Below are positions 1-64,000 of a stretch of DNA of 64,000 nt, piece after piece (position 1 is the first letter of the stretch; each line of letters begins with the position of its first letter). The notes under the pieces are model-generated. The model saw nothing but the letters and a program-made list of their open reading frames with translations, had not been told where the DNA came from and did not search any database. The DNA is from an uncultured Sphingomonadaceae bacterium (GTDB taxonomy: Bacteria > Pseudomonadota > Alphaproteobacteria > Sphingomonadales > Sphingomonadaceae): positions 1 through 64,000 of the forward strand of contig CANLUL010000005.1 of assembly GCA_947494305.1 (NCBI GenBank), read 5' to 3'. A program made the translations under genes and the position numbers.

Positions 1-2
1 TC

Positions 3-19
3 GTTGGTTTAAAACCAAC
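3..19. repeat. short perfect inverted repeat at the window edge
   Basis: Arms GTTGGTTT and AAACCAAC are separated by one A. It could be an operator or the end of a hairpin belonging to a gene left of the window. No T-tract follows. Positions 20-274 hold no gene that I can support; positions 67-89 resemble half of the TGTCCGCT/AGCGGACA stem-loop at 14802-14827. Confidence 0.35.
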
Positions 20-274
20 AATCTAAGCGGAACTCGACTCGTAATCAGTCTAGCCCAATTACGCATGCTTTCGGGATAGAGCGGACACCATCGGAGCGCC
101 TTATACTGTGGCGCAAAGCGTATATTTATCTAACAGTCCGCATGTGGGCGGTGAGCGGAAGGCCTGGTTCTGGCTGCTACACGCTCAAAATTGGTCATTG
201 GACTTGAGGGTGAATATTGTGCCTATCTCGTACTTGTTATTGTTTTGATATCTCTGCCTAGCGCTTCGTTGAGA

Positions 275-844
275 TCATTTGCGGAACCGGATGATTCCGA
301 TATCTTGAAATCTATTCTCGGCAATTTGAGATGTGAGATTGAAGCCATTTTTCTGAAGCGACCAGACCGTCCGGTATTTTCGCTTTCTTCCTGTTTTTCC
401 ATCTTTGGCCATGAAGGTGAAGACGAGTTTGTTGGCTGTTCTTCGACCAGCGATATTTATCGAACCAATACCATCAGGGTTGATCCAGCGGCCCGTCATT
501 TTGTTGCTATTTTTTTGTTCTGCGACATGACCCAATAGTGTGAATGTGCGACTGGTTGCTGCGCACTTTCCGCTAACTGAAAGCTTCTGGTTCTTTTTTC
601 GATATTTGGCGGTCAACCGGCATCTAACACCTTCCCTGGGGGCAGAGCTATTTCTTTTGCCCCAGCCTGTTCCTTTCCACTTGCCTGCCATCTCGGAAAG
701 ATCGACCCTTGCGCTGCTACCATTCTTTGCTGCGATTGGGGATGCGAGAATACCAGCAAGGCACACAAAAATGATCACAAGGTTTAATCGGAATAGAGGG
801 CGGTCGAAAGCGGAGCTTCTAAGATTTGTAATAGTGCTATCCAT
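275..844 (-). CDS. small secreted protein of unknown function
   Basis: 189 residues. The first ~40 residues carry a charged start, a hydrophobic stretch (LVIIFVCLAGILASP) and an Ala-type cleavage site (PIAAKN), so export to the periplasm is likely. The mature part alternates polar and hydrophobic residues, has paired Cys (CRLTAKY and GKCAATS) and short beta-prone segments, which suggests a small beta barrel or lipocalin-like fold; this is an inference from composition only. An AGAGGG sequence sits about 10 nt before the ATG at 844. The gene is divergent from the RND exporter that starts near 952. I do not recognise a named family. Confidence 0.7.
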   Translation of the reverse strand: MDSTITNLRSSAFDRPLFRLNLVIIFVCLAGILASPIAAKNGSSARVDLSEMAGKWKGTGWGKRNSSAPREGVRCRLTAKYRKKNQKLSVSGKCAATSRTFTLLGHVAEQKNSNKMTGRWINPDGIGSINIAGRRTANKLVFTFMAKDGKTGRKRKYRTVWSLQKNGFNLTSQIAENRFQDIGIIRFRK

Positions 845-925
845 TCAATTCTACCCTCTGATCGATGTGCCAGTGGATCAAGTTTCCCTTTAATCTCGAA
901 CCGTTATCGGCGTTTCGGTCAACGC

Positions 926-949
926 AATATACGCGAGAGTGCGTATATT
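926..949. promoter_or_regulatory. inverted repeat, candidate operator of the RND exporter gene
   Basis: Perfect 9-nt arms AATATACGC and GCGTATATT flank a 6-nt spacer (GAGAGT), immediately before the most upstream plausible ATG (952) of the exporter. The size and symmetry fit a TetR- or MarR-type operator. It lies between two divergent genes, so it could control both. No regulator gene is adjacent inside the window, so the binding protein is unknown. Confidence 0.4.
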
Positions 950-951
950 TG

Positions 952-3306
952 ATGATCATCTTTAGCACTAAGTATTCGCAACCAACCATGGGATCGACAA
1001 ACTCTATGCTCCGATTGACTGATCTGTTGCAAAAAATCGCGACGACATTGTTGAACCGCCAATATACAATCCTGGTTTTGGTTATTTTGATCTCCATCGG
1101 CGCAGCGGTGGGCGCCAGTCACATGAAGTTTGATGATGGCGCACGGGATTTGTTTGTTTCATCACAACCAGAATATCAGCAATATGAACGCCATATTGCG
1201 CAATATCCACGCGCTGATACTGATATTATTGTCTATGCAAAGGCGCCGAAAACCTTTTCAAAACCGCAGTTGGAGATTCTTCGAGATTTTATCCTTGATG
1301 TACAATTGATCGAAGGTGTCGAGCTGGCTGTCTCGATATTCTCGCTACAGTCTTATGATGATAAGACCGGTGAATTTCGTAATCTGATAGATGATAATCT
1401 GGGTAGCGAAGACGGAATAGCGGAGCTTCTCGCGACAGCACGCAATTCAAAATTGGTGGTTGCCCCGCTGATTGGTGAAGATCTTGATGAGACCGTAATC
1501 CTGCTCTCCGTAGATGACGGATTGACGGATATTGAACAGGCGAAGTCTGCCTTAACGGAGATAGAGAAACTAGCCGACGATGTCGCGCAAAGCGGCGATA
1601 TGGAAATCCAGCTAACCGGTCTGATCCCGATCCGTGATCGGATCATAAATCAGCTGACTTCTGATCAGATGGTTATGACAGCTATTGGTGGATTGCTGGG
1701 ATTGATGATGTCACTCGTCATGTTCCGAAGTCTCTGGATCGGAATATTGAACGGCATCGCGCCGATGGTTGCGTTGATGCTGACATTTGGATGTTATGGT
1801 TATTTGGGTCTGGAGATGAACCTTATAACCAATGCCGTTCCGGTATTGATTCTCGTGCTTGCAATGGCGGACTGCATTCACATGACCTATGAAATGCGAT
1901 TGCACGCTGCAAATGGCAGTTCACTCGCCGATGCTATTCCCAAAGTGCTGACCGAAATGGGGCCACCGTGTATACTGGCTGGCCTCACCACAATGCTTGC
2001 TCTGGGCGGATTGTTCTATTCTGACTCTCCGTTGATTCAGAGCTTTGCAATGGCTGGAATTATTGGTCTGTTTATGACCATGACTGCAACAATTGTCATT
2101 CATCCACTGGTCTTTATTCTGACCTGGCATTTTAGACCGGTTGAAAAAGCATTCCGGCAACCATTAAAATCTGGACGTTTCGGGGGCGATCAGCTCAGCC
2201 GGGCTACCGGCTGGCTAGTCAGCAAAAAATATCGAGTTCTGGCGGTGAGTATTGGACTGACTGCAATCCTATTGGGACAGTTTTTTCCTATTCAGTCCAA
2301 CTACCGTTTCTATGAATTTGTAAATGACCGTGACGAGATGATCCTTACGCTGGAGCGTGCGGAAGCCATATCTAGTCCTACCCAATCGCTGGTTACTTCT
2401 CTCCAAACTTCAAAGCAATCTGAACAACCGCCAGAAGCGGTTATGGTTGACCTGGGTAAGGCCCATATTGCGGTTGAGAAAGCTTTGCCCGATCACGTGG
2501 TGATATCGCTTTATTCATTCCGAAAAATGATTGCTAACGAGATACAGCAAGATGATCCTGCAGCAGTTGACGAGATGCTTTCATTGCTACCAGGCCGAAT
2601 AAAGGACAACTTAATCAGCGGTGATGGCCAATCCTTCAATCTATCAATTCTCGTAAGTGATGCTCCTTCAGCCGAAATCAGACGTTTGAGTGAACGGGTT
2701 AACACGGCATTGGGCGAAGCAGATCTGGAATATTTAGAAGCCTCACCTGCAACCGGCTATACCGCAATGGCCGCATATGTATCGGATCAGATGATCTGGG
2801 ATTTGGCGATCAGTTTTCTGATCGCTGCCTTCGCATGTCCAGTTTTTATCGCCCTATGGTTTCGCAGATGGCAATATGGTGTTGCGTCCATTCTACCCAA
2901 TGTTCTGCCGATATTAGCCGTCGGAGCATTCCTGATGGCAAGTGGTTGGCATTTACAATTTGCCAGCGCTGTTGCTTTGTCAATCGCCTTTGGCGTTGCC
3001 ATCGATGATACTGTACACTTGCTCAATCGCCTCGATATAGAGCGAAAGAAGCCTTCGGTAACAAGCGATGCTATCAATCTGTCTGATATATCTCGGCACA
3101 TTTCTCCAGCCCTTGTAACCACCACATTGGTGTTATCCGTCGGGCTTTTGTCAACACTGCTAAGTCAAATTCCGACAATGTCCTTTTTCGGTCTGCTGTG
3201 CATCGTGATATTCATACTCGCGTTGTTAGCCGACTTGTTATTGCTACCCCCGATCGTGCAAATTCTTGGCGAAAACAAGCTAATCCGCCAATCAAAACAA
3301 GCTTGA
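952..3306 (+). CDS. RND/MMPL-family exporter
   Basis: An inner-membrane, proton-driven RND-superfamily permease of the MMPL/COG1033 type (predicted exporter), expected to move lipids or other hydrophobic compounds. After an N-terminal TM (ILVLVILISIGAAVGA) there is a large periplasmic loop, then a block of five TMs with the acidic site VLAMADCIHMTYE. A second periplasmic loop and a second TM block with the site GVAIDDTVHLLNR follow, so the classic internal duplication is complete. About 785 residues is normal for the family. The start is uncertain: ATG at 952, 988 and 1006 are all possible and none has a strong ribosome site. The convergent neighbour is a wax-ester-synthase-like acyltransferase, and such enzymes often accompany MmpL-type lipid exporters. 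Confidence 0.88.
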   Translation: MIIFSTKYSQPTMGSTNSMLRLTDLLQKIATTLLNRQYTILVLVILISIGAAVGASHMKFDDGARDLFVSSQPEYQQYERHIAQYPRADTDIIVYAKAPKTFSKPQLEILRDFILDVQLIEGVELAVSIFSLQSYDDKTGEFRNLIDDNLGSEDGIAELLATARNSKLVVAPLIGEDLDETVILLSVDDGLTDIEQAKSALTEIEKLADDVAQSGDMEIQLTGLIPIRDRIINQLTSDQMVMTAIGGLLGLMMSLVMFRSLWIGILNGIAPMVALMLTFGCYGYLGLEMNLITNAVPVLILVLAMADCIHMTYEMRLHAANGSSLADAIPKVLTEMGPPCILAGLTTMLALGGLFYSDSPLIQSFAMAGIIGLFMTMTATIVIHPLVFILTWHFRPVEKAFRQPLKSGRFGGDQLSRATGWLVSKKYRVLAVSIGLTAILLGQFFPIQSNYRFYEFVNDRDEMILTLERAEAISSPTQSLVTSLQTSKQSEQPPEAVMVDLGKAHIAVEKALPDHVVISLYSFRKMIANEIQQDDPAAVDEMLSLLPGRIKDNLISGDGQSFNLSILVSDAPSAEIRRLSERVNTALGEADLEYLEASPATGYTAMAAYVSDQMIWDLAISFLIAAFACPVFIALWFRRWQYGVASILPNVLPILAVGAFLMASGWHLQFASAVALSIAFGVAIDDTVHLLNRLDIERKKPSVTSDAINLSDISRHISPALVTTTLVLSVGLLSTLLSQIPTMSFFGLLCIVIFILALLADLLLLPPIVQILGENKLIRQSKQA

Positions 3307-3334
3307 CGGAATATCGACCTGTACTGATTGTTGT

Positions 3335-4534
3335 TTACCGTTCCAAGGTAACACGTTCTGCAGCTATCCCTTGTTCCGCCAATGTATCGAGGCAGTTTTG
3401 AGCGATCGTTTCGCGCCCCGGCTCGGTTTTAAAAGCGACGTGGATATGGTTTTTCCCTGGACAAAAAGTGATGACATCCAATCCTCTAGACATGGAGCCA
3501 GTCATTATGGTTCCCTCGCTTAGCTTACGGAGATGAGCTTGAAATCTGTTTGGAGGGAGTAAAGTGTAACATTCCGAAAATGGAAGATAGTCGAACATTT
3601 TTGGACCATATAAATTGGGGATCAGTTTTTCTAAAGCCCGGTTGATCCGGATCGCCGAATTGTTAATCCGCTGGAAAAAATATGGCTTTTTGTGCTTGCG
3701 CAAAAACATGGCTTCAAATCTCTCAGCCAGTGTTTTTAAATCCCCATTAACGGACAAAAGATCAGCCCGCAGCCGCATTTTGATAGCCCGATCATCTTGT
3801 GATTGGGTTGCGGTGGCATGTTCGGTGTAGGTAACGGAGGCGCGCTTGCTGGTTCCAAACCAGTAAGTCGGCGGCTCAACTATGTTTATACTATGGCGCA
3901 CTAAAGCAAAAAGCAGTGCCTTTTGGCTGACTCCATATTCTCTGGCTCTACTTTGCAAAACGCGTCGATCAATATTGATGTGCTGTGTCGTTGGAATCTT
4001 AGCCGGCCTGCTTCTTGCGCGCGCGAGGATGTGACTTGATGTCACGATCATCATTCCGGTCAATGCATAAAAAGCGCTTCGCAATCCAAAGCTGGAAAAT
4101 CTGTTTACGGCAGCTGGCGGTGGATTCACTCCCGTTAGTTTCCCGCGCAACAAGTTGGCCAAGTCAATGCCTTCTATAACGGCATGAAGCGCGGAAAAAA
4201 TAATCAGGCTTTCGCTAGACTGTTCTCCTTCTAGCCTCTCCTCAGAAACAAAGCAGCTTGCGCGAAACATTTTTCCATCAAGAGCGTCGAACAACAGAGG
4301 GAGTTCATGAAGAAATTTATTCCAATGTTCGGACAGGTTTCGGACTTCGAAATATTCACCATATTGAGATTTTTTGTCAGCATCGTCAAATTCAAGGGAC
4401 TCGGTTTTCCTGTCGTAGCGCGCTGCAAGCTGCGGCATTTGCTCCAGGGCCCATTGGACAAGTTCTTGAAATTCTTCTGCGCTTACAATTCTGGGGACAT
4501 GGATTGCAAAATATACAGGGTTTTTGCTGCGCAA
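3335..4534 (-). CDS. WS/DGAT-like (condensation-fold) acyltransferase, start codon unclear
   Basis: Resembles bacterial wax ester synthase/diacylglycerol acyltransferases and PapA-like condensation-fold enzymes, which transfer acyl groups from acyl-CoA. The active-site motif HHxxxDG appears as LHAVIEG, keeping the second His and the Gly. The C-terminal half has the expected PPNRFQAHL and MTGSMSRGLDV core strands. The listed start is TTG at 4534, but this TTG lies inside what looks like the conserved N-terminus. The frame stays open upstream to a TGA at 4646-4648 and encodes family-like sequence (LDGPSNSIKITGLQWFF), yet contains no ATG, GTG or TTG. AGAAAGGG lies about 8 nt before an in-frame ATC at 4610-4612. 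Either a non-AUG start is used or the start codon has been lost. Convergent with the RND exporter, 28 nt apart. Confidence 0.65.
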   Translation of the reverse strand: MRSKNPVYFAIHVPRIVSAEEFQELVQWALEQMPQLAARYDRKTESLEFDDADKKSQYGEYFEVRNLSEHWNKFLHELPLLFDALDGKMFRASCFVSEERLEGEQSSESLIIFSALHAVIEGIDLANLLRGKLTGVNPPPAAVNRFSSFGLRSAFYALTGMMIVTSSHILARARSRPAKIPTTQHINIDRRVLQSRAREYGVSQKALLFALVRHSINIVEPPTYWFGTSKRASVTYTEHATATQSQDDRAIKMRLRADLLSVNGDLKTLAERFEAMFLRKHKKPYFFQRINNSAIRINRALEKLIPNLYGPKMFDYLPFSECYTLLPPNRFQAHLRKLSEGTIMTGSMSRGLDVITFCPGKNHIHVAFKTEPGRETIAQNCLDTLAEQGIAAERVTLER

Positions 4535-4780
4535 GAAGAACCATTGTAGTCCAGTTATCTTGATACTGTTACTCGGTCCGTCTAATTTTGCATTGGCAAG
4601 GTTTTTTGTGATTACTGCACCCTTTCTATCAGGTAACTCTAAAAATCATTCGCCTGTAATACCGTCACTGCCCTTCAAAAGAATACGCAACATTTCGTAT
4701 TTGCCGACCTCGACTTTGGCCTCATAGCCGATACACACGTTCTGCAAATGTCGGTTTAAAGGCAAAATCGGAATAATGGC

Positions 4781-7339
4781 GTGCTGGTCCAAAAAGGTTT
4801 AAGCTGCGTGCTGATGATGGAACTCCGCAACTTTCAAAGCTGTTACTGGCGGCGCATGCTGGGCACTGGGGAACGGCTTTGTGCAATCCTCTATATGATG
4901 TTGGTATTTGGCCTTGCGCTTGTCAGCCAGCCGGCATTGGCACAGACTGAAGTGAAAAATGGCGAGTTGATAGATCGCAATTGGGATTATGCAAAAAATG
5001 ATCCGCTAGAACTTTCGGGCGAATGGCAAGTAATCTGGGGGAAACTTGTTTCGCCCGAGCATTTTGATGATCAGTATGAAGGCGATTTGTTCCGCATTCC
5101 ACAACGCTGGAACAACGTCGATCACCCACGAATGAACGGTGCTCACGGTGTTGCCACTTTTCGGGCTAAACTGGATTTGCCGAGATATGAAAGAGATCTT
5201 TCCTTCCATCAAATATCGCCGCATTCGGCATGGAAGCTATATGTCAATGGTATCCCCATTGGTGGTAACGGAACGGTTTCTGAGCAACCCGGCAATCACC
5301 GTTCACACTATACATCGCGAATTTTCCCTGCCTATCCCGGCAAAAGCGAATTGGTGCTGCAGGTGTCAAACTTTTCGCATGCTTATGGGGGTCCGGGTCA
5401 TCCTCCCACCATCTGGGATTCGCAGCAGCTTTTTCGAACGCTTGGATTTTTGTCGCTCTACTATGCCTTGGTACTTGGCATTCTTTTAGCGATCGGCATA
5501 TTTCATTTGATTTTCTATCTTGCAGATCGCAACCACCGGGAACAGGGACCGGTGCATTTGTGGTTCAGCCTGCTGTGTTTCATAATGGTTTTCCGCATTT
5601 CCGGCGTCATACCCTATTTCCATATCTATTTTCCCGAATCTGCATATTGGTCGGATTTGCGACTTCCTTATGCCAGTTTATTTGCGGCACCGGCCACCTA
5701 TATATTGTTTTTTCGATCTGCATTTTCCGGTTATTTTCCAGAACGACTGACGTTGGCGATAATCGGAATTAATGTGCTTTTCACAGTAACCATTCTGGTG
5801 ACGCCCGAGAGTTTTTTCACACATCTTCGTGATTTTTCGATTGCGATGAATGTTTTTGTGATCCTCTACAGCATGATTTTTACGGTCAAAGCGATGGTGC
5901 ACCAACAGCCGGGTGCAACAATTATAACGATTTCGAATATCATTTTTCTGGGGACCGCCATTAATGATGCGGTGATATATACCGACAATGGTACTGGGTT
6001 TGATCTTACTCCGTTCGGGATCTTGGTTCTGGGAATAGGTTATTCTTATGCGCTGCTTTTGCGACTGCAAACAACATTTGAAGTAGCGCGTGATACGTCG
6101 ATCGCGCTCGAGCATTTGAACTTGGATCTTGAGCAGCAGGTGCGCGATCGAACTTTGGCATTCAAATCGGCAGCGGCGAAAGCGGAAAACAGTGCGCATG
6201 ATCAAGCTAGGTTTATTGCCGCCGCCAGCCATGACCTGCGCCAACCCCTGCATGCGCTGGCAATGTTCAATTCGGCTCTACGCGCCAAGATTAAAAACTC
6301 GAAAGCCGCTAACTTGCTTGAAAAACAGGATGAGTCCATTCGCAACATGGGGGAATTGTTACAAGACACCTTAGATAGCGCGCGAGCAGAAACCAGTCAG
6401 AAAACGCCCGTTTGGATGCCACTGGAACTACAAAAAGTTGTGGCGAGCATTGGTAGTGGGTTTGAGATCCAGGCAGAGAAGCGCAAGCTAAGTTATGAGG
6501 AAAAGATCGCGCCTGGAGAGATCGTCACTGATGGGGCAATGTTACAACGCGTTCTCAGCAATCTGGTGGAGAATGCACTAAAGGCCGCGAAAGCTAGCAT
6601 CTCTATTAAGGCGGAACGTAAATCTTCAAGCTGGGTCATTGAGGTTGCAGACGACGGTAGCGGAATTGCCAAGGAAGACATTGGCAGGATCTTTGAATCC
6701 TATATCAGTCTGGACGATCACGATTCAAAAGACCATGGCGGGTACGGTTTAGGGCTTTATGTTGTCAAAAATTTCACCAAATTATTGGGTGGAACAGTGG
6801 CCGTGGACTCCACTCTTGGCGAGGGTACAAGGTTTGTCCTCACCTTTCCATTGGCTCCCGCTGGTTTTAGAACCGCACAAGACACTTCGGGTGATGTTGG
6901 AACCAGCATGCCTGCACCGGGAATGAAAATATTGGCGATTGATGATGAACCAGAAGTCCTCGTGGCAATGAGGGCCATGCTGGAAAACTGGGAATGTCAG
7001 ATCGAAACCGCAGAAGATGGTGAACAAGCCATAAGAATTATGAAAGCGGGGTTCCATCCAGATTTGGCTATTGTTGACTATCATTTATTTGGCGCCAGCG
7101 GTACTCAGACCATCGCCCAACTACGAGAATTGATGCCAAATTTGCGAGCTGTTATCCTGACCGGCGCAACGGAACCAGAAATTTTGACAGAAATTACCGA
7201 TCAGGGATTACCCTATTTGTCGAAACCGATAGATACCCGAATGCTGGGTGATTTTTTGTACAAGATCCAATCATCGACCGCCAGTAATCAAACAAGTGAT
7301 GCCTTTATGGCAAAGGTCGCTAGCGATGCTGGGGAATGA
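4781..7339 (+). CDS. hybrid sensor histidine kinase, 7TMR-DISM type
   Basis: A membrane sensor. A signal peptide (LCAILYMMLVFGLALVSQPALAQ) precedes a periplasmic carbohydrate-binding-like 7TMR-DISMED2 region (about residues 55-210), seven TM helices (about 215-430) and a short coiled coil. Then come a HisKA domain with phospho-acceptor His in AASHDLRQPLHAL, an HATPase_c domain (N box SNLVENALKAA, G boxes DDGSGIA and GGYGLGLYVV) and a C-terminal receiver domain (DDE cluster AIDDEPE, phospho-acceptor Asp in AIVDYHL, Lys in LSKPI). The start is uncertain; ATG at 4814 or 4856 is likelier than the most upstream codon because the signal peptide begins near 4856. Its 3' end overlaps the convergent response regulator by about 52 nt, so the two probably form a phosphorelay. 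Confidence 0.9.
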   Translation: MLVQKGLSCVLMMELRNFQSCYWRRMLGTGERLCAILYMMLVFGLALVSQPALAQTEVKNGELIDRNWDYAKNDPLELSGEWQVIWGKLVSPEHFDDQYEGDLFRIPQRWNNVDHPRMNGAHGVATFRAKLDLPRYERDLSFHQISPHSAWKLYVNGIPIGGNGTVSEQPGNHRSHYTSRIFPAYPGKSELVLQVSNFSHAYGGPGHPPTIWDSQQLFRTLGFLSLYYALVLGILLAIGIFHLIFYLADRNHREQGPVHLWFSLLCFIMVFRISGVIPYFHIYFPESAYWSDLRLPYASLFAAPATYILFFRSAFSGYFPERLTLAIIGINVLFTVTILVTPESFFTHLRDFSIAMNVFVILYSMIFTVKAMVHQQPGATIITISNIIFLGTAINDAVIYTDNGTGFDLTPFGILVLGIGYSYALLLRLQTTFEVARDTSIALEHLNLDLEQQVRDRTLAFKSAAAKAENSAHDQARFIAAASHDLRQPLHALAMFNSALRAKIKNSKAANLLEKQDESIRNMGELLQDTLDSARAETSQKTPVWMPLELQKVVASIGSGFEIQAEKRKLSYEEKIAPGEIVTDGAMLQRVLSNLVENALKAAKASISIKAERKSSSWVIEVADDGSGIAKEDIGRIFESYISLDDHDSKDHGGYGLGLYVVKNFTKLLGGTVAVDSTLGEGTRFVLTFPLAPAGFRTAQDTSGDVGTSMPAPGMKILAIDDEPEVLVAMRAMLENWECQIETAEDGEQAIRIMKAGFHPDLAIVDYHLFGASGTQTIAQLRELMPNLRAVILTGATEPEILTEITDQGLPYLSKPIDTRMLGDFLYKIQSSTASNQTSDAFMAKVASDAGE

Positions 7340-7905
7340 ACATCCAGCTTTTGATTGATATGCTCCCGGTGTTTGCGAACAGTGTGCTCGCTGATGAACA
7401 GCGATTCCGCAACTTCACGATTGCTTGACCCCTCAACCACCAATTTGATGATTTGTAACTCGCGAGGGGTCAGCTGCTCCCGTAACTGCGCGACCGACTT
7501 GGCATTCTCACCTTCCTCTGCCCGCGCTGACACAACCTTGCGCCCATTTGCCACAGCATTGAAAACCTCGAGAAAATTGTCCGCCTCCGCTGTTTTGTAG
7601 AGAAAAGCATCCGCGCCGGCAGCATAGATACTGGCTGGTGTATAGCTATTGGTATCGCCGGTCAGGATGATCACTTTCAGATCCATAGCGCGCTGCCTGA
7701 TTTCCGTTAAAATGTCTATGCCTGTGCGACGTGGCAAACCAATATCGATCAGAGCAATATCATAAGAGTTTTGCTTCAACAGCTGGAGCGCTTCATCTCC
7801 ATCGGAGCACTCGGTAACTTGATTAACCTGGTCCTCAATAAGCGCCAGAATACCCTGCCGTACCAGCGCCTCATCTTCGGCGATCAGGATCGATAGACTG
7901 TTCAA
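7288..7905 (-). CDS. NarL/FixJ-family response regulator
   Basis: 205 residues. The N-terminal receiver domain has the acidic pair IAEDE, phospho-acceptor Asp in IALIDIGLP, Thr in IILTGD and Lys in FLYKTA. The C-terminal LuxR-type HTH is LTPRELQIIKLVVEG...SEHTVRKHREHINQKLDV. It should bind DNA after phosphorylation. The last ~17 codons overlap the last ~17 codons of the hybrid kinase on the other strand, so the pair is tail-to-tail. This suggests shared function but separate promoters. The target genes cannot be told from the sequence; the two small secreted-protein genes just beyond the regulator's promoter (8087-9147) are candidates. Confidence 0.9.
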   Translation of the reverse strand: MNSLSILIAEDEALVRQGILALIEDQVNQVTECSDGDEALQLLKQNSYDIALIDIGLPRRTGIDILTEIRQRAMDLKVIILTGDTNSYTPASIYAAGADAFLYKTAEADNFLEVFNAVANGRKVVSARAEEGENAKSVAQLREQLTPRELQIIKLVVEGSSNREVAESLFISEHTVRKHREHINQKLDVHSPASLATFAIKASLV

Positions 7906-8086
7906 CGTGATGATCCTCTAAACTTACCCATCAGATACAACTGATGAGAGTTTCAGATGATATACGCACATCTGCGAATAGTATCATTTTCGAAAGCCCC
8001 ATAATTTCGCCCCAATTGACGATATCCAAATTTACTGAGTTTTACAAATAGTGTTCCGAAACTTTTGGCGAAAAGAGGAGGCGAAA

Positions 8087-8503
8087 TTGAAAAAAAAGCG
8101 GTTGATGCTTGCGTCGCCAATGCTGTTTCTTTTTGCCGCTCCGGCACAAGCATTGCCATGCGACAATCGCGGTTCCAATTGGCAAGGTTTTGTGCAGATC
8201 GGTGAGGCTTCCTATAACCTTGAACTTCGTCGCCAGAGTTGTTCAGCGCGAAGTCTTTGGAATTTTTACCTCAGACCAATCTCTGGAGGTGGCGCACCTT
8301 CCCAAGGTCAGGTGACAGTAGCGCTTTCGGGTCGCTCGATCAGTGTTTCACCGGTCGTTGGAACATCGACAGGATGCCCGATTACACTGAACGGAATCTA
8401 TGCACGTAGGGATGTAACTAACGGCCGACCAACACGGGGATCTGGCACGGCCAAATGTATCGGCGATGCACCAACGGGCGTTTGGCGGGCTGCTATTCGG
8501 TAA
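8087..8503 (+). CDS. small secreted protein with conserved cysteines, unknown function
   Basis: About 138 residues from a TTG start at 8087, chosen because a strong ribosome site (AAGAGGAGG, 8073-8081) lies 5-6 nt upstream. It gives a classic signal peptide (LKKKRLMLASPMLFLFAAPAQA) with cleavage before LPCDN. The mature protein has four Cys and repeats a polar beta-strand pattern (WQGFVQIGEASYNLEL; GQVTVALSGRSISVS), compatible with a small disulfide-bonded beta barrel in the periplasm. I do not recognise the family. It is followed 47 nt later by another exported small protein, probably in the same transcript. Confidence 0.7.
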   Translation: MKKKRLMLASPMLFLFAAPAQALPCDNRGSNWQGFVQIGEASYNLELRRQSCSARSLWNFYLRPISGGGAPSQGQVTVALSGRSISVSPVVGTSTGCPITLNGIYARRDVTNGRPTRGSGTAKCIGDAPTGVWRAAIR

Positions 8504-8550
8504 GTCCATTTTTTAACAAATTGATCGCTTCAAAATTGCAAGGATTAAAC

Positions 8551-9147
8551 ATGACAAAGACAATATTAATCGTTTTGACCGTGATATATGCCCTGGTCCT
8601 GGGAGTATTCGCAACTAATGACCTTATGGCGCGAAAAGTTGTCTCGGGAGGCAAAATAAATGGCTCGGTAATTATGTCTTGCAGCAACGGCATGCGCGAG
8701 AACTGGGTCACCTATCACGCGCCTCGTGATTCAAGTTTTTTTCATCAGGAAATCGTTTTGGGGGAGGGTGATTACACACTGAGCATGATCCCAAGTGGGA
8801 ATTTTCGTTTCAACGCGTTTGTCTATGAAGGAGATGCCAGGCGCTACATTGGAGGCCGAAAGAACACCGGCAGTTATTCACAGCGGCTCAGTGTAAAAAG
8901 CTGGTCGGGCAAGAAGTTTCTGGTTCAGATGAAAAAAGTCGGCCAGGCTTGTCGCGGCTGTGCAGTTACTATGGCTCTTGCGGCGAGGAATTGCCCAACC
9001 AAAACTAACCCCTCCACAAACCGTTCGAACGCACCGCTTTGCAAACCAAATCAATGTGCGGATCCCAAAGGCGGTGTATTTGGTCTTCCTTCCTGTCTCT
9101 ATAAAAAGGGCGCGCGAGGTGGTTATTGCGGAACGCCAGGAAACTAG
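8551..9147 (+). CDS. exported Cys-rich protein, unknown function
   Basis: Start ATG 8551 with CAAGGA (8539-8544) 6 nt upstream; the open frame extends further left but without a better start. Residues 1-27 form a signal peptide or signal anchor (ILIVLTVIYALVLGVFATNDLMA). The mature part has a beta-rich region containing SCSNGMRENWVTY and a C-terminal ~60-residue segment with eight Cys (ACRGCAV, NCPTK, CKPNQCADPKG, SCLYKKGARGGYC), a spacing typical of a small disulfide-rich module. Function unknown. It probably shares a transcript with the preceding secreted protein. Confidence 0.65.
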   Translation: MTKTILIVLTVIYALVLGVFATNDLMARKVVSGGKINGSVIMSCSNGMRENWVTYHAPRDSSFFHQEIVLGEGDYTLSMIPSGNFRFNAFVYEGDARRYIGGRKNTGSYSQRLSVKSWSGKKFLVQMKKVGQACRGCAVTMALAARNCPTKTNPSTNRSNAPLCKPNQCADPKGGVFGLPSCLYKKGARGGYCGTPGN

Positions 9148-9358
9148 AAGCGACCCGAACTGTTAAGAGAAGAGATTTCCGTCAAACTTAATTGTCACAA
9201 TTTGGCTGGCTCCTTTTGTCAACGCGGTTTTAGTTGGTTTGCTGCTGTGATTGAAGCAGACATATAGTCGCCTCTGTTGCGCGATACTTTAGTTGGCTAA
9301 AAGCATATGTCTTTTTCAGATTGAGGTATAAAGTGTGTGAATCTCGACACTCCATACC

Positions 9359-10921
9359 TTAGCTCACATTTCGGCTGTGACCTTCCCAATATGGCGCTCG
9401 TAGATCGCGTTTGAGCACCTTGCCTGCGCCTGAAAGTGGGAAAGGTTCATGGCGCAACGATAGGCTTCTTGGCCGTTTATAGTTTGCGATACGGCCTTCA
9501 AGATGCGCAGCTATATCGTTCAATGAGGGCTCTTTGCCTTCCGAAGGAATGATAATCGCATGGACTTCTTCTCCCCATTGTTCGGATGGTATACCAATGA
9601 CGGCGACTGCGGCTACATCCGAATGAGTTGAAATGACGTTTTCGACTTCTGACGAAAACACGTTCTCTCCGCCTGTTACGATCATATCTTTGATGCGGTC
9701 GACAATGAAAATGAACCCTTCGTTATTGCGGTAACCACCATCACCAGTTTTGACCCAACCATCCTGCAAGGTTGCTTTCGTGGCATCGGGCATGCCCCAG
9801 TAGCCAGTCATCGATCCCGGTGAACGAGCAACGATTTCTCCAACTTCACCGTTCGATAGATCATTGCCATCTTCATCACATATGCGAATTTCAACTCCAG
9901 TAGCAGCCCTCCCCGCAGAGGCGAGTAGACCATCGGCCAGACCTTTTTCGTTGTGGTAGTCAGCCTTCAAAACCGAAATTGCTGGCGCCAATTCCGTTTG
10001 TCCATATCCTTGCACAAGCGCCACATCTGGAAGGTGTTCCATGATCTGGCACAAAAGACCTTCAGGCATGGGAGATGCGCCATAAAGAGCGCTTCGCACT
10101 GTCTGAAAACTTTCTCTTTTAAAGTCTGGGTGATTGATAATCATATCCCACATGGTTGGCACTAGGACAGTGTGGGTAACTTTATATTCTTCAAGTGCAT
10201 TCGTCGCAGCCATTGGTTCAAATGCCGGAATAAAAGCATGACAAACCCCATTGGCCGTCGCGGCGCCTGAGAAAGAGCCGTCGGCGAGATGAAACATAGG
10301 CGCTGCATGGAGATAGGTGTCGTTCTCCTGAAAGCTAAACTCTGTGGACATCGCCATATTATTGTACCAGAGGGCCTCCTGCGAGAGCATAACTCCCTTT
10401 GGAAAACCCGTCGTGCCGCCGGTATAATACAGACCGGCAAGATCCTTGCCCGAACGCTCCACATCTGTGCACGATTGATGCGAAGAAATGAGACTCTCAT
10501 AAACAAGGACATCCTCCGGGACACCATTGTCGTCCATATAGATTATAGTTTCGAGGCCATCGACTTCTGATTTTATTCCGTTGATCATCGGTGCAAACAT
10601 CTCGTCAATGAAGAGAACTTTGGTTTCTGAATCGTTCAGAGAATACGCATTCTCTCCAATCGACCAGCGCACATTCAGCGGGACCACCGCGCCACCAGCC
10701 CACCAGACGGCGTAATAATATTCTAGATACCGATCAGAATTGAGCGCTAGAATTGCGGCACGCTCTCCATCTCGAATGCCCATATCTCTGAGTGCTGATG
10801 CCAGTTTTGAAACGCGATCTTCAAATTCTGACCAAGTTTTATCTCGCCCCTTCAATTTGGTGGCGATCATCTGGGGAATTGACCTCGAATTGGATTTCAG
10901 AAATTCGGTTAACCCATACAT
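9359..10921 (-). CDS. AMP-dependent acyl-CoA synthetase
   Basis: Member of the ANL superfamily that activates a carboxylic acid to its CoA thioester in two steps (acyl-AMP, then acyl-CoA). The P-loop-like AMP motif is LYYTGGTTGFPKGVML. Further motifs are the adenine-binding GYGQTE, the Asp-containing hinge KTGDGGYRNNEGFIFIVDR and the C-terminal catalytic Lys region SLSGAGKVLKRDLR. About 520 residues is normal for medium/long-chain fatty-acyl or aromatic acid-CoA ligases. Start ATG at 10921 is preferred over the upstream in-frame codon because AGGAG lies 8 nt before it. It likely feeds beta-oxidation together with other acyl-CoA genes in the window. The exact substrate is unknown. Confidence 0.88.
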   Translation of the reverse strand: MYGLTEFLKSNSRSIPQMIATKLKGRDKTWSEFEDRVSKLASALRDMGIRDGERAAILALNSDRYLEYYYAVWWAGGAVVPLNVRWSIGENAYSLNDSETKVLFIDEMFAPMINGIKSEVDGLETIIYMDDNGVPEDVLVYESLISSHQSCTDVERSGKDLAGLYYTGGTTGFPKGVMLSQEALWYNNMAMSTEFSFQENDTYLHAAPMFHLADGSFSGAATANGVCHAFIPAFEPMAATNALEEYKVTHTVLVPTMWDMIINHPDFKRESFQTVRSALYGASPMPEGLLCQIMEHLPDVALVQGYGQTELAPAISVLKADYHNEKGLADGLLASAGRAATGVEIRICDEDGNDLSNGEVGEIVARSPGSMTGYWGMPDATKATLQDGWVKTGDGGYRNNEGFIFIVDRIKDMIVTGGENVFSSEVENVISTHSDVAAVAVIGIPSEQWGEEVHAIIIPSEGKEPSLNDIAAHLEGRIANYKRPRSLSLRHEPFPLSGAGKVLKRDLRAPYWEGHSRNVS

Positions 10922-11183
10922 CAATCCGTCTCCTCGTTGGAGCTTTGTTACTCCGAAATTTCGCAAAGTCCTGCGGGAAAGCTTAGGCTTTTCTTAGGTT
11001 TAATTATAAGTTTTAGCAAAACAGGGTTTTTCCAAAACGCGCAATGTCCTTTCCCCTTACAGCTGCATTTCAACAAAAACACAACCTACGACAGTTTTGG
11101 GGATAGAGCGACCATGACCGCTTTGAAAGAGATTCACCAACTCAGCCAACTGCAATTCCTACCTTGGAAAATGCAGCTAGAGA

Positions 11184-12185
11184 TCAACTATCGTCGGCGA
11201 CCCGTACCATCCTTTTACCACGGTTCTCGCCATTAAGAAGGCCGATGAGGGCCGTCGGTGCGTTTTCTAAACCATCTACGATATCTTCAACTACTTTGAG
11301 TTTCCCAGATGAGGTCCATTCCGCCAAATCTGCATCGGCCTCTGCTTCATATTCCGGAAAATCCATTACGATGAATCCTTCCATCCTAATGCGTTTGACG
11401 ACTAACAATCCTGGCAGATTGCGAGGACCGACCGGATTAGCACTGTCATATTGAGAAACGGCGCCACAGCAAGCAATACGCCCTTTGAGATTCATCTGGA
11501 AGAGAACGGTTTCCAAAACCGAACCGCCAACATTGTCAAAATAAACATCGATGCCCTCTGGGCAGGCAGATCTCAAATCTTTGAAAAGGTTGCCAGCTTT
11601 GTAGTTTATCGCCGCATCGAAACCGAGTTCATCGACCAACCATGCACACTTTTCCTCACCTCCGGCAATACCGACTACCCGGCATCCCTTAATTTTTCCG
11701 ATCTGACCAACCAGCGAACCAACAGAACCAGCGGCAGCGGAAACCACTAAGGTTTCATCTCGTTTCGGTCTCCCTACGTTTAAGAGGCCAAAATAGGCGG
11801 TCTTTCCAGCAATTCCGAGCACAGAGAGTCTGTTACTGAGCGGCTGCTTATCTGGTACAATTTTGGCCTGATCACCGGACACTTTAACATAATCAGCCCA
11901 TTCGCCTTCGATCTCTACCAGGTTGTTTTCAGATATGGATGGATGGCGTGACTTCACAACACGCCCAATCGTGAAAGTCGGCATGACGTCACCGCCTTTG
12001 ACGGCATCTCGGTACGAAGGGCCTTGCATCCAGGCGCGGTTGGCGGCGTCCAAAGACATATAGAGCGTTTTTACGAGAATGTCGTTTTTGCCTAGCTCCG
12101 GCACGGCTGCAAGCTGCATTTGGAAATTAGAGGTCTTAAGCTCTCCCTCAGGAACGCTTGTCAGTATTATTTGCCTATTGTCCAT
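11184..12185 (-). CDS. NADP-dependent MDR oxidoreductase (CurA/LTB4DH-like)
   Basis: Zinc-free medium-chain dehydrogenase/reductase that reduces an activated C=C bond with NADPH, like curcumin reductase CurA or leukotriene B4 12-hydroxydehydrogenase. The N-terminal GroES-like part contains LYMSLDAANRAWM and DVMPTFTIGRVV. The Rossmann domain has VVSAAAGSVGSLVGQIGKIKG and the NADP-pocket GIAGGEEKC. The FDNVGG motif is typical of this subfamily. 333 residues is the usual length. It stands alone, 220 nt downstream of nothing obvious, with the acyl-CoA synthetase further down on the same strand after 262 nt. Confidence 0.88.
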   Translation of the reverse strand: MDNRQIILTSVPEGELKTSNFQMQLAAVPELGKNDILVKTLYMSLDAANRAWMQGPSYRDAVKGGDVMPTFTIGRVVKSRHPSISENNLVEIEGEWADYVKVSGDQAKIVPDKQPLSNRLSVLGIAGKTAYFGLLNVGRPKRDETLVVSAAAGSVGSLVGQIGKIKGCRVVGIAGGEEKCAWLVDELGFDAAINYKAGNLFKDLRSACPEGIDVYFDNVGGSVLETVLFQMNLKGRIACCGAVSQYDSANPVGPRNLPGLLVVKRIRMEGFIVMDFPEYEAEADADLAEWTSSGKLKVVEDIVDGLENAPTALIGLLNGENRGKRMVRVADDS

Positions 12186-12514
12186 GTTTGCCTTCTATTT
12201 GCCCCGACCAGCTTAACAATCATCTAGACACTGTCCATGCTGAATTTCCTTTTGCGGAATTCTCAACGTTTCAGGGCAGACCCGGTTTTCGGGATTTAGC
12301 TGCCACAACACTAACGTCCACTATGGGCGCAGAAGGACACACTAAAAAAGCATTAGCTGCCGGTCGGCTACCGACCCAATTGCGGACACTTGCACAGATA
12401 TGATCGAGCGCTGATCAAGAACGAGCAATAGATGCCAGCGAAGGTTAAATTGATGCGGGCTCATTTCATCCGGTATAGCTCACTCTGGAATTGGTATTGC
12501 CCTTCTTGATGCTC
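12186..12514. other. intergenic region with repeat remnants
   Basis: 329 nt without a supported gene. It holds the promoter side of the MDR oxidoreductase gene. It also has a short hairpin (GGTCGG/CCGACC near 12362-12376) and fragments resembling the 14802-14827 repeat (TTTTCGGGATTTAGCTGCC near 12286, TTGCGGACACTT near 12380). Confidence 0.4.
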
Positions 12515-12913
12515 TCATATTCCTGTTCCAATTTTGGCGTGGCCTTCAATTTCCACCAGATATTCTGGAGAGAATAGAGCGGTGACGCCTAACAATGTCA
12601 TTGCTGGCAAAGGCCCATCTCCAAAAACACTGTCAAAGGCCGCCATGAACTCCTCCGCCTCGGTATGGAATGCGGCCATATCGGCAACAAAGATCGTCAG
12701 CTTTGTGATATCGCTGACACTACCTTCAGCTGCCTCCACCACTGACACGAGGTTTGTCAGGGCCAAGATTGCTTGACCTGCGATAGTTTGGTCAACCTCA
12801 CCCGTTGATACATTGGTTCCGACCTGACCAGAGATAAACAAATCCTCTCCTGCCAAAATTCCGTTTGAATGGGTCTGGGGCTGGTTCACAATATGCGGTT
12901 CAATACGTTTCAT
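12515..12913 (-). CDS. RidA-like protein lacking the usual catalytic Arg
   Basis: 132-residue YjgF/YER057c/UK114-family trimer subunit. Canonical RidA hydrolyses reactive enamines/imines using an Arg just after a conserved Pro-Ala. Here that stretch reads GPLPAMTLLGVTALFSP, with Met where Arg is expected, so it is probably not a canonical deaminase. The rest of the fold is intact (ISGQVGTN, LTNLVSVVEAAEGSVSDITKLTIFVADM, LVEIEGHA). It lies 20 nt downstream of the DJ-1/PfpI gene on the same strand and is probably co-transcribed with it, which hints at a shared pathway for a nitrogen-containing or reactive metabolite. Confidence 0.85.
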   Translation of the reverse strand: MKRIEPHIVNQPQTHSNGILAGEDLFISGQVGTNVSTGEVDQTIAGQAILALTNLVSVVEAAEGSVSDITKLTIFVADMAAFHTEAEEFMAAFDSVFGDGPLPAMTLLGVTALFSPEYLVEIEGHAKIGTGI

Positions 12914-12933
12914 GTAATTGTCTCCAGAGGATA

Positions 12934-13635
12934 TCAGATGCTGTGACGTGCACTATGGCGGTTGATTGCATGAAGCATGAGTTCCTCCCGGCGTTCTGTC
13001 CCTTCGGAGTTAAACATCGCCGTGACAGCGGCGAGAATTTCCGGTCGTGCCTCGTCGGGCGTACCCGAATTGAAGGGAGGGTTGGGCGAGTATTCCATTC
13101 CCAACTGAACCATCTCAGCCAAGCGCTCCTCCCCGGCAATATGCGCCATCAGTACCAGACCAAAATCAATGCCAGCGGTGACCCCGCCGCCTGATGCACG
13201 GTTCCGGTCGATGACCCACCGGCCTTCACCCACCTCAACACCAAAGGCAGGCAGCATATCCTTCGCCATCCAATGGGTCGTGGCGCGATACCCAGTTAGT
13301 AGCCCTGCTGCGGCCAGGACAACGGAACCGGTACAGACACTTGTTATCCAGCCGGCATTGTTGCCCTGTTGCTCAAGAAAGGTTAGCACTTCTTCATTGC
13401 CGAGCAGTGCAAAGGTGCCTTCTGTCCCGCCCGGTACAAATAGAATATCGGGGGCGCTCCACCCTTCGCCAAAACTGTGGGTCGCATTCACACTCAGCCC
13501 GCAATCGGTTGCAATTGAGCCGACGGATTGCGCCACAAACTGAAATTCTGCGCCTGGCCAGGAACTCCATGTCTGGAGCGGACCAATCAAATCGAGCAAC
13601 GTCATGCCCGGATAAATAAACATCTGAATTTTCAT
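12934..13635 (-). CDS. DJ-1/PfpI-family protein, isonitrile-hydratase-like
   Basis: 233 residues of the DJ-1/PfpI class I glutamine-amidotransferase-like fold. The nucleophile elbow reads ITSVCTGSVVLAAAGLL with the reactive Cys. The following YRATTHWM and the PGGTEGTFALL loop are typical of isonitrile hydratase (InhA of Pseudomonas), which converts R-NC to N-substituted formamide. There is no HTH domain, so it is an enzyme rather than a GlxA regulator. It forms a two-gene unit with the RidA-like gene and is divergent (71-nt gap) from a GlxA-type regulator that probably controls it. Substrate not established; many related proteins are uncharacterised. Confidence 0.82.
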   Translation of the reverse strand: MKIQMFIYPGMTLLDLIGPLQTWSSWPGAEFQFVAQSVGSIATDCGLSVNATHSFGEGWSAPDILFVPGGTEGTFALLGNEEVLTFLEQQGNNAGWITSVCTGSVVLAAAGLLTGYRATTHWMAKDMLPAFGVEVGEGRWVIDRNRASGGGVTAGIDFGLVLMAHIAGEERLAEMVQLGMEYSPNPPFNSGTPDEARPEILAAVTAMFNSEGTERREELMLHAINRHSARHSI

Positions 13636-13706
13636 TAAAACAGTTCCTTCACGTTTCTATAGACAAGGAGATAGACCAAGAGAGGGGCGTCTGTTATGAC
13701 TTTGAT

Positions 13707-14687
13707 ATGTCCAAATCTGCCAAACCTAAACGTATCCTCTTTGTCGGGTTCGACGGTCTGCAAATGTTAGACTTGGCCGGACCTGCTGACGTGTTCTCAA
13801 TTGCAGATCTCCGTGTGCCGGACAGTTACGAGATTCACTATGTTGGGACATCGAAGCGTGTCGCTGCCTCAAACGGCCTGACATTTCATCTTGACGAATT
13901 ACCGAAGGTGCGAGGCACCGACACGATCATAGTTCCCGGCGGTATCGCAAAATCGATCTATGCCGCCATTGCTGATGAGGAACTGCTAGATTGGCTCGAG
14001 CAAGCCTCGAAGACAGCTTGCAGGATTGCATCGATATGCAGTGGATCGTTTATACTCGCCCATTTGGGACTGTTAGATGGCAAACGAGCGGTCACGCATT
14101 GGTCTGCTGTTGACCATCTGGCGAAATTTGCACCCACGGCAGAGGTCGAAAGAGACGCAATATTCATCGAAGACGGCAGAATCTGGACATCAGCCGGTGT
14201 GACGACCGGAATTGACCTCGCCTTGGCGATGGTACGACGAGACATCGACGAACAAACCGTACTTCAAATAGCCAGAGACATTGTCGTGCACATGATCCGA
14301 CCCGGCAATCAGTCACAGTATTCAGCGCCGTTGTCCTTGCAAAAAAAGGCGGGGCCAGCTTTGGAAAGACTGATCCCTTGGTTGGAAGGTAGAGTTTCCG
14401 ATACGACGAGCGTAGCTGATATGGCTGAGGAGATGGGCCTGAGCGAACGGCAGTTTCACCGCCAATGCGTGCTTCAGTTCGGCCGCACACCAGCAAAACT
14501 GGTGCTCGAACTCAAGCTGGATCATGCCCGAAATTTCCTTCAGGATGACGAACTACCGATTTCAATCATCGGCGAACTTTGCGGATTTTCGGATAGCGCG
14601 GCATTTTCGAAAGCATTCAAGAAGCAATTTGCAATCTCACCGGTCATGTTTCGCGAGCATTGGAGAGCTGCTGCGCCGAGTGGATAG
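13707..14687 (+). CDS. GlxA-type AraC-family transcriptional regulator
   Basis: 326 residues. The N-terminal DJ-1/PfpI-like sensor domain has PGGIAKSIYAAI, the elbow ASICSGSFILAHLGLL and RAVTHWSAVDHL. The C-terminal AraC/XylS double HTH is VADMAEEMGLSERQFHRQC followed by PISIIGELCGFSDSAAFSKAFKKQFAISPVMFRE. The architecture equals GlxA/ArgR/CdhR regulators, which sense small metabolites and often act on a divergent operon. It is divergent from the DJ-1/RidA pair, sharing a 71-nt promoter region, and is therefore their likely regulator. Confidence 0.9.
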   Translation: MSKSAKPKRILFVGFDGLQMLDLAGPADVFSIADLRVPDSYEIHYVGTSKRVAASNGLTFHLDELPKVRGTDTIIVPGGIAKSIYAAIADEELLDWLEQASKTACRIASICSGSFILAHLGLLDGKRAVTHWSAVDHLAKFAPTAEVERDAIFIEDGRIWTSAGVTTGIDLALAMVRRDIDEQTVLQIARDIVVHMIRPGNQSQYSAPLSLQKKAGPALERLIPWLEGRVSDTTSVADMAEEMGLSERQFHRQCVLQFGRTPAKLVLELKLDHARNFLQDDELPISIIGELCGFSDSAAFSKAFKKQFAISPVMFREHWRAAAPSG

Positions 14688-14801
14688 ACGCCGCATTGGA
14701 TTTGGACTCTCGAAGCGGATCGATAAGGGCTGCCGTAGATACTGCTCTACTATGTCCGCTTTCCACCCCCAATAGTCGCGGTTACAAACCACCAAAGCTA
14801 A

Positions 14802-14827
14802 TGTCCGCTCTCGGGATTTAGCGGACA
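14802..14827. repeat. stem-loop repeat unit in an intergenic region
   Basis: Perfect 8-nt arms TGTCCGCT and AGCGGACA enclose the loop CTCGGGATTT. A related TATGTCCGCTTTCC lies just upstream (near 14753), and partial matches occur at 67-89 and 12286-12310. The pattern fits a dispersed intergenic repeat (REP-like) of this genome. It could also act as a terminator-like hairpin for the GlxA regulator or the convergent oxidoreductase, although no T-tract follows. Confidence 0.5.
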
Positions 14828-14857
14828 TTTGCTGTTCCGGTAGTCTCGTGAAACTGA

Positions 14858-15973
14858 TCAGTTTTGTACCACTCCCAGCTCGATCCTTGGAACGCCCCTC
14901 AAATTGGACATCAATTCTCCATGGCCGCGCAATTGCCGTTCCACTTCGGCTGGATCTGACAGCATTTTATCATTGCCGCGTTGATGGGTCCCGCCCAACA
15001 CGATGTTCCCGCGTCTGGGAAACATATAGAGTACGCCGCCCGGCTGGCGGCTGATATAGCTGTAGTCTATCTCCGGCTGCGGTTTCAGCAGCGTCAACTG
15101 ACCGCGAATAGGGTACATATTTGCATCGCCAAATAGCAAGCCCGCTCCAAGTCCGGAGCAATTGACAAGAGCTGGATGAAGCAATCGTGCCAAGTCTCCG
15201 AGTGAATCAAAATTCTTATTCCAGAATTTTACACCCATTTCTGATAAGTCTTGCATCAAAGCAGCGAGATACAGACTGGGGTCCACCATGATTGTCCGAA
15301 ACTTGTCAGTTATCCTGCGTCCCAAAAAGGTTTCGTAGGATGATGGGTTACCTTTCCGCAGCGGTCGCATTTGGATATGATCAATCCAGTAAACGCCGTA
15401 TCTTTGTACTGTCAGAAACGGGATGAACCCTCTTGGTGCGTCAGCATAAATTGCATCGTCGGATGGACCAGAATTAGCATTCTCGCCCGATCGATATCTT
15501 GGACCGGTTAAAATGATGGCACCGGCTATATTGGAAGTCGTGTCTGGGGGAAATTTGTCTGCGTAGATCGTTACCTTGATGCCGCGCTGTGCCAATAGCC
15601 AAGCGGTCGTCAATCCGCTCACACCCGCGCCAATAATGCCGACCGATTTTGGTTGCGCGGCGGAGATTTGATTTGCTGCCCACTGGGCGCATGGCCAGGA
15701 TAAGGTGTAGCCATCGCCGCCATGACCATAATTCTGGACAATCAATTTTTCGGCAAGCTTTTCCGTAGCAAGCCTGAAACCGCCAGTACGGCCGGGACGC
15801 AATCCAACGATCGAACGATCAAAAAAGCCCGGAGACAGTTTTACCGGTACGCCTGGTCGCTCTGATTTTCTAGGAAGAAGGCCGGTTGTTTGACACGCTG
15901 TCAGAGATGCAACTCCCACAGATAGGAGAAGCGATCTGCGTGTGAAGTAACAATCTGCGGGTAGAAGCGCCAT
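14858..15973 (-). CDS. exported FAD-dependent oxidoreductase of the D-amino-acid-oxidase family
   Basis: 371 residues. The N-terminus combines a twin-arginine signature (FTRRSLLLSVG) with a lipobox (SLTAC), so it is probably a Tat-exported lipoprotein carrying folded FAD. The dinucleotide-binding motif VGIIGAGVSGLTTAWLLAQRG follows at about residue 115, unusually late because of a ~100-residue N-terminal extension. The C-terminal DAO signature includes LVNCSGLGAGLLFGD, YPIRGQLTLL and the substrate/FAD Arg region YMFPRRGNIVLGGTHQRG. Family members oxidise D-amino acids or related amines. Export is unusual for this family. It is convergent with the GlxA-type regulator. Confidence 0.85.
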   Translation of the reverse strand: MALLPADCYFTRRSLLLSVGVASLTACQTTGLLPRKSERPGVPVKLSPGFFDRSIVGLRPGRTGGFRLATEKLAEKLIVQNYGHGGDGYTLSWPCAQWAANQISAAQPKSVGIIGAGVSGLTTAWLLAQRGIKVTIYADKFPPDTTSNIAGAIILTGPRYRSGENANSGPSDDAIYADAPRGFIPFLTVQRYGVYWIDHIQMRPLRKGNPSSYETFLGRRITDKFRTIMVDPSLYLAALMQDLSEMGVKFWNKNFDSLGDLARLLHPALVNCSGLGAGLLFGDANMYPIRGQLTLLKPQPEIDYSYISRQPGGVLYMFPRRGNIVLGGTHQRGNDKMLSDPAEVERQLRGHGELMSNLRGVPRIELGVVQN

Positions 15974-16642
15974 GGCCTTTGCTTAGCCCAAACCCAACAA
16001 GGTTCATAGAATTGGTGTTGGAGAGAAATAGACAGCCGCAATTGCTTCAATTTAATCGCATATTTGATACGATGCTTCTCACAATAAATTGGGTTCGGTG
16101 AGTAGTCTCAGATACGTGCCAAAAGCCATAAGCCGGTTTTCAGACCGTATTTCGCTTCTCAACGAGACATTCTAGCTCTTAATTGAGCAAACTTTCTGCC
16201 GTTTATTACTCTGTCGTAGGCCGGAACGATCCAAAGCACGGTTCATTGATCTTGACCTGTGAGTTGGCTCGTTGACGTGGCGAAAGTGTATTTTTTCAAA
16301 CGACGATTGCGTGATGGGAGATTGAAAAGGATATCGCGATATGGAACTTCCTTGTATTTTTGCAATCGTCTTAGCCGCCGGATCACCAAGTAACGTTACT
16401 CTAGGTAGTGCGACAAGAGGTGTCGATCCGGTACATGTGAACCAAGAAGTTGCGGTTGAATGCACCAGCGTGATGCTTGAGTATTTTACTGCAGGAAAAT
16501 CCAAAAAGACACACAGCGAGAATTGCTCTGATCACAACCGCGCGGTTGGTGACAAAGGTCAGTCCGTACAAGGCGGTGTGTATAAACATGATGGTGATTC
16601 CAAATGAGGCTTGTTTGGAAATCAATATTTCATTCTCGGTAC
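15974..16642. other. intergenic region without a supported gene
   Basis: About 670 nt. Short open frames occur on both strands (for example 16341-16607 + and 16172-16504 -) but their proteins show no family pattern, signal peptide or ribosome site that I can support. The stretch is AT-richer than its neighbours and may hold the promoter of the DUF11 protein gene. Confidence 0.4.
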
Positions 16643-17812
16643 ATGGAACGTATCGTAAAATATTTTCTATCCGTTCGGCGTGCTTCGGCACATTGTTCAG
16701 TTCTTGTTTGTTTGGTTGGTTCCTTCATTTTTCTTCCAGCACAATTAAAAGCCCAAAGCCTCAATACCTACAATTCGCAACCAAGTTATAATTCAGCTTT
16801 GCCAACTACAAATATCAATTCTTCTATCGAGGATTTTTCATCCGTATTCACCAACACATTGGTATCGCAAACAGCGGGAGATATATGGACTGGATTTATT
16901 GTTCTAGCTTCAGGAAACTCTACCTTTGGAGTCTCTGGCTATTGTCCTAGCCTCAATGATCCTTATGCTTCGGTCCCCACAGCTTGTATGGATTACACGC
17001 CATTTGCTCCTTCCAATCCGGGAATTGTCGGAGCGTTTGCAACCGCAGTTAATGGCGGCGGTACCTTGGAATTCACGCCCGACGCCGATACTATCGCCTT
17101 TGCGTTTGACTATGTTGACTGGAACGACAGCTCCGAACGCTCAGCTGTGCAGGTGGGTTTGAGCGACGGCACAACCATCGATATTACCGGACCACCTTTT
17201 TCCGCAAGCTTTCCACCGCCGGGATTCATGGGCTTCATATTGGATTCTACAGCTATTCAATCTGGCGTTCGTATTACCAGAGTGTTTTGGTATGGCCTGG
17301 AGAGTGAGTTGGTAGGAATTTACAACGTACGAACCAGTCGCTTTCAAAATGACACCAATCTCTCGGTTTCTAAGACCTCCACGATCTGGGACCCCACTAG
17401 CGCAGGGCTTTTTCGTACTCCTGGAACTGAAATTTTATATCGTGTTTCGATCACAAATAGCGGAACAGGTGAATTGGACGGCGATTCTCTGCTGATTGTT
17501 GACGACCTTCCTTCGGAAGTCGAGTTTTGGAATGGCGATATCGATGCCGGTGGGACCAATATCTATTCAGATGTTGCACCGGTCGGGTTTGAGGAGGTGG
17601 CTGGCTCTGGGGTTTCATTCGATCCATCGAGCGATTTAAGGTTTTCTACAAGTACAACCCAGCCTTCCGATTTCAGTGATTGTTCAGTGGTTTCTATGGA
17701 CAATGTTTTTCGTTCCGATATCCGGTTCATATGTATTCGACCTTCTGGAACTCTTAGATCGGGATCCCCCGACCCTGAAATAGCTTTTGTTTTGCGAGCA
17801 CGTATTAAGTAG
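16643..17812 (+). CDS. secreted DUF11-repeat protein
   Basis: About 389 residues from ATG 16643. A signal peptide follows (CSVLVCLVGSFIFLPAQLKAQ). The first ~220 mature residues are Ser/Thr/Pro-rich and beta-like, with acidic segments (DADTIAFAFDYVDWNDSSER). Residues from about 235 match a DUF11/conserved-repeat (Ig-like) domain (NLSVSKTSTIWD, GTEILYRVSITNSGTGELDGDSLLIVDDLP). Such proteins are usually cell-surface or secreted. No sorting signal is visible at the C-terminus, which ends at LRARIK. The start further upstream (16604) is possible but gives a less typical signal peptide. Confidence 0.75.
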   Translation: MERIVKYFLSVRRASAHCSVLVCLVGSFIFLPAQLKAQSLNTYNSQPSYNSALPTTNINSSIEDFSSVFTNTLVSQTAGDIWTGFIVLASGNSTFGVSGYCPSLNDPYASVPTACMDYTPFAPSNPGIVGAFATAVNGGGTLEFTPDADTIAFAFDYVDWNDSSERSAVQVGLSDGTTIDITGPPFSASFPPPGFMGFILDSTAIQSGVRITRVFWYGLESELVGIYNVRTSRFQNDTNLSVSKTSTIWDPTSAGLFRTPGTEILYRVSITNSGTGELDGDSLLIVDDLPSEVEFWNGDIDAGGTNIYSDVAPVGFEEVAGSGVSFDPSSDLRFSTSTTQPSDFSDCSVVSMDNVFRSDIRFICIRPSGTLRSGSPDPEIAFVLRARIK

Positions 17813-18033
17813 CTCAATCCAATCATTTTTGACAAAGTCTGCTAACTGACGCCTTCAAACTACGCACCTGAAACCCCGATCAGATATTTTGAACGGTTGC
17901 CATCATGTTAAAAGCATGTGCGTGATTAGCAGTGCAGTTTCAAAAAACTTTGATTCTGCTTGTAACCAATCAACCTAGTCCCTCGAATATATTCATTAGG
18001 ATGAGATCCGGAAATGGAACTAGCGAGCGGACT

Positions 18034-18201
18034 ATGGAACCAGTCGAAATAATATCAAGTTTAGAGAGCGCACTCATAAGACTGGATGACGCTCACGAAT
18101 CTTTGGCGGCAACAAAGATAGCAGAGGCGATAGAAATTTTGAGAGTCGATCTTGGTAGCAACGTTGAACCTGGAACACAGCTGCATCATGACAATGACTA
18201 G
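18034..18201 (+). CDS. small acidic protein, unknown
   Basis: 55 residues from ATG 18034 (GAGCGG just upstream); an ATG at 18001 in the same frame is possible. The sequence is a predicted pair of amphipathic helices (EIISSLESALIRLDDAHESLAATKIAEAIEILRVDL) with an acidic tail, the kind of small dimeric protein often found in sphingomonads. Its TAG stop overlaps the stop codon of the convergent gene by 4 nt. No function can be assigned. Confidence 0.45.
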   Translation: MEPVEIISSLESALIRLDDAHESLAATKIAEAIEILRVDLGSNVEPGTQLHHDND

Positions 18202-18629
18202 TGCGCGTTAAAAGCGGCGTTGCTTAGTCCGGTCTGCAAGTTTGCAATACAGTCATCTAACCATGAGCCAATGGTAGCTTTCGTCTCATCCGAAATCAGG
18301 TAAGGCATAGTTTTTTTGCTATATTGGTTGGTATTTTCGAACGCGGCCTCTTGCTCCAGCAAATAGTTCAAACAGCGTTCAGCAACAGATGGCGGAGTTC
18401 CAGTGTGCTTGGACAAACTTACTATCGTTGTAGATCTTTCAAAATACTCAGCTGTGTACAGGTGGAGCATCAAATCCCAAACGGGGTCGCCAAATTGTAC
18501 ATTGGGGATAAACTGCGCTCTGCTTCGGTTTTGAGTGCATATGGTCTCAGCAAGCGCGTATCGCATGCTATCAGTTACGTTTGGCTGGACACCGTCCTTT
18601 CGGACATTAGCGCGTTCGTCTTGTTTCAT
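18198..18629 (-). CDS. putative winged-helix protein
   Basis: 143 residues, no signal peptide. The middle (WDLMLHLYTAEYFERSTTIVSLSKHTGTPPSVAERCLNYLLEQE) looks like a winged-helix DNA-binding fold: a helix, then an S-L-S-x-x-T-G-x-P turn and a recognition-like helix. A wing-like Tyr-Leu-Ile-Ser segment (MPYLISDETKATI) follows. This resembles small MarR-like regulators of sphingomonads. GAGGGG lies 3-4 nt before the ATG at 18629. The assignment rests on pattern only. Confidence 0.55.
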   Translation of the reverse strand: MKQDERANVRKDGVQPNVTDSMRYALAETICTQNRSRAQFIPNVQFGDPVWDLMLHLYTAEYFERSTTIVSLSKHTGTPPSVAERCLNYLLEQEAAFENTNQYSKKTMPYLISDETKATIGSWLDDCIANLQTGLSNAAFNAH

Positions 18630-18888
18630 TGCCCCTCACAGATATTGCCAGATCCAATTTAGAGTGGATTTAATAGCGCAAAATTTTATTCGTACCTTGC
18701 CACGGGATTACGTAACCATAATCTTATGACATAATTAAAAAATAACAGGAAGGAAAAATTCGTAAATAAAATACACAGTCTACCTTCTATGCAACATTAA
18801 AGAAGCGGCCTTTTGATCCCTGTGGTGTGACTTCGTGGCAGAAATATGGGGATAAGTCTGGCAAATTGTAAATTGGAGAAAAGGTTCG

Positions 18889-19611
18889 ATGGATTTAGAG
18901 CAGGCACTAGTGCGATTGGGCAAATGTACCAAGCCGTCAGAGCTTTGGGCTTATGCGGCTAGATTTGGTGATCATTTAGGGTTTCGGACCAGCATATATG
19001 CTTGCCCCCCTCCTCACAAAAAGCCATCTCACCCTGATACCTTGATAAGATTTCGAGGTATGAGTGCAATCGAGTTTCAACGATTTGCGTTTCAAGGGCT
19101 GATTGACCAAGGACATCTGACCAACGCAAACAGCATCGCAATGGGAAAGCCGTTTCAGTGGATAGAGCTGGCAAACTTGACATCGAACAAAGCGAAGTTC
19201 GCGGATCTAAAACAGGAAGCCAATCAACAAGGTATAGACAATGGTTGGATTTTTCCACTTTATGGACCTCAAGGTCGGGTGGGTCTGGGTTCATTTGGAA
19301 AGCCAAAGCATGAAGGTCTTATGGAAGCCGGAATAGGCCAAAAACTTCAAATATTTGCACAAACAGCGCATTTGCGGCTTTGCCAGTTAACACCGGATCT
19401 TTTTAAGATTGAGAAACCACTATCCAGAAGGGAAATGCAAATTCTCGCTTGGGCAGCCGTCGGTAAATCTAACTTGGAAATTGCGACTATTCTCAATATC
19501 TCGGGAAACTCAATCGATAGCTATATGCGCCGTGCCTTCACCAAACTCAACGTCCACAATCGCACATCAGCGGCGGTGAAGGCTATAAGCATAGACTTGA
19601 TCCGGACTTGA
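18889..19611 (+). CDS. LuxR-family regulator with autoinducer-binding-like domain
   Basis: 240 residues. The N-terminal ~165 residues match the autoinducer-binding fold, including DNGWIFPLYGPQGRVGLGSFG, which corresponds to the conserved W...P...G segment. The C-terminal GerE HTH is LSRREMQILAWAAVGKSNLEIATILNISGNSIDSYMRRAFTKLNV. No luxI-like synthase is visible nearby, so this is a LuxR solo if it binds an acyl-homoserine lactone at all. Several of the usual pocket residues in the first half are not obvious. It lies just outside the left att site of the island (19668), so it is host DNA. Confidence 0.8.
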   Translation: MDLEQALVRLGKCTKPSELWAYAARFGDHLGFRTSIYACPPPHKKPSHPDTLIRFRGMSAIEFQRFAFQGLIDQGHLTNANSIAMGKPFQWIELANLTSNKAKFADLKQEANQQGIDNGWIFPLYGPQGRVGLGSFGKPKHEGLMEAGIGQKLQIFAQTAHLRLCQLTPDLFKIEKPLSRREMQILAWAAVGKSNLEIATILNISGNSIDSYMRRAFTKLNVHNRTSAAVKAISIDLIRT

Positions 19612-19667
19612 TGGTGTATTGGCATGATGTGGATAATGGGCCAATTTTATACCCCAAAACCAATCTA

Positions 19668-19689
19668 ATGGTGCCAGAAGAGGACTCGA
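19668..19689. other. left attachment site (att) of the tRNA-Leu island
   Basis: 22 nt that copy the 3' end of tRNA-Leu found at 33694-33716, with one C missing (GGTGCC against GGTGCCC) and otherwise identical through AGAAGAGGACTCGA. Direct repeats of a tRNA 3' end are the usual product of tyrosine-integrase insertion, so this marks the distal end of a ~14-kb element. Confidence 0.8.
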
Positions 19690-19744
19690 TTGATAAAATC
19701 ATCTATCTGATAAAAATAGATTAATTATGAGATGTTTTGAAAGT

Positions 19745-19763
19745 GGCCCCCAAAAAGGCCCCC
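19745..19763. repeat. GGCCCCC repeats near the left end of the island
   Basis: GGCCCCCAAAAA at 19745-19756 is followed directly by a second GGCCCCC at 19757-19763. The same 12-mer occurs at 33574-33585 near the other end, with extra copies nearby. Repeats at matching distances inside both ends suggest arm-type binding sites for the integrase or an excisionase. Confidence 0.5.
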
Positions 19764-19806
19764 TTCACTCTATTCTCATTCCACGAATGCGAAACAGAGA
19801 TCTAGA

Positions 19807-21561
19807 TTACCCATCCTGATTCACTTTGAGGATTGAATGAATCTTTCCTCGCAATCGCGTCCTCCGCTCTGCGTGGAAATCTGCAAATTCCTCGATCTTT
19901 CCAGGAACTGAGCCCAGTTCGTGCAATTGGCAATAATTCTCTCGACTAGCGTCGCTCTGAAATTGTTTATCCAACCAGTCGTAGGGTGGCGCATCGCGCT
20001 TTTCGATATTTGCCGAACCCTCCAGCAGTTGCAAATTTGGAAGCCCGTTGGCCTTTTCTCGAAGCTCTTCGAACTGTTCTTCCGGAATCTCCGTCTTGCG
20101 GAGCTTGGCTTTTGTGAAGCGTGAGATCGGAAAAACATGGTCCATGTGGAATTGGTTTCTTAGGTTCACAAAGGGAAACAAAAGGGAGAGCAGAGCAAAC
20201 ATTCTTTTGTCACCATATTGCATGTCGAGCATGTCATCGATCTCTTCGCTAGAGAATCTGAGAGACTTACCGCGACCTTCCATAACGCGTTCCAGCGCAG
20301 CATCGGGGAATGATGGCCCGTCGCTAGACTTAATGATATCTCTAAGAGCAGTGAGCAGGGTATCCAAGCCGCTCCCCCAAATACCAGAGGCTTTCAATAG
20401 TGACCGTGTGAGCCAAAACCGGATAGCCTCACGATCTTCGCTGAACTGACTGCTTTCAACAAAGTTAGACGGGGCCTTCGAATGGAATAAGAAGTAGGCG
20501 ATTGGCAGCAATGCGCTGTCTGCACGGAGCGTTTGGCCATTCAGTCCAAAGCTAGCTGCAAGCTCTACAGTGCGCACTAGAGCCGTACGAATCTCAGACC
20601 AATTTTCCTCTAGCCTTTCCATGTTCGCTTGAGTGAAGTTTTCAACCTTAAAGCCCACGCTAGCTATATCTGCCAACATGAGCCCCGCTTTAAGCACGAA
20701 GTCCTTGCTGAGCGCGAAGCCTGTTCCCAGTCGATTGATCTCATCAACCAGAGAGTGAATTTCCGCGCGAGCATCAATCTTCTTCCACTGCGCAACAGCG
20801 ATACTCAACAGCAAGTCGGAGTACGAAAGGACGGTGCCGCCGGAGTTCAGCCGTATGAAGATGTTCAAAACACGCTCGATATCTTGACTCTCCTCCTCGT
20901 AGAAGAAGACGTTTTGCTCAGTGTTGACGACTTGATGTAGTCGATCGAGCGTTTCGTAAGCGGTATTGAGGCGATCTCCCTCCAAGCCTTGCTTGGTCAG
21001 CCAAGCCACCATCGGCGGACCACCTTTCATGCCAAGGATTTTTGGCACGGGAAACCAAAGATGAGTATCGTTCTTCTCAGCTTGGTTTTTGCTGAGAAAT
21101 TGAAACTCGAATACCTGCCCGTTTTCGTCGGCATCCCGAGGGGCAAGTAAGTTTAGGCGAAGCTTCTTCTTTGGAAAGGCGCTGTCATTGTTCCACCACT
21201 TGCCCGGCGCTTTGACGGCCATCGTTCCGCGCAACCCCACGTTCAATGCTGTGAGACGTTGCTGACCATCAAGGACTGCTGTAACAGGCCTGTTGTAAAT
21301 GGTGGCCAGTTCAGGGCAATGGGCTGCATCGCGCTCATGATAGTTCAGCACGAAGTCATAGAATTTGAATGCACTGCTTGTTTGAGGTTCAACCTTCCAG
21401 AACAAAAAAGTCCCAAAAGGATAGCCCTGCATCAAGCTATCAAAGAGGCGCTCAATCTGCTCAGGCTTCCAAACAAACTCGCGCTGGATCGCCGGAAGAA
21501 CATAATCTCCTTTCTCGATCCTTTGCAGCGCATCAGCTATAGTTCCTCCGGGTTTATACAT
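19807..21561 (-). CDS. DUF262 protein with C-terminal HNH-like domain
   Basis: About 584 residues from ATG 21561 (GGGGAG 5 nt upstream). The N-terminal DUF262/ParB-like domain has AIQREFVWKPEQIERLFDSL and the signature VLDGQQRLTALNVGL, which in relatives (GmrS, SspE, BrxU) binds and hydrolyses nucleotides. The C-terminal HMDHVFPISRF matches the DUF1524-like HNH nuclease pattern (DH.xP). Such proteins act as modification-dependent or phage-specific restriction enzymes. The gene starts 26 nt after the stop of the MmeI-like gene on the same strand, so the two are very probably co-expressed parts of one defence system. Confidence 0.85.
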   Translation of the reverse strand: MYKPGGTIADALQRIEKGDYVLPAIQREFVWKPEQIERLFDSLMQGYPFGTFLFWKVEPQTSSAFKFYDFVLNYHERDAAHCPELATIYNRPVTAVLDGQQRLTALNVGLRGTMAVKAPGKWWNNDSAFPKKKLRLNLLAPRDADENGQVFEFQFLSKNQAEKNDTHLWFPVPKILGMKGGPPMVAWLTKQGLEGDRLNTAYETLDRLHQVVNTEQNVFFYEEESQDIERVLNIFIRLNSGGTVLSYSDLLLSIAVAQWKKIDARAEIHSLVDEINRLGTGFALSKDFVLKAGLMLADIASVGFKVENFTQANMERLEENWSEIRTALVRTVELAASFGLNGQTLRADSALLPIAYFLFHSKAPSNFVESSQFSEDREAIRFWLTRSLLKASGIWGSGLDTLLTALRDIIKSSDGPSFPDAALERVMEGRGKSLRFSSEEIDDMLDMQYGDKRMFALLSLLFPFVNLRNQFHMDHVFPISRFTKAKLRKTEIPEEQFEELREKANGLPNLQLLEGSANIEKRDAPPYDWLDKQFQSDASRENYCQLHELGSVPGKIEEFADFHAERRTRLRGKIHSILKVNQDG

Positions 21562-21587
21562 TTCGCTCCCCAACTCGCAGATTACAA

Positions 21588-24500
21588 CTAAGCTGCATAT
21601 CGGCCTCCCTCGACCAACTCAGCTTGCCCCAGAGCGGCCAAGCTATCGAGCAATGGTTCTACGGTCTTGCCGCGAGCGCGGGAAAAGCGGTTGGCGACCT
21701 CGGCTGGCGTTGCCTCGCCCAATTCGGACAAAGCCTCTCGTACAGCGGCGATCTGGTCAGGCAGGGCTTTGGGCCAAGGCGCCTTTTCCACCTTGGCCAC
21801 TACCCCGAGATCTAGGTCGGCTGTCTCGCCGATAGTCGCCTGTGCTCCTGTGGGGTTCTGGTATTCCGGGCGCAGCCAGCGGATATGGCCGCTCGCTTCT
21901 TCTTTGGCACGCTCCTTGTTGAGCGCGACCAGGCGGAAAAGGATGTCTTCATCTGAGAGGTCTGCTGGCCAGCCATATGCGTCCGCCACGGCTTCATCGA
22001 TTTGATCGTGCAAATCTTTGAGAATACCGATTAGACCTTGATCGTAAGTTTCCTTGTCTTTGCCTTCGATAGCTTCGCCTGCGCGCAGCTTTTCCATCAC
22101 ATTGTACATATTGGTCAACGTAAGCTTGGGGTGCGCTGCCTGCTGGCGCTTGCGGTGCGCATCAAGCTCTTCGCCGAGTTGGCGCAAGCCATCGCGTTGT
22201 GGTTGCGTGAGTTCTGGGAAGGGAAATGGGTCGAAACAGCGCGAGTTATTGTATCTAGGAGTAGGCCCAAGGTCCCCTCCTTCACGCAAAGCCCAGATTA
22301 CATGCTGCTTACTTGAGAGTATTGAAAGATGGACTACATCATCTGACCCAATAGGTATCAGGCCTTGGTCTGGAAGCACTTCTGGCTCAAGAAATATGAA
22401 AAGTCTGTGCTTTGCCGTCATAGGAGTGGCTATGTATTTGGGCAGATCAGAAACAGCCTTACGCCAATCGCTCCTTGGCTCCGCAAAGATCCACCAATTG
22501 TCACGATATGATTTCCGGTTGTTAGTCCGTCTAAATGGCAGCACTTCATCTAACAAATGTTGGTATGCTAGAGGGTGACTCTCTTTCACTTCGGCCTCAG
22601 TGAGACCGAAAAAATCCAGCACTCTTATGCCACGGTCTCGCCGAACTAAGTCCATTGCATTTAGAAACGGCCTATATCTCCATTTCTCGTCCTCGCTGAC
22701 ATTGGAAGCCAACTCTCCAGCCTTCGACTTAGAGACGACAAAACCTGCTCCGACCAGCGTTACCCCGCGAAGAGCAAGGCCTTGGTTGGAAGCCAGAGGC
22801 AAACTAGAAGAGGTGTTTGCACCAATCTCGAGGTTGGAGTGAATTTTGCCGGATTCGTTTGCGAGTGAAACGTGCCAGCCTTCGCTCCCGGTTGCCAATT
22901 TCTCTTCGGATATAACTGAGGCAAGGCGCCCTTCCTTGTTTCCAAATTCGCAAACTGACATTGCTATGCGAACTGCGGCACCGAACAGAGTATCAACCCA
23001 CGGATGATCGGGAATCGCAAACATCAAAGAAAGAGGCTTGCTCGGATCATTGAGATGAGGCGATAGTACCTCACGGTTAAACGTCTGACGCAATGAGTTT
23101 GTTGTAATCAAGCCAAACCGGCGTGCTCCCCTACCAGTCTTAGCATTCCAACTTCGTACGGCCAGCGCCGCCTTTTCCCACCAATACATGACCAGATCGA
23201 CGCTTTGCGGGACTTTGGGATAGGCTTTCCAGAGAGCTTCGACGTACCCGTCGCCGAGATTTTCCCGCATTCGCTTGTTGCCAATAAACGGCGGATTACC
23301 GACGATAAAATTGACTTCCGGCCATTCAGTGGCCTTAGGCTTGATGTAGTCGTAGACTTGAATCCGCGCCTCGGGATCAGGTACCTCTTCACCCGTCACA
23401 TTGTGCTGGATTGTTGTGATCCCGTCCCAGCGAGTAACGGGTTTACCTTCCTCATCCATGCGCGGCGTTTTATCTGCCCACTCCAACACTGCATCGCCCT
23501 GGCGAATATTCTTGAAGTCGCGCAAGACCGGCTCTGACGGAGCTGCGGTGCCAAAGGTGCGAAAATGCCATTGTAGGTACCCGATCCACAGCACCAGCTC
23601 TGCGACGTTAGCCGCCCAAGGATTCAGCTCTATCCCCAGAAATTGGTGCGGGTCGATGGTGATAAAGCTAGCCTGGTCTTCACCCAATTCGGTGAGGAGG
23701 GCAGTTACTTCGCCCTCTAGACGCTTCATCATCTCCAGCGCGACATAGAGGAAGTTTCCAGAGCCGCAGGCTGGATCAAGCACGCGGATTTCGCATAGCT
23801 TTGCGTGGAATTCCTCTACCAGCCTGCGAGCAGCCTCATCCTTGCCGTCACTAGCCAGGCGTTGAACAGCGGCTTGAATATCACGCCAGTCCTCGCGCAA
23901 TGGCTCCATGATGGTGGGCGTCACCAGACGCTCAACATAGGGGCGTGGTGTGTAATGCGCTCCAAGCTTATGCCGCTGGCGTTTGTCGAGCGCACGCTCC
24001 AGCAGGGTGCCAAAAATGGCTGGCTCAACCTGCTTCCAATCCGCTTCAGCGGCCTCAATTAAAAGGCCAAGCTGCAAGTTATCGAGCGGAAGTGCGCTCG
24101 CTTCCGTGAAGAGCCCACCGTTGAAACGCTTGAGATCCTGCATCAAAACCTGCGAGAATCCGCCTTCGTTCATTGTTTGCCATAAGCCTTCAAGTGACGG
24201 CTGGGCGTGTTCTGGTCTTCCTCGTAACTTTCTAAGCAGGTCTGTGAAGCTCTGACGCGGGATGAGCTCTACGTCCTCGGCGAACATAGAAAACAGGCAC
24301 CGCATCAAGAATCGAGCAACCAACTCGCTTTCATGGCCTTGCTCTTCAAGGCTTTTCCCTAGTTCCGCCAAGTGCGCAGCAATGTCCCGTGTAACTTCAG
24401 CGGATTTTAGTGAGGGATCCAGGTTGAATGGGTCGGTCCAAATCGTGCGGAGTAGAGCGAGCGTTTCTTCATTGCCCAGATCGTCAAGATAGATGCGGTA

Positions 24501-25043
24501 TCGATTTCCATCCGGGAATTGGGTGTATCCCTGCCCCTGTCCGGAGAAATCCGCATAGAGTTCTATCACGTGCCCTACATCAACGATGAGAAGGAAAGGT
24601 GGCCAGCCATCCTCTTTGGCTACTGCCCGAGCGTAGTTGTCGGCCTGATTGCGCGCCTTGAGCATCGTGTCGTCGAACTTCAAACCGCCACGCTTGCCGT
24701 GACCGGACTGCTTGGGAGCGTCTTTCTTTAGAAAGAGCTCCAAGGTACTCTTGTCGCCTGATTCAGAAGAGACAAATTGCTTGGCCTCCAGAACAAAATG
24801 ACCCTTCTTATAGAGGTCAATTCGCCCTCGCCGCTGCCTGCCAGTATGGGTTAGAGTGACCGGGCGCTCAAAGCGGTAGTCCAGAAAGTCGCCGTCCTTG
24901 TCGGATACGTGGGGACGCGTAACCCCTAGCAGCTCCGTTAATTCAATGGCGAACGATTGCGCGGTGGCCATTTCGCTGCCGCCCGAGCCTTTCCACCGTT
25001 CGATAAATTCTCTGACTTTCATATGAGATCGTAACTGCCTCAT
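21588..25043 (-). CDS. MmeI-like fused DNA methyltransferase/endonuclease
   Basis: 1151 residues (a second ATG at 25022 gives 1144). The N-terminus carries a PD-ExK-like nuclease signature (GRIDLYKKGHFVLEAKQ, i.e. D...ExK). A helical spacer follows, then a class I adenine methyltransferase with SAM-binding motif VLDPACGSGNFLYVAL and catalytic NPPF (IVGNPPFIGNKRM). A probable target-recognition region spans roughly residues 640-930. The tail holds a coiled segment and a winged-helix-like end (ALSELGEATPAEVANRFSRARGKTV). This order is that of type IIG/IIL enzymes such as MmeI, but the C-terminal extension makes it ~200 residues longer than MmeI. First gene of an operon with the DUF262/HNH protein. 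Confidence 0.85.
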   Translation of the reverse strand: MRQLRSHMKVREFIERWKGSGGSEMATAQSFAIELTELLGVTRPHVSDKDGDFLDYRFERPVTLTHTGRQRRGRIDLYKKGHFVLEAKQFVSSESGDKSTLELFLKKDAPKQSGHGKRGGLKFDDTMLKARNQADNYARAVAKEDGWPPFLLIVDVGHVIELYADFSGQGQGYTQFPDGNRYRIYLDDLGNEETLALLRTIWTDPFNLDPSLKSAEVTRDIAAHLAELGKSLEEQGHESELVARFLMRCLFSMFAEDVELIPRQSFTDLLRKLRGRPEHAQPSLEGLWQTMNEGGFSQVLMQDLKRFNGGLFTEASALPLDNLQLGLLIEAAEADWKQVEPAIFGTLLERALDKRQRHKLGAHYTPRPYVERLVTPTIMEPLREDWRDIQAAVQRLASDGKDEAARRLVEEFHAKLCEIRVLDPACGSGNFLYVALEMMKRLEGEVTALLTELGEDQASFITIDPHQFLGIELNPWAANVAELVLWIGYLQWHFRTFGTAAPSEPVLRDFKNIRQGDAVLEWADKTPRMDEEGKPVTRWDGITTIQHNVTGEEVPDPEARIQVYDYIKPKATEWPEVNFIVGNPPFIGNKRMRENLGDGYVEALWKAYPKVPQSVDLVMYWWEKAALAVRSWNAKTGRGARRFGLITTNSLRQTFNREVLSPHLNDPSKPLSLMFAIPDHPWVDTLFGAAVRIAMSVCEFGNKEGRLASVISEEKLATGSEGWHVSLANESGKIHSNLEIGANTSSSLPLASNQGLALRGVTLVGAGFVVSKSKAGELASNVSEDEKWRYRPFLNAMDLVRRDRGIRVLDFFGLTEAEVKESHPLAYQHLLDEVLPFRRTNNRKSYRDNWWIFAEPRSDWRKAVSDLPKYIATPMTAKHRLFIFLEPEVLPDQGLIPIGSDDVVHLSILSSKQHVIWALREGGDLGPTPRYNNSRCFDPFPFPELTQPQRDGLRQLGEELDAHRKRQQAAHPKLTLTNMYNVMEKLRAGEAIEGKDKETYDQGLIGILKDLHDQIDEAVADAYGWPADLSDEDILFRLVALNKERAKEEASGHIRWLRPEYQNPTGAQATIGETADLDLGVVAKVEKAPWPKALPDQIAAVREALSELGEATPAEVANRFSRARGKTVEPLLDSLAALGQAELVEGGRYAA

Positions 25044-25153
25044 TATTGGATCAAAGCAAAGAACTCATTTTGCGCTTGGCACTCGCCATTTGCTATTAAT
25101 TTGCGAACAAACTAAGTCTTCGAAAGTAAACCGACCGCGAGTGGAGTGTACTC

Positions 25154-25282
25154 ATGCAATCTCGACAAAGTCGTTTGCAGCTGACTGTGCAACAAGTTGC
25201 GGCCTTCCTAGCCATCGATGAACGGCTGGAAGCCAAGCTAGATCGATTAGCAGAAGGCAAAAACAGCATTGAATATAGTTAA
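25154..25282 (+). CDS. possible 42-residue helical protein
   Basis: ATG 25154 with GTGGAGTG ending about 5 nt upstream; stop TAA at 25280-25282. The product is basic at the start and then amphipathic (LTVQQVAAFLAIDERLEAKLDRLAEGK), compatible with a helical hairpin. It lies in the divergent region between the MmeI-like gene and the + strand replication genes, where satellite elements often keep small regulators. No family recognised. Confidence 0.35.
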   Translation: MQSRQSRLQLTVQQVAAFLAIDERLEAKLDRLAEGKNSIEYS

Positions 25283-25396
25283 ATGGATTCTAGGTTAGAT
25301 CGCTTTGCTCCCAATTTATCACCGGTGAACCAAGGTACCTGAATTCCGAAAAAGTATCGTGCAACGCTGATGCTCTTGTGCCAAAAAAGATACCAT

Positions 25397-26014
25397 ATGT
25401 CCGATCTTAAAAGTCTACCTGCTCTTCCCGCCGCAAGCGTTCATGCAATACTAGATGTCGCAAGACAACCAATACCTCGTACTCCAGCGATTATCGACGC
25501 CCTTAGCCAATGGCTATCGGACTGGATGGTTCATGCCATCCAGCGCGGCGGCGCCAAGCCGCTTACAATGCAAGACGTCAACAGATTGGATGGCGCCTAT
25601 CGACGGTTTCATGAGGTAGTCCAAGAGCTTCAAGATCGAAGGAACCCACCTCCCAAAATTCCTTGCATTGATTTAAAGACTGACTGGGAATTCTGGATTA
25701 CAACAAACAAAGCCATCGGCTTTAAGCGAGGCCGTCCGGAGAGCGTGGATTGGCAACTTATTGGAGAACTCATCGCTCTATATGAAGCCATTTCCCCCAC
25801 GCCAGCGTCAGCAAGTCAGGAAAACGGCCCCACAATGCGTTTTCTGAAAAGGTCACTACAAGAGCTCGAAAAGCATGCTCCGCCTGCAGATGGAAGTAAC
25901 TTCCAGTGTCCCAAGGTAGGCGCACTTAGACCCCAACTCAAAAGGCTTAGGACCGGCTATTTGGTGTTTCTCAAGCATGAAATATTAGAGCTCATCGAGA
26001 GCTCAGCGGGGTAG
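25397..26014 (+). CDS. hypothetical island protein
   Basis: 205 residues from ATG 25397 (an in-frame ATG at 25370 adds 9 residues). Cytosolic, mostly helical, with two Trp-rich segments (LSQWLSDWMVHAIQRGG; LKTDWEFWITTNKAIGFKRGRPESVDWQLIGELIALYEA) and a basic C-terminal helix region (RPQLKRLRTGYLVFLKHEILELIE). No family recognised. It is the first sizeable gene of the + strand run leading to the AlpA-like activator and primase, so a role in replication or regulation of the element is possible. Confidence 0.55.
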   Translation: MSDLKSLPALPAASVHAILDVARQPIPRTPAIIDALSQWLSDWMVHAIQRGGAKPLTMQDVNRLDGAYRRFHEVVQELQDRRNPPPKIPCIDLKTDWEFWITTNKAIGFKRGRPESVDWQLIGELIALYEAISPTPASASQENGPTMRFLKRSLQELEKHAPPADGSNFQCPKVGALRPQLKRLRTGYLVFLKHEILELIESSAG

Positions 26015-26110
26015 CAATTAGGTCAGAAAATGAGGTCTTTAATTCGTCTTTTTGAGTGAACAAAAAACCTCGATGCTCACCGTTGTTCAATCAAACGATG
26101 GAGAACACAT

Positions 26111-26308
26111 ATGGACACTCAGATGGCGGAGAATATCTCGATCAACGATGCGGTACGAACCTTCGGCATTGGGCGCACCAAGCTCTACGAGCTAATACGA
26201 AATGGCGATATCGAAGCGGTCAAATTGGGGCGGAGAACTTTGATCCGTACCGCAAGCGCCCGTGAGTTCATCGATAGCCTCCCTCGTGCTGGGAGCGTAC
26301 AATGCTGA
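26111..26308 (+). CDS. AlpA/excisionase-type HTH DNA-binding protein
   Basis: 65 residues with a MerR-like winged HTH of the excisionase/AlpA class: ISINDAVRTFGIGRTKLYELIRNGDIEAVKLGRRTLIRTASAREFIDSL. In P4-like elements such proteins activate the integrase or act as excision factors. GGAGA lies 7 nt before ATG 26111. Its stop codon overlaps the start of the primase gene (ATGCTGA at 26302-26308), so the two are translationally coupled. Confidence 0.88.
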   Translation: MDTQMAENISINDAVRTFGIGRTKLYELIRNGDIEAVKLGRRTLIRTASAREFIDSLPRAGSVQC

Positions 26309-28557
26309 GCCGCCATGCCAAATCAGTGATGGGCGAGCGCCTGAAATTGGCTGAGCAAGGAATTTACACCTTCCTCGCCCATGGCATAGATGACCTTCAA
26401 GAATGTGATTGTGATGTTAGTGGGTGCAAACGACCGGGAAAGCATCCGAGATTCCGAGGAAAAAAGCGCGGAGCGACAATCAACAAAGATGTCATAAAGC
26501 GCGAAAAGCGCCACGCGCACGCGAATGTTGCCTTGCATCCCGGTCTCTCCCGCCTAGTCATTCTGGACATCGATCCTCGCAATGGCGGATTGAAAACTAT
26601 GGAGCGGCTGGAACACAGACATGGTCCAATTGAATCATTCGTCATTGTGGATACCGGCGGCGGCGGTGAACACCGCTATTTTCGTGAAGAAGAGGGCGTG
26701 ACTTATCCGTCCAGTCTCGGACCTGGCGTAGATGTACTCAGCGGTTCCAAGTATCCCATTATCCCACCCAGCCGCCATCATTCAGGCGGCCAATACCGTT
26801 GGCGCGAAGGCTGTGATTTGATCGAGGGGGTAATGTTCCTCACCCTGTTTCCGAAAAAAGTTCTGATAAAGGAACAACCGTCAGCAGGACCGACAGAAAG
26901 CGCCGAACTGGCAGAAACTGAAACGGAGGTTTCCCGTCTGCGATCGGCTCTCGAGAGCATTCCAGCCGACTGCTCTCGAAACGAATGGCGCGACATACTC
27001 TATTCGATCAAATCGACCGGCTGGAACATCGCGGAGGAATTGGCTCGTGGCTGGAGCCAAACAGCGCCAGAGCTCTGGTCGCAAGAAGCATTCGACTCAA
27101 TTTGGCAAGACGCCAAACCAATACGCGAGGGTGGGCGGACCACCGGAAGTATATACTACCTTGCGAAACGCAATGGCTGGCTTGACCCATACGCTAAGAC
27201 ATACTCCGCTACATTGGGCGATATCGACAACGGCCAACGTTTTGCCGCGTCTAATCGTGGAAAGCTAATCTATGATCGAGCTAGCAAGACTTGGCGAGAA
27301 TATTGCAACGGTATCTGGAGACTATGTCAGACTGGACAGGAGGAAGTCGCGGCAAAAGCTGTGGCCGAAGAGAATCTAAGACAAGCTGGCGAAGACCTTT
27401 CAACAAACGCTAGCGATGCGAGCAAGGCTTCTTACATGCAAGCGCTGCGTGTTCACCGGTCTGCGGCAAGGATCACAGCATTGATCGATATGGCAAAAGC
27501 GGAATCGGGTATGAGTGTATCTGATCCCGCCGAGTTCGACCGCGATCCGCTAATGCTTGGAGTGGAAGGTGGTGCGGTCGACCTCCGAACAGGTGAATGG
27601 ATTGAACCATCTCCCACAAATATGATTAGCAAAAGCGTTGGCGCACGGTTTGACCAGGATGCTGATTGCCCACGTTGGAGAGAGTTCATTTCGGAGGTAT
27701 TCGCAAACGAGGGTGAAGAGAAATTTGTCCAAAGGTTTGCCGGTTACTCTCTCACTGGTTTGGTGGATGAAGAGGTTTTTCTGTTTATGCAGGGCTCCGG
27801 CGCAAACGGCAAAAGCGTTATGGCGAACGTACTATCTGCAGTTTTCGGCGAATACGCAGTAACTGTCGGGTCGGAGTTGTTAGCAGTAACAAAGAATGAG
27901 TCGGAAGCTAACCGGTATAAAGTTCGATTGTGCGGAGCACGTTTGGCGCTGGTTAATGAGGTAGGCCAGAATGACACTTTCAATGATCAACGCGTGAAGG
28001 AAGTCGTATCGCGCGAAGCTATCTCTGCCCGAATGCTCTACGGCGAGGCGTTCGATTATTTTCCTACTCACAAACTATGGGTGCGTGGCAATCATAGGCC
28101 AGCCATTCTTGATTCAGGAGACGGGATGTGGCGACGGGTGATATTGCTTCCCTTTTGTCGGCAGTTCAGCCCAAGCGAGCGAATACATGACATTGACCGT
28201 AAGTTGTTCAACGAGGAGGGGAGCGGCATACTAAATTGGTGCATCGAGGGATGCCTACAGTGGCAAAAGCAGGGACTTTCTCCACCAAGTTCGATAACGC
28301 GAGAAACTGCTCAGTATCGGGATGATACCGATGTTATTGGGGAGTGGCTCGAAACTGAATGTGAGCTTCGGTCTGATGCGCGATGCAGCACCCAGACGAT
28401 CTTCGCTTCATACCAAGATCATTGCCGCAAGATCGGCATGCATCCCAAGAGTCGCACCTCGTTTGTGCGGATGATAAAAACGAGGGGCTTTCGTCACCAA
28501 AAGAGCAATGGAAAGGCATACCTACTCGGAATCGATGTAGGCGCAAATGATCTTTGA
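26302..28557 (+). CDS. P4-type primase-helicase (Prim-Pol plus D5-like SF3 helicase)
   Basis: 751 residues. The N-terminal AEP/Prim-Pol domain (about 15-175) has the catalytic acidic motif VILDIDPRNGG and IIPPSRHHSGGQYRW. A linker with a PriCT-like region follows (LRSALESIPADCSRNEWRDILYSIKSTG). The C-terminal SF3 helicase of the phage D5 type has Walker A GSGANGKSVM, sensor/arginine region LALVNEVGQNDTFND and WVRGNHRPAILDSGDGMWRRVILLPF. This is the self-replication protein of satellite phages and integrative plasmids. An origin is expected nearby but I could not identify iterons. Confidence 0.92.
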   Translation: MLSRHAKSVMGERLKLAEQGIYTFLAHGIDDLQECDCDVSGCKRPGKHPRFRGKKRGATINKDVIKREKRHAHANVALHPGLSRLVILDIDPRNGGLKTMERLEHRHGPIESFVIVDTGGGGEHRYFREEEGVTYPSSLGPGVDVLSGSKYPIIPPSRHHSGGQYRWREGCDLIEGVMFLTLFPKKVLIKEQPSAGPTESAELAETETEVSRLRSALESIPADCSRNEWRDILYSIKSTGWNIAEELARGWSQTAPELWSQEAFDSIWQDAKPIREGGRTTGSIYYLAKRNGWLDPYAKTYSATLGDIDNGQRFAASNRGKLIYDRASKTWREYCNGIWRLCQTGQEEVAAKAVAEENLRQAGEDLSTNASDASKASYMQALRVHRSAARITALIDMAKAESGMSVSDPAEFDRDPLMLGVEGGAVDLRTGEWIEPSPTNMISKSVGARFDQDADCPRWREFISEVFANEGEEKFVQRFAGYSLTGLVDEEVFLFMQGSGANGKSVMANVLSAVFGEYAVTVGSELLAVTKNESEANRYKVRLCGARLALVNEVGQNDTFNDQRVKEVVSREAISARMLYGEAFDYFPTHKLWVRGNHRPAILDSGDGMWRRVILLPFCRQFSPSERIHDIDRKLFNEEGSGILNWCIEGCLQWQKQGLSPPSSITRETAQYRDDTDVIGEWLETECELRSDARCSTQTIFASYQDHCRKIGMHPKSRTSFVRMIKTRGFRHQKSNGKAYLLGIDVGANDL

Positions 28558-28785
28558 TTTGCAAAGTGCCCTTAGTGCGCTTCTTGGTGACTGTTCCAAA
28601 AGTTACTAGAGAATTGCATTGCTGGGATAGTTTTAGGAATTCGCCAATTATGCGCACTCTAAGCACTGCCTCGGGCCGAGCGGCGTCGTAGAGGGATTCC
28701 GGCAAAATCTTGCAAAGCGGCTCAACGCTCCCGCTCCTATCAAACAAAGTTTAGGAAGGACCCAAAGTCTGTCTATATCAGTGCA

Positions 28786-29364
28786 TCAAAACTCTCGATC
28801 AGTTTTCAGGAATTCTCTGGTCAATCTTTCAAAATCGTATTTGGCTTCAGGTTTTCCGATCCAAAAATAGCCTTGGTCTATGGAATGATCAAAACCCTGG
28901 AAGACAGCTTTGTACCCTCCCTCAAAAACCCAGTGCGCTTTGATGGCATTGGTCCTCGCTCCGAACCCGTTTTGAAATGTCACTGCTTCTTGTGACTCTG
29001 GCTTCCCAAATTTTTTAACAAGAATTTCAAAATCTCGCTTCTGCCAAAATCTGCCTTCCGTAAAAAGGCCTATGTATTCAACTTTCCCGTCCAATATCTG
29101 AACCGAGATTGCCCTTGTTTTCCGGCTCAATATAGGCAGCTTCTCACTAACTGGGAACTTGATGTGGAATGTGCCTGGGTTTTTGGCAATTTTGAAACAC
29201 ATGCTTTCAGGACTAGACACATATTCTGGTTTATCACCCCGTTTTTTCTCATATTTGTATTGTTTGCGGAAGGGGCATTCTGGAACATTCAGCGGTTCAC
29301 CGAGCGAAACACCAAGAATACTCAGTCCAGCCGTGCTGGCAGTTGCTAGCAATATAGACATCAT
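28786..29364 (-). CDS. exported protein of unknown function carried by the island
   Basis: 192 residues. A short signal peptide (ILLATASTAGLSILGVSLG) precedes ~170 mature residues with two Cys (VPECPFRKQ, ESMCFKIAK) and a beta-rich pattern (IKFPVSEKLPILSRKTRAISVQILDGKVEYIGLF). The middle (FEILVKKFGKPESQEAVTFQNGFGARTNAIKAHWVF) resembles small periplasmic proteins annotated as hypothetical in many Proteobacteria. GAGAGGG precedes the tandem ATG at 29359-29364. It is the only island gene with an export signal and its role is unknown. Confidence 0.65.
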   Translation of the reverse strand: MMSILLATASTAGLSILGVSLGEPLNVPECPFRKQYKYEKKRGDKPEYVSSPESMCFKIAKNPGTFHIKFPVSEKLPILSRKTRAISVQILDGKVEYIGLFTEGRFWQKRDFEILVKKFGKPESQEAVTFQNGFGARTNAIKAHWVFEGGYKAVFQGFDHSIDQGYFWIGKPEAKYDFERLTREFLKTDREF

Positions 29365-29742
29365 TCACCCTCTCATTATCGAACAATGAGAAGACCGATT
29401 TGCAGAGTTAGAATGAAAAACTGCGACCCGGCCTTCTCAGACTAAGAGGCGGGCCCGAAGCCGGGTGTTAGTAACCCTGCACTAGCACAGAGCGCCGCCG
29501 TCTTTAAGCGGAGCTCTGGACATACACGACGGCCACCCGGCCGAAGTTACTTCGACCGGTGCTAGTGGCTTGAGGTTACTACGCCTCACAGCTGGGATTT
29601 ACCGAGCTGCAATACATTGATAATACATGTGTGAATTCACAGCAAGCTTAGTTCTGAGCGGCGTTTATGCTCAGCGCCAATACAACCATAGGATCAATCA
29701 TAGATGAACATTCGGAAAACGAATGAAAATGCCACGAAAATA
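29365..29742. other. 378-nt intergenic region between the Septu genes and the exported protein
   Basis: No open frame that I can support. It contains the structured stretch at 29427-29581 and, further right, another hairpin possibility (TGAGC/GCTCA near 29655-29675). On the minus strand a weak promoter-like TTGCTG, 17 nt, TATCAA lies near 29615-29645. Confidence 0.5.
29427..29581 (-). ncRNA. candidate structured RNA beside the Septu-like genes
   Basis: A long-range stem closes a multibranch structure. TAGTAACC (29469-29476) pairs with GGTTACTA (29574-29581), and after a small internal loop CACTAGCAC (29480-29488) pairs with GTGCTAGTG (29559-29567). Inside lie two hairpins: AGAGC..CCGC/GCGG..GCTCT (29489-29517) and CCGG..CGAAG/CTTCG..CCGG (29537-29559). 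On the minus strand a further hairpin follows (29427-29465, CCCGGC/GCCGGG) and then a TTTTT run, like a terminator. This supports an RNA transcribed from the minus strand. Its class is unknown; a replication origin or recombination site with DNA hairpins is the alternative. Confidence 0.4.
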
Positions 29743-30621
29743 TCAGCCAAATTGTTGCTCGCAAAACCAAACTGAGTTCGCCAGAGCGTAATAAAGTGTT
29801 CGCTTCCAGCCATTGATTGGCAAGTCTGGCTCGTTGGCGACAGTCATAAGGTGTTCACGAAATTGAACGGTCCCAAGCTCTGCAAGTGAAGTCTTGCGCT
29901 GGGAAACAAGTGGCACAAGCTCTTGAGACACTCTTGCACGATATCGGTTGCCAAGATTGCAGTCCGCAAAATGTTGGCTCACACGTTGACGATCCTTCTC
30001 CGGCCAATCCGCTGGCGGTTCGACATCGAAGTCAACAATGATCGGATCACCCTCCCGTACAAACGCCGTGGTCCACTTCTGATCGAAGAAATGGGCCGCG
30101 TCTAAGTATGGGTGTAAGGGTTGCAAATTGGGGTCGTTCGGAAAGCTACTTCCCATACCATTGTTGCATACCTGACATGCAGGAACGAGATTGAGGGGCA
30201 GGACAGAATATGACGGAAAGCGAGCCTTTGGGAGGTAGTGATCAGCAGTTCCAAGCTCTCCTTCCAGTCCCATTTCGCCAATGCCACCGCAATATGGGCA
30301 CTCGTCGTGCGCCGCTAGTTTTATCTGATCATAGATCGTTCTTGGTGTGCCTCGTGACCTTACTACCCCGTCATCATATAGCGAAACAAGGTCAGCCTTT
30401 GACAAATCCCCCAGGACAATTGCGTGCGAATTACCATGGTCAGCTCTCGGCAAATTGCACCACGTCTTTGTAACTGTCTCCGCATCAAAAGCTGCAAACG
30501 CGATAACCACTTGAGAACGGTTTGCAATGAATCTCGCTCTCAATTGGTCGTCGCCCAACCCAGCCACGCTGTGATCATATATATCCATCGCTTGATATTT
30601 GGGTGCAGGGAGTTGGCGCAT
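29743..30621 (-). CDS. ptuB-like: HNH endonuclease, Septu PtuB-like
   Basis: 292 residues. The HNH core with zinc-binding Cys pairs is DECPYCGG...TADHYLPKARFPSYSVLPLNLVPACQVCNNGMG, where DHYLPK holds the catalytic His. Partnered with an SMC-like ATPase this is the Septu (PtuAB) anti-phage arrangement, in which PtuB is the nuclease effector. The gene starts 2 nt after the ATPase stop codon, so translation is coupled. The length is a little above the usual PtuB size. The retron-associated forms of this pair also carry a reverse transcriptase, which is absent here. Confidence 0.8.
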   Translation of the reverse strand: MRQLPAPKYQAMDIYDHSVAGLGDDQLRARFIANRSQVVIAFAAFDAETVTKTWCNLPRADHGNSHAIVLGDLSKADLVSLYDDGVVRSRGTPRTIYDQIKLAAHDECPYCGGIGEMGLEGELGTADHYLPKARFPSYSVLPLNLVPACQVCNNGMGSSFPNDPNLQPLHPYLDAAHFFDQKWTTAFVREGDPIIVDFDVEPPADWPEKDRQRVSQHFADCNLGNRYRARVSQELVPLVSQRKTSLAELGTVQFREHLMTVANEPDLPINGWKRTLYYALANSVWFCEQQFG

Positions 30622-30623
30622 AC

Positions 30624-32144
30624 TTAGTTTGGCTTTTCGTCTCGATTAACCGTCATCGCTCTCAGAATGCCGCGCGCCTCGCCGCCTACATTACCGCCCA
30701 GCGTATCGAGAATTTTCTCGTACTCCCCGCCACGGCCGACCAAGTCAGAAAGCACAGTGTGGAATCCAGATTTCTCAACCTCGAGACCAAACACTTCTCT
30801 CGTAAGAATACCAACATTCTCACCAAATGTTTCGGTGTCAGGCCTCTTTTTTTCCGATGCCATTCGCGATCTAAAGACCTTCCATACACACGAGCGAGGA
30901 ATTTCCTGCAACACCACGGGCGAGTGGGTCGCTATGATAGCAACCGCATTCCTTGTACGAAGTAGCTGACTTAAGCTACGAATTAACGCGGACAACAATG
31001 GGGGGTGAAGGTGACTTTCCGGCTCGTCGAAGAGCACGATGGTCCTTTCTTCCACCTTGGTTACCAAAAGTGTTATTGTGAGGATGACAATAGAGTGACC
31101 AGAGCTCATTTTGCCGAACAAGTGTCGAGCACGTTCTTCCAATTCAGTGCCATTAAAGTTGGTTAAGGCCATCAAATCCATCTCAGCGAAATTTTCGTCG
31201 CTTTGCAGTGTCGTAACGGCTCGAATCCACCTGTTCTTTCTACGTTCGTCGTCGAAACAAATCCCGAGCGCTGAATTGAACTCATCAACAATTTCCAACT
31301 TCGACTTAATTATGGCTCCTTCATCACCGCCCGAAAAATCGGTCATGCCGATGTAGGAATAACGGCCACTCCCATCTTCTGCTGGGAGATCGAAAGGATC
31401 GAAGGCGCTGAAGGCTACCGAGACAAGGCTTCGGAAGTAATTCTCATCAAGGTCCTGTTTTATTCCGAAGGGTCCGATGCCATAAAAGCGAGCATCTGTC
31501 TCACCTGTGTTAGCAATTGCTTTGACCATCGAGTTGAGGAGTGTGGTCTTACCTACTCCATTGCGTCCGATTAGCGCGTGCATATTCGTACTAGGCGTCG
31601 AGTTGGCTACGACGTCGAACGTAAGGTCAAAGCCAGCAAACTTTTCGGCTTCCGGTAAATCAAAGCCAAAATTAAAGTTTGTAAGGAGAACATCTCCACT
31701 CAGCACGCTTGCAAATTGATCTTTGATTTGAGCAAGATCAATGTTTCTTAAATGGGACGTGCGGAAAACCTGCTCTTCAACAGCTTGCTCTAATATTTGC
31801 TCATCCCAAACTACGTCTCGGAGCCGCGAAAGAAAGTCTTCGCGCCACTCTGGATTAAAACTGGAAAACAGTTTTTTGTAGTAGTCAACGCCCATTCCCA
31901 ACGAAAAGAACCCAACTGGCAACTGTTCAAAACTTCTTTCAAGTTTTTGATAAGTGCTGACCTCAGTTGTTTGTCCAACAAATCCAATCCTGATATTAGG
32001 AAGGTCATGCCGAGTGCCATTTTGATCAAATACATAAACACCAAAAGTTGTCACAAACCCATAGTCATTCCAGTTGTCGATCGTGAGAAATACCGAATTC
32101 TTGCCTGAATCTGGCGGCCAGCCGTTGGTGATGTGAAATTGCAT
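30624..32144 (-). CDS. ptuA-like: ABC/SMC-like ATPase, Septu PtuA-like
   Basis: 506 residues. Walker A is ALIGRNGVGKTTLLN (about residue 190). The ABC signature region is GKMSSGHSIVILTI, Walker B is TIVLFDEPESHLHPPLL and the H-loop is IATHSPVVLQE. This matches the AAA_15/AAA_21 class of defence ATPases (OLD, RloC, PtuA). The N-terminal ~180 residues lack a recognisable domain and probably mediate sensing or oligomerisation. Followed immediately by an HNH nuclease gene, giving a two-gene Septu-like system expressed from a promoter in the AT-rich 32145-32317 region. Annotation as Septu rests on gene order and motifs, not on a profile search. Confidence 0.82.
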   Translation of the reverse strand: MQFHITNGWPPDSGKNSVFLTIDNWNDYGFVTTFGVYVFDQNGTRHDLPNIRIGFVGQTTEVSTYQKLERSFEQLPVGFFSLGMGVDYYKKLFSSFNPEWREDFLSRLRDVVWDEQILEQAVEEQVFRTSHLRNIDLAQIKDQFASVLSGDVLLTNFNFGFDLPEAEKFAGFDLTFDVVANSTPSTNMHALIGRNGVGKTTLLNSMVKAIANTGETDARFYGIGPFGIKQDLDENYFRSLVSVAFSAFDPFDLPAEDGSGRYSYIGMTDFSGGDEGAIIKSKLEIVDEFNSALGICFDDERRKNRWIRAVTTLQSDENFAEMDLMALTNFNGTELEERARHLFGKMSSGHSIVILTITLLVTKVEERTIVLFDEPESHLHPPLLSALIRSLSQLLRTRNAVAIIATHSPVVLQEIPRSCVWKVFRSRMASEKKRPDTETFGENVGILTREVFGLEVEKSGFHTVLSDLVGRGGEYEKILDTLGGNVGGEARGILRAMTVNRDEKPN

Positions 32145-32317
32145 TTAACTGCCTACCAATTTTGAAATTTGAATTTAGAGTTGATAATCATTTTGTACCC
32201 TAACTTGAGAAAAAGTAGCTATTCATATGTAATGTTGATGAAACAACAATCACAATTGTTACAATAACAAAATTTTTCTTCAAATAAAGAAACTGGCTTG
32301 CAGTCGATTTCACCTTC

Positions 32318-33508
32318 TCACTTATTCTCACTGAGCTTGACCAGATAATCTGACCACCATTGCGCCATTTCAACACGTTCTTGCCAATAAGCCGACCGAT
32401 TGTAGGTTCCGCGAATGGCATTCTTGTCCGAATGAGAAAGCGCCTTTTCAATTGCGTCGGGATTCCACTTCCCACTCTCGTTGAGCAAAGAGCTCGCAGT
32501 GGTTCGAAAGCCGTGGGCTGTCATCTCATCGCCACCATATCCCAGCCGCCGCAGCGCCCCATTGACCGTATTTTCGCTCATGGGCTGTTTCGGCGTTCTG
32601 AGAGAAGGGAAAACGAAATCGCTGTGACTCGATATTGGGTGTATTTCGGAAATAAGCTCCAACGATTGACGGGACAAAGGTACATTATGAGGTTGTCGTT
32701 GTTTCATTCGTCCAGCCGGTATTGACCAAACGGCCTCGTCAAAATCTATCTCCTTCCAGCGCATTTGCCGCACTTCTCCAGGCCGCTGAAAGACGTGAGG
32801 TGTAAGACGCAATGCAATGAACGTTGCTGGCTGTCCTTGATACCCATCTATTGCCCTCAACAGCTCGCCAAGACGATCAGGATCAACTATGGCAGCGTGA
32901 TGTTTGACAATCGGTGCAATCAAGGCACCTCTGAGAACGCCAGCCGGATCGTACATACATCTTCCCGTTGCAACACCATAGCGGAACACGCGGCTGGCGA
33001 ATGAACGCAAGCGCCTTGCCGTTTCCCTTTTCCCAGCCGCCTCAACTTTTTTGAGTGTGCTTAATAATTCGGGGGGCTCAATCTCAGCAATGGGTCGTTT
33101 GCCGATTCCACCTTTCAACTGCTCGAATAGCCAGCGGGCCTTTACCATAGTGGCTTCAGCGCGGCCTTCTTTCTCAATCTTTTCCAGATACTCTGCCGCA
33201 ACCATTTCAAAGCTGTTGGCCGCTTTTAGTTTGGCTGCATGTTTATCCATTTGTTTCTGTCGAGCTGGATCGATACCCTGAGACAATTGACGTTTTGCTT
33301 CATCCCGCTTTGCGCGCGCATCTTTGAGTGAAATTGTTGGATAACTGCCGAAGGAAAGCTTCTTCTCCTTACCGTCAACGCGGATTTTCATATTCCACAA
33401 TTTCGACCCACTGGGTTTGACCAGGAGGTAAAGCCCGCCACCGTCGAACAACTTCTTTGTTTTCTTCTCCGGCTTAAAAGCCCTGATTTCAAGGTCTTTG
33501 AGGGGCAC
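32318..33508 (-). CDS. int: tyrosine recombinase, P4-type integrase
   Basis: 396 residues. The N-terminal DUF4102 arm-binding domain (LFDGGGLYLLVKPSGSKLWNMKIRVDGKEKKLSFG) is typical of P4-like integrases. A SAM-like core-binding domain follows, then the catalytic domain with Arg in QRPGEVRQMRWKEID, the H-x-x-R box TAHGFRTTASSLLNE, the second His in ALSHSDKN and the nucleophile Tyr region GTYNRSAYWQERVEMAQWW. It catalyses integration into and excision from the tRNA-Leu 3' end 187 nt away. The GGCCCCC motif overlaps its start region at 33509-33517, which could allow autoregulation. Confidence 0.93.
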   Translation of the reverse strand: MPLKDLEIRAFKPEKKTKKLFDGGGLYLLVKPSGSKLWNMKIRVDGKEKKLSFGSYPTISLKDARAKRDEAKRQLSQGIDPARQKQMDKHAAKLKAANSFEMVAAEYLEKIEKEGRAEATMVKARWLFEQLKGGIGKRPIAEIEPPELLSTLKKVEAAGKRETARRLRSFASRVFRYGVATGRCMYDPAGVLRGALIAPIVKHHAAIVDPDRLGELLRAIDGYQGQPATFIALRLTPHVFQRPGEVRQMRWKEIDFDEAVWSIPAGRMKQRQPHNVPLSRQSLELISEIHPISSHSDFVFPSLRTPKQPMSENTVNGALRRLGYGGDEMTAHGFRTTASSLLNESGKWNPDAIEKALSHSDKNAIRGTYNRSAYWQERVEMAQWWSDYLVKLSENK

Positions 33509-33604
33509 TTGGGGGCCTTTCTATCAAAGTTTCAGCAGATTCATGCGCTAATTTCAACTGAAGCCCCCATAGAGGCCCCCAAAAACCTCCGAATGTGGGG
33601 GCTC
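33509..33604. repeat. GGCCCCC-type repeats at the right end of the island
   Basis: Copies at 33509-33517 (inverted), 33562-33569, 33574-33585 (GGCCCCCAAAAA, identical to 19745-19756) and 33595-33604 (inverted). They lie between the integrase start and the att site, the usual place for integrase arm sites or an excisionase operator. Confidence 0.5.
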
Positions 33605-33693
33605 TTTGGTGAACGACAGCGAACAATTACTTGTTCATCATAGCCACTTTTTATTGGATTTTCAACCGTTAGCGCCCATTTGCGAACGATTCT

Positions 33694-33716
33694 ATGGTGC
33701 CCAGAAGAGGACTCGA
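33694..33716. other. right attachment site, within the tRNA-Leu 3' end
   Basis: 23 nt shared with 19668-19689 except for one C. They cover the CCA end, the acceptor 3' strand and part of the T arm of tRNA-Leu. Confidence 0.8.
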
Positions 33717-33781
33717 ACCTCCACGTCCCGAAAGACACCAGCACCTGAAGCTGGCGCGTCTACCAATTCCGCCATCTGGGC
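33695..33781 (-). tRNA. tRNA-Leu (anticodon CAG)
   Basis: 87 nt including an encoded CCA. The acceptor stem is GCCCAGA/TCTGGGC. The D arm has GGCGG AATTGGTAGACGC, and the anticodon stem CCAGC/GCTGG holds the loop TTCAGGT. A long class II variable arm and the T arm with GTTCGAGTC follow. All match the bacterial tRNA-Leu plan. It is the integration target of the island; the 3' part is restored by the element, so the tRNA stays functional. Confidence 0.95.
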
Positions 33782-33960
33782 ACGGGGTAGGTCGGCGGCC
33801 TTAAGCTAGGCGACTTGGTATTGTCAACAATGTCATGTGGCCGATTACCGGAATTGAAAGTGATCAAAATACATTAGCAACTTTCACGAGTTAGGTGGTT
33901 GAATTGAAATTTCTGATGAGCTGCCTTTGCCAAACAGGTTTCAAGCGTTACTAACAGATT

Positions 33961-34758
33961 ATGACTGACAATAACCAAATGACCTACGCGCGTTATCTGA
34001 AGCTTGAAACGTTGCTATCGGCGCAAGATTCACAAACTGATGTGGATGACGAAATGCTATTCATCATCATTCATCAGACCAAGGAATTATGGCTTAAACA
34101 AATCATCAGAGAGATGAAACTGGCGAAGCATCAGATACAGTCTGACAAGCTGGTTCCGGCCTATAAGGCGATGGCCCGCGTTAGCCGGATCCAGGCGGTG
34201 ATGACACTCAGCTGGGATGTATTATCTACAATGACGCCGAGTGATTATAGCAGGTTTCGCGATGCATTGGGCCCTAGTTCGGGGTTTCAATCTGATCAGT
34301 TTCGTACGGTGGAATATATGTTGGGTCTAAAGGACAAAGGATTCCTCAAATATCAGGAAGACCGGCCGGAAGCGCTTGCAGATATGCAAGAGGCTCTGGA
34401 AAGCCCTAGTGTGTGGGACGATGCAGTGGCGGCTCTGGCGCGTGCAGGATTTGATATCCCTGAGGATCATATACATCGGGATTTTAGCCAGTCCTACGAG
34501 CCTTCGGCGGCCGTCGAGGCTTCATTTCTGGAAGTGTATCGCGATCCGGAACAATATTGGGAGCTTTATCAGCTGGCCGAGAAGCTGGTTGATCTGGACG
34601 ATGCGATGGCCACCTGGCGGCACAAACATGTGCTGACTGTTGAACGGATTATTGGCGGTAAAATGGGGACAGGCGGCACGGCCGGTGTCTCCTATTTACA
34701 GAGCACATTGTCAAAACGTGCCTTTCCCGAACTTTGGACGGTGCGTACGCAGCTATGA
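33961..34758 (+). CDS. kynA: tryptophan 2,3-dioxygenase
   Basis: 265 residues. Haem-dependent cytosolic enzyme opening the indole ring of L-tryptophan to N-formylkynurenine, the first step of the kynurenine pathway. Family motifs: MTYARYLKLETLL, the substrate loop DEMLFIIIHQTKELWLKQI (haem-distal His region), FSPSS-like equivalent ALGPSSGFQSDQFRTVEYMLG and the C-terminal haem-ligand region WRHKHVLTVERIIGGKMGTGGTAGVSYLQ. The stop codon overlaps the next gene (ATGA), giving a kynurenine operon. A small palindrome ATTGTCAACAAT lies in the upstream region (near 33819). Confidence 0.95.
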   Translation: MTDNNQMTYARYLKLETLLSAQDSQTDVDDEMLFIIIHQTKELWLKQIIREMKLAKHQIQSDKLVPAYKAMARVSRIQAVMTLSWDVLSTMTPSDYSRFRDALGPSSGFQSDQFRTVEYMLGLKDKGFLKYQEDRPEALADMQEALESPSVWDDAVAALARAGFDIPEDHIHRDFSQSYEPSAAVEASFLEVYRDPEQYWELYQLAEKLVDLDDAMATWRHKHVLTVERIIGGKMGTGGTAGVSYLQSTLSKRAFPELWTVRTQL

Positions 34759-35873
34759 GCTGGAAGCGGCTCTTTTCGAAATCCCTATCCGCCAATCCGG
34801 AGCGCCTACATTTTGCAGCACATAGCCATCATTTATGGCCGGATGCCAGCTATGACGGGCAAGTAGAGGCTTGGCGGGATGCAGCCAGTCTAGCTGATCA
34901 TAAATGGAACAAGGTGATGGGACCGGTTTGGGAAGAGGCACAGCAACATATTGCGGTCGAGCTGAATCTCCCTGATCCGTCAACATTGGCATTCGCGCCC
35001 AACACTCATGATTTTCTGGTACGGATATTATCCGCTATCCCCATGCGTCCGGTTCGTATTCTCGCAACCGATGGCGAATTTCACAGTTTTCGCAGACAGG
35101 TCACCCGTTGGGTTGAGGCGGGAGAGGTGTTGCTGGAAACTGTTCCGGCCAGTCAGCTAGTGGAGCAGGCAAAGGCTGGCTCTTATGATTTGATCTTTGC
35201 CAGCCAAGTGCTGTTTAACTCCGGAGAGATTTTGCAAGACATTGCGAAAGTCGCCGCGATTGCAGAAACCGGCGGGCCCTGGGTTGTCATCGATGGTTAT
35301 CATGGGTTCATGGCAACCGAGACCGACTTGTCGGATGTAGCGGATTGCATCTTCTACCTTGCCGGAGGATATAAATACGCGATGGCGGGAGAGGGCGTCT
35401 GTTTCCTCCACGCGCCGCCAAGATTTGCACGGCGTCCTGCCGTGACCGGTTGGTACGCAGCGTTTGATGATCTCGCGCTACCACCGGAAGAAATTGGCTA
35501 TGCCCCGGATGGTCGGCGTTTTCTGGGCAGTACCTTTGATCCATCGGGGCTGTATCGCTTCAATGCAGTGCAGCGGATGTTGTTACAGGAAGGCCTGTCG
35601 ACTGCCACAATTTCTGATCATGTGCACCAATTGCAAAGCGCTTTTTTGCTGGAAAATCCGTTGCCGAACATGGAGCTGCTCAATCCGTTGATTGAGGGTT
35701 CTCACGCACGATTTCTCGCCTTTCACGGGAAGGATGCGCCCGCCTTGCATGCTGCGTTAGAGAATCAAAATGTGGTGACAGATGTACGCGGGGATGTTTT
35801 GCGCATTGGTTTTGCCATTTATCATGAGGATGAAGATGTGAGCAAGTTGATCAAAATTATTCGTGAAACCTGA
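34755..35873 (+). CDS. kynU: PLP-dependent class V enzyme, probable kynureninase
   Basis: 372 residues from ATG 34755, which overlaps the tryptophan dioxygenase stop. Fold type I PLP enzyme: Asp-anchor VVIDGYHGFMAT, PLP-Lys in YLAGGYKYAMAGEGVCFL, N-terminal FAAHSHHLWPDAS. Kynureninase would cleave kynurenine to anthranilate and alanine, and coupling to the dioxygenase strongly favours that role. It is shorter than well-studied kynureninases (~415 residues) and diverges from them, so it is named from context as much as motif. A kynurenine formamidase gene is not seen in the window. Confidence 0.8.
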   Translation: MSWKRLFSKSLSANPERLHFAAHSHHLWPDASYDGQVEAWRDAASLADHKWNKVMGPVWEEAQQHIAVELNLPDPSTLAFAPNTHDFLVRILSAIPMRPVRILATDGEFHSFRRQVTRWVEAGEVLLETVPASQLVEQAKAGSYDLIFASQVLFNSGEILQDIAKVAAIAETGGPWVVIDGYHGFMATETDLSDVADCIFYLAGGYKYAMAGEGVCFLHAPPRFARRPAVTGWYAAFDDLALPPEEIGYAPDGRRFLGSTFDPSGLYRFNAVQRMLLQEGLSTATISDHVHQLQSAFLLENPLPNMELLNPLIEGSHARFLAFHGKDAPALHAALENQNVVTDVRGDVLRIGFAIYHEDEDVSKLIKIIRET

Positions 35874-36011
35874 GCGCGCTTTTACCGTTACGGCATTGGT
35901 CAGTGCAGCCGAAAGATAGCGCCTTATCGCTAAAACCCTCCCATTTTTGCCATTGACCGGGCTTGAAGTAGCAGTTTAATCAGTCAGTTAAATATCAAAG
36001 CGGAGGACAAT

Positions 36012-36698
36012 ATGAGCATATCCATAGAAATTCAAAACGACGTTGCGCTGGTCACAATGGACGATGGCAAAGCCAATGCCGTGAATTTTGAACTGATGGA
36101 AGCGCTGAACGACGCATTGGACAAAGCAGAGGCCGATGCCAAGGCAGTGGTTTTGACCGGACGCGATGGTCGTTTCTCCGGCGGTTTTGATCTGGGCATG
36201 ATGGGTGATTTTACCAAAGAGGATTCGGTGCGATTGCTCGACCGGGCTTCGGAACTCGTGCTTCGGCTCTATGGCGGCCCGCTTCCTGTCGTCGGGGCCT
36301 GTAACGGCCATGCTATTGCGATGGGCGTTTTCCTGATGATGTGCTGCGATACGCGCGTTGGTGCGGATGGCGATTTCAAGTTGGGTGCCAATGAGTCGAT
36401 TACAGGTATGACCCTGCCGGTCTTTGCTGTGGAATTGGCGCGTGAACGACTGACGAACAAACACCAGACCCGGGCAATGATTCAGGCGTTTATCTATGAT
36501 CCCAAGGGCGCGGTCGAAGCCGGGTATCTCGATATGCTGGTTGAGCCAGAAAAGGTAATCGATACGGCAGTGAATATTGCAGGAAAACTCGCGCAGCTCC
36601 CTGGTCATGCCTATGCCTATCAAAAATCAGCCATGCGGGGTCCTGCGTTGCAGGCCATTCGCGATAGTATAGGCAATCATCCGAATTTGCGGCGTTAG
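36012..36698 (+). CDS. crotonase/enoyl-CoA hydratase-family protein
   Basis: 228 residues. The crotonase oxyanion-hole motifs are GRDGRFSGGFDLGMM and PVVGACNGHAIAMGVFLMMCCDTRVGADG. The usual catalytic Glu pair of true hydratases is only partly evident (LGANESITGMTLP), so it may be a hydrolase, isomerase or another crotonase activity. GGAGG precedes ATG 36012 by 7 nt. The stop codon overlaps the stop of the convergent VOC gene by 4 nt. Confidence 0.88.
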   Translation: MSISIEIQNDVALVTMDDGKANAVNFELMEALNDALDKAEADAKAVVLTGRDGRFSGGFDLGMMGDFTKEDSVRLLDRASELVLRLYGGPLPVVGACNGHAIAMGVFLMMCCDTRVGADGDFKLGANESITGMTLPVFAVELARERLTNKHQTRAMIQAFIYDPKGAVEAGYLDMLVEPEKVIDTAVNIAGKLAQLPGHAYAYQKSAMRGPALQAIRDSIGNHPNLRR

Positions 36699-37063
36699 CG
36701 GTGCTGATCGATCAGGATGGGATTGCCATCCGGGTCGGTGACCATGATGCTGGCTGGTCCAGAATCCCCTTCGGCTTCGCTGTCGAGGGCGATATCGGCA
36801 TCCTTGAGCAATTTTTGAATGTCGCGGACATCATCAAATTCTTCTAGCGGCTGTGCATTGCTATCCCAACCTGGATTGAAGGTCATCATGTTCTTGGGAA
36901 ACATGCCCTGAAAAAGGCCGATAGCGGTGTCTTCATTTTTCATGATCAACCAGTTCTGGTTCTCGTCACCATGAAATTTGGTGAAGCCGAGCGTTTCATA
37001 AAAGGCTTTTGATGCGGCAAGGTCTTTGACCGACAGGCTGAGTGAAAAAGTCCCGAGTTTCAT
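36695..37063 (-). CDS. VOC (glyoxalase-like) family protein
   Basis: 122 residues with one complete betaalphabetabetabeta pair of the vicinal-oxygen-chelate fold: KLGTFSLSLSVKDLAASKAFYETLGFTKF and SIMVTDPDGNPILIDQ. It resembles single-domain glyoxalase/bleomycin-resistance/dioxygenase proteins; no specific substrate. Last gene of the minus-strand operon that begins with the S9 peptidase; GGAGAG lies just before its ATG and the gap to the DUF4199 gene is 14 nt. Confidence 0.85.
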   Translation of the reverse strand: MKLGTFSLSLSVKDLAASKAFYETLGFTKFHGDENQNWLIMKNEDTAIGLFQGMFPKNMMTFNPGWDSNAQPLEEFDDVRDIQKLLKDADIALDSEAEGDSGPASIMVTDPDGNPILIDQHR

Positions 37064-37077
37064 AATGTCTCTCCAGT

Positions 37078-37608
37078 TTATGGACGTGCAGGGAATGCTT
37101 TGGGGTTGCGTAAAACGGCAGCGGAAATGATGGATATCAAGACACCGACCGGAAAAATCTCGAGGAATGTCATCGGCACACGGATGTAGAATTTGCCATA
37201 GTCCGCCTTGAGCGCTTCCATTTCGGCGACCAGTTTTTCCAGTGCCGGGCCGCTCAGTCCATCGGCGGTGCGCTGGGCAATGATGTCCGCGGTGTAATTG
37301 TGAATGAAGGCATAGTCGGTGGCGGTCAGGTACATTTGCCAGATGGCCACGTACATGACCCCGGCAATAGCGGCGATGGCCAAACCTGCGCCCAGCGCTG
37401 ACCAGAATTTTATAACGCCGCCCATGCTCTCATCGCGAATTTTTTTCACGCCAACGAAGATCATCGACAGGGCGATCAGCATGATCAGATAGCCGAAAAA
37501 TTCGGATGCCCAGAAGCTTTGCGAGCCTCCGGCCAATATACCGAACATCATCGACAGGATAACAATCGTCCCTGATATTAAGCCATATGTGAAAATTACT
37601 CTGCGCAT
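37078..37608 (-). CDS. DUF4199 membrane protein
   Basis: 176 residues with four TM helices (IFTYGLISGTIVILSMMFGIL; FFGYLIMLIALSMIFVGVKKIRD; WSALGAGLAIAAIAGVMYVAI; MTFLEIFPVGVLISIISAAVLR) and a helical extracytoplasmic loop between the third and fourth. This is the DUF4199 pattern. Function unknown. A strong GGAGG lies before the ATG at 37608. Confidence 0.85.
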   Translation of the reverse strand: MRRVIFTYGLISGTIVILSMMFGILAGGSQSFWASEFFGYLIMLIALSMIFVGVKKIRDESMGGVIKFWSALGAGLAIAAIAGVMYVAIWQMYLTATDYAFIHNYTADIIAQRTADGLSGPALEKLVAEMEALKADYGKFYIRVPMTFLEIFPVGVLISIISAAVLRNPKAFPARP

Positions 37609-37700
37609 ATTTCGCCTCCCTGATGCAGCAAACTATGCCGTGTCGCTCGGTTAAAGCCAATCACCCTGATGGGTGATTTGACCTAATTCACCCTAATGTC

Positions 37701-38132
37701 TCACGCGATAAGCTGCAAAGATTTCGCCTTTTCAATGGCCAATATCCGGCGATCGACATCCAGTTTTTCAAATACATGTGCAACATGGGTTTTGATGGTG
37801 TTGGGGGATATTTTGAGCGTTCGGGCCATTTCTTTGTTCGATTGTCCGCTGGCCATGCATTCGAGTACTTCCAGTTCCCGTTTGGAAATACCCAATGTTT
37901 CAATCGCCGCGTTGTTCCGCTCAAACGGACCGGCTTGATGTGTTCTGGTCAATTTTGAACCGACCCAAATTCCCATAACCGCGAAACCAAGTGCAATGAG
38001 CACGATATAAATTTCCACAGGATATGTCTTGAGAAAATACTGGTACTGCAACCACTCCAGAGCAAAGGCCGCCAATGCCAGAAGCAGGGCGTAGAGAATG
38101 ACAGTCGTGAACAAGGTTCGGCGCCGTTTCAT
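37701..38132 (-). CDS. membrane-anchored LuxR-type HTH regulator
   Basis: 143 residues. Two N-terminal TM helices (FTTVILYALLLALAAFALEWL; EIYIVLIALGFAVMGIWVGSKL) are followed by a GerE HTH (ISKRELEVLECMASGQSNKEMARTLKISPNTIKTHVAHVFEKLDVDRR). No receiver domain is present. Such one-component membrane regulators usually sit next to DUF4199/DUF2339 genes and probably sense an envelope signal. Starts directly after the DUF2339 stop (38133), so translation is coupled. Confidence 0.88.
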   Translation of the reverse strand: MKRRRTLFTTVILYALLLALAAFALEWLQYQYFLKTYPVEIYIVLIALGFAVMGIWVGSKLTRTHQAGPFERNNAAIETLGISKRELEVLECMASGQSNKEMARTLKISPNTIKTHVAHVFEKLDVDRRILAIEKAKSLQLIA

Positions 38133-40763
38133 TTATGTGGCCGCTTCTTCTTCGTGCTCCCGTTTCATCACTTTGCCGTAGATCCAGCCAATTCCGATGA
38201 GGGCAATGCCAAGGCCAAGAAAAGATAATATGCGTAGAACACCATCAAGCTGGGCTGCGTCGACGAGGAAGACCTTGAACGTAATGATAGTAAGGAGGAG
38301 CAGCCCGGCTATCCTAAGCAGAGCGTTGGCAGATTTTATACCGCGCATCAGCCATGCAATCGCAAGGAGCAGCAGTCCGGCGCTGTACAAATAGGTTTCG
38401 GTAGAGGTGAAGGGCGGTGTCGCAATATCACCACCATGAACGGCTTGCCGTACGGTAATCATCACAGCAGCAATGGCGGCTAACAGGCTACCGATCTCCA
38501 GTGGTCGAACGAGGTGCGACAATGTCGCTTTTATCCGTCCGCTTCGTGCAAATAACCACAGCCAGAGCGCGGCGGCGGCAAAATGCAGGCTGCCCAGATT
38601 GGCGAGCGGCGCTGGACCCATAGCCTGTTTCACGGAGGTGGGGCTTAGCAGGAGCAGGTCGAAATAGACAAAACGGAAGAGTGCCAGCCCAGCCAGCGTT
38701 AGGCCCAATATCCTGAGCGGTTTTTGCAGGTCTTCGCTCCAGCTGCGGGTGACCAGCAACCAGCCAATGACGGCAAGCAATTGGGTGAGCAGCGCACGTT
38801 CGGCAAAGCCATATTGGACAAACTGCTGGATAGCACCAATTGCCAACGGCTGTTTGAACAGCAAGTACAGATAGCTAGCCGCGGTTATGCAGCCAACCGC
38901 GGTAACGAAACCGCCCAGCTTGGTTCCCAATATTTCTCGGCTGTAAAAGGCCAGGCCAATAATAGCCATGGATGGAACCAAAATTTTGGTAACCATTTCT
39001 ATCGGGTCAGGAAGGCCGCCATAGAGATTGGTTTCACCTTCGAGAGAGGCAAACAGAGTTTCAACCAATCCTTCCCCGAAATAGAGCATCAAAATGCCTG
39101 TGATCGCAACGGCAATGGTTGTTTCAACAGCAATTGCCTTGCGGTTCGAATATCGTGCCCAGACAGCCAAACAACCGGCGACGAAAACCGCCACTAGCAC
39201 AACAAAGATTTCGAGCGTCCAATGCCACAGAGCAATCGCCAACAATATGGCAGTCATCGCGCTTGCGAGAGGCATAACGGCTCTTAGGTCCAGGAAATTT
39301 GTACGCCAGGCCATGATGGCAGAAGGTATCGCCACAGCAATACACACGCTGCCCCAGATGGTGTCGCTCCAACCGAAATCACCCACCATTCCACCCGCCA
39401 ACAGCATCGCGCCCGGGGCGATCAATCCGATCAGCGCCCACATCCATCCGCTTTTTGGTCTTGCTGTGAAAACATGACCCGCTGCTCCGAAAAGAATAGC
39501 AAATCCGACGGCTGGTATCAGGTCAGGTAGATCGGGGCCATAATCCGAAAATGCCATAACCACCATGGTTACTGCGAGCCCCAAGGCGCCAGCGACGGCG
39601 GGAGTCAAATTGTCATCGCGCCATGCCAGGGCGATGGAGAAAATCGCGAGCACTGCAAAGAACAACCAGCTAAGTGGTGAAAATTCAATGAGCGGTGCGA
39701 GCAATATGAGCTGTATCAATCCGACCGCCAGAGGGATGCTTTGCAAGACTGATTTGGGAATTCCAAAACTGGCGTCGGTGCGCGCCAAAGTCAAAACGCC
39801 GCCAATAGCAAGCAGCACGACGAATGCGCCAATAAATGGAATATCGCCCGTCACATCCATCAACAATAGTGCAGTGGTCCAGATAACGCTGCCGCCGGTT
39901 GCCAGAAGCGCCAGCCATGCCCACCCGCGATGGATGGCCAGACCAAATAATCCGGCCGTAAAAACCCCTAGATAGATAAGCAGCGGAGCCACTGACTCCG
40001 GACCCAGACCGGCAACATAGGGAGCAGCAAAACCACCAAGCAAGCCCATGATTGCGGTTGGCGGGCCGTGTTTCTGCGAAAGGAAAAACGCCAATATTGT
40101 GACGCCGATAACCCCGATCAGTGCGGGAGTTAGCGAGAGCAGGCCGTATAACTCGCTCGCCATGTAGAGCGTCGCATAGAGCACCGCGATGCCCGCACCG
40201 GCAATGCTATGCCCGATGCGCAGATCATCGGTGAAGATACTGCCAAAGCGTGGGATATGTTTTCCATATTCCGAAAGACCAATGAGCAACAGGCCGAAGA
40301 AGGCGGCCGTGATGCAACGCATGGTCGGGCCAAAATAGCCCGCCTCGATCGAGAATCGGACCAGGAAGAAACCGGCAAATACGAGTGCAATACCGCCAAT
40401 CCAGATAGGCAGTTTGCCGCCGATCAAATCTTCAAAGCGCTTGCTTAGGCTTTGCTTTGGAGCTTGGTTTTTGGGTTTGGCAGAGGTTGGAGCGAGCGGT
40501 TTTGGTGCCGCAATATTCTGGCTGATTTTGTCTGCGGGAGCGGCAGCCTTAGCAGCAGTTTTTGATTGTTCTGGTTCTGAGACCGGTTCTTTGGCGGGCG
40601 CATTTACGGGCTTAACATCGATTTTGTCGGGCGCTTTTTTGGTCGCGACACCGTTGACTTCCAGTTCTTCCAATCGTGCCCGCAAAGCGGTCATCGTTTT
40701 TTTCTGCTCGGAGAACAGGATGATGAGAACAACAATGCCCCCAAAAAGAAGTAGATCGATCAA
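38133..40763 (-). CDS. DUF2339 polytopic membrane protein
   Basis: 876 residues. A coiled-coil N-terminus (SEQKKTMTALRARLEELE) is followed by a Lys/Pro/Ala-rich linker and more than twenty hydrophobic helices, with the DUF2339 signature LSKRFEDLIGGKLPIWIGGIALVFAGFFLVRFSIEAGYFGP. Function unknown, inner membrane. The start is TTG 40763, placed immediately after the TAG of the peptidase gene, with AAGGA about 10 nt upstream in that gene; this is tight translational coupling. Confidence 0.9.
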   Translation of the reverse strand: MIDLLLFGGIVVLIILFSEQKKTMTALRARLEELEVNGVATKKAPDKIDVKPVNAPAKEPVSEPEQSKTAAKAAAPADKISQNIAAPKPLAPTSAKPKNQAPKQSLSKRFEDLIGGKLPIWIGGIALVFAGFFLVRFSIEAGYFGPTMRCITAAFFGLLLIGLSEYGKHIPRFGSIFTDDLRIGHSIAGAGIAVLYATLYMASELYGLLSLTPALIGVIGVTILAFFLSQKHGPPTAIMGLLGGFAAPYVAGLGPESVAPLLIYLGVFTAGLFGLAIHRGWAWLALLATGGSVIWTTALLLMDVTGDIPFIGAFVVLLAIGGVLTLARTDASFGIPKSVLQSIPLAVGLIQLILLAPLIEFSPLSWLFFAVLAIFSIALAWRDDNLTPAVAGALGLAVTMVVMAFSDYGPDLPDLIPAVGFAILFGAAGHVFTARPKSGWMWALIGLIAPGAMLLAGGMVGDFGWSDTIWGSVCIAVAIPSAIMAWRTNFLDLRAVMPLASAMTAILLAIALWHWTLEIFVVLVAVFVAGCLAVWARYSNRKAIAVETTIAVAITGILMLYFGEGLVETLFASLEGETNLYGGLPDPIEMVTKILVPSMAIIGLAFYSREILGTKLGGFVTAVGCITAASYLYLLFKQPLAIGAIQQFVQYGFAERALLTQLLAVIGWLLVTRSWSEDLQKPLRILGLTLAGLALFRFVYFDLLLLSPTSVKQAMGPAPLANLGSLHFAAAALWLWLFARSGRIKATLSHLVRPLEIGSLLAAIAAVMITVRQAVHGGDIATPPFTSTETYLYSAGLLLLAIAWLMRGIKSANALLRIAGLLLLTIITFKVFLVDAAQLDGVLRILSFLGLGIALIGIGWIYGKVMKREHEEEAAT

Positions 40764-42707
40764 CTAGTCATCCTTGCCAAGCAGATATTTGCGCCAGAAT
40801 AGAAGGCTCGCCCAGAATTGATAGTCGGCATTGGCTTTCTTGCGAAAACCATGACCTTCATTCTTCGCCAGCAGATGCCAGGCATCGCGGCCATTGTTGC
40901 GAACCGCCTGGATAAGTTGATCCGCTTCGCTCGCCGGCACGCGCGGGTCATTGGCGCCGGTAACAACCATTAGTGGCAAATCGATTTCATCAGCGCGGGT
41001 GAGGGGGCTGATTTCTTCCAATTTTGCACGCTGCTCAGGGATGCGTTCATCACCATATTCAATGCGCCGTAAATTGCGCCGGTAGGCTTGCGTGTTTTCC
41101 AGGAAGGTCACAAAATTGGAGATACCTACGGACTCCAGGCCGGCCTTCAATTTACTCTTGTAGCGTAGCATTGATGCCAGCGTCATATAGCCACCATAGC
41201 TGCCGCCAGTAATGGCGATACGCTTTTTGTCGATCCTCTTGTCCCTGCGCAAAACGTTCAGAAAACTGCCAATATCCTTCACGCTATCTTCACGCTTCCA
41301 TGGGCCGTTATCCAATGCCACAAAGCGCTTTCCGAAACCCGTTGATCCTCGCACATTGGGATAGAATATCGCAACGCCTAGTTCGTTGATCAGGTAATTG
41401 TTCCGGCTGATAAAACGCGGCGTCGCCTGTCCCTCGGGACCGCCGTGAACATTGATAATAAGTGGCCGTTTGCCGTCATGCTTTTTCCGGTCAGGCCGGA
41501 ACAGATAACCCGACATTTTTTCGCCATCAAAGCTTTCAATCTCAACCAATTCCGGCGCGACATTGTTGTCGGCGTCGAGGCCGCCGGTTTCGCTTTTCGT
41601 CCACCGTGTGACGGCCAGTGTTTCTGGATTGATACTATAGGCGTCGATACCAGTTTTATTGGAGTTGAGAGTGATGCCCAGCTCACCCCAAGGCGCAAAT
41701 TCTACTCCGCTGATGACGCCAGTGGGTAGCGCATCAACGGTCCGGACATTCCCACTCTGCATATCGTAAAATTTCAGGATGGAACGCCCGGCCTGATTAA
41801 CTTCAAAGGCTATCCAACGGCCATCCTTGCTTATATCGAAATCCGAAATGTCCCAGATTTTCTCATCCACCATCGGCGTGAAAACAGAGGTTTCAACATC
41901 GACCACACCCAGCCGCTTCACATCGCTGCCTTCATCGGAAGCAGCCCAGAGTTTGCCATCGGGGGCAAACTTCAATCCGTCATAGGCGACGGGTTGTTCG
42001 CTATTGGTCAGTTTTTGTGATGTGCCATTGGCGATATCGATCAGATACAGCTGATTATCAGTGACCGAGACATAGTTGAACACCAGCAGTTTTTTGTCAT
42101 CCGGCGAAAAATCTATCGGGAACCACCCGCCACCCGACGAGGCAATGAGCATCACGGCCTTACCGGATTGTGCAGGATCCATAAGATAGATGTCATTGTA
42201 AATGCCGGTGCGTTTGTTCGACCCAAATGCGACAAATTTTCCATTGTTTGACCAGGGACCAAGGCTGTTTCGGCTCTTGCCATCGGTCAGCAGTTTGGGG
42301 CGTCCATTGTCTAGTGCGAAAATCTGGTTTACCTCGTTACCCCCGCTATCTTTCTGAAAAAGAAATACAGAGCCGGTAGTTGAGATGCTAGCCGTCCGGA
42401 CCGGTTCTGCCGCGAATGTCAATTGCTCGCGCTTTCCCAGCGGCCGCGAAACGCGGTGCAGTTGCCTGGTGTCGGCAAAGCGGGTGCTGACAATCATCGA
42501 TCGATCGGACGGATCCCACTCAACAAAGCTGGCCGTCCTGAATTCCATATAGGGGCGTGTATCTTCGACTATATTCATCGAGATATCGGGTATTTGATCA
42601 GCGACAAGCGCCGCCGGTTTGGGCGCAATTTGCTCTGCCGATGCCGGTTCCGCGATCATCGCGGTCAAACAACCAGTTACTGCAAGAGCCACCAATGCAA
42701 AACGCAT
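40764..42707 (-). CDS. exported S9-family peptidase
   Basis: About 647 residues from ATG 42707, chosen because AGGGAAG lies 6 nt upstream. A signal peptide (MRFALVALAVTGCLTAMIAEPASA) is followed by a TolB-like beta-propeller (TGSVFLFQKDSGGNEVNQIF and repeats) and a C-terminal alpha/beta-hydrolase domain of the prolyl-oligopeptidase family. Catalytic Ser is in GGSYGGYMTL, Asp in VTGANDPRVP and His in NEGHGF. It would hydrolyse short peptides in the periplasm. First gene of the five-gene operon that also encodes DUF2339, the HTH regulator, DUF4199 and VOC proteins. Confidence 0.9.
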   Translation of the reverse strand: MRFALVALAVTGCLTAMIAEPASAEQIAPKPAALVADQIPDISMNIVEDTRPYMEFRTASFVEWDPSDRSMIVSTRFADTRQLHRVSRPLGKREQLTFAAEPVRTASISTTGSVFLFQKDSGGNEVNQIFALDNGRPKLLTDGKSRNSLGPWSNNGKFVAFGSNKRTGIYNDIYLMDPAQSGKAVMLIASSGGGWFPIDFSPDDKKLLVFNYVSVTDNQLYLIDIANGTSQKLTNSEQPVAYDGLKFAPDGKLWAASDEGSDVKRLGVVDVETSVFTPMVDEKIWDISDFDISKDGRWIAFEVNQAGRSILKFYDMQSGNVRTVDALPTGVISGVEFAPWGELGITLNSNKTGIDAYSINPETLAVTRWTKSETGGLDADNNVAPELVEIESFDGEKMSGYLFRPDRKKHDGKRPLIINVHGGPEGQATPRFISRNNYLINELGVAIFYPNVRGSTGFGKRFVALDNGPWKREDSVKDIGSFLNVLRRDKRIDKKRIAITGGSYGGYMTLASMLRYKSKLKAGLESVGISNFVTFLENTQAYRRNLRRIEYGDERIPEQRAKLEEISPLTRADEIDLPLMVVTGANDPRVPASEADQLIQAVRNNGRDAWHLLAKNEGHGFRKKANADYQFWASLLFWRKYLLGKDD

Positions 42708-42776
42708 AAACATCTTCCCTGTTTGATTTTGCAATGTTTATGGACGAATGCAGGTAAAAGCAATTAGGGGATAGTG

Positions 42777-44588
42777 ATGTTTACCAACGGCCCTTTTGTT
42801 TTGCTGGATGATGCGCGCGAAGAAGGCGCGGCACCGGCGCGGCTATATCGTGATCCGGTTTCCGTGATTTCGGCAACAAAGTGGGAAGACTTGGAGTCCT
42901 CATTAGCGCAGTTAAAGGAGGCTCAGCACGCCGGACTGCATATTGCTGGCTATCTTTCTTATGAGGCGGGATTGGCGCTGGAGGGGCGTTTGCAGGGGCG
43001 CTTTCCCGATACGTTACAGACACCGCTGGCCTGGTTTGGCGTGTTCAAAGAATATAAAGAGTTAGAAACCCCAACATTGTTGGAAAATCTGCCCGATCCG
43101 GCGGGTGCCTGGCTGGGAAAATTGGAACCGGGGATTTCGCGATCTGACTATGATGCCGCCTTTGAAAGCGTGCAGGAATATATTCGCGCCGGTGATATTT
43201 ATCAGGCCAATCTGACATTTCGGGCGCAGGCAAAATTTGCCGGGCATCCTTTGGCGCTCTATGCTGCTGTGCGGTCGCGCGCCAAAGCCGGTTATGGCGG
43301 TATGATTTTTGATGGGCAGGATTGGACATTGTCCTTTTCACCGGAACTGTTCTTTGCGCTCAAGGGTGGTCGCATCACCGCAAAGCCGATGAAAGGTACC
43401 GCCGCCCGCGTTTCGGATGAGGAAACGGATGCTGCCGTTCGCGAAGAACTGCTCCATGATCCCAAGCAACGCGCAGAGAATCTGATGATCGTCGACCTGC
43501 TCCGCAATGACCTGTCGCGTGTGGCGAAAAGCCGCAGCGTCGAAGTGCCGGAATTGTTCCATATCGAGAGCTATCCCACCATCCACCAAATGACGTCTAC
43601 CGTTACGGCGCAACTCGATGACGGCAGGGATGCAGTCGACGTTCTGCGTCAGATTTTCCCCTGCGGTTCGATAACCGGCGCTCCAAAAATCCGGGCGATG
43701 GAGATTATTGACGAACTGGAGCCCGACCTGCGCGGTATCTATTGCGGCTCGATCGGCCGGATTGATCCGAACGGTGACGCGGCGTTCAATGTGGCCATTC
43801 GCACTTTCTATCTGGGCGGTGACAATGCAGGTGGCGACAAAAAGCTTTCCATCGGCCTTGGCTCTGGGATAGTGGCAGATTCAACAGGTTCGGAAGAATG
43901 GCGGGAATGCCTCGCCAAGGGGAGATTTGCAAAAGTGGGGGCACATAATGACGCTGGTCGGGGTGATGCGCATAGTGTTGACCTGATCGAAACAATGGCA
44001 TTCGATCCAGCGAGCGGCATCCAACGGTTGGAGGCACATCTCGAACGGATGAAAGCCAGCGCTGCTGCACTAGAATTTGAATTCGACCGTCATGCGGCGC
44101 GTAACACTATACAGGCCGTGACCTTCCATCAGGAAGAACCGGCAGTGGTCCGGTTGATGCTCGCCAAATCAGGCGCCGTTGCGATTGAACTCAAACCCAT
44201 GCCAGCGCCGCTAACCGAGCCGGTCCAATGCCAACTGGTCCCCATGCAGACGGGCGCAGCCGACTATCGCCTCCACCACAAAACCAGCGACCGACGGGTT
44301 TATGATGTGGCCAAAGGAGAGGGTGGTCTGGGCGAGGGTGTGCATCCGATATTTGTCGATGCGGAGGGCTATGTCACCGAAGGCGTGATCTGGAATGTCT
44401 TTGTTGAGCGCGACGGGAAATTGCTAACGCCGCCATTGTCGCGCGGCGTGTTACCGGGCGTGCTGCGCTGTGAGTTGTTGGAGAGCGGGCAGGCGGCTGA
44501 GGCGGATTTGCGGGCGGATGATTTGGTTGGCGGGTTTTTGGTTGGGAATAGTGTGCGTGGGTTGAATGGGGCCAAGGCGGATGTTTAG
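42777..44588 (+). CDS. pabBC: fused aminodeoxychorismate synthase component I / aminodeoxychorismate lyase
   Basis: About 603 residues. Residues ~1-390 are PabB, the chorismate-binding enzyme converting chorismate plus ammonia to 4-amino-4-deoxychorismate (ETTSPELFF-like region SFSPELFFAL; KPMKGTAAR; IVDLLRNDLSRVA; GSITGAPKIRAMEIID; GIYCGSIG; GLGSGIVADS). The C-terminal ~200 residues are a PabC-type class IV aminotransferase/lyase with PLP Lys in LHHKTSDRR and VTEGVIWNVFV, releasing 4-aminobenzoate for folate synthesis. The fusion is common in alphaproteobacteria. AGGGGAT precedes ATG 42777; a GTG directly before it is also possible. Confidence 0.93.
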   Translation: MFTNGPFVLLDDAREEGAAPARLYRDPVSVISATKWEDLESSLAQLKEAQHAGLHIAGYLSYEAGLALEGRLQGRFPDTLQTPLAWFGVFKEYKELETPTLLENLPDPAGAWLGKLEPGISRSDYDAAFESVQEYIRAGDIYQANLTFRAQAKFAGHPLALYAAVRSRAKAGYGGMIFDGQDWTLSFSPELFFALKGGRITAKPMKGTAARVSDEETDAAVREELLHDPKQRAENLMIVDLLRNDLSRVAKSRSVEVPELFHIESYPTIHQMTSTVTAQLDDGRDAVDVLRQIFPCGSITGAPKIRAMEIIDELEPDLRGIYCGSIGRIDPNGDAAFNVAIRTFYLGGDNAGGDKKLSIGLGSGIVADSTGSEEWRECLAKGRFAKVGAHNDAGRGDAHSVDLIETMAFDPASGIQRLEAHLERMKASAAALEFEFDRHAARNTIQAVTFHQEEPAVVRLMLAKSGAVAIELKPMPAPLTEPVQCQLVPMQTGAADYRLHHKTSDRRVYDVAKGEGGLGEGVHPIFVDAEGYVTEGVIWNVFVERDGKLLTPPLSRGVLPGVLRCELLESGQAAEADLRADDLVGGFLVGNSVRGLNGAKADV

Positions 44589-44604
44589 TCCAACACATAT
44601 ATTG

Positions 44605-44829
44605 TCATGCTGCGTTTTCGGGAATGTCAGGCACATAACGCAATAAATCTCCCGGTGTGCAATCCAGATAGTCGCAGATTTTGGAAAGCGTTTCAAACCG
44701 AATTCCTTTTACCTTTCCTGATTTTAACAGCGAGAGGTTGGCGTCGGTAATGCCGACATGAGCGGCCAGATCTTTGGACTTCACTTTGCGGACGGCAAGC
44801 ATCACATCAAGGGTTACTTCTATGGCCAT
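44605..44829 (-). CDS. XRE-family HTH regulator (YozG-like)
   Basis: 74 residues, a single Cro/CI-type HTH (KVKSKDLAAHVGITDANLSLLKSGKVKGIRFETLSKICDYLDCTPGDLLRY). Its ATG overlaps the stop of the DUF2975 gene (TGATG), the standard arrangement of this regulator/membrane-protein pair. It probably represses its own operon, perhaps at the palindrome 45409-45423. Confidence 0.92.
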   Translation of the reverse strand: MAIEVTLDVMLAVRKVKSKDLAAHVGITDANLSLLKSGKVKGIRFETLSKICDYLDCTPGDLLRYVPDIPENAA

Positions 44830-45377
44830 CAGACGATCTGCCTCAGTTCATCTTGAAGTTCGCGTCCTTCGCGCAAGGCTCCTGCAAGTGCCATTAGAAC
44901 AATGCCGATAAGCAAGCCCAGAGCGTTGAGATCGATCAAATAGATAAAGAAATCAAGGCTATTTTCCATGATCGACTCCGGTTCGATCAACATCGGCAGA
45001 AGAACGTCGAAGCTGAGGAAAACTGCATATAGCAATATCATCGAGACACCCATTCTGGACAGCGCATTGGCCGCACTATCCAAAAATAGCTCGCCTTTCT
45101 CTGCATGGGCCAGAAACCGATTGATAGACCGAAATAGCAACAAAAAAGTCAGAAGGGCAAAGCTGCATGTGACAACGATAGCGATTTGTGCCGCCAAGTT
45201 TAGCTTGGGATCATCTGATTCGATATCGACCATATCCATCAACAGCTCTGTATCGCCCGTCAATGCAGTCACAGCCGTCAGAATCATGACCAACCCGATC
45301 AACGAAGTCATCATACCAGCAAGAATTCGCAAACCACGGTAAAGCCATCGATTCTGAATGTTAGCTTTCTGATTCAT
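44829..45377 (-). CDS. DUF2975 membrane protein
   Basis: 182 residues with four TM helices (LAGMMTSLIGLVMILTAVTAL; AAQIAIVVTCSFALLTFLLLF; GVSMILLYAVFLSFDVLLPML; FFIYLIDLNALGLLIGIVLMALA), the DUF2975 layout. Function unknown; consistently paired with the small XRE regulator, with which it may form a membrane-signalling unit. Confidence 0.9.
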   Translation of the reverse strand: MNQKANIQNRWLYRGLRILAGMMTSLIGLVMILTAVTALTGDTELLMDMVDIESDDPKLNLAAQIAIVVTCSFALLTFLLLFRSINRFLAHAEKGELFLDSAANALSRMGVSMILLYAVFLSFDVLLPMLIEPESIMENSLDFFIYLIDLNALGLLIGIVLMALAGALREGRELQDELRQIV

Positions 45378-45408
45378 AGAAACTACCTTTTGAATGACAG
45401 ATAAAAAA

Positions 45409-45423
45409 TATTGTAAAACAATA
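45409..45423. promoter_or_regulatory. palindrome upstream of the DUF2975/XRE operon
   Basis: TATTGT-AAA-ACAATA, perfect 6-3-6 symmetry, 32 nt before the DUF2975 start and in front of the divergent lipoprotein gene. A candidate operator of the XRE regulator. Confidence 0.4.
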
Positions 45424-45503
45424 AAAAGTATTCATGTTTCAGAAAGATTTTAGAGTGTAGCTGGCGATATGCAATCGAAATATTCATTGAAGGAAACGCA
45501 GAA

Positions 45504-45887
45504 ATGAGAAATCAAAAGCCCAGCGCCCTCATGGCAATCGCCTGTACCGGCCTTGTCCTGAGCGGATGTGCAAATACCGCATCCGGATATCGGCCGATCG
45601 TCGATGGTTATCAGGATGAAGTCTATCACGCGGATCTTGCCGACTGCCAGGCACTCGCGAAAACGAAGCGCTATGATAATGGCGAAACAAAAACCGCAGC
45701 TCTGGCAGGCGCAGTTTTGGGAGGTGCGGTAGGAGCCATCGAAGATGATTCCGTCGAAGGTGCTATAGCGGGTGTGTTGCTGGGCGGACTGATCGGAGCT
45801 GCGGGCGGTGCTGCAGACACGCGGACAGATCGGAAAGATATTGTTATTCGCTGCATGGACGGTCGCGGTCACGCCGTTGTCGGTTGA
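45504..45887 (+). CDS. glycine-zipper lipoprotein
   Basis: 127 residues. Lipoprotein signal peptide with lipobox LVLSGCAN, then a short N-domain (GYRPIVDGYQDEVYHADLADCQALAK) and a glycine-zipper hairpin (AGAVLGGAVGAIEDDSVEGAIAGVLLGGLIGAAGGAA) that can insert in membranes. Its C-terminal Cys (IVIRCMDGRGHAVVG) is typical of the small glycine-zipper family seen in sphingomonads. Envelope protein, role unknown. Confidence 0.88.
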   Translation: MRNQKPSALMAIACTGLVLSGCANTASGYRPIVDGYQDEVYHADLADCQALAKTKRYDNGETKTAALAGAVLGGAVGAIEDDSVEGAIAGVLLGGLIGAAGGAADTRTDRKDIVIRCMDGRGHAVVG

Positions 45888-46033
45888 TAGAGTATAATAC
45901 TACCCAACACCTTGATCTAGCCGGCTGCGGCCGCAAATTTCTGAAAATTAACCAACCAATTATCGGGCCAGGTTTTCCGAAGCAGGATCCTTTGTGCCCA
46001 AATTTTCCCCCAAATGTCGAGAAAGGACATAAA

Positions 46034-46657
46034 ATGAAGAAGACTCTAATGATTTCCACCATCGCTGCTTTCGGTGTTTTAAGTGGAGCATCAACTGCTT
46101 ATGCGCAGAATGACGAAGAAAATTTTGAAGGCGTAAAAGTAGGCGTACAAGCTGGCTGGGAGCGCCGAAAAATAGATGAGACGGTGTTAACAGCACCCAA
46201 TGGTAGGCGACTCAACGACAAATCCAGTGGTATCTCTTACGGCGGATTTGCGGGATATGATGCACAGTTTGACAAAATTGTTTTAGGTGTTGAGGGCGAC
46301 TTTAACCCAAATGGCAAAACACTTCGTTCCACTGTTGCCGGCGGCGGCTCGGTTGAGCTTGATTCCAAATGGACTGCGAGCGCTTCAGCTAGAGCTGGCG
46401 TCGCACTGACACCCAATTTACTGGCTTATGGCCGACTGGGTTACGGTTTTAACCGCCACACTACCCGATTGCTTGCAGCAGGAAACACTACGCCTGTGGC
46501 AACCAGCAAAGCCACTAGCGATGGTCTGCTTTACGGGGGTGGCTTTGAATATGCGATAAACCGAAACGCCTCACTTCGTGTCGAGTATCGGCACAATGAC
46601 TATGATGGCTCGCTCAATTCCAACCAGGTTCTTGGTGGTTTGACCTTGCGCTTCTAA
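46034..46657 (+). CDS. outer-membrane beta-barrel protein
   Basis: 207 residues from ATG 46034 with AAAGGA upstream (an open frame further left has no start). Signal peptide KKTLMISTIAAFGVLSGASTAYAQ. The mature chain is an eight-stranded OmpA/Ail-like barrel (GVQAGWERRKI, FAGYDAQFDKIVLGVEGDFN, SASARAGVALTPNLLAYGRLGYGFNRH) ending in the aromatic C-terminal signature VLGGLTLRF. Probable porin or adhesin of the small Omp class. A strong hairpin follows at 46682-46728. Confidence 0.9.
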   Translation: MKKTLMISTIAAFGVLSGASTAYAQNDEENFEGVKVGVQAGWERRKIDETVLTAPNGRRLNDKSSGISYGGFAGYDAQFDKIVLGVEGDFNPNGKTLRSTVAGGGSVELDSKWTASASARAGVALTPNLLAYGRLGYGFNRHTTRLLAAGNTTPVATSKATSDGLLYGGGFEYAINRNASLRVEYRHNDYDGSLNSNQVLGGLTLRF

Positions 46658-46681
46658 CCCCCCGAAGGAAGCGCATTCCCG

Positions 46682-46728
46682 GAGGCCGAGCGATGATGAT
46701 TTGCATCCAATCACTGTTGCTCGGCCTC
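46682..46728. terminator. hairpin after the outer-membrane protein gene
   Basis: Perfect 10-nt arms GAGGCCGAGC/GCTCGGCCTC with a 27-nt loop, 25 nt after the stop codon. No T-run follows, so it may act as a 3' stabiliser or a Rho-independent-like stem. Confidence 0.5.
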
Positions 46729-47187
46729 ATTACAACTGATCGTACCAACTGAAGGACTCACAATCAGATGAAAGTGAACGCAGCCAGAAAACGATATGAA
46801 AAGCAGCACCATCGTCGGCGCCTCTGGGTTCGAACGCGTTCTTCATCAGTCGACAGAGAGCCAATTCGATGTAACTGTAGCTATTGGCTTGTGCGATTAC
46901 TGATATGGGGTACGCGAAACTCCTGATGCAGCCAGTATCATGGCCGTCTATGTAGCCAACCTAAACTCGGTTTTACGGATAATATAAACCATAGAAAATC
47001 ATCCATTCAATGGTCGGTGCGCGCTCGTCGGCTTCAAATTTTGCGATGTTGTGATCACAAGCGGCATGTTTTTCTATGATCAATATACCTCCTAGCTTCC
47101 ACTGGGATGATGCAATGGTCTGTTTATGAGATCGGTTTTGGATGGGTCGACCGACAAATTCTAGTTGGCTGCTTGGTTACAATCAGG
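46729..47187. other. intergenic region without a supported gene
   Basis: About 460 nt with no open frame of credible composition. It ends at the duplicated MarR gene fragment (47188) and may be recombination debris. Confidence 0.4.
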
Positions 47188-47279
47188 CGTCCTAAGACTC
47201 CTCCGCATCCAAAATAATCAGATCCAGCGCAGCCACCATGGTTGCAATAGTCTTCTGACTGAGCAGATCATCAGCCAGG
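47188..47279 (-). pseudogene. duplicated 3' end of the MarR gene
   Basis: About 90 nt that match 48692-48783 with only a few mismatches, including the stop codon and the codons for QKTIATMVAALDLIILDAEES. The rest of the MarR reading frame is absent. It is a fragment left by duplication, on the same strand as the intact gene and 1.5 kb away, with the DUF4345-like/TetR pair in between. Confidence 0.75.
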
Positions 47280-47506
47280 TGAATGCCGCAAACCACAATG
47301 CAGCCATCATATCCAGTGTCCCAGAGCTGCCAGCGCCAATCCCGGCCTGCCAAATCTCTCTCAAAAGATCTCCAAACAATATAAATGACATGATCCATAA
47401 CCAACACCCATGGCGATCAATATTTGTCCGCCCAATCGAACCATTTTGTCATCACGATGTTCAGGAGGCGAGATGTGAATCGGATCCATTTGGAATTTTG
47501 AGCTCA

Positions 47507-47899
47507 TCAAGGTAGCAATTTTGCAAACGGAACTAGCCAGGCCAGCAGGATTACCCACAAGCTGAACAATGCCGTCAAAAGTATCAGCCCAGGATCATGG
47601 CTTCCTCTCAAGATCATGGGTATTGCTATCAACAACAACCAGACAGACTTATAGATAAGTTGTAAGAGCAGAATAGGCCAGTACACCGCCGGATTGGAAA
47701 GTCCCAGAATAGCGACGAGCCCAATCGTCAACCATATGGCTCCCAGAATCTGAAGATGGTGATCCACATCTGTATCGCCCAAAAAAACAAATCGGCCGGC
47801 CAGTGTCGGAGCAAAAACCGTGAGCATCCCGACAATGCCAGCACCGATTATCGCCGCGCCAAACATCACTTGCACCCCAAGTAAATTCCCTATGGGCAT
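47507..47899 (-). CDS. DUF4345-like small membrane protein
   Basis: 130 residues with four TM helices (VMFGAAIIGAGIVGMLTVFAP; ILGAIWLTIGLVAILGL; ILLLQLIYKSVWLLLIAIPMIL; LILLTALFSLWVILLAWLVP), typical of DUF4345-like four-helix proteins. Function unknown. Divergent from the TetR gene with a shared operator palindrome, so it is probably the regulated target. Confidence 0.8.
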   Translation of the reverse strand: MPIGNLLGVQVMFGAAIIGAGIVGMLTVFAPTLAGRFVFLGDTDVDHHLQILGAIWLTIGLVAILGLSNPAVYWPILLLQLIYKSVWLLLIAIPMILRGSHDPGLILLTALFSLWVILLAWLVPFAKLLP

Positions 47900-47922
47900 G
47901 TTCCCTAACCTCCATATCGATT

Positions 47923-47941
47923 ATGTAACCAGTGGTTACAT
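47923..47941. promoter_or_regulatory. perfect palindromic operator between DUF4345-like and TetR genes
   Basis: ATGTAACCAGTGGTTACAT, 9-1-9 perfect symmetry, 24 nt before the membrane-protein start and 57 nt before the TetR start. The length and position are typical of TetR operators controlling both divergent genes. Confidence 0.7.
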
Positions 47942-47997
47942 TGATTTCTCTGCTCAAGTAAAGTAAAATATTTCCAACGGAAACATTGGATGTATTT

Positions 47998-48573
47998 ATG
48001 GAATCTTATCATCACGGAGATCTCGCCAAGGCGCTTCTCGACAAGGCAGAAGCTCTGGTTGAAGAAGTTGGTCTGGATGCGCTGTCTATTAGAGCATGCG
48101 CAAAAGCGGCCGGTGTCACACATAGCGCTGCGTTCAGACATTATAGGAACAAGCGACATTTACTCACCGCCCTTGCTTCGCGCAGTGCTAACAGAATGGC
48201 TGATTTCATCGGTGAACGGTCTTCGCAGGCGAACAAGTCCAGTCAGCTACTGGAAGTAGGCATGGCATATATCGGGTTCGCGATGACCAACCCCAATCTG
48301 TTTCGACTGGTATTCCGCGAGGAGATTATTGATGCGAGCGACCAAAATTATCGCGCTGCCACCCGCCGGCTTGCAGACCAGCTTGGAGATAGTCGAATGA
48401 AACGCACGGTAGACGATCCCTTGTCTGAAACTGCTTTACTGGCTTGGAGTGCCGTCCACGGAATGGCATGCCTCAGCATAGATGGGTCGCTGCAATCAGA
48501 TGTTCCCGACGAGAACAAGATGCAGATCTTTCGAAATTCTCTATCGAAAATGCAGCCTGTTTTTGCAGCTTAG
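47998..48573 (+). CDS. TetR/AcrR-family regulator
   Basis: About 191 residues from ATG 47998. The N-terminal HTH is ALSIRACAKAAGVTHSAAFRHYRNKRHLLTALA. The C-terminal part resembles the TetR_C_33/WHG type. Divergent from the membrane protein at 47507-47899 with a perfect palindrome between them, so it most likely represses that gene and itself. Confidence 0.92.
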   Translation: MESYHHGDLAKALLDKAEALVEEVGLDALSIRACAKAAGVTHSAAFRHYRNKRHLLTALASRSANRMADFIGERSSQANKSSQLLEVGMAYIGFAMTNPNLFRLVFREEIIDASDQNYRAATRRLADQLGDSRMKRTVDDPLSETALLAWSAVHGMACLSIDGSLQSDVPDENKMQIFRNSLSKMQPVFAA

Positions 48574-48695
48574 ATCTTTAAAAGCACAAATGTGGTTTGA
48601 GAATTCTACTTTCGGGAAAAAGCAACTTTCTAACCCTTGATAATTCTCGGATCACTCAGGCAAATTTTGACATACGCTCGATTTTTTACGCCGTT

Positions 48696-49127
48696 CTAAG
48701 ACTCCTCCGCATCCAAAATAATCAAATCCAGCGCAGCCACCATGGTTGCAATAGTCTTCTGACCGAGCAGATCATCAACCCGGCTGCTATTTTCATCGGT
48801 GCTGGACTTTGTCTTTTCCAAAGCCTTCGCCCCCGCATCGGTTAATTTCAAAAGCCACGCGCGGCCGTCGGATTGGTCGCGGACACGTTCCAGGAAATCG
48901 AGTTCGGTGAGGCGGCGGACCATAGCGGTGATCGCGGAATCGTTGAGACCCAGTTCCTTGGCAAGGCTGGTCTGGGTCACGGCTTCCGCCGAGGCCACAT
49001 ACACCAGCGCCGACCATTGTGCCGTTGTCACACCGGCAATCTCTAACAGTCGCCGATCGGAGTTTTTCTTCAGCGCATGGGCAGCGAGTTGTAATCGGGA
49101 ATAGAATCTGAGTTTCTTGGCTGACAT
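48696..49127 (-). CDS. MarR-family regulator
   Basis: About 143 residues from ATG 49127 (an upstream start gives 154). The winged helix is TQTSLAKELGLNDSAITAMVRRLTELDFLERVRDQSDGRAWLLKLTDAGAKALE. It is divergent, with 305 nt between, from the acyl-CoA dehydrogenase gene and may regulate it. The last ~90 nt of the gene are duplicated at 47188-47279. Confidence 0.9.
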   Translation of the reverse strand: MSAKKLRFYSRLQLAAHALKKNSDRRLLEIAGVTTAQWSALVYVASAEAVTQTSLAKELGLNDSAITAMVRRLTELDFLERVRDQSDGRAWLLKLTDAGAKALEKTKSSTDENSSRVDDLLGQKTIATMVAALDLIILDAEES

Positions 49128-49432
49128 GATTGGACAATAGCGCATTTTGTCAAAACACAAAATGGTTTTCAGTTCATAGCTGAACTATAATTTCCTCGAA
49201 TTCACCACTACACCAGATGATTATCGTTGCAGCAGGCAAATACTGGGCCTCCAGAATCCCATAAAATGGTTATATTTTTAGTTTTCCGCTACAATAGTCC
49301 TATACGGTTGCCATCTTTACGATTTCTGATATATTTCAAAAGTGAACTATATATCGATTCTGATCGTTCAATCAAAACCTGTACCTGCCGGGGCTAATTC
49401 GGCCCGCCGGAAACTTTGAAAAAGGAAATCCC
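49128..49432. other. MarR/acyl-CoA dehydrogenase divergent promoter region
   Basis: 305 nt, no gene. CTGATATATTTCAA near 49330, which reads TTGAAATATATCAG on the minus strand, is one base from the FNR/CRP-like half-site pair TTGA-N6-TCAA. Confidence 0.4.
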
Positions 49433-50695
49433 ATGACACATGATCCCAATGATTCAGAAATGAATGACCTGAGAATGTCGGACGAAGGTCGCGTTCTTTA
49501 CGACCGCGTCAATCGCTTCGTTGTTGAAGAAGTGGCCCCAATCTCTGACAAGTTTTTTGAAATGGGCGAAGGCCGCGAAGATCGTTGGAGCTATGTGCCC
49601 GGTCAGCTGGAACTGCTCGAAACCGTGAAAGACAAAGCCCGCTCGGAAGGTCTTTGGAATTTCTTTTTGCCAGATGCCGAATCTGGTGAAGGTCTGAAAA
49701 ATCTCGACTATGCCTTTATCGCCGGTATTCTGGGCAAATATCCGCTGGCATCTGAATCGATGAACTGCAGCGCGCCGGACACCGGCAATATGGAAGTACT
49801 CGAACGTGTCGGTACCCCGGCGCAAAAGCAGGAATGGCTGAAGCCGCTGCTCGAAGGCAAAATCCGTTCGGCCTTTGCAATGACCGAGCCGGGTCATCCT
49901 TCTTCCGATGCGCGCAACATCCGCACCGAAGCCAAATTGGAAAAAGGCGAATGGGTGATTAACGGCGAGAAATTCTATATTTCTGGCGCAGGCGATCCGC
50001 GCTGTAAGATCATGATTACCATGGTCCGTACCAATCCCGATGGTCCGTCACATTCACAGCAATCACAGATATTGGTGCCGATCGATACGCCGGGTGTCGA
50101 AATTATTGGCCCAATGCATGTGTTTGGCGATGATGATGCGCCGCATGGGCATATGCATATTAAGTTCAACAATGTCCGCGTGCCCGAAGAGAACATGTTG
50201 CTCGGTGAAGGGCGCGGGTTTGAAATTTCCCAGCTTCGTCTCGGCCCCGGACGGATCCATCACTGCATGCGGTCCATCGGTGTTGCCGAACGCGCGCTCG
50301 ACCTGATGATCCATCGCGGTGGTAGTCGTGAAGCCTTTGGTCAACCGCTGGCTTTGCTCGGCAAAAACCTCGAAGTGATTTCACGCGCACGTATCGATAT
50401 TGAATCGATGCGCTTGATGGTTCTCAAAGCCGCCAAGGCAATGGACGTGATGGGCAACAAGCAAGCCCGCGTTTGGGTTTCGATGGTCAAGGCGATGGTG
50501 CCGGAAAAAACATGTCGGATCATTGATGAAGCAATTCAGATCCACGGTGCCGCCGGTGTATCGCAATGGACTCCATTGTCCCGCATGTATGCCAATCAAC
50601 GCACATTGCGTCTGGCCGATGGCCCCGATGAGGTGCACCATATGGTGGTGGGCCGCAATGAAATGGGCAATGCCGGTTACAAACCACAACGCTAA
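49433..50695 (+). CDS. acyl-CoA dehydrogenase
   Basis: 420 residues, FAD enzyme of beta-oxidation that introduces the alpha-beta double bond in an acyl-CoA and passes electrons to ETF. The FAD-binding region is AFAMTEPGHPSSDARNIRTEAK, the C-terminal domain has RIHHCMRSIGVAERALDLMI and QIHGAAGVSQWTPLSRMYANQRTLRLADGPDEVHH. The longer N-terminus and the GVEIIGPMHVFGDDDAPHGHMHIKF segment match the ACAD10/11-like subgroup. AAAGGA precedes ATG 49433. A strong terminator follows. Confidence 0.93.
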   Translation: MTHDPNDSEMNDLRMSDEGRVLYDRVNRFVVEEVAPISDKFFEMGEGREDRWSYVPGQLELLETVKDKARSEGLWNFFLPDAESGEGLKNLDYAFIAGILGKYPLASESMNCSAPDTGNMEVLERVGTPAQKQEWLKPLLEGKIRSAFAMTEPGHPSSDARNIRTEAKLEKGEWVINGEKFYISGAGDPRCKIMITMVRTNPDGPSHSQQSQILVPIDTPGVEIIGPMHVFGDDDAPHGHMHIKFNNVRVPEENMLLGEGRGFEISQLRLGPGRIHHCMRSIGVAERALDLMIHRGGSREAFGQPLALLGKNLEVISRARIDIESMRLMVLKAAKAMDVMGNKQARVWVSMVKAMVPEKTCRIIDEAIQIHGAAGVSQWTPLSRMYANQRTLRLADGPDEVHHMVVGRNEMGNAGYKPQR

Positions 50696-50713
50696 TTCGA
50701 ACTAGAGCGAAAT

Positions 50714-50751
50714 AGGAAGGGGCTGGAAGAAATTTCAGCTCCTCCTTTTTT
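50714..50751 (+). terminator. Rho-independent terminator after acyl-CoA dehydrogenase
   Basis: An 11-bp stem with one bulged A (AGGAAGGGGCTG/CAGCTCCTCCT) and a 10-nt loop is followed by TTTTTT, 19 nt after the stop codon. Confidence 0.85.
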
Positions 50752-50778
50752 GTGAAGAAACCCGGTGGTCGCGTCGCT

Positions 50779-52101
50779 CTAAATCGCGCTGCTAAACCCG
50801 CTGCTCACGCCAGCGCGATAGGGATCAAACACCGCTGCGATGGAGCGCAAATAGGGCGTGGCATCGTCGCTACAGGTAATGTGGCCGTTGTTCCGTTTGA
50901 GCAGACCGAGTTCTTCGAACGGCGCTAGTGCTCCGGCATAGCCTTTCTTTCCTCCAAGGCACCCGATATCCGCTTGGCCGCGGCACAAAATGTCTTCGAT
51001 AATCTGTCCATGAACTGTGTCGTCCGGTGTCCGCGCCACACCCAGCTTGGCGGATAGTCGACCATCACGGACGGCCTCTCGCCATGCACCGACATTCTTG
51101 TCATTTTGCAGGATCTGATCCGGGAACATGCTGATCGCGGTGGCGCCCATACCGAGAAGGTAAGGGCTAGGGTCGTGGGTATATCCCTGAAAATTGCGAG
51201 AGACTTGTCCGGCGCGATAGGCGGCAGTCATAGGATCATCGGGCAGTGCGAAATGATCAAAGCCAATCGCTTGATAGCCGGCCTGCACCAGCGCCTGATA
51301 CCCCAATTGTGACATCGCAAACCTTTGTGCCTGATTGGCCATGATGCTGGTGTCCATCCGCCGTTGCCGTGCGATCTTTTGGGGCAAGTGAGCATAGCCG
51401 AACAACGCAATGCGATCTGGTTTCAGGCCAATTGCAGATTTCAGGCTGTCACTCAAATCTGTACCTGTCTGTCCGGGCAGGCCGTACATCATGTCGAAAT
51501 TGATCGATTGTACACCGTTGCTGCGTAGCTGCTCCATCGCCTCGACAATCTTCTCATAGGGTTGCACGCGGCCAATCACTTGCTGCACTGTGGGGGAGAA
51601 GGTTTGGATGCCCATGCTGGCGTGCGTGACGCCGGTTTCGCTCAGTGTCGCAGCCCATGTCGCGTTGAAATCACGCGGGTCCAGTTCAACCGAAATTTCG
51701 CTATCGGTGATGTTGAAGCCGTTCTTTAGCGCTTTGATCAAACGGACAAATTCATGAGGAGCAATTGCATTTGGACTGCCTCCGCCAAAGGCAACACGCT
51801 TCACTTGATGTTGGGAAGTGATCAACTCCCCCATTAGTCGAATTTCGCCAAGCAGCGCATCGATATAGGCTTGTAGACGTTTTGCTTTGTTGGCCCGCCC
51901 TGTGTTGCAGGCGCAATAATAACATATCTCGTTGCAGTAAGGAATGTGCAGGTAAAGCGAGATATCCGCATGGGGCGGGATCGCCGCGAGTGCGCTTTCC
52001 AGCACATTCTCCTTTTGCAAGGGATGAAATTCAGCCGCCGTCGGATAGCTTGTGTAACGCGGAACCGGGCGTTCGAGTAGATCTGGATGATATGGCCACA
52101 T
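50779..52101 (-). CDS. hemN: oxygen-independent coproporphyrinogen III oxidase
   Basis: 440 residues. Radical-SAM enzyme that decarboxylates coproporphyrinogen III to protoporphyrinogen IX without oxygen, for haem synthesis. The cluster motif CNEICYYCAC, the SAM-binding GGGSPNAI, SVELDPRDFNATW, GIQTFSPTVQQVIGR and GYAHLPQKIARQRRMD are the usual HemN features. Length is normal. An FNR-type box lies 36-49 nt upstream, fitting oxygen-limited induction; this also suits the multihaem cytochrome operon further on. Confidence 0.95.
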   Translation of the reverse strand: MWPYHPDLLERPVPRYTSYPTAAEFHPLQKENVLESALAAIPPHADISLYLHIPYCNEICYYCACNTGRANKAKRLQAYIDALLGEIRLMGELITSQHQVKRVAFGGGSPNAIAPHEFVRLIKALKNGFNITDSEISVELDPRDFNATWAATLSETGVTHASMGIQTFSPTVQQVIGRVQPYEKIVEAMEQLRSNGVQSINFDMMYGLPGQTGTDLSDSLKSAIGLKPDRIALFGYAHLPQKIARQRRMDTSIMANQAQRFAMSQLGYQALVQAGYQAIGFDHFALPDDPMTAAYRAGQVSRNFQGYTHDPSPYLLGMGATAISMFPDQILQNDKNVGAWREAVRDGRLSAKLGVARTPDDTVHGQIIEDILCRGQADIGCLGGKKGYAGALAPFEELGLLKRNNGHITCSDDATPYLRSIAAVFDPYRAGVSSGFSSAI

Positions 52102-52136
52102 GCAGGCCTTCTTGAAGGTAAAGTTTTTCGCTGTCT

Positions 52137-52150
52137 TTGAGATATATCAA
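52137..52150. promoter_or_regulatory. FNR/FixK-type box upstream of hemN
   Basis: TTGAGATATATCAA matches the consensus TTGA-N6-TCAA exactly. It sits between hemN and metY, closer to hemN. Confidence 0.75.
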
Positions 52151-52238
52151 AAGCGGCTAATGCAACGCGCGCTGCTTTGCGATAATGAGGGATGGAAACC
52201 GCGATTCTCGCACTATCGAATATCTCAAGGAGCCCCGC

Positions 52239-53513
52239 ATGACTGACAAATTAGAAACCATGGCCGTTCACGCTGGTACCGAGCCCGATCCGACCACCAA
52301 CGCCCGGATCACGCCGATTTACCAGACGGCTTCCTATGTATTTGATGATGTGGAACATGCCGCCGACCTGTTCAATCTGGATGCGGTGGGCAATATTTAT
52401 ACCCGCATCATGAACCCGACCAATGGCGCGCTGGAGGGGAAAATTGCGGCAATGGAAGGGGGAATGGCGGCGCTGGCGGTTGCTTCGGGCCATGCGGCAC
52501 AGCTTCTGGTCTTCCATGTTCTGATGGATCCCGGCGCCCATATTGTCGCCGCGAAAAAGCTTTATGGCGGCTCGCTCAATCAACTGGCGCATAGCGTCAA
52601 GAAATTCGGCTGGGATGTCAGCTTCGTCGATGCGGATGATCCGGAAGAAGTACGCGCCGCGATTACCGATGATACGCGCTGTGTCTTTATCGAAAGCCTC
52701 GCCAATCCAGGCGGTGTGGTGCAGGATATATCCGCGATTGCCGATATCGCCCATGCGGCAGGCATTCCGCTGATCGTCGACAATACCATGGCGTCTCCCG
52801 TCTTGTGCCGTCCGATTGAACATGGCGCGGATATAGTGGTGGAAAGCGGCACCAAATTTCTGGGAGGACATGGAAACTCGATTGCAGGCTTGATCGTGGA
52901 CAGCGGTAAATTTGACTGGACCAAGAGCGACAAGTTCGCGTTCCTCAATCAACCCAATGCCAGCTATCATGGCAAGGTGTTTACCGATGCCTTTGGCGAG
53001 CTGGCGTTTATATTGGCCGCGCGCGCTTTGTCCTTGCGCGATTTGGGACCGGCGCTCGCACCGCAAAATGCATTCTACATTTTGACCGGCATGGAGACGC
53101 TCGCGCTGCGTATGGAGCGCCATTGCGACAACGCGCTGGCACTGGCGAAATGGCTGCAGGGCAGGGACGAAGTGAGCTGGGTTTCCTATGCCGGATTGCC
53201 CGAAAGTGGCTATCACGCACTGGCGCAAAAATATCTGGGCGGCAAAGGCGGTGCGGTGTTTACTTTCGGTTTGAAGGGTGGCCATGAGGCCGGTGTGAAA
53301 CTGGTCAGCGCAGTAAAAATGTTCAGTCACCTCGCCAATATCGGCGACACACGCTCGTTGATCATACATCCTGCTTCAACCACGCATAGTCAGCTATCCG
53401 AAGCGGAATTGCTCGAGGCAGGCGCGGGACCCGATGTGGTCCGCGTGTCGGTTGGGATCGAGCATATTGATGACATTATTGCTGATATGGAACAGGCGCT
53501 GGCGTCTTTGTGA
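52239..53513 (+). CDS. metY: O-acetylhomoserine sulfhydrylase / aminocarboxypropyltransferase
   Basis: 424 residues from ATG 52239 with AAGGAG at 52227-52232. Cys/Met-metabolism PLP enzyme making homocysteine from O-acetylhomoserine and sulfide. PLP Lys lies in ESGTKFLGGHGNSIAG; other motifs are NPTNGALEGKIAAMEGG, VDNTMASPVL and HPASTTHSQLSEAE. Typical length and family pattern of MetY rather than MetB/MetZ. Confidence 0.93.
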   Translation: MTDKLETMAVHAGTEPDPTTNARITPIYQTASYVFDDVEHAADLFNLDAVGNIYTRIMNPTNGALEGKIAAMEGGMAALAVASGHAAQLLVFHVLMDPGAHIVAAKKLYGGSLNQLAHSVKKFGWDVSFVDADDPEEVRAAITDDTRCVFIESLANPGGVVQDISAIADIAHAAGIPLIVDNTMASPVLCRPIEHGADIVVESGTKFLGGHGNSIAGLIVDSGKFDWTKSDKFAFLNQPNASYHGKVFTDAFGELAFILAARALSLRDLGPALAPQNAFYILTGMETLALRMERHCDNALALAKWLQGRDEVSWVSYAGLPESGYHALAQKYLGGKGGAVFTFGLKGGHEAGVKLVSAVKMFSHLANIGDTRSLIIHPASTTHSQLSEAELLEAGAGPDVVRVSVGIEHIDDIIADMEQALASL

Positions 53514-53544
53514 TCTCAATACCGGGTAGGGCAGTGAAGAGGTA

Positions 53545-53606
53545 GCCGTAAGGGCGCCAGGGCAAGATTTTCTGTCCCTTAGCGATCATGCGCTTACGGC
53601 GTTTTT
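53545..53606 (+). terminator. terminator after metY
   Basis: GCCGTAAG (53545-53552) pairs with CTTACGGC (53593-53600), followed by GTTTTT. The loop carries a second small hairpin. Confidence 0.6.
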
Positions 53607-53628
53607 AGCCAAATCTGATTGCGGAAGG

Positions 53629-54600
53629 TTACCCGCCGACCCCCAAAGCTGCGCCGGCCTCCCGTATCCGTTTCGCCTGAACGCCATCGTTCTTAAACGC
53701 CTCCAAGCCGTCGGCCAAAGCCCTTTGCGCTTTTACGGTTTGACCTAATTGGTTGCGGCTGCGCATCAGCATGATCCAGCCATCGGCATCATTGGGGTCT
53801 GCTTGCAGGCGCTTGTCGAGGCCTTCTACCATATTGGCGATCATCGCTTCTTGTTGTCCTACTGGCATCGCAGCGGCTTCTTTCATCTGCTGTGATGAAG
53901 GGCCAGGAATGGCTGCGGTGGCGACCGCAGCACCGTCAGTGGTCATCCCGCCGGTTGGCGCAGCGGGGGTCGCTTTGGCCAGACGGTCGGCAACGTCTAT
54001 GCCTTCTTTCTCTGCGACCTGCCCGATTACACGGCGTACATCCTGCGCATAGGGTGCGTCGGCTGGCGTATCTTCCAGCAGCGCGAACCAATCTTCAATC
54101 GCACCTTTATGATCGCCGGAAATGTCTTTTTGCACAGCCAGAAAATAGCGTGCGCGTGGATCATCCTTGTCGATCGCCAACGCCTTTTTGAACGCATCGC
54201 CGGCATCTGCGGGTACTTGCTGACCATCGCTGGACATAACCAATGCCTCGCCGAGCATCGACCAATATTCGGCATTGTCTGGATCGAGTGTTGTTGCGCG
54301 TTTCATTGCGGTGGCCGATTCGGCGAATTTTTGGGTTTCAAAATAGCTCCACCCCAACATTCGCCAGCTTTCTGCATCGTCCGGATTCTCTTGCAATTTC
54401 TTTTCGAGACCAGAGATCACTTCATCGACGCTGGGTGCTTGTTCTTCGTTTTCCGCGATGGTTGCCGGCTCGTTTTCCGATGACCCGGAGGTGCTTCGAT
54501 AGACTTGAATGCCGACTGCCCCAATTGCTAGTAAAGCCGCTAAAATCAGGGCGATACGGCCAATATTAGGTGCAGTATTTTCGCTATTATTATCGGTCAT
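53629..54600 (-). CDS. ccmI-like: TPR protein of cytochrome c maturation (CcmI/CycH-like)
   Basis: 323 residues. One N-terminal TM (IALILAALLAIGAVGIQVY) is followed by TPR repeats (PDDAESWRMLGWSYFETQKFAESATAMKRATTLDPDNAEYWSMLGEALV). The AKATPAAPTGG linker and the C-terminal PNDADGWIMLMRSRNQLGQ repeat match the CcmI/CycH protein of system I cytochrome c biogenesis, which presents apocytochromes for haem attachment. Divergent from an operon with a decahaem cytochrome, which needs exactly this machinery. The other ccm genes are not in the window. Confidence 0.82.
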   Translation of the reverse strand: MTDNNSENTAPNIGRIALILAALLAIGAVGIQVYRSTSGSSENEPATIAENEEQAPSVDEVISGLEKKLQENPDDAESWRMLGWSYFETQKFAESATAMKRATTLDPDNAEYWSMLGEALVMSSDGQQVPADAGDAFKKALAIDKDDPRARYFLAVQKDISGDHKGAIEDWFALLEDTPADAPYAQDVRRVIGQVAEKEGIDVADRLAKATPAAPTGGMTTDGAAVATAAIPGPSSQQMKEAAAMPVGQQEAMIANMVEGLDKRLQADPNDADGWIMLMRSRNQLGQTVKAQRALADGLEAFKNDGVQAKRIREAGAALGVGG

Positions 54601-54877
54601 TGAGTCTCTTTCACATATGGTGCTGTTTGGATTGTATAGTAACTCTTCTCATCGTCGCTTCAAGCATTTCGGTAATCGAACCGTTTTAAAATCCATGAGG
54701 TAACCCATTGCGATGAGCTGTGATATTTTGCACTGGCATTGCCCCTGCATTTTGGTAAGATGCTGCAAAGTTAAGTCTTTTTTGGGTCGCGCACTAACCA
54801 AAGAGACTTGTCGAACCAGCGGATTTAGCGCTTGAGGGAGCGTGGTTGGTGACGGCAAGGAGGGGGATAGCAAGCGC

Positions 54878-57328
54878 GTGTCGGACAAATATCGTGTTGT
54901 CATTATAGGGTCTGGCCCGGCAGGCATGAGCGCCGCTGGTCGTGCTGCTCAACTGAAACTCAAGCATGTTCTGTTGGAAAAAACAGATCATCTCTCCGAT
55001 ACAATCTTCAAATATCAAAAGGGCAAGCATGTCATGGCGACGCCGAGCCAGCTGGTGCTGCGTTCGGACATGGACTTTGATGCCGGAAAAAGAGAAGCCA
55101 TTCTTGGCACATGGGACGAGCAGACAGCCGGTCACGGGGTGAATGTTCAATATAATGCTGAGCCTGTGAAGATTGAAGGCAATGAGGGCGACTTCACAAT
55201 CACACTGAAAGATGGCGGAACCATAAAGGCTGAGACCATCGTCATGGCGATCGGCACCCAGGGTAACCCGAACTTGATGCGGTGCCCCGGTGGCGACAAC
55301 AAACTGGTGCAATACCAGCTCGACGATCCCGGTGAATATTATGATGAGCATATAACGGTAATCGGTTCTGGTGATGCTGGAATTGAAAACGCATTGGGCC
55401 TGGCCGCCGATAACGCCCAAAATAATGTTGTGACCATACTCAATCGCTCTGCAGAATTTGCGCGCGCCAAAAAGGCCAATGTCAAATTATTGATGGAAGC
55501 GAAAGAAAACGGCAAAGTTGATGTGCGCAATGAAACAACACCGGCCGAAGTAAAGGATGGCGAGCTGGTTCTTGAAACCCGTGATGGTCAGGAGACGATC
55601 AAATGCGACCGGATCATTGCCCGTATGGGTTCTGCGCCGCCGCGGAAATTTGTCGAAGAGTGCGGGATTGAGTTTACCAGTGAAGATCGTGAGGCTTACC
55701 CAAAGCTTTCCCCAGCTTTTGAGAGTACCAAGAAGGGTATTTATGTCATCGGTGCTCTCGCCGGTTATCCGCTGATCAAACACTGCATGAATCAGGGATA
55801 TGATGTCATTGAGTTTATCAATGGCAATACCGACCTCAAACCGGCCGATGAACCTATACTCGAAGAGAAATTCAAAGACTTGCCGGGTGGAAAATCGGTT
55901 GACGAATGGCTCGAATTTTTCCGCGCCAATATTTCAATCTTGAATGAACTCTCTCCGCTGCAAATGCGGGAATTCATGCTCGACAGCGAACCGCGCCGTT
56001 ATGGGCGTGGCGATGTGGTGTTTGAGAAAAACGAACCGGGTAGTTCGCTTTTTGCTATTGCTCAAGGATCGGTTGCTGTGGAGATTGATCCCAATGATCC
56101 GTCCATCACTGTGCCGATTGAAGAGGGTTCTATTTTCGGTGAAGTCGGTCTGATTTCGGGCCGCCGTCGCGGTGCCACGATTAATGCAGCAGAGGATTTG
56201 ATTGTCGTAGAAATATCGCGGACTGCTGCCTTGAAACTGCAGGCGTCTGTTCCAGCTGCGAAGCGGGCGATTACAAATATTTCGACAGAACGGCAGTTGC
56301 TGCAAATGTTTGGCTCGGGCCTCACCAAAGAAGATATTGCCGAAGTTGTTGAAACCAGCGAGATTGTGAATGTTCGCGCCGGTGAAGTGATTATCGAGGA
56401 AGGCTCCGAAGGTAACGATATTTATGTGATCCGTGTCGGATCCATGGTTGTGGAAAAGGAGATTGGCGGCAAACCAGTGTTCCTCTCCTATCTACCAGCT
56501 GGGTCATATGTCGGAGAGATGACCCTTATCGCTGGTGGTTATCGAACGGCCACTGTGAAAGCCGCAATTAAATCTGAAGTGATTAAGATTAATGGCGATG
56601 CTTTTAAGAAGGTGCTCGACCAACATCCTGATTTGATGCGCAAAGCCAAGAAGGAAATGGCATCACGTCAAGATGTGAATGCCTTTATCGAGGCGAAAAA
56701 GGACAGTTTCTCCGGCGTGGTTGACATGTACTCGGGGGTCGCCAACTTCCTGATCGATAATGGTATTGGTGAAGCAACCGATGTGTTGTTGATTGACGAG
56801 AATCTATGCGTCGGCTGCGACAACTGTGAAAAAGCTTGTGCGGACAGCCATGAAGGACTGTCGCGTTTGGACCGGGAAGCCGGTCGCACCTACGCCCATC
56901 TGCACGTACCGACCAGTTGCCGGCACTGCGAACATCCGCACTGCATGTCAGATTGCCCGCCCGATGCCATTCATCGCGGCCCAGATGGCGAAGTCTTTAT
57001 CGACGATACCTGCATCGGTTGCGGTAACTGTCAGCGTTATTGCCCTTATGGCGTGATCCGTATGGACAAGGTGCCGCCCAAAAAACCAAGCCTGTTGAGC
57101 TGGTTGTTCTTTGGTTCTGGTCCTGGCCCAGGGGAACCCGACAAATCATGGGTTGCGGACAATACCGATCCTTCCGTTGAAAAAGCCAAAAAGGCGATCA
57201 AGTGCGATATGTGTGCGGGCATAGCCGGAGGGCCTGCTTGTGTGCGTGCCTGTCCAACCGGTGCAGCAATCCGTGTCGCGCCAGAAGAATTCCTCACCGT
57301 CGCAAAACTGGAAAGTGAGGACGCCTGA
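54878..57328 (+). CDS. flavoprotein / double cNMP-binding / four [4Fe-4S] cluster fusion
   Basis: About 816 residues from GTG 54878 (AAGGAGGGGG upstream); a GTG at 54842 adds 12. Residues ~1-330 are a TrxB/YpdA-like FAD-NAD(P)H domain with GSGPAGMSAAGRAAQ and VIGSGDAGIENALG, but without the CxxC redox pair. Two cyclic-nucleotide-binding domains follow; both retain phosphate-cassette features (FGEVGLISGRRRGAT and VGEMTLIAGGYRTAT). The C-terminal ~200 residues hold four DmsB/HycB-like cysteine sets (CVGCDNCEKAC, CRHCEHPHCMSDC, CIGCGNCQRYC, CDMCAGIAGGPACVRAC), 16 Cys in all. It should take electrons from NAD(P)H through FAD to Fe-S clusters under cyclic-nucleotide control. The next gene starts within its stop codon (TGATG). 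Confidence 0.9.
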   Translation: MSDKYRVVIIGSGPAGMSAAGRAAQLKLKHVLLEKTDHLSDTIFKYQKGKHVMATPSQLVLRSDMDFDAGKREAILGTWDEQTAGHGVNVQYNAEPVKIEGNEGDFTITLKDGGTIKAETIVMAIGTQGNPNLMRCPGGDNKLVQYQLDDPGEYYDEHITVIGSGDAGIENALGLAADNAQNNVVTILNRSAEFARAKKANVKLLMEAKENGKVDVRNETTPAEVKDGELVLETRDGQETIKCDRIIARMGSAPPRKFVEECGIEFTSEDREAYPKLSPAFESTKKGIYVIGALAGYPLIKHCMNQGYDVIEFINGNTDLKPADEPILEEKFKDLPGGKSVDEWLEFFRANISILNELSPLQMREFMLDSEPRRYGRGDVVFEKNEPGSSLFAIAQGSVAVEIDPNDPSITVPIEEGSIFGEVGLISGRRRGATINAAEDLIVVEISRTAALKLQASVPAAKRAITNISTERQLLQMFGSGLTKEDIAEVVETSEIVNVRAGEVIIEEGSEGNDIYVIRVGSMVVEKEIGGKPVFLSYLPAGSYVGEMTLIAGGYRTATVKAAIKSEVIKINGDAFKKVLDQHPDLMRKAKKEMASRQDVNAFIEAKKDSFSGVVDMYSGVANFLIDNGIGEATDVLLIDENLCVGCDNCEKACADSHEGLSRLDREAGRTYAHLHVPTSCRHCEHPHCMSDCPPDAIHRGPDGEVFIDDTCIGCGNCQRYCPYGVIRMDKVPPKKPSLLSWLFFGSGPGPGEPDKSWVADNTDPSVEKAKKAIKCDMCAGIAGGPACVRACPTGAAIRVAPEEFLTVAKLESEDA

Positions 57329-58209
57329 TGGCCAGCAACGCAGTAGCCTCACAAACCGGCCGCAAAAAAGTTGCGATGCATGACGGTTTTTTGAAACATG
57401 CTGGCTTTCGCTGGCTGAAAATTTCGTCTGGAATAATGTTAGTCTGCATTATCAGTTACATTTTCATCGACGTGTCACCGCGTCACAATGGTGGGAGCTG
57501 GTATGGCTATACATTGGGCACGATCGGTGCGCTTCTGATCCTTTGGTTGACCATGCTGGGTGTCCGCAAGCGGGCCATGACTTCTGGTAGCTGGTCCCTA
57601 AAAGCGTGGACATCGGCACATATCTATTTGGGCCTCAGTCTCATTGTTATCGGAACGCTCCATACTGGTTTTCAGCTCGGCTGGAACATTCACACCGCCG
57701 CCTATGTCTTTATGATGATCGTAATCATTTCCGGGATTTTCGGGATTTATTTCTATGCGACTATTCCTGACAAATTATCCGATAATCGCGATGAAATGAC
57801 CGAGACCGAGATGTTGGAAAACCTGCGTTCACTCGACCGGCAATTGCATGAATCAGCACAGCCACTGTCGGCGGAGCATGCAACATTGGTGCTGCAATCA
57901 TTGGAGCAAGACCCCTTTGGCGGCGGCTTTATGCGGAGGATTTCGGGCCGATATCCAGATTGTGCAACCCGGATTGCACAAGCCGATCTGCGAAGAGAGC
58001 GTGCTTATCAGCCAAAAATGGGTGGTGATGATCCGCTCGATAAAGTCGATGCATTGCTTGAGAAAAAGGAAGCTACGCTCGCCCGTGTTCGTCGTCACCT
58101 GCGATTGAAGGCGATGCTGCAAGTCTGGCTGTTCATCCATGTGCCGATGACTTTTGCCCTGATTGGGTCGCTTAGCGCCCATATCATCAGCGTATTTTTC
58201 TACTGGTAG
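57328..58209 (+). CDS. five-helix membrane protein, putative b-type cytochrome
   Basis: 293 residues. TM helices: FRWLKISSGIMLVCIISYIF; YGYTLGTIGALLILWLTML; SAHIYLGLSLIVIGTLHTGF; HTAAYVFMMIVIISGIFGIYF; and, after a ~100-residue cytoplasmic segment with acidic/basic helices, QVWLFIHVPMTFALIGSLSAHIISVFFYW. His residues recur in the membrane (SAHIYLG, GTLHTGF, NIHTAAY, FIHVPM, SAHIIS) in cytochrome b-like positions, so haem binding is likely. In context it would accept electrons from the Fe-S flavoprotein and hand them to the multihaem cytochrome. No named family recognised. Confidence 0.78.
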   Translation: MASNAVASQTGRKKVAMHDGFLKHAGFRWLKISSGIMLVCIISYIFIDVSPRHNGGSWYGYTLGTIGALLILWLTMLGVRKRAMTSGSWSLKAWTSAHIYLGLSLIVIGTLHTGFQLGWNIHTAAYVFMMIVIISGIFGIYFYATIPDKLSDNRDEMTETEMLENLRSLDRQLHESAQPLSAEHATLVLQSLEQDPFGGGFMRRISGRYPDCATRIAQADLRRERAYQPKMGGDDPLDKVDALLEKKEATLARVRRHLRLKAMLQVWLFIHVPMTFALIGSLSAHIISVFFYW

Positions 58210-58224
58210 GATGGAGATAGTAAT

Positions 58225-60030
58225 ATGACTTTCATTGTCCGCCAAATTGCAACCACCGCCGATGGCCGTGAAATTGTCCGTTCCAATCCATTTGATTCCG
58301 ATCAGATCGGTATCGGTCGGAGTACCGAAAATGCCATTCACCTGCCCGATTTGGCGGTCAATCCGGATCATGCCACGATTAGCAAACGTGAAGATGGCCA
58401 TATTGTTGTTGAAAGCACATCTGGTCAAAATTTTACGCTCGATGGTAAGCAGCGTGTTTCTGTTACGATTGATCCAGCCGACGGCGCTGAACTGGGTTTT
58501 GGTGGCCATGTCATTGTCGTTGGCGAAGAAGAAGGCCAGATTCTCTTCACCGTCAAACGGGTCGAAGCGCTTTCTGATTCTGCTGAAGATCGCAGCGAAT
58601 CAACGCTCTATACATTGGAAGGACTGCTCCCGGGAAAGCGCATGAGCGCCTGGGGTTTTGTTGCGCTGGTTCTCGCGGCTTTTTTAATTTGGCCGATATA
58701 TACATGGGCAACCTATCGCGGCGTAGAGGAACGACCTGATCAATTCCATGCCGATACGATGTGGTCATCCGGTGCCCTCAGTCAGGCGCATCACAGCCTT
58801 GAAGGTGACTGTCAGGCCTGCCACGTCGACGCTTTTGTAACGGTTACAGACAAAACCTGTCTAACTTGTCACGAAGATGATGCGCATGATCATGCCAAAC
58901 CAAATCGCCTGCTAACGGCGCGCGGCGGACCGGAGGGTTTTGAGAAAATTGGCGCCGCCTTTGCCTCAGCCTTTAACAAACCGCCCGGCAGGTGTGTCGA
59001 ATGTCACACCGAGCATGAAGGCGCAGGTGCTATGGAACCTACCGCACAGAAATTCTGTGCCGATTGCCACGAGGGAATGGACGGACGTTTGACCGATACG
59101 AAACTAGAAAATGCGTCCGATTTCGGTCTTGAGCACCCGCAGTTCCGTCCTGCTGTGTTGCAGAAGCCTGGCGGCAAGAACCCGCCGCGGAAGCGTATTT
59201 CTCTGGACGAGAAACCGACCGAGTACAATGGTCTGAAATTCCCACACGACATGCATCTGTCAAAAACCGGCGGCGTTGCACAGATGGGCAGGCGTCTCTC
59301 GGCCAAATATGACTTCGGACCATCTCTGGTTTGTAAAGATTGTCATACACCCGATCCCAAAGGGGTGCGGTTTGAACCGGTTGATATGCAGGAAGACTGC
59401 AGCATGTGTCACAGCCTTGCTTTTGATGAGATCGGCGGCACCATTCGCACACTTCGTCATGGCGAACCGGATATGGTTCGGGCAGATTTACGCGCTTATT
59501 ACCGTTCAACGCGGCCAACCCGTCCGATCAATCTGGGTGGTATGAAACGGCGACGTCCTGGCGGCAATAATGATGTGCGCGTGGCCAGCGATTATGCCCG
59601 CGCGGTTCAATTTCGGCCAAGCAGAGCCAATCTGGCCATCAGCGAAGTCTTTTCTCGCGGTGGTGCCTGTTTTGACTGCCATGGTGTGACCCCGCCAACA
59701 GCAAGAGGCCGCGTGGACTTTGGCATTAAGCCGGTCACTCAAACGGACCGCTATATGCATAAAGGCTGGTTCAGCCACGAAGCGCATAACGATGAGGATT
59801 GCACTAGCTGCCATACAGCCGACACATCAAAAGATGCGCGTGATCTGTTATTGCCTGGTATCAAGACCTGCCGGGAATGCCATGGTGGTGAGTTTCAGGC
59901 CACATCAGATGTACCCTCGACATGTGCCATGTGTCATGACTATCATGCCGATGAAGGTGCACCTTGGTTGATGAAGGAGCAGCAAAAGGATAAACGTAAG
60001 AAACCGGACAAGAAAATTGCCCAGCGGTAG
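58225..60030 (+). CDS. FHA domain - TM - decahaem cytochrome c
   Basis: 601 residues. Residues ~25-95 are an FHA phosphothreonine-binding domain (IGIGRSTENAIHLPDLAVNPDHATISKRE). After a linker comes one TM (WGFVALVLAAFLIWPIYTWATY, about 140-165), so the FHA domain is cytoplasmic and the rest periplasmic. The rest carries ten CXXCH haem sites (CQACH, CLTCH, CVECH, CADCH, CKDCH, CSMCH, CFDCH, CTSCH, CRECH, CAMCH), as in cytochrome c3/c7-type NapC-Nrf-like multihaem proteins. The union of a signalling reader and a decahaem chain is unusual. It follows the membrane protein gene by 15 nt. Confidence 0.9.
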   Translation: MTFIVRQIATTADGREIVRSNPFDSDQIGIGRSTENAIHLPDLAVNPDHATISKREDGHIVVESTSGQNFTLDGKQRVSVTIDPADGAELGFGGHVIVVGEEEGQILFTVKRVEALSDSAEDRSESTLYTLEGLLPGKRMSAWGFVALVLAAFLIWPIYTWATYRGVEERPDQFHADTMWSSGALSQAHHSLEGDCQACHVDAFVTVTDKTCLTCHEDDAHDHAKPNRLLTARGGPEGFEKIGAAFASAFNKPPGRCVECHTEHEGAGAMEPTAQKFCADCHEGMDGRLTDTKLENASDFGLEHPQFRPAVLQKPGGKNPPRKRISLDEKPTEYNGLKFPHDMHLSKTGGVAQMGRRLSAKYDFGPSLVCKDCHTPDPKGVRFEPVDMQEDCSMCHSLAFDEIGGTIRTLRHGEPDMVRADLRAYYRSTRPTRPINLGGMKRRRPGGNNDVRVASDYARAVQFRPSRANLAISEVFSRGGACFDCHGVTPPTARGRVDFGIKPVTQTDRYMHKGWFSHEAHNDEDCTSCHTADTSKDARDLLLPGIKTCRECHGGEFQATSDVPSTCAMCHDYHADEGAPWLMKEQQKDKRKKPDKKIAQR

Positions 60031-60081
60031 ACGGAACAAAAAAGTCTCTGTTCCCATTGGTCAAGAGGGAAGGAGCCGCCA

Positions 60082-60930
60082 ATGTTAATGGCGCAGGTTA
60101 CCGATATTCATCTGGGTTTCGATCCGGATAATCCGGCGGAATTTAACCGCAAACGCCTCGATCAGGCGCTGAAGGCGCTGAGTGAGATGACGCCGCAGCC
60201 CGATATGTTGCTGGCCACCGGTGACCTCGTGGATCGCGGGGATCAGGAAAGTTACCAGCGGCTCGAAGATGCTTTTTCAGACCTTCCGTTTCCGGTTCAT
60301 ATGTGCCTAGGCAATCATGATCTTCGCGCACCGTTCATGAAACAGTTTCCCGAAACACCGACGGTCGATGGTTTCGTGCAATATGAAATTGACGATGGTC
60401 CGCTGCGTCTGCTGTTTCTCGATACACTCGAAGAAGGCCGTCACGGCGGCGCGTTTTGCGAGAAGCGGGCGGCTTGGCTTGAAGAACGTTTGACCGAAAA
60501 GCAGGAAAAACCAACCATATTGGTTCTGCATCACCCCCCTGTAGAAAGCGGGATTGATTGGATGAACACCCACCCGGATGAACCATGGGTGGCGCGATTG
60601 GCCGATACAGTGGCAGGGCATTATCAAGTAAAGGGTATGATAACCGGTCATTTGCACCGTAACATTTCGACCTGGTGGCGCAATATCAGCCTTTCTATCT
60701 GTGCATCGACGGCACCACAAGTTGCCCTGGACCTCAATCCGATTGATCCGGAAAACCCCGATGGCCGTAACATGATTGTTGCCGATCCGCCTGCCATTGC
60801 TCTGCATTGGTGGAACGGCCGGCAACTGGTCAGCCATTTTGAATCCGCCGATGACCATGTCATGCTGGCGCGCTATGATGAGAATCTGCAGCCACTTGTG
60901 CGCGCGTTGTTGGCCGAGCGCCCGGACTAA
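60082..60930 (+). CDS. cpdA-like: CpdA-like 3',5'-cyclic nucleotide phosphodiesterase
   Basis: 282 residues of the class III metallophosphoesterase type. Metal-binding motifs in order: QVTDIHLG (D.H), LLATGDLVDRGDQESY (GD), CLGNHDLRAPF (GNHD), LHHPPVESG (H) and ITGHLHRNIS (GHxH). GGAAGGAG lies 6 nt before ATG 60082. Such enzymes hydrolyse cAMP. Its position directly after an operon whose first protein has two cyclic-nucleotide domains suggests local control of the signal. A weak stem GGAACA/TGTTCC (60032-60053) lies between the two genes. Confidence 0.88.
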   Translation: MLMAQVTDIHLGFDPDNPAEFNRKRLDQALKALSEMTPQPDMLLATGDLVDRGDQESYQRLEDAFSDLPFPVHMCLGNHDLRAPFMKQFPETPTVDGFVQYEIDDGPLRLLFLDTLEEGRHGGAFCEKRAAWLEERLTEKQEKPTILVLHHPPVESGIDWMNTHPDEPWVARLADTVAGHYQVKGMITGHLHRNISTWWRNISLSICASTAPQVALDLNPIDPENPDGRNMIVADPPAIALHWWNGRQLVSHFESADDHVMLARYDENLQPLVRALLAERPD

Positions 60931-61097
60931 GCAATAAATGTCGTTCATCGATGCGAAAGCGCTGTTTGTCTAAAATTTAATATCTGATGCAACCTTTTTT
61001 GCGTTTCCGGCACTGTTTCGCTAACAGAGCCGCATTGGCGCAAAGCGCAGATATATTGGTCCGCAACAGGGGCCATGTTTTTTTGGAGAGACCAGTT

Positions 61098-63329
61098 ATG
61101 CGATTAAAAATTTCCAGCCGTAGATTTTTCTTAGGCGTTTCTAGCGCTGCCTTGCTTGGCGTCACCGCGACACCCGCTTTGGCTGACAACCACGGAAAGA
61201 AAATGACAACTGCAGAGCTGAATAAAATGAGCGCAACACAAACGGCGAATAACAACGCCGAGAATACAATCCTTCAGGACTGGACCGGTCCCTATGATGG
61301 TGTACCGCCTTGGGATGAAGTCAAAGTATCTGACTTCCCCGCGGCGTTCCAAACATTGATGGACGAAGGCAAGAAAGAAGCCGACGCAATTCTTGCCAAC
61401 AGCGAGCCCGCTACTTTTGAAAACTTCATGGTTCCATGGGAACTGGCAGGCTCGAAAGCCAATGAGGTTTTTGCATTATGGGGTGTTCATTCTAGCAACC
61501 TTTCAAATGATGAAGTGCGGACAGTGCAGGGGGAATGGTTACCCAAGATTTCCGCTTTCTTTAACGAGCTTCAGCTTGATCCGCGACTTTTCGCCAAAAC
61601 CAAGCAGGTGTATGATAATCTCGAAACTTCCGGTCTCAATGCGCAGCAGAAGCGCCTGGTAACACGCCAATATGAATCATTGGTTCGAAATGGCGCGCTA
61701 TTGGAAGGTGAGCAAAAAGAGGAATTGATCCGTCTGGGTACGGAGCTTTCCAAAGCTTTTAACGAATTTTCCAACAAAGTTCTGGCTGACGAAGAAACCT
61801 ATATTTACTTGAGCGATGAAGCCGATTTGGCTGGCCTGCCTGACAGCTTTATAGCTTCGATCAAGGCTGCTGAGGCACAGGACAAGGAAGGCTGGGCGCT
61901 GAAGAATACACGTTCGGTCATGCAACCTTTCCTGCAAAACTCCACCCGCCGTGATCTTCGCGAAAAAGTCTACAACGCCTATATCAACCGTGGTGACAAT
62001 GGCGACAAGAACGACACCAACGCGACTATTGCCAAAATCCTGAAACTGCGCGCTGAACGTGCGGCGTTGCTGGGTTTCAAAACTCACGCACATTTCCGTA
62101 TGGCCGACACTATGGCACAAACGCCAGAAGCAGCTATGGATTTGATGATGAAAGTCTGGCCCGCCGCGGTTGCCCGCGTGAAGGAAGAGGTCGCCGATAT
62201 GCAGGAAGTGGCCGATGCCGAGGGCGCGGGGATCACCATCGCGCCTTGGGATTATCGCTTTTATGCAGAGAAAGTGCGCAAAGCGAAATATGATCTCGAT
62301 GAGGCGGAGATCAAACCTTATTTCAAGCTCGATAATATGGTCGATGCAATGTTCGATGCAGCTGGCAAGCTATATGGCATGACCTTTACCGACAATACGG
62401 GCACGGTGCCGGTTTTCGAGCCGGAAGTTCGTACTTTCGAAGTCAAGCGCGGTGATAAGGTCATTGGGGTTTTCTATCTCGATAATTTTGCCCGGGAGGG
62501 GAAACGATCGGGTGCTTGGATGACCACCTATCGCAGCCAATATAGTCTGGGCGGTAAAAATCGCTACGTGTTTGCATCGAACAATAATAATTTCGTCAAA
62601 GGTGGGGAAGGCGAGCCGACCTTGATCAGCCTTGATGATGCAGCAACCCTGTTCCATGAATTTGGTCACGCACTGCATTATCTCAACTACGACATTACCT
62701 ATCCCGGCTTTGGCGGGACGCCACGGGATTTTGTTGAATACCCAAGTCAGGTGAATGAGAACTGGCTCTTAACGCGTTATGTTCTCGACAATTATGCCAA
62801 GCATGTTGAAACCGGCGAAGCCATGCCGCAGGCACTGGTCGACAAAATCGAAAAGTCAAAAACCTTCAACGAAGGCTTCTCGACGGTTGAATATCTATCC
62901 AGCGCGATTGTTGATATGAAACTACACAATCGCACCGATCCGGTTACCGATGCGGATGCGTTTGAGCGGGAAACACTGACAGAAATCGGTATGCCGCGCG
63001 AGATCGTGATGCGTCACCGTTTGCCGCAGTTCAACCACCTGTTCAGTTCGGATGCTTATTCAGCCGGCTATTACAGCTATCTTTGGTCCGAAACCATGGA
63101 CGCAGATACCTGGGCGGCGTTTGAAGAAGCCGGCAATGTTTGGGATAAGGAAACAGCGGAAAAATTCCGGTCTATCATTCTTGCTACGGGCAACGAAACT
63201 GACCGCAAGGAAGCTTACCGCAAATTCCGCGGCCGCGACCCTGAGGTAAAATATATCCTCAAAAAACGCGGTTTCCCAGTGCCAGCTGAAAGCGCGGATG
63301 CAGGAGGCGCGCATAAGGCAGTAAAGTAA
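61098..63329 (+). CDS. dcp: Tat-exported M3 metallopeptidase (Dcp-like)
   Basis: About 743 residues from ATG 61098 with GGAGAG 7 nt upstream; an open frame further left is not a good start. A Tat signal is present (SSRRFFLGVSSAALLGVTATPALA). The zinc motif HEFGHALH and the following NFAREGKRSGAWMT and SGYYSYLWSETMDADTW are typical of peptidyl-dipeptidase Dcp/oligopeptidase A of family M3, which release dipeptides from short peptides. Sphingomonads often carry several exported Dcp homologues. Confidence 0.92.
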   Translation: MRLKISSRRFFLGVSSAALLGVTATPALADNHGKKMTTAELNKMSATQTANNNAENTILQDWTGPYDGVPPWDEVKVSDFPAAFQTLMDEGKKEADAILANSEPATFENFMVPWELAGSKANEVFALWGVHSSNLSNDEVRTVQGEWLPKISAFFNELQLDPRLFAKTKQVYDNLETSGLNAQQKRLVTRQYESLVRNGALLEGEQKEELIRLGTELSKAFNEFSNKVLADEETYIYLSDEADLAGLPDSFIASIKAAEAQDKEGWALKNTRSVMQPFLQNSTRRDLREKVYNAYINRGDNGDKNDTNATIAKILKLRAERAALLGFKTHAHFRMADTMAQTPEAAMDLMMKVWPAAVARVKEEVADMQEVADAEGAGITIAPWDYRFYAEKVRKAKYDLDEAEIKPYFKLDNMVDAMFDAAGKLYGMTFTDNTGTVPVFEPEVRTFEVKRGDKVIGVFYLDNFAREGKRSGAWMTTYRSQYSLGGKNRYVFASNNNNFVKGGEGEPTLISLDDAATLFHEFGHALHYLNYDITYPGFGGTPRDFVEYPSQVNENWLLTRYVLDNYAKHVETGEAMPQALVDKIEKSKTFNEGFSTVEYLSSAIVDMKLHNRTDPVTDADAFERETLTEIGMPREIVMRHRLPQFNHLFSSDAYSAGYYSYLWSETMDADTWAAFEEAGNVWDKETAEKFRSIILATGNETDRKEAYRKFRGRDPEVKYILKKRGFPVPAESADAGGAHKAVK

Positions 63330-63347
63330 TTGCCAGATAAGTTCCTA

Positions 63348-63977
63348 TTAACAAAAGGGGAGCGCATTCGCGTTCCCCTTTTTCGTTAAGAAGAACATAT
63401 CTGTCAGCGCCTGTATCAATGAACGGGCAGCATGCGGAAATAACCGTGCTCCAACAAAATCCTTACGCAGGCACAGCAAGATAAGAAGTGTCATTTGCGC
63501 AGCAACGGCATCACTTTCCGGTGCCGCTGCTGAACAAGACCATTTCGCAATCAAGGTTTCGAGAAATTCATGATCTGCTTCTTGATGGTCATGCAGGCGC
63601 TCGGCTGGTATTTTTTGAACAATAGCACCGAATTCCCGAGCGTTTCCAAGAATATGGATCAATGGCTCGTCTTCAATTTTGTGGAACATATCCGTAAGCA
63701 ACGCCTCTAGTTCCTCCCGCTGTGGTTGCCAATCTTTGGCGGATGGCTGAATCAGGGGTGCGCGAAGATTATTTTGGAATTCTTCAAGCAGCTCAAAAAA
63801 CAACAACTGCTTGGTTGGGTAGAATTTGTAGAACGAGCCTTTTCCAATATGTGCTGCAACGGCCAGTTCGTCGACAGTCGTTTGTGCTACGCCCTTGCGA
63901 GCAAAAGCCTTGTGAGCAGCGGACCTCAGTTTCTCTCTTATTGCCGTCTGTTCGGCATGGCTAAATCTGCTTGGCAT
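63348..63977 (-). CDS. TetR-family regulator
   Basis: 209 residues. HTH: TVDELAVAAHIGKGSFYKFYPTKQLLFFELLEEF. The ligand domain is of the TetR_C type with no further clue. It is convergent with the M3 peptidase and shares a bidirectional terminator with it. The target is probably to the right, outside the window. Confidence 0.9.
   Translation of the reverse strand: MPSRFSHAEQTAIREKLRSAAHKAFARKGVAQTTVDELAVAAHIGKGSFYKFYPTKQLLFFELLEEFQNNLRAPLIQPSAKDWQPQREELEALLTDMFHKIEDEPLIHILGNAREFGAIVQKIPAERLHDHQEADHEFLETLIAKWSCSAAAPESDAVAAQMTLLILLCLRKDFVGARLFPHAARSLIQALTDMFFLTKKGNANALPFC
63353..63383. terminator. bidirectional terminator between the M3 peptidase and TetR genes
   Basis: AAAAGGGGAGCG pairs with CGTTCCCCTTTT (12 bp with one G-T), flanked by A-run and T-run, so it works on both strands. 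It overlaps the last codons of the TetR gene. Confidence 0.85.
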
Positions 63978-64000
63978 ATCCTTATTTATGACGATTTGAC

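Follow-up and report, generated by a model that had tools for sequence, protein, structure and literature searches.

A conserved flavo/Fe-S, membrane and FHA-decahaem gene set as the probable inner-membrane half of a trans-envelope electron conduit in Sphingomonadaceae and other bacteria

Gene organization and domain architectures at the locus

The window, i.e., the whole 64,000-nucleotide stretch of DNA analysed here from an uncultured Sphingomonadaceae bacterium, carries four consecutive genes on the + strand, which we term A, B, C and D. Their coordinates and domain models agree with the layout given in the original prediction, and its domain order, 16 cysteines, ten CXXCH motifs and tight gene spacing were all re-found (A has 20 cysteines in total, with 16 in its Fe-S part). 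Gene A (54878..57328, + strand, GTG start) codes for an 816-aa protein that combines a YpdA-like NAD(P)H flavin reductase, two cNMP-binding domains and a 16-Cys module for four [4Fe-4S] clusters; a domain-model search returned matches to Pyr_redox models, two cNMP_binding stretches and 4Fe-4S models, while a search for a hydrophobic segment found none in this protein. The flavoprotein part resembles the YpdA bacillithiol disulfide reductases (TIGR04018, E=9.8e-36), but at 123 bits against a family cut-off of 340 it lies below that family's threshold and, unlike YpdA, is fused to cNMP-binding and Fe-S domains. The first cNMP-binding domain (56000..56257, + strand), with approximate limits set around its cassette, holds the conserved G421-E422 and R431, and the second (56366..56626, + strand) holds the conserved G546-E547 and R556. 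They are followed by the Fe-S module with its 16 Cys (56807..57253, + strand; residues 644-792). A also matches PF13247 (E=4.2e-11) and lies directly upstream of B.

Gene B (57328..58209, + strand), which overlaps A by one base, specifies a 293-aa membrane protein of the PCC4 'IMP' family, in which H98/H112 and H271/H285 belong to two WX3HX13H motifs starting at positions 94 and 267, and H122 is likewise invariant. In an alignment of 101 homologues, all five histidines are invariant, the two WX3HX13H motifs are present in 100/101, and an SGXXG motif (SGIFG at position 135 in the window's copy) is found in 92/101. The paired motifs are a probable di-haem b signature, making B a putative di-haem b relay. 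Hydropathy reveals four clear segments in B, and its helical AF2 model (pLDDT 79.5) has five long helices, the third of which comes from a low-confidence part. A sequence search of the PDB found no relative of B, none of the 267 matches in a fold search reached E<=0.001 (best E 0.073), and the only domain match was to PF01292 (E=0.012), with none to PF01794, the membrane domain of NADPH oxidases and ferric reductases that receives its electrons from NAD(P)H and FAD on the cytoplasmic side.

Gene C (58225..60030, + strand) encodes a 601-aa protein with an FHA domain, one TM helix and a ten-haem domain. The FHA-like domain (58312..58500, + strand; FHA model E=1.6e-4) precedes the single TM segment at residues 140-158, and the motif count gives ten CXXCH between 58810 and 59937 (+ strand), whereas none of 2000 shuffles had more than one. 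We infer a topology with the FHA domain in the cytoplasm and the ten-haem domain in the periplasm. C additionally matches cytochrome c7/c3 models, whereas its score with the DmsE-type decahaem model is 15 bits, the cut-off being 192. Across 98 sequences, the Cys and His columns of its haem motifs are invariant (one motif has CX4CH spacing in 2/98 copies), and ten further histidines are conserved beyond the motifs, thereby providing enough ligands for ten bis-His haems.

Gene D (60082..60930, + strand), starting 51 bases after C, encodes an SpdA/CpdA-like metallophosphoesterase, which is probably a cyclic-nucleotide phosphodiesterase. Its best NCBIfam model is the rhizobial SpdA (142 bits versus a cut-off of 400), with CpdA at 93 versus 225, and a 2',3'-cNMP enzyme is the closest of its named relatives.

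For the alignments of A, B and C, short or duplicate sequences were removed, leaving 100/100, 101/102 and 98/99, respectively. Judged by residue conservation, this gene set is not a chance assembly, because the 16 Fe-S cysteines of A (100 sequences), the five histidines of B and the haem-motif columns of C are all invariant.

Phyletic distribution and conserved gene neighbourhoods

The original prediction proposed a search for co-occurrence of all four proteins, and such linkage emerged for A, B and C but not for D. In the class sample of 190 genomes, all 17 holders have B and C as neighbours, with A alongside both in 15/17; A is not adjacent to B-C in genomes G120 and G178. A 13-kb block separates A from B in one locus of G707, and in one genus (g223, two genomes) A and B are fused into a single gene. 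The order and strand of the genes of the system recur between classes. D is found near C in 74/82 sphingomonad-type loci, yet in only 2/19 loci of the wider samples (class and phylum). We therefore reject the four genes as a closed unit, because D is so inconstant in these wider samples and an outer-membrane half is encoded elsewhere in the genome. The single electron path from cytoplasm to periplasm envisaged for A, B and C is backed by synteny, the A-B fusion and the conservation of haem ligands.

The distribution of A is patchy: it is present in 25/147 genomes of the order, all of them from one family, with some genera including both holders and non-holders, and in 12/229 genomes of the class of G329, probably Gammaproteobacteria. 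Genes of the system also occur on 12 Sphingobium plasmid records.

A cognate outer-membrane gene set

The outer-membrane half, which the original prediction missed, is encoded elsewhere in the window's genome: another contig carries genes for a decahaem-LVIVD cytochrome, a barrel and an HbpS-like lipoprotein. A four-haem cytochrome, also on another contig of this genome (L120:17576-18982), is 38% identical to a four-haem protein that sits beside A-B-C in genome G060. A, B and the decahaem-LVIVD cytochrome co-occur exactly, in the same 25/147 genomes of the order, with the A-B-C and decahaem-LVIVD loci unlinked in 10 of these 25. In the class sample, all 12 holders of the decahaem-LVIVD cytochrome fall among the 17/190 genomes with C; in the class of G329, all eight fall among the 12/229 with A, four of which are without this cytochrome. 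Per matched piece, copies share 68-77% identity with the Sphingobium one within the order, 61-75% within the class and 58-69% within the class of G329. Besides its motifs, the decahaem-LVIVD cytochrome has 16 histidines that are conserved over 52 sequences (52 of 57 kept for alignment after leaving out copies of <=1150 aa), and a sequence comparison with the PDB gave a single, marginal match (E=0.01).

For the barrel, neither a Pfam match nor, by sequence, a PDB relative was found. Its low-confidence model (pLDDT 53.5) has 18 strands, and all 50 PDB matches listed by a fold search are outer-membrane barrels; further, the C-terminal residue is Y or F in 39/39 copies longer than 550 aa. Other genomes have a different multihaem set and another barrel in place of the decahaem-LVIVD outer half.

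Cyclic nucleotide and FHA-linked regulation

The phosphate-binding cassette of cAMP-type cNMP-binding domains features a Glu and an Arg. In A, conservation over 100 sequences reaches at least 97% at each of the corresponding positions, E422, R431, E547 and R556. CHASE2 proteins are present in 25/25 A-positive versus 20/122 A-negative genomes of the order sample, although within the A-holding family they are common anyway (25/25 A-positive versus 19/39 A-negative members listed), and a cyclase domain was detected in all ten that were scanned of the 19 retrieved. They are encoded no more than 30 kb from A or the decahaem-LVIVD cytochrome in 17/25 genomes as opposed to an expected ~1.5, a contrast whose p value overstates it, because the 30 kb limit was picked after the coordinates had been seen, a genome size of 3.2 Mb was assumed for the expectation, and these are related genomes. 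In G431, the genes between C and the decahaem-LVIVD cytochrome include a D homologue directly beside a CHASE2 cyclase. Hence, the proposed cyclic-nucleotide control gains indirect support from the retention of the cassette Glu and Arg in both cNMP domains and the co-occurrence, often with linkage, of CHASE2 class III cyclases. The cyclase that is linked in the window's genome lies among ShlB-type secretion and CHAT genes, which it may serve instead.

In phosphothreonine-binding FHA domains, an Arg, a Ser and an Asn of the recognition loops are conserved. The FHA domain of C retains GR in 98/98 sequences, but the Ser position (46) is mostly E, N, T or D, and position 73 is D in 63/98 and N in 22/98. 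The suggestion that phosphothreonine gates the system through this domain is thus unsupported, because neither the Ser nor the Asn position is kept, and we reject it as a supported claim. Such gating may still apply where a PP2C phosphatase is encoded near the system, as in 4/112 loci (L077, L190, L191 and L192), two of which also have a double-FHA protein, with domain models run on L192.

Relationship to known electron conduits

As a hypothesis, He et al. (2017; PMC5566968) described a putative porin-cytochrome system, PCC4, in iron-oxidising bacteria. By the main text of that paper, it comprises a ~300-aa inner membrane protein (two WX3HX13H, SGXXG, five TM segments), ten-, five- and four-haem cytochromes and a porin, with an Fe-S gene (PF13247) upstream of the membrane protein in subgroup II (PMC5566968). 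A-B-C matches the inner part of PCC4, and the window's genome has in common with the system the membrane protein motifs, the upstream PF13247 gene, the ten- and four-haem cytochromes and a barrel, with C and the barrel matched by description rather than against the sequences of PMC5566968. The two differ in that the window's genome has the decahaem-LVIVD cytochrome and HbpS-like protein instead of the five-haem protein, a match to which was not found in this genome with the five-haem query from the PCC4-like G060 at E<=1e-20; likewise, a barrel-to-barrel comparison found no sequence similarity with the barrel of G060. The terms 'cyclic', 'FHA' and 'forkhead' are absent from the main text of PMC5566968, the redox-gene domain figure of which is in the supplement, and 'flavin' appears there four times, with none in sections 15-17. 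Calling the system undescribed was too strong, because He et al. (2017) had listed its inner half within the putative PCC4. Here, that inner half is paired with a different outer half and accompanied by second-messenger genes.

He et al. likened the PCC4 membrane protein to ferric reductases and NADPH oxidases, with two b haems on HX13H of TM3 and TM5 (PMC5566968). B would share with these enzymes (FRD, PF01794) the two b haems on HX13H but differs in having a separate Fe-S/cNMP input protein, output to multihaem cytochromes and no PF01794 match. The Mtr/Mto/Pio conduits (PMC5566968) offer another parallel, in combining an inner membrane donor, periplasmic multihaem proteins and an outer-membrane barrel with a decahaem protein. 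Here, however, the barrel lacks a Pfam match, C is far under the DmsE cut-off, and an NAD(P)H-type flavo/Fe-S entry replaces the CymA-type one.

Predicted electron flow and its alternatives

We consider it reasonably probable that A-B-C makes up the inner-membrane half of a regulated trans-envelope electron conduit with outward flow set by a cyclic nucleotide, the direction and substrate of which we infer. The observed base for this reading is the gene set, its synteny, the conservation of ligands and, in one order, exact co-occurrence with the outer set. On the cytoplasmic side, A would oxidise NAD(P)H and hand single electrons to B by way of FAD and four [4Fe-4S] clusters; B would relay them across the membrane via two b haems, as do ferric reductases and NADPH oxidases. 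C would take them up on ten bis-His haems and deliver them through the tetrahaem cytochrome to the decahaem-LVIVD cytochrome, predicted to be held in or at the outer-membrane beta-barrel with the HbpS-like lipoprotein. The cyclic nucleotide on A would probably set the timing of flow, with class III cyclases as its source and D perhaps removing it, and for the FHA domain of C a docking role is likelier than that of a phosphothreonine switch. Flow appears likelier outward, to a surface acceptor, than inward.

An inward conduit, in which surface Fe(II)/Mn(II) is oxidised and electrons reach the quinone pool or, if energised, NAD(P)+, strikes us as unlikely: the large NAD(P)H-type flavo/Fe-S module of A would be needless for quinone reduction, the reduction of NAD(P)+ by Fe(II)-level donors is thermodynamically uphill, and the holders, going by their names in the sample, include sphingomonads with an aerobic, heterotrophic physiology. 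Its appeal lies in the match of A-B-C to the inner part of PCC4, a system found in iron oxidisers and drawn with inward flow in the main text of He et al. (PMC5566968). A ten-CXXCH 'Forkhead-associated protein' cluster, matched by description rather than sequence, is also described for 27/87 iron-oxidising Gallionellaceae. The same chain might instead supply a periplasmic or surface reductase, powering reduction at the LVIVD cytochrome or the HbpS-like protein, for instance in ferric or haem iron uptake or oxidant removal. While these two proteins, the former large and strongly conserved, look enzyme-like rather than like a bare wire, the replacement of the outer half in other genomes by a different multihaem set and barrel makes this improbable. 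That the genes are mere neighbours without a shared pathway, co-occurring through horizontal transfer of an island, would accord with the 12 plasmid records and the patchy 25/147 distribution but is very hard to credit, given that co-occurrence is exact despite the loci being unlinked in 10/25 genomes and extends within genera mixing holders and non-holders, that order and strand recur between classes, and that one genus has A and B as a fusion.

Returning to the outward, cyclic-nucleotide-set conduit, a more speculative form of it, which we regard as possible but doubtful, is second-messenger-gated, NADPH-driven electron export by a 'split NADPH oxidase'. Here, the cytoplasmic reductase would open on the nucleotide made by a CHASE2 cyclase whose sensor faces outward, the path to the surface would lead over ten, then four, then another ten haems, and a standard inner module would plug into at least two unrelated outer-membrane modules. 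Should the outward reading be correct, ordinary-looking sphingomonads and other proteobacteria would possess a complete NAD(P)H-to-surface electron path, perhaps with a second messenger as its switch. That the two halves co-occur exactly even when unlinked furnishes a testable parts list for a system hypothesised in 2017 in iron oxidisers; it also suggests an inner module common to different outer modules, which, if true, need not be tied to iron oxidation.

Other neighbouring genes

Glutamate dehydrogenase is encoded near the system in 19/112 loci, which is a raw count. Divergent from A is a gene (53629..54600, - strand) for a protein with a CcmH/CycH-type TPR, a frequent neighbour in sphingomonads and a possible cytochrome maturation helper. 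Scanning the interval between this gene and A for CRP or FNR boxes yielded at least 8/10 CRP positions in 23/77 intergenic regions, many of them from genomes of one clade, versus ~7% of shuffles.

Four adjacent genes and their relatives

The gene set A-B-C-D lies on the forward strand as the original prediction described it: A (54878..57328, with a GTG start codon at 54878), the membrane-protein gene B (57328..58209), C (58225..60030), which encodes an FHA domain, one TM segment and a ten-haem cytochrome, and D (60082..60930), a SpdA/CpdA-like metallophosphoesterase gene. The last base of the A stop codon is the first base of B, and 15 and 51 bases separate B from C and C from D. Domain models place a YpdA-like pyridine-nucleotide reductase part at the start of A (E=9.8e-36 against TIGR04018, under the model's cut-off), followed by two cNMP domains and then an Fe-S part with 16 Cys, which matches, among others, the DMSO/selenate reductase B, HydN and NrfC families. 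Hydropathy analysis found no hydrophobic segment in A, which is thus predicted to be cytoplasmic.

C occurs in 17 genomes of a class sample of 190 and in 9 of the 299 in a phylum sample. Within the class sample B adjoins C in all 17, and A adjoins B-C in 15 (the exceptions are G120 and G178). Among named genomes, A has relatives in at least 574 stretches, the best 80 of which were taken and, judged by name, belong to sphingomonads and their relatives or to unclassified bins. Of 103 pooled sources, 100 have A, 102 have B, 99 have C and 77 have D, and 83 have the divergent CcmH/CycH-type TPR gene that in the window lies beside A (53629..54600, reverse strand); the A-B gap is at most 14 bases in 78 of 100 pairs. 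Two genomes of one genus outside the window's class (g223; G216 and G328) encode A and B as one fused protein, 1118 or 1123 aa long, containing the Fe-S motifs and both WX3HX13H motifs of B. At one locus, in G707, a 13-kb block separates A from B (L187:4834-17690); it encodes a cadherin/Ig-repeat protein (2251 aa), FecR-like and TPR-like proteins (labelled from similarity to L189 genes) and a CHASE2 cyclase.

In G431, CcmF, CcmH and a CcmH/CycH-type TPR gene lie directly upstream of A, in divergent orientation (L134:1683-5982), an arrangement suggesting a role in cytochrome c maturation for the sphingomonad TPR gene too. About 3 kb from A in the window, an oxygen-independent coproporphyrinogen III oxidase gene, HemN (50779-52101, reverse strand; TIGR00538 above cut-off), would fit a low-oxygen haem demand.

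Cofactor ligands and membrane topology

Alignments of A (100 sequences), B (101) and C (98) reveal strong conservation of the predicted ligands. All 16 Fe-S cysteines of A are invariant, and H98, H112, H122, H271 and H285 of B are kept throughout, with two WX3HX13H motifs in 100 of the 101 sequences. The Cys and His columns of the ten haem motifs of C are likewise kept, except that two copies each have one CX4CH motif; ten additional His are conserved at 99-100%, which, judged from the alignment, is the number that ten bis-His haems would require. Hydropathy gives four clear TM segments in B; five long helices are seen in its AF2 model, where the third (of low confidence) and the fifth bear the His pairs, and a fold search with this model returned no significant PDB match.

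A proposed outer half and its co-occurrence with A-B-C

Near D in 45 of 82 sphingomonad-type loci lies a protein of ~1,360 aa with up to ten CXXCH motifs; downstream of its Sphingobium copy, which contains LVIVD repeats, come genes for a ~615-aa protein and for an HbpS-like one. The model of the ~615-aa protein has 18 strands at low confidence (pLDDT 53.5), and the 50 PDB matches listed for it, with AlgE foremost, are all barrels of the outer membrane. Among HbpS-like copies with readable starts, those of sphingomonads and G329 have a lipobox, and several others a plain signal peptide instead. The one-strand order A-B-C-HbpS-barrel-decahaem recurs across several distant families of the class, and also within the class of G329, which is probably Gammaproteobacteria. 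In the window's genome the outer-half genes occupy a separate contig (C1:221238-225350 and adjoining positions), where a gene for a four-haem C554-like protein accompanies them.

One draw of 147 genomes (the order sample) was searched with A, B and the decahaem-LVIVD protein; each occurs in the identical 25 genomes, in 10 of which the inner and outer loci sit on separate contigs or at a distance of more than 100 kb, and five genera (g3, g169, g171, g172 and g311) include both holders and non-holders. In the class sample the decahaem-LVIVD cytochrome occurs in 12 of 190 genomes, all within the 17 with C. The other five, which have C without this cytochrome, are G025, with an HbpS-like gene at a contig end, and G052, G060, G105 and G120, which have a five-haem protein, in the last three beside a different barrel. 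Therefore, each of 16 genomes among the 17 carries one or other of two outer modules, and G025 carries part of one; G160 has both the decahaem-LVIVD cytochrome and the five-haem protein. Sequence comparison detected no similarity between the two barrels; the decahaem protein and the five-haem protein match each other only over short stretches, most of them around haem motifs. The five-haem protein has 13 holder genomes, eight without a C match. Among the 229 genomes of the class of G329, A occurs in 12 and the decahaem-LVIVD cytochrome in eight, all inside those 12; A stands without it in G329, G627, G687 and G805.

Relation to PCC4 and direction of electron flow

Among the papers searched, the nearest published description is the putative porin-cytochrome system PCC4, comprising a barrel, four-, five- and ten-haem cytochromes, a 5-TM membrane protein with WX3HX13H motifs, a PF13247 Fe-S gene (in subgroup II) and 'other redox-active proteins' (He et al., 2017; PMC5566968). 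A-B-C fits the inner part of PCC4, and G060, G105 and G687 have a full PCC4-like set. The window's genome departs from PCC4 in its outer half. A ten-CXXCH 'Forkhead-associated protein', reported from 27 of 87 iron-oxidising Gallionellaceae (PMC10734462), is possibly C-like, by its description. In the literature collection searched, neither a characterised member of the system nor a paper describing an LVIVD multihaem protein was found.

On the simplest reading, electrons would pass from NAD(P)H through FAD, Fe-S clusters, b haems and the ten c haems to the outer module. The residues past the second GxGxxA of A (N189 and R190) follow a pattern that we take to resemble that of NADPH users. By analogy, NADPH oxidases and ferric reductases would offer a precedent for such outward flow, and redox and membrane potential favour it. 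The opposite direction, inward to quinone, is the one proposed for PCC4 (PMC5566968), whose inner part A-B-C resembles; we regard outward flow as about twice as likely.

Glutamate dehydrogenase genes lie near A-B-C in 19 of 112 loci (e.g., L187:1030-2394, directly upstream of A; L129:15805-17160; L134:11280-12650), and a link to NADPH is possible.

Possible control by cyclic nucleotides, and the FHA domain

In both cNMP domains of A the binding-cassette residues Gly-Glu and Arg are conserved across the 100 sequences. Homologues of two CHASE2 cyclases (queries from L188 and L134, their identity confirmed by domain models) occur at 12 of 112 loci around the system, representing 11 distinct places as L187 and L188 overlap. 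In the order sample, CHASE2 is found in 25/25 A-positive versus 20/122 A-negative genomes. In 17 of the 25 it lies no more than 30 kb from A or from the decahaem-LVIVD cytochrome, against about 1.5 expected; the A holders all belong to one family, in which 19 of the 39 A-negative members listed have CHASE2 too. From 19 linked stretches, 10 proteins, each of a different genome, were compared with domain models, and all have a cyclase domain (that of G530 is slightly more than 30 kb away); among the rest, the G145 protein looks EAL-like by its C terminus. The stretch between C and the decahaem-LVIVD cytochrome in G431 holds a D homologue, with 39% identity to D, next to a CHASE2 cyclase. Against cyclic-nucleotide control counts the window's own genome, where the cyclase nearest that cytochrome is clustered with genes for ShlB-type secretion and for CHAT proteins.

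For phosphothreonine, the FHA domain of C keeps the GR across the 98 sequences but does not conserve the usual Ser and Asn; a few loci have PP2C phosphatases and double-FHA proteins nearby, which is no more than suggestive.

Some 25 kb from the decahaem-LVIVD gene, the cluster on C1 (C1:241000-253500; L230:1-8697, L211:672-4501) encodes the CHASE2 cyclase, a CHAT protein, a ShlB-type transporter and, in addition, a very large protein that matched no Pfam model. Elsewhere in the window are a hybrid histidine kinase/response regulator (4781-7339, forward strand; best model NahK/ErcS-like, under its cut-off) and a protein with a P4-family phage/plasmid primase C-terminal domain (26302-28557, forward strand; TIGR01613), whose gene possibly marks an integrated element.
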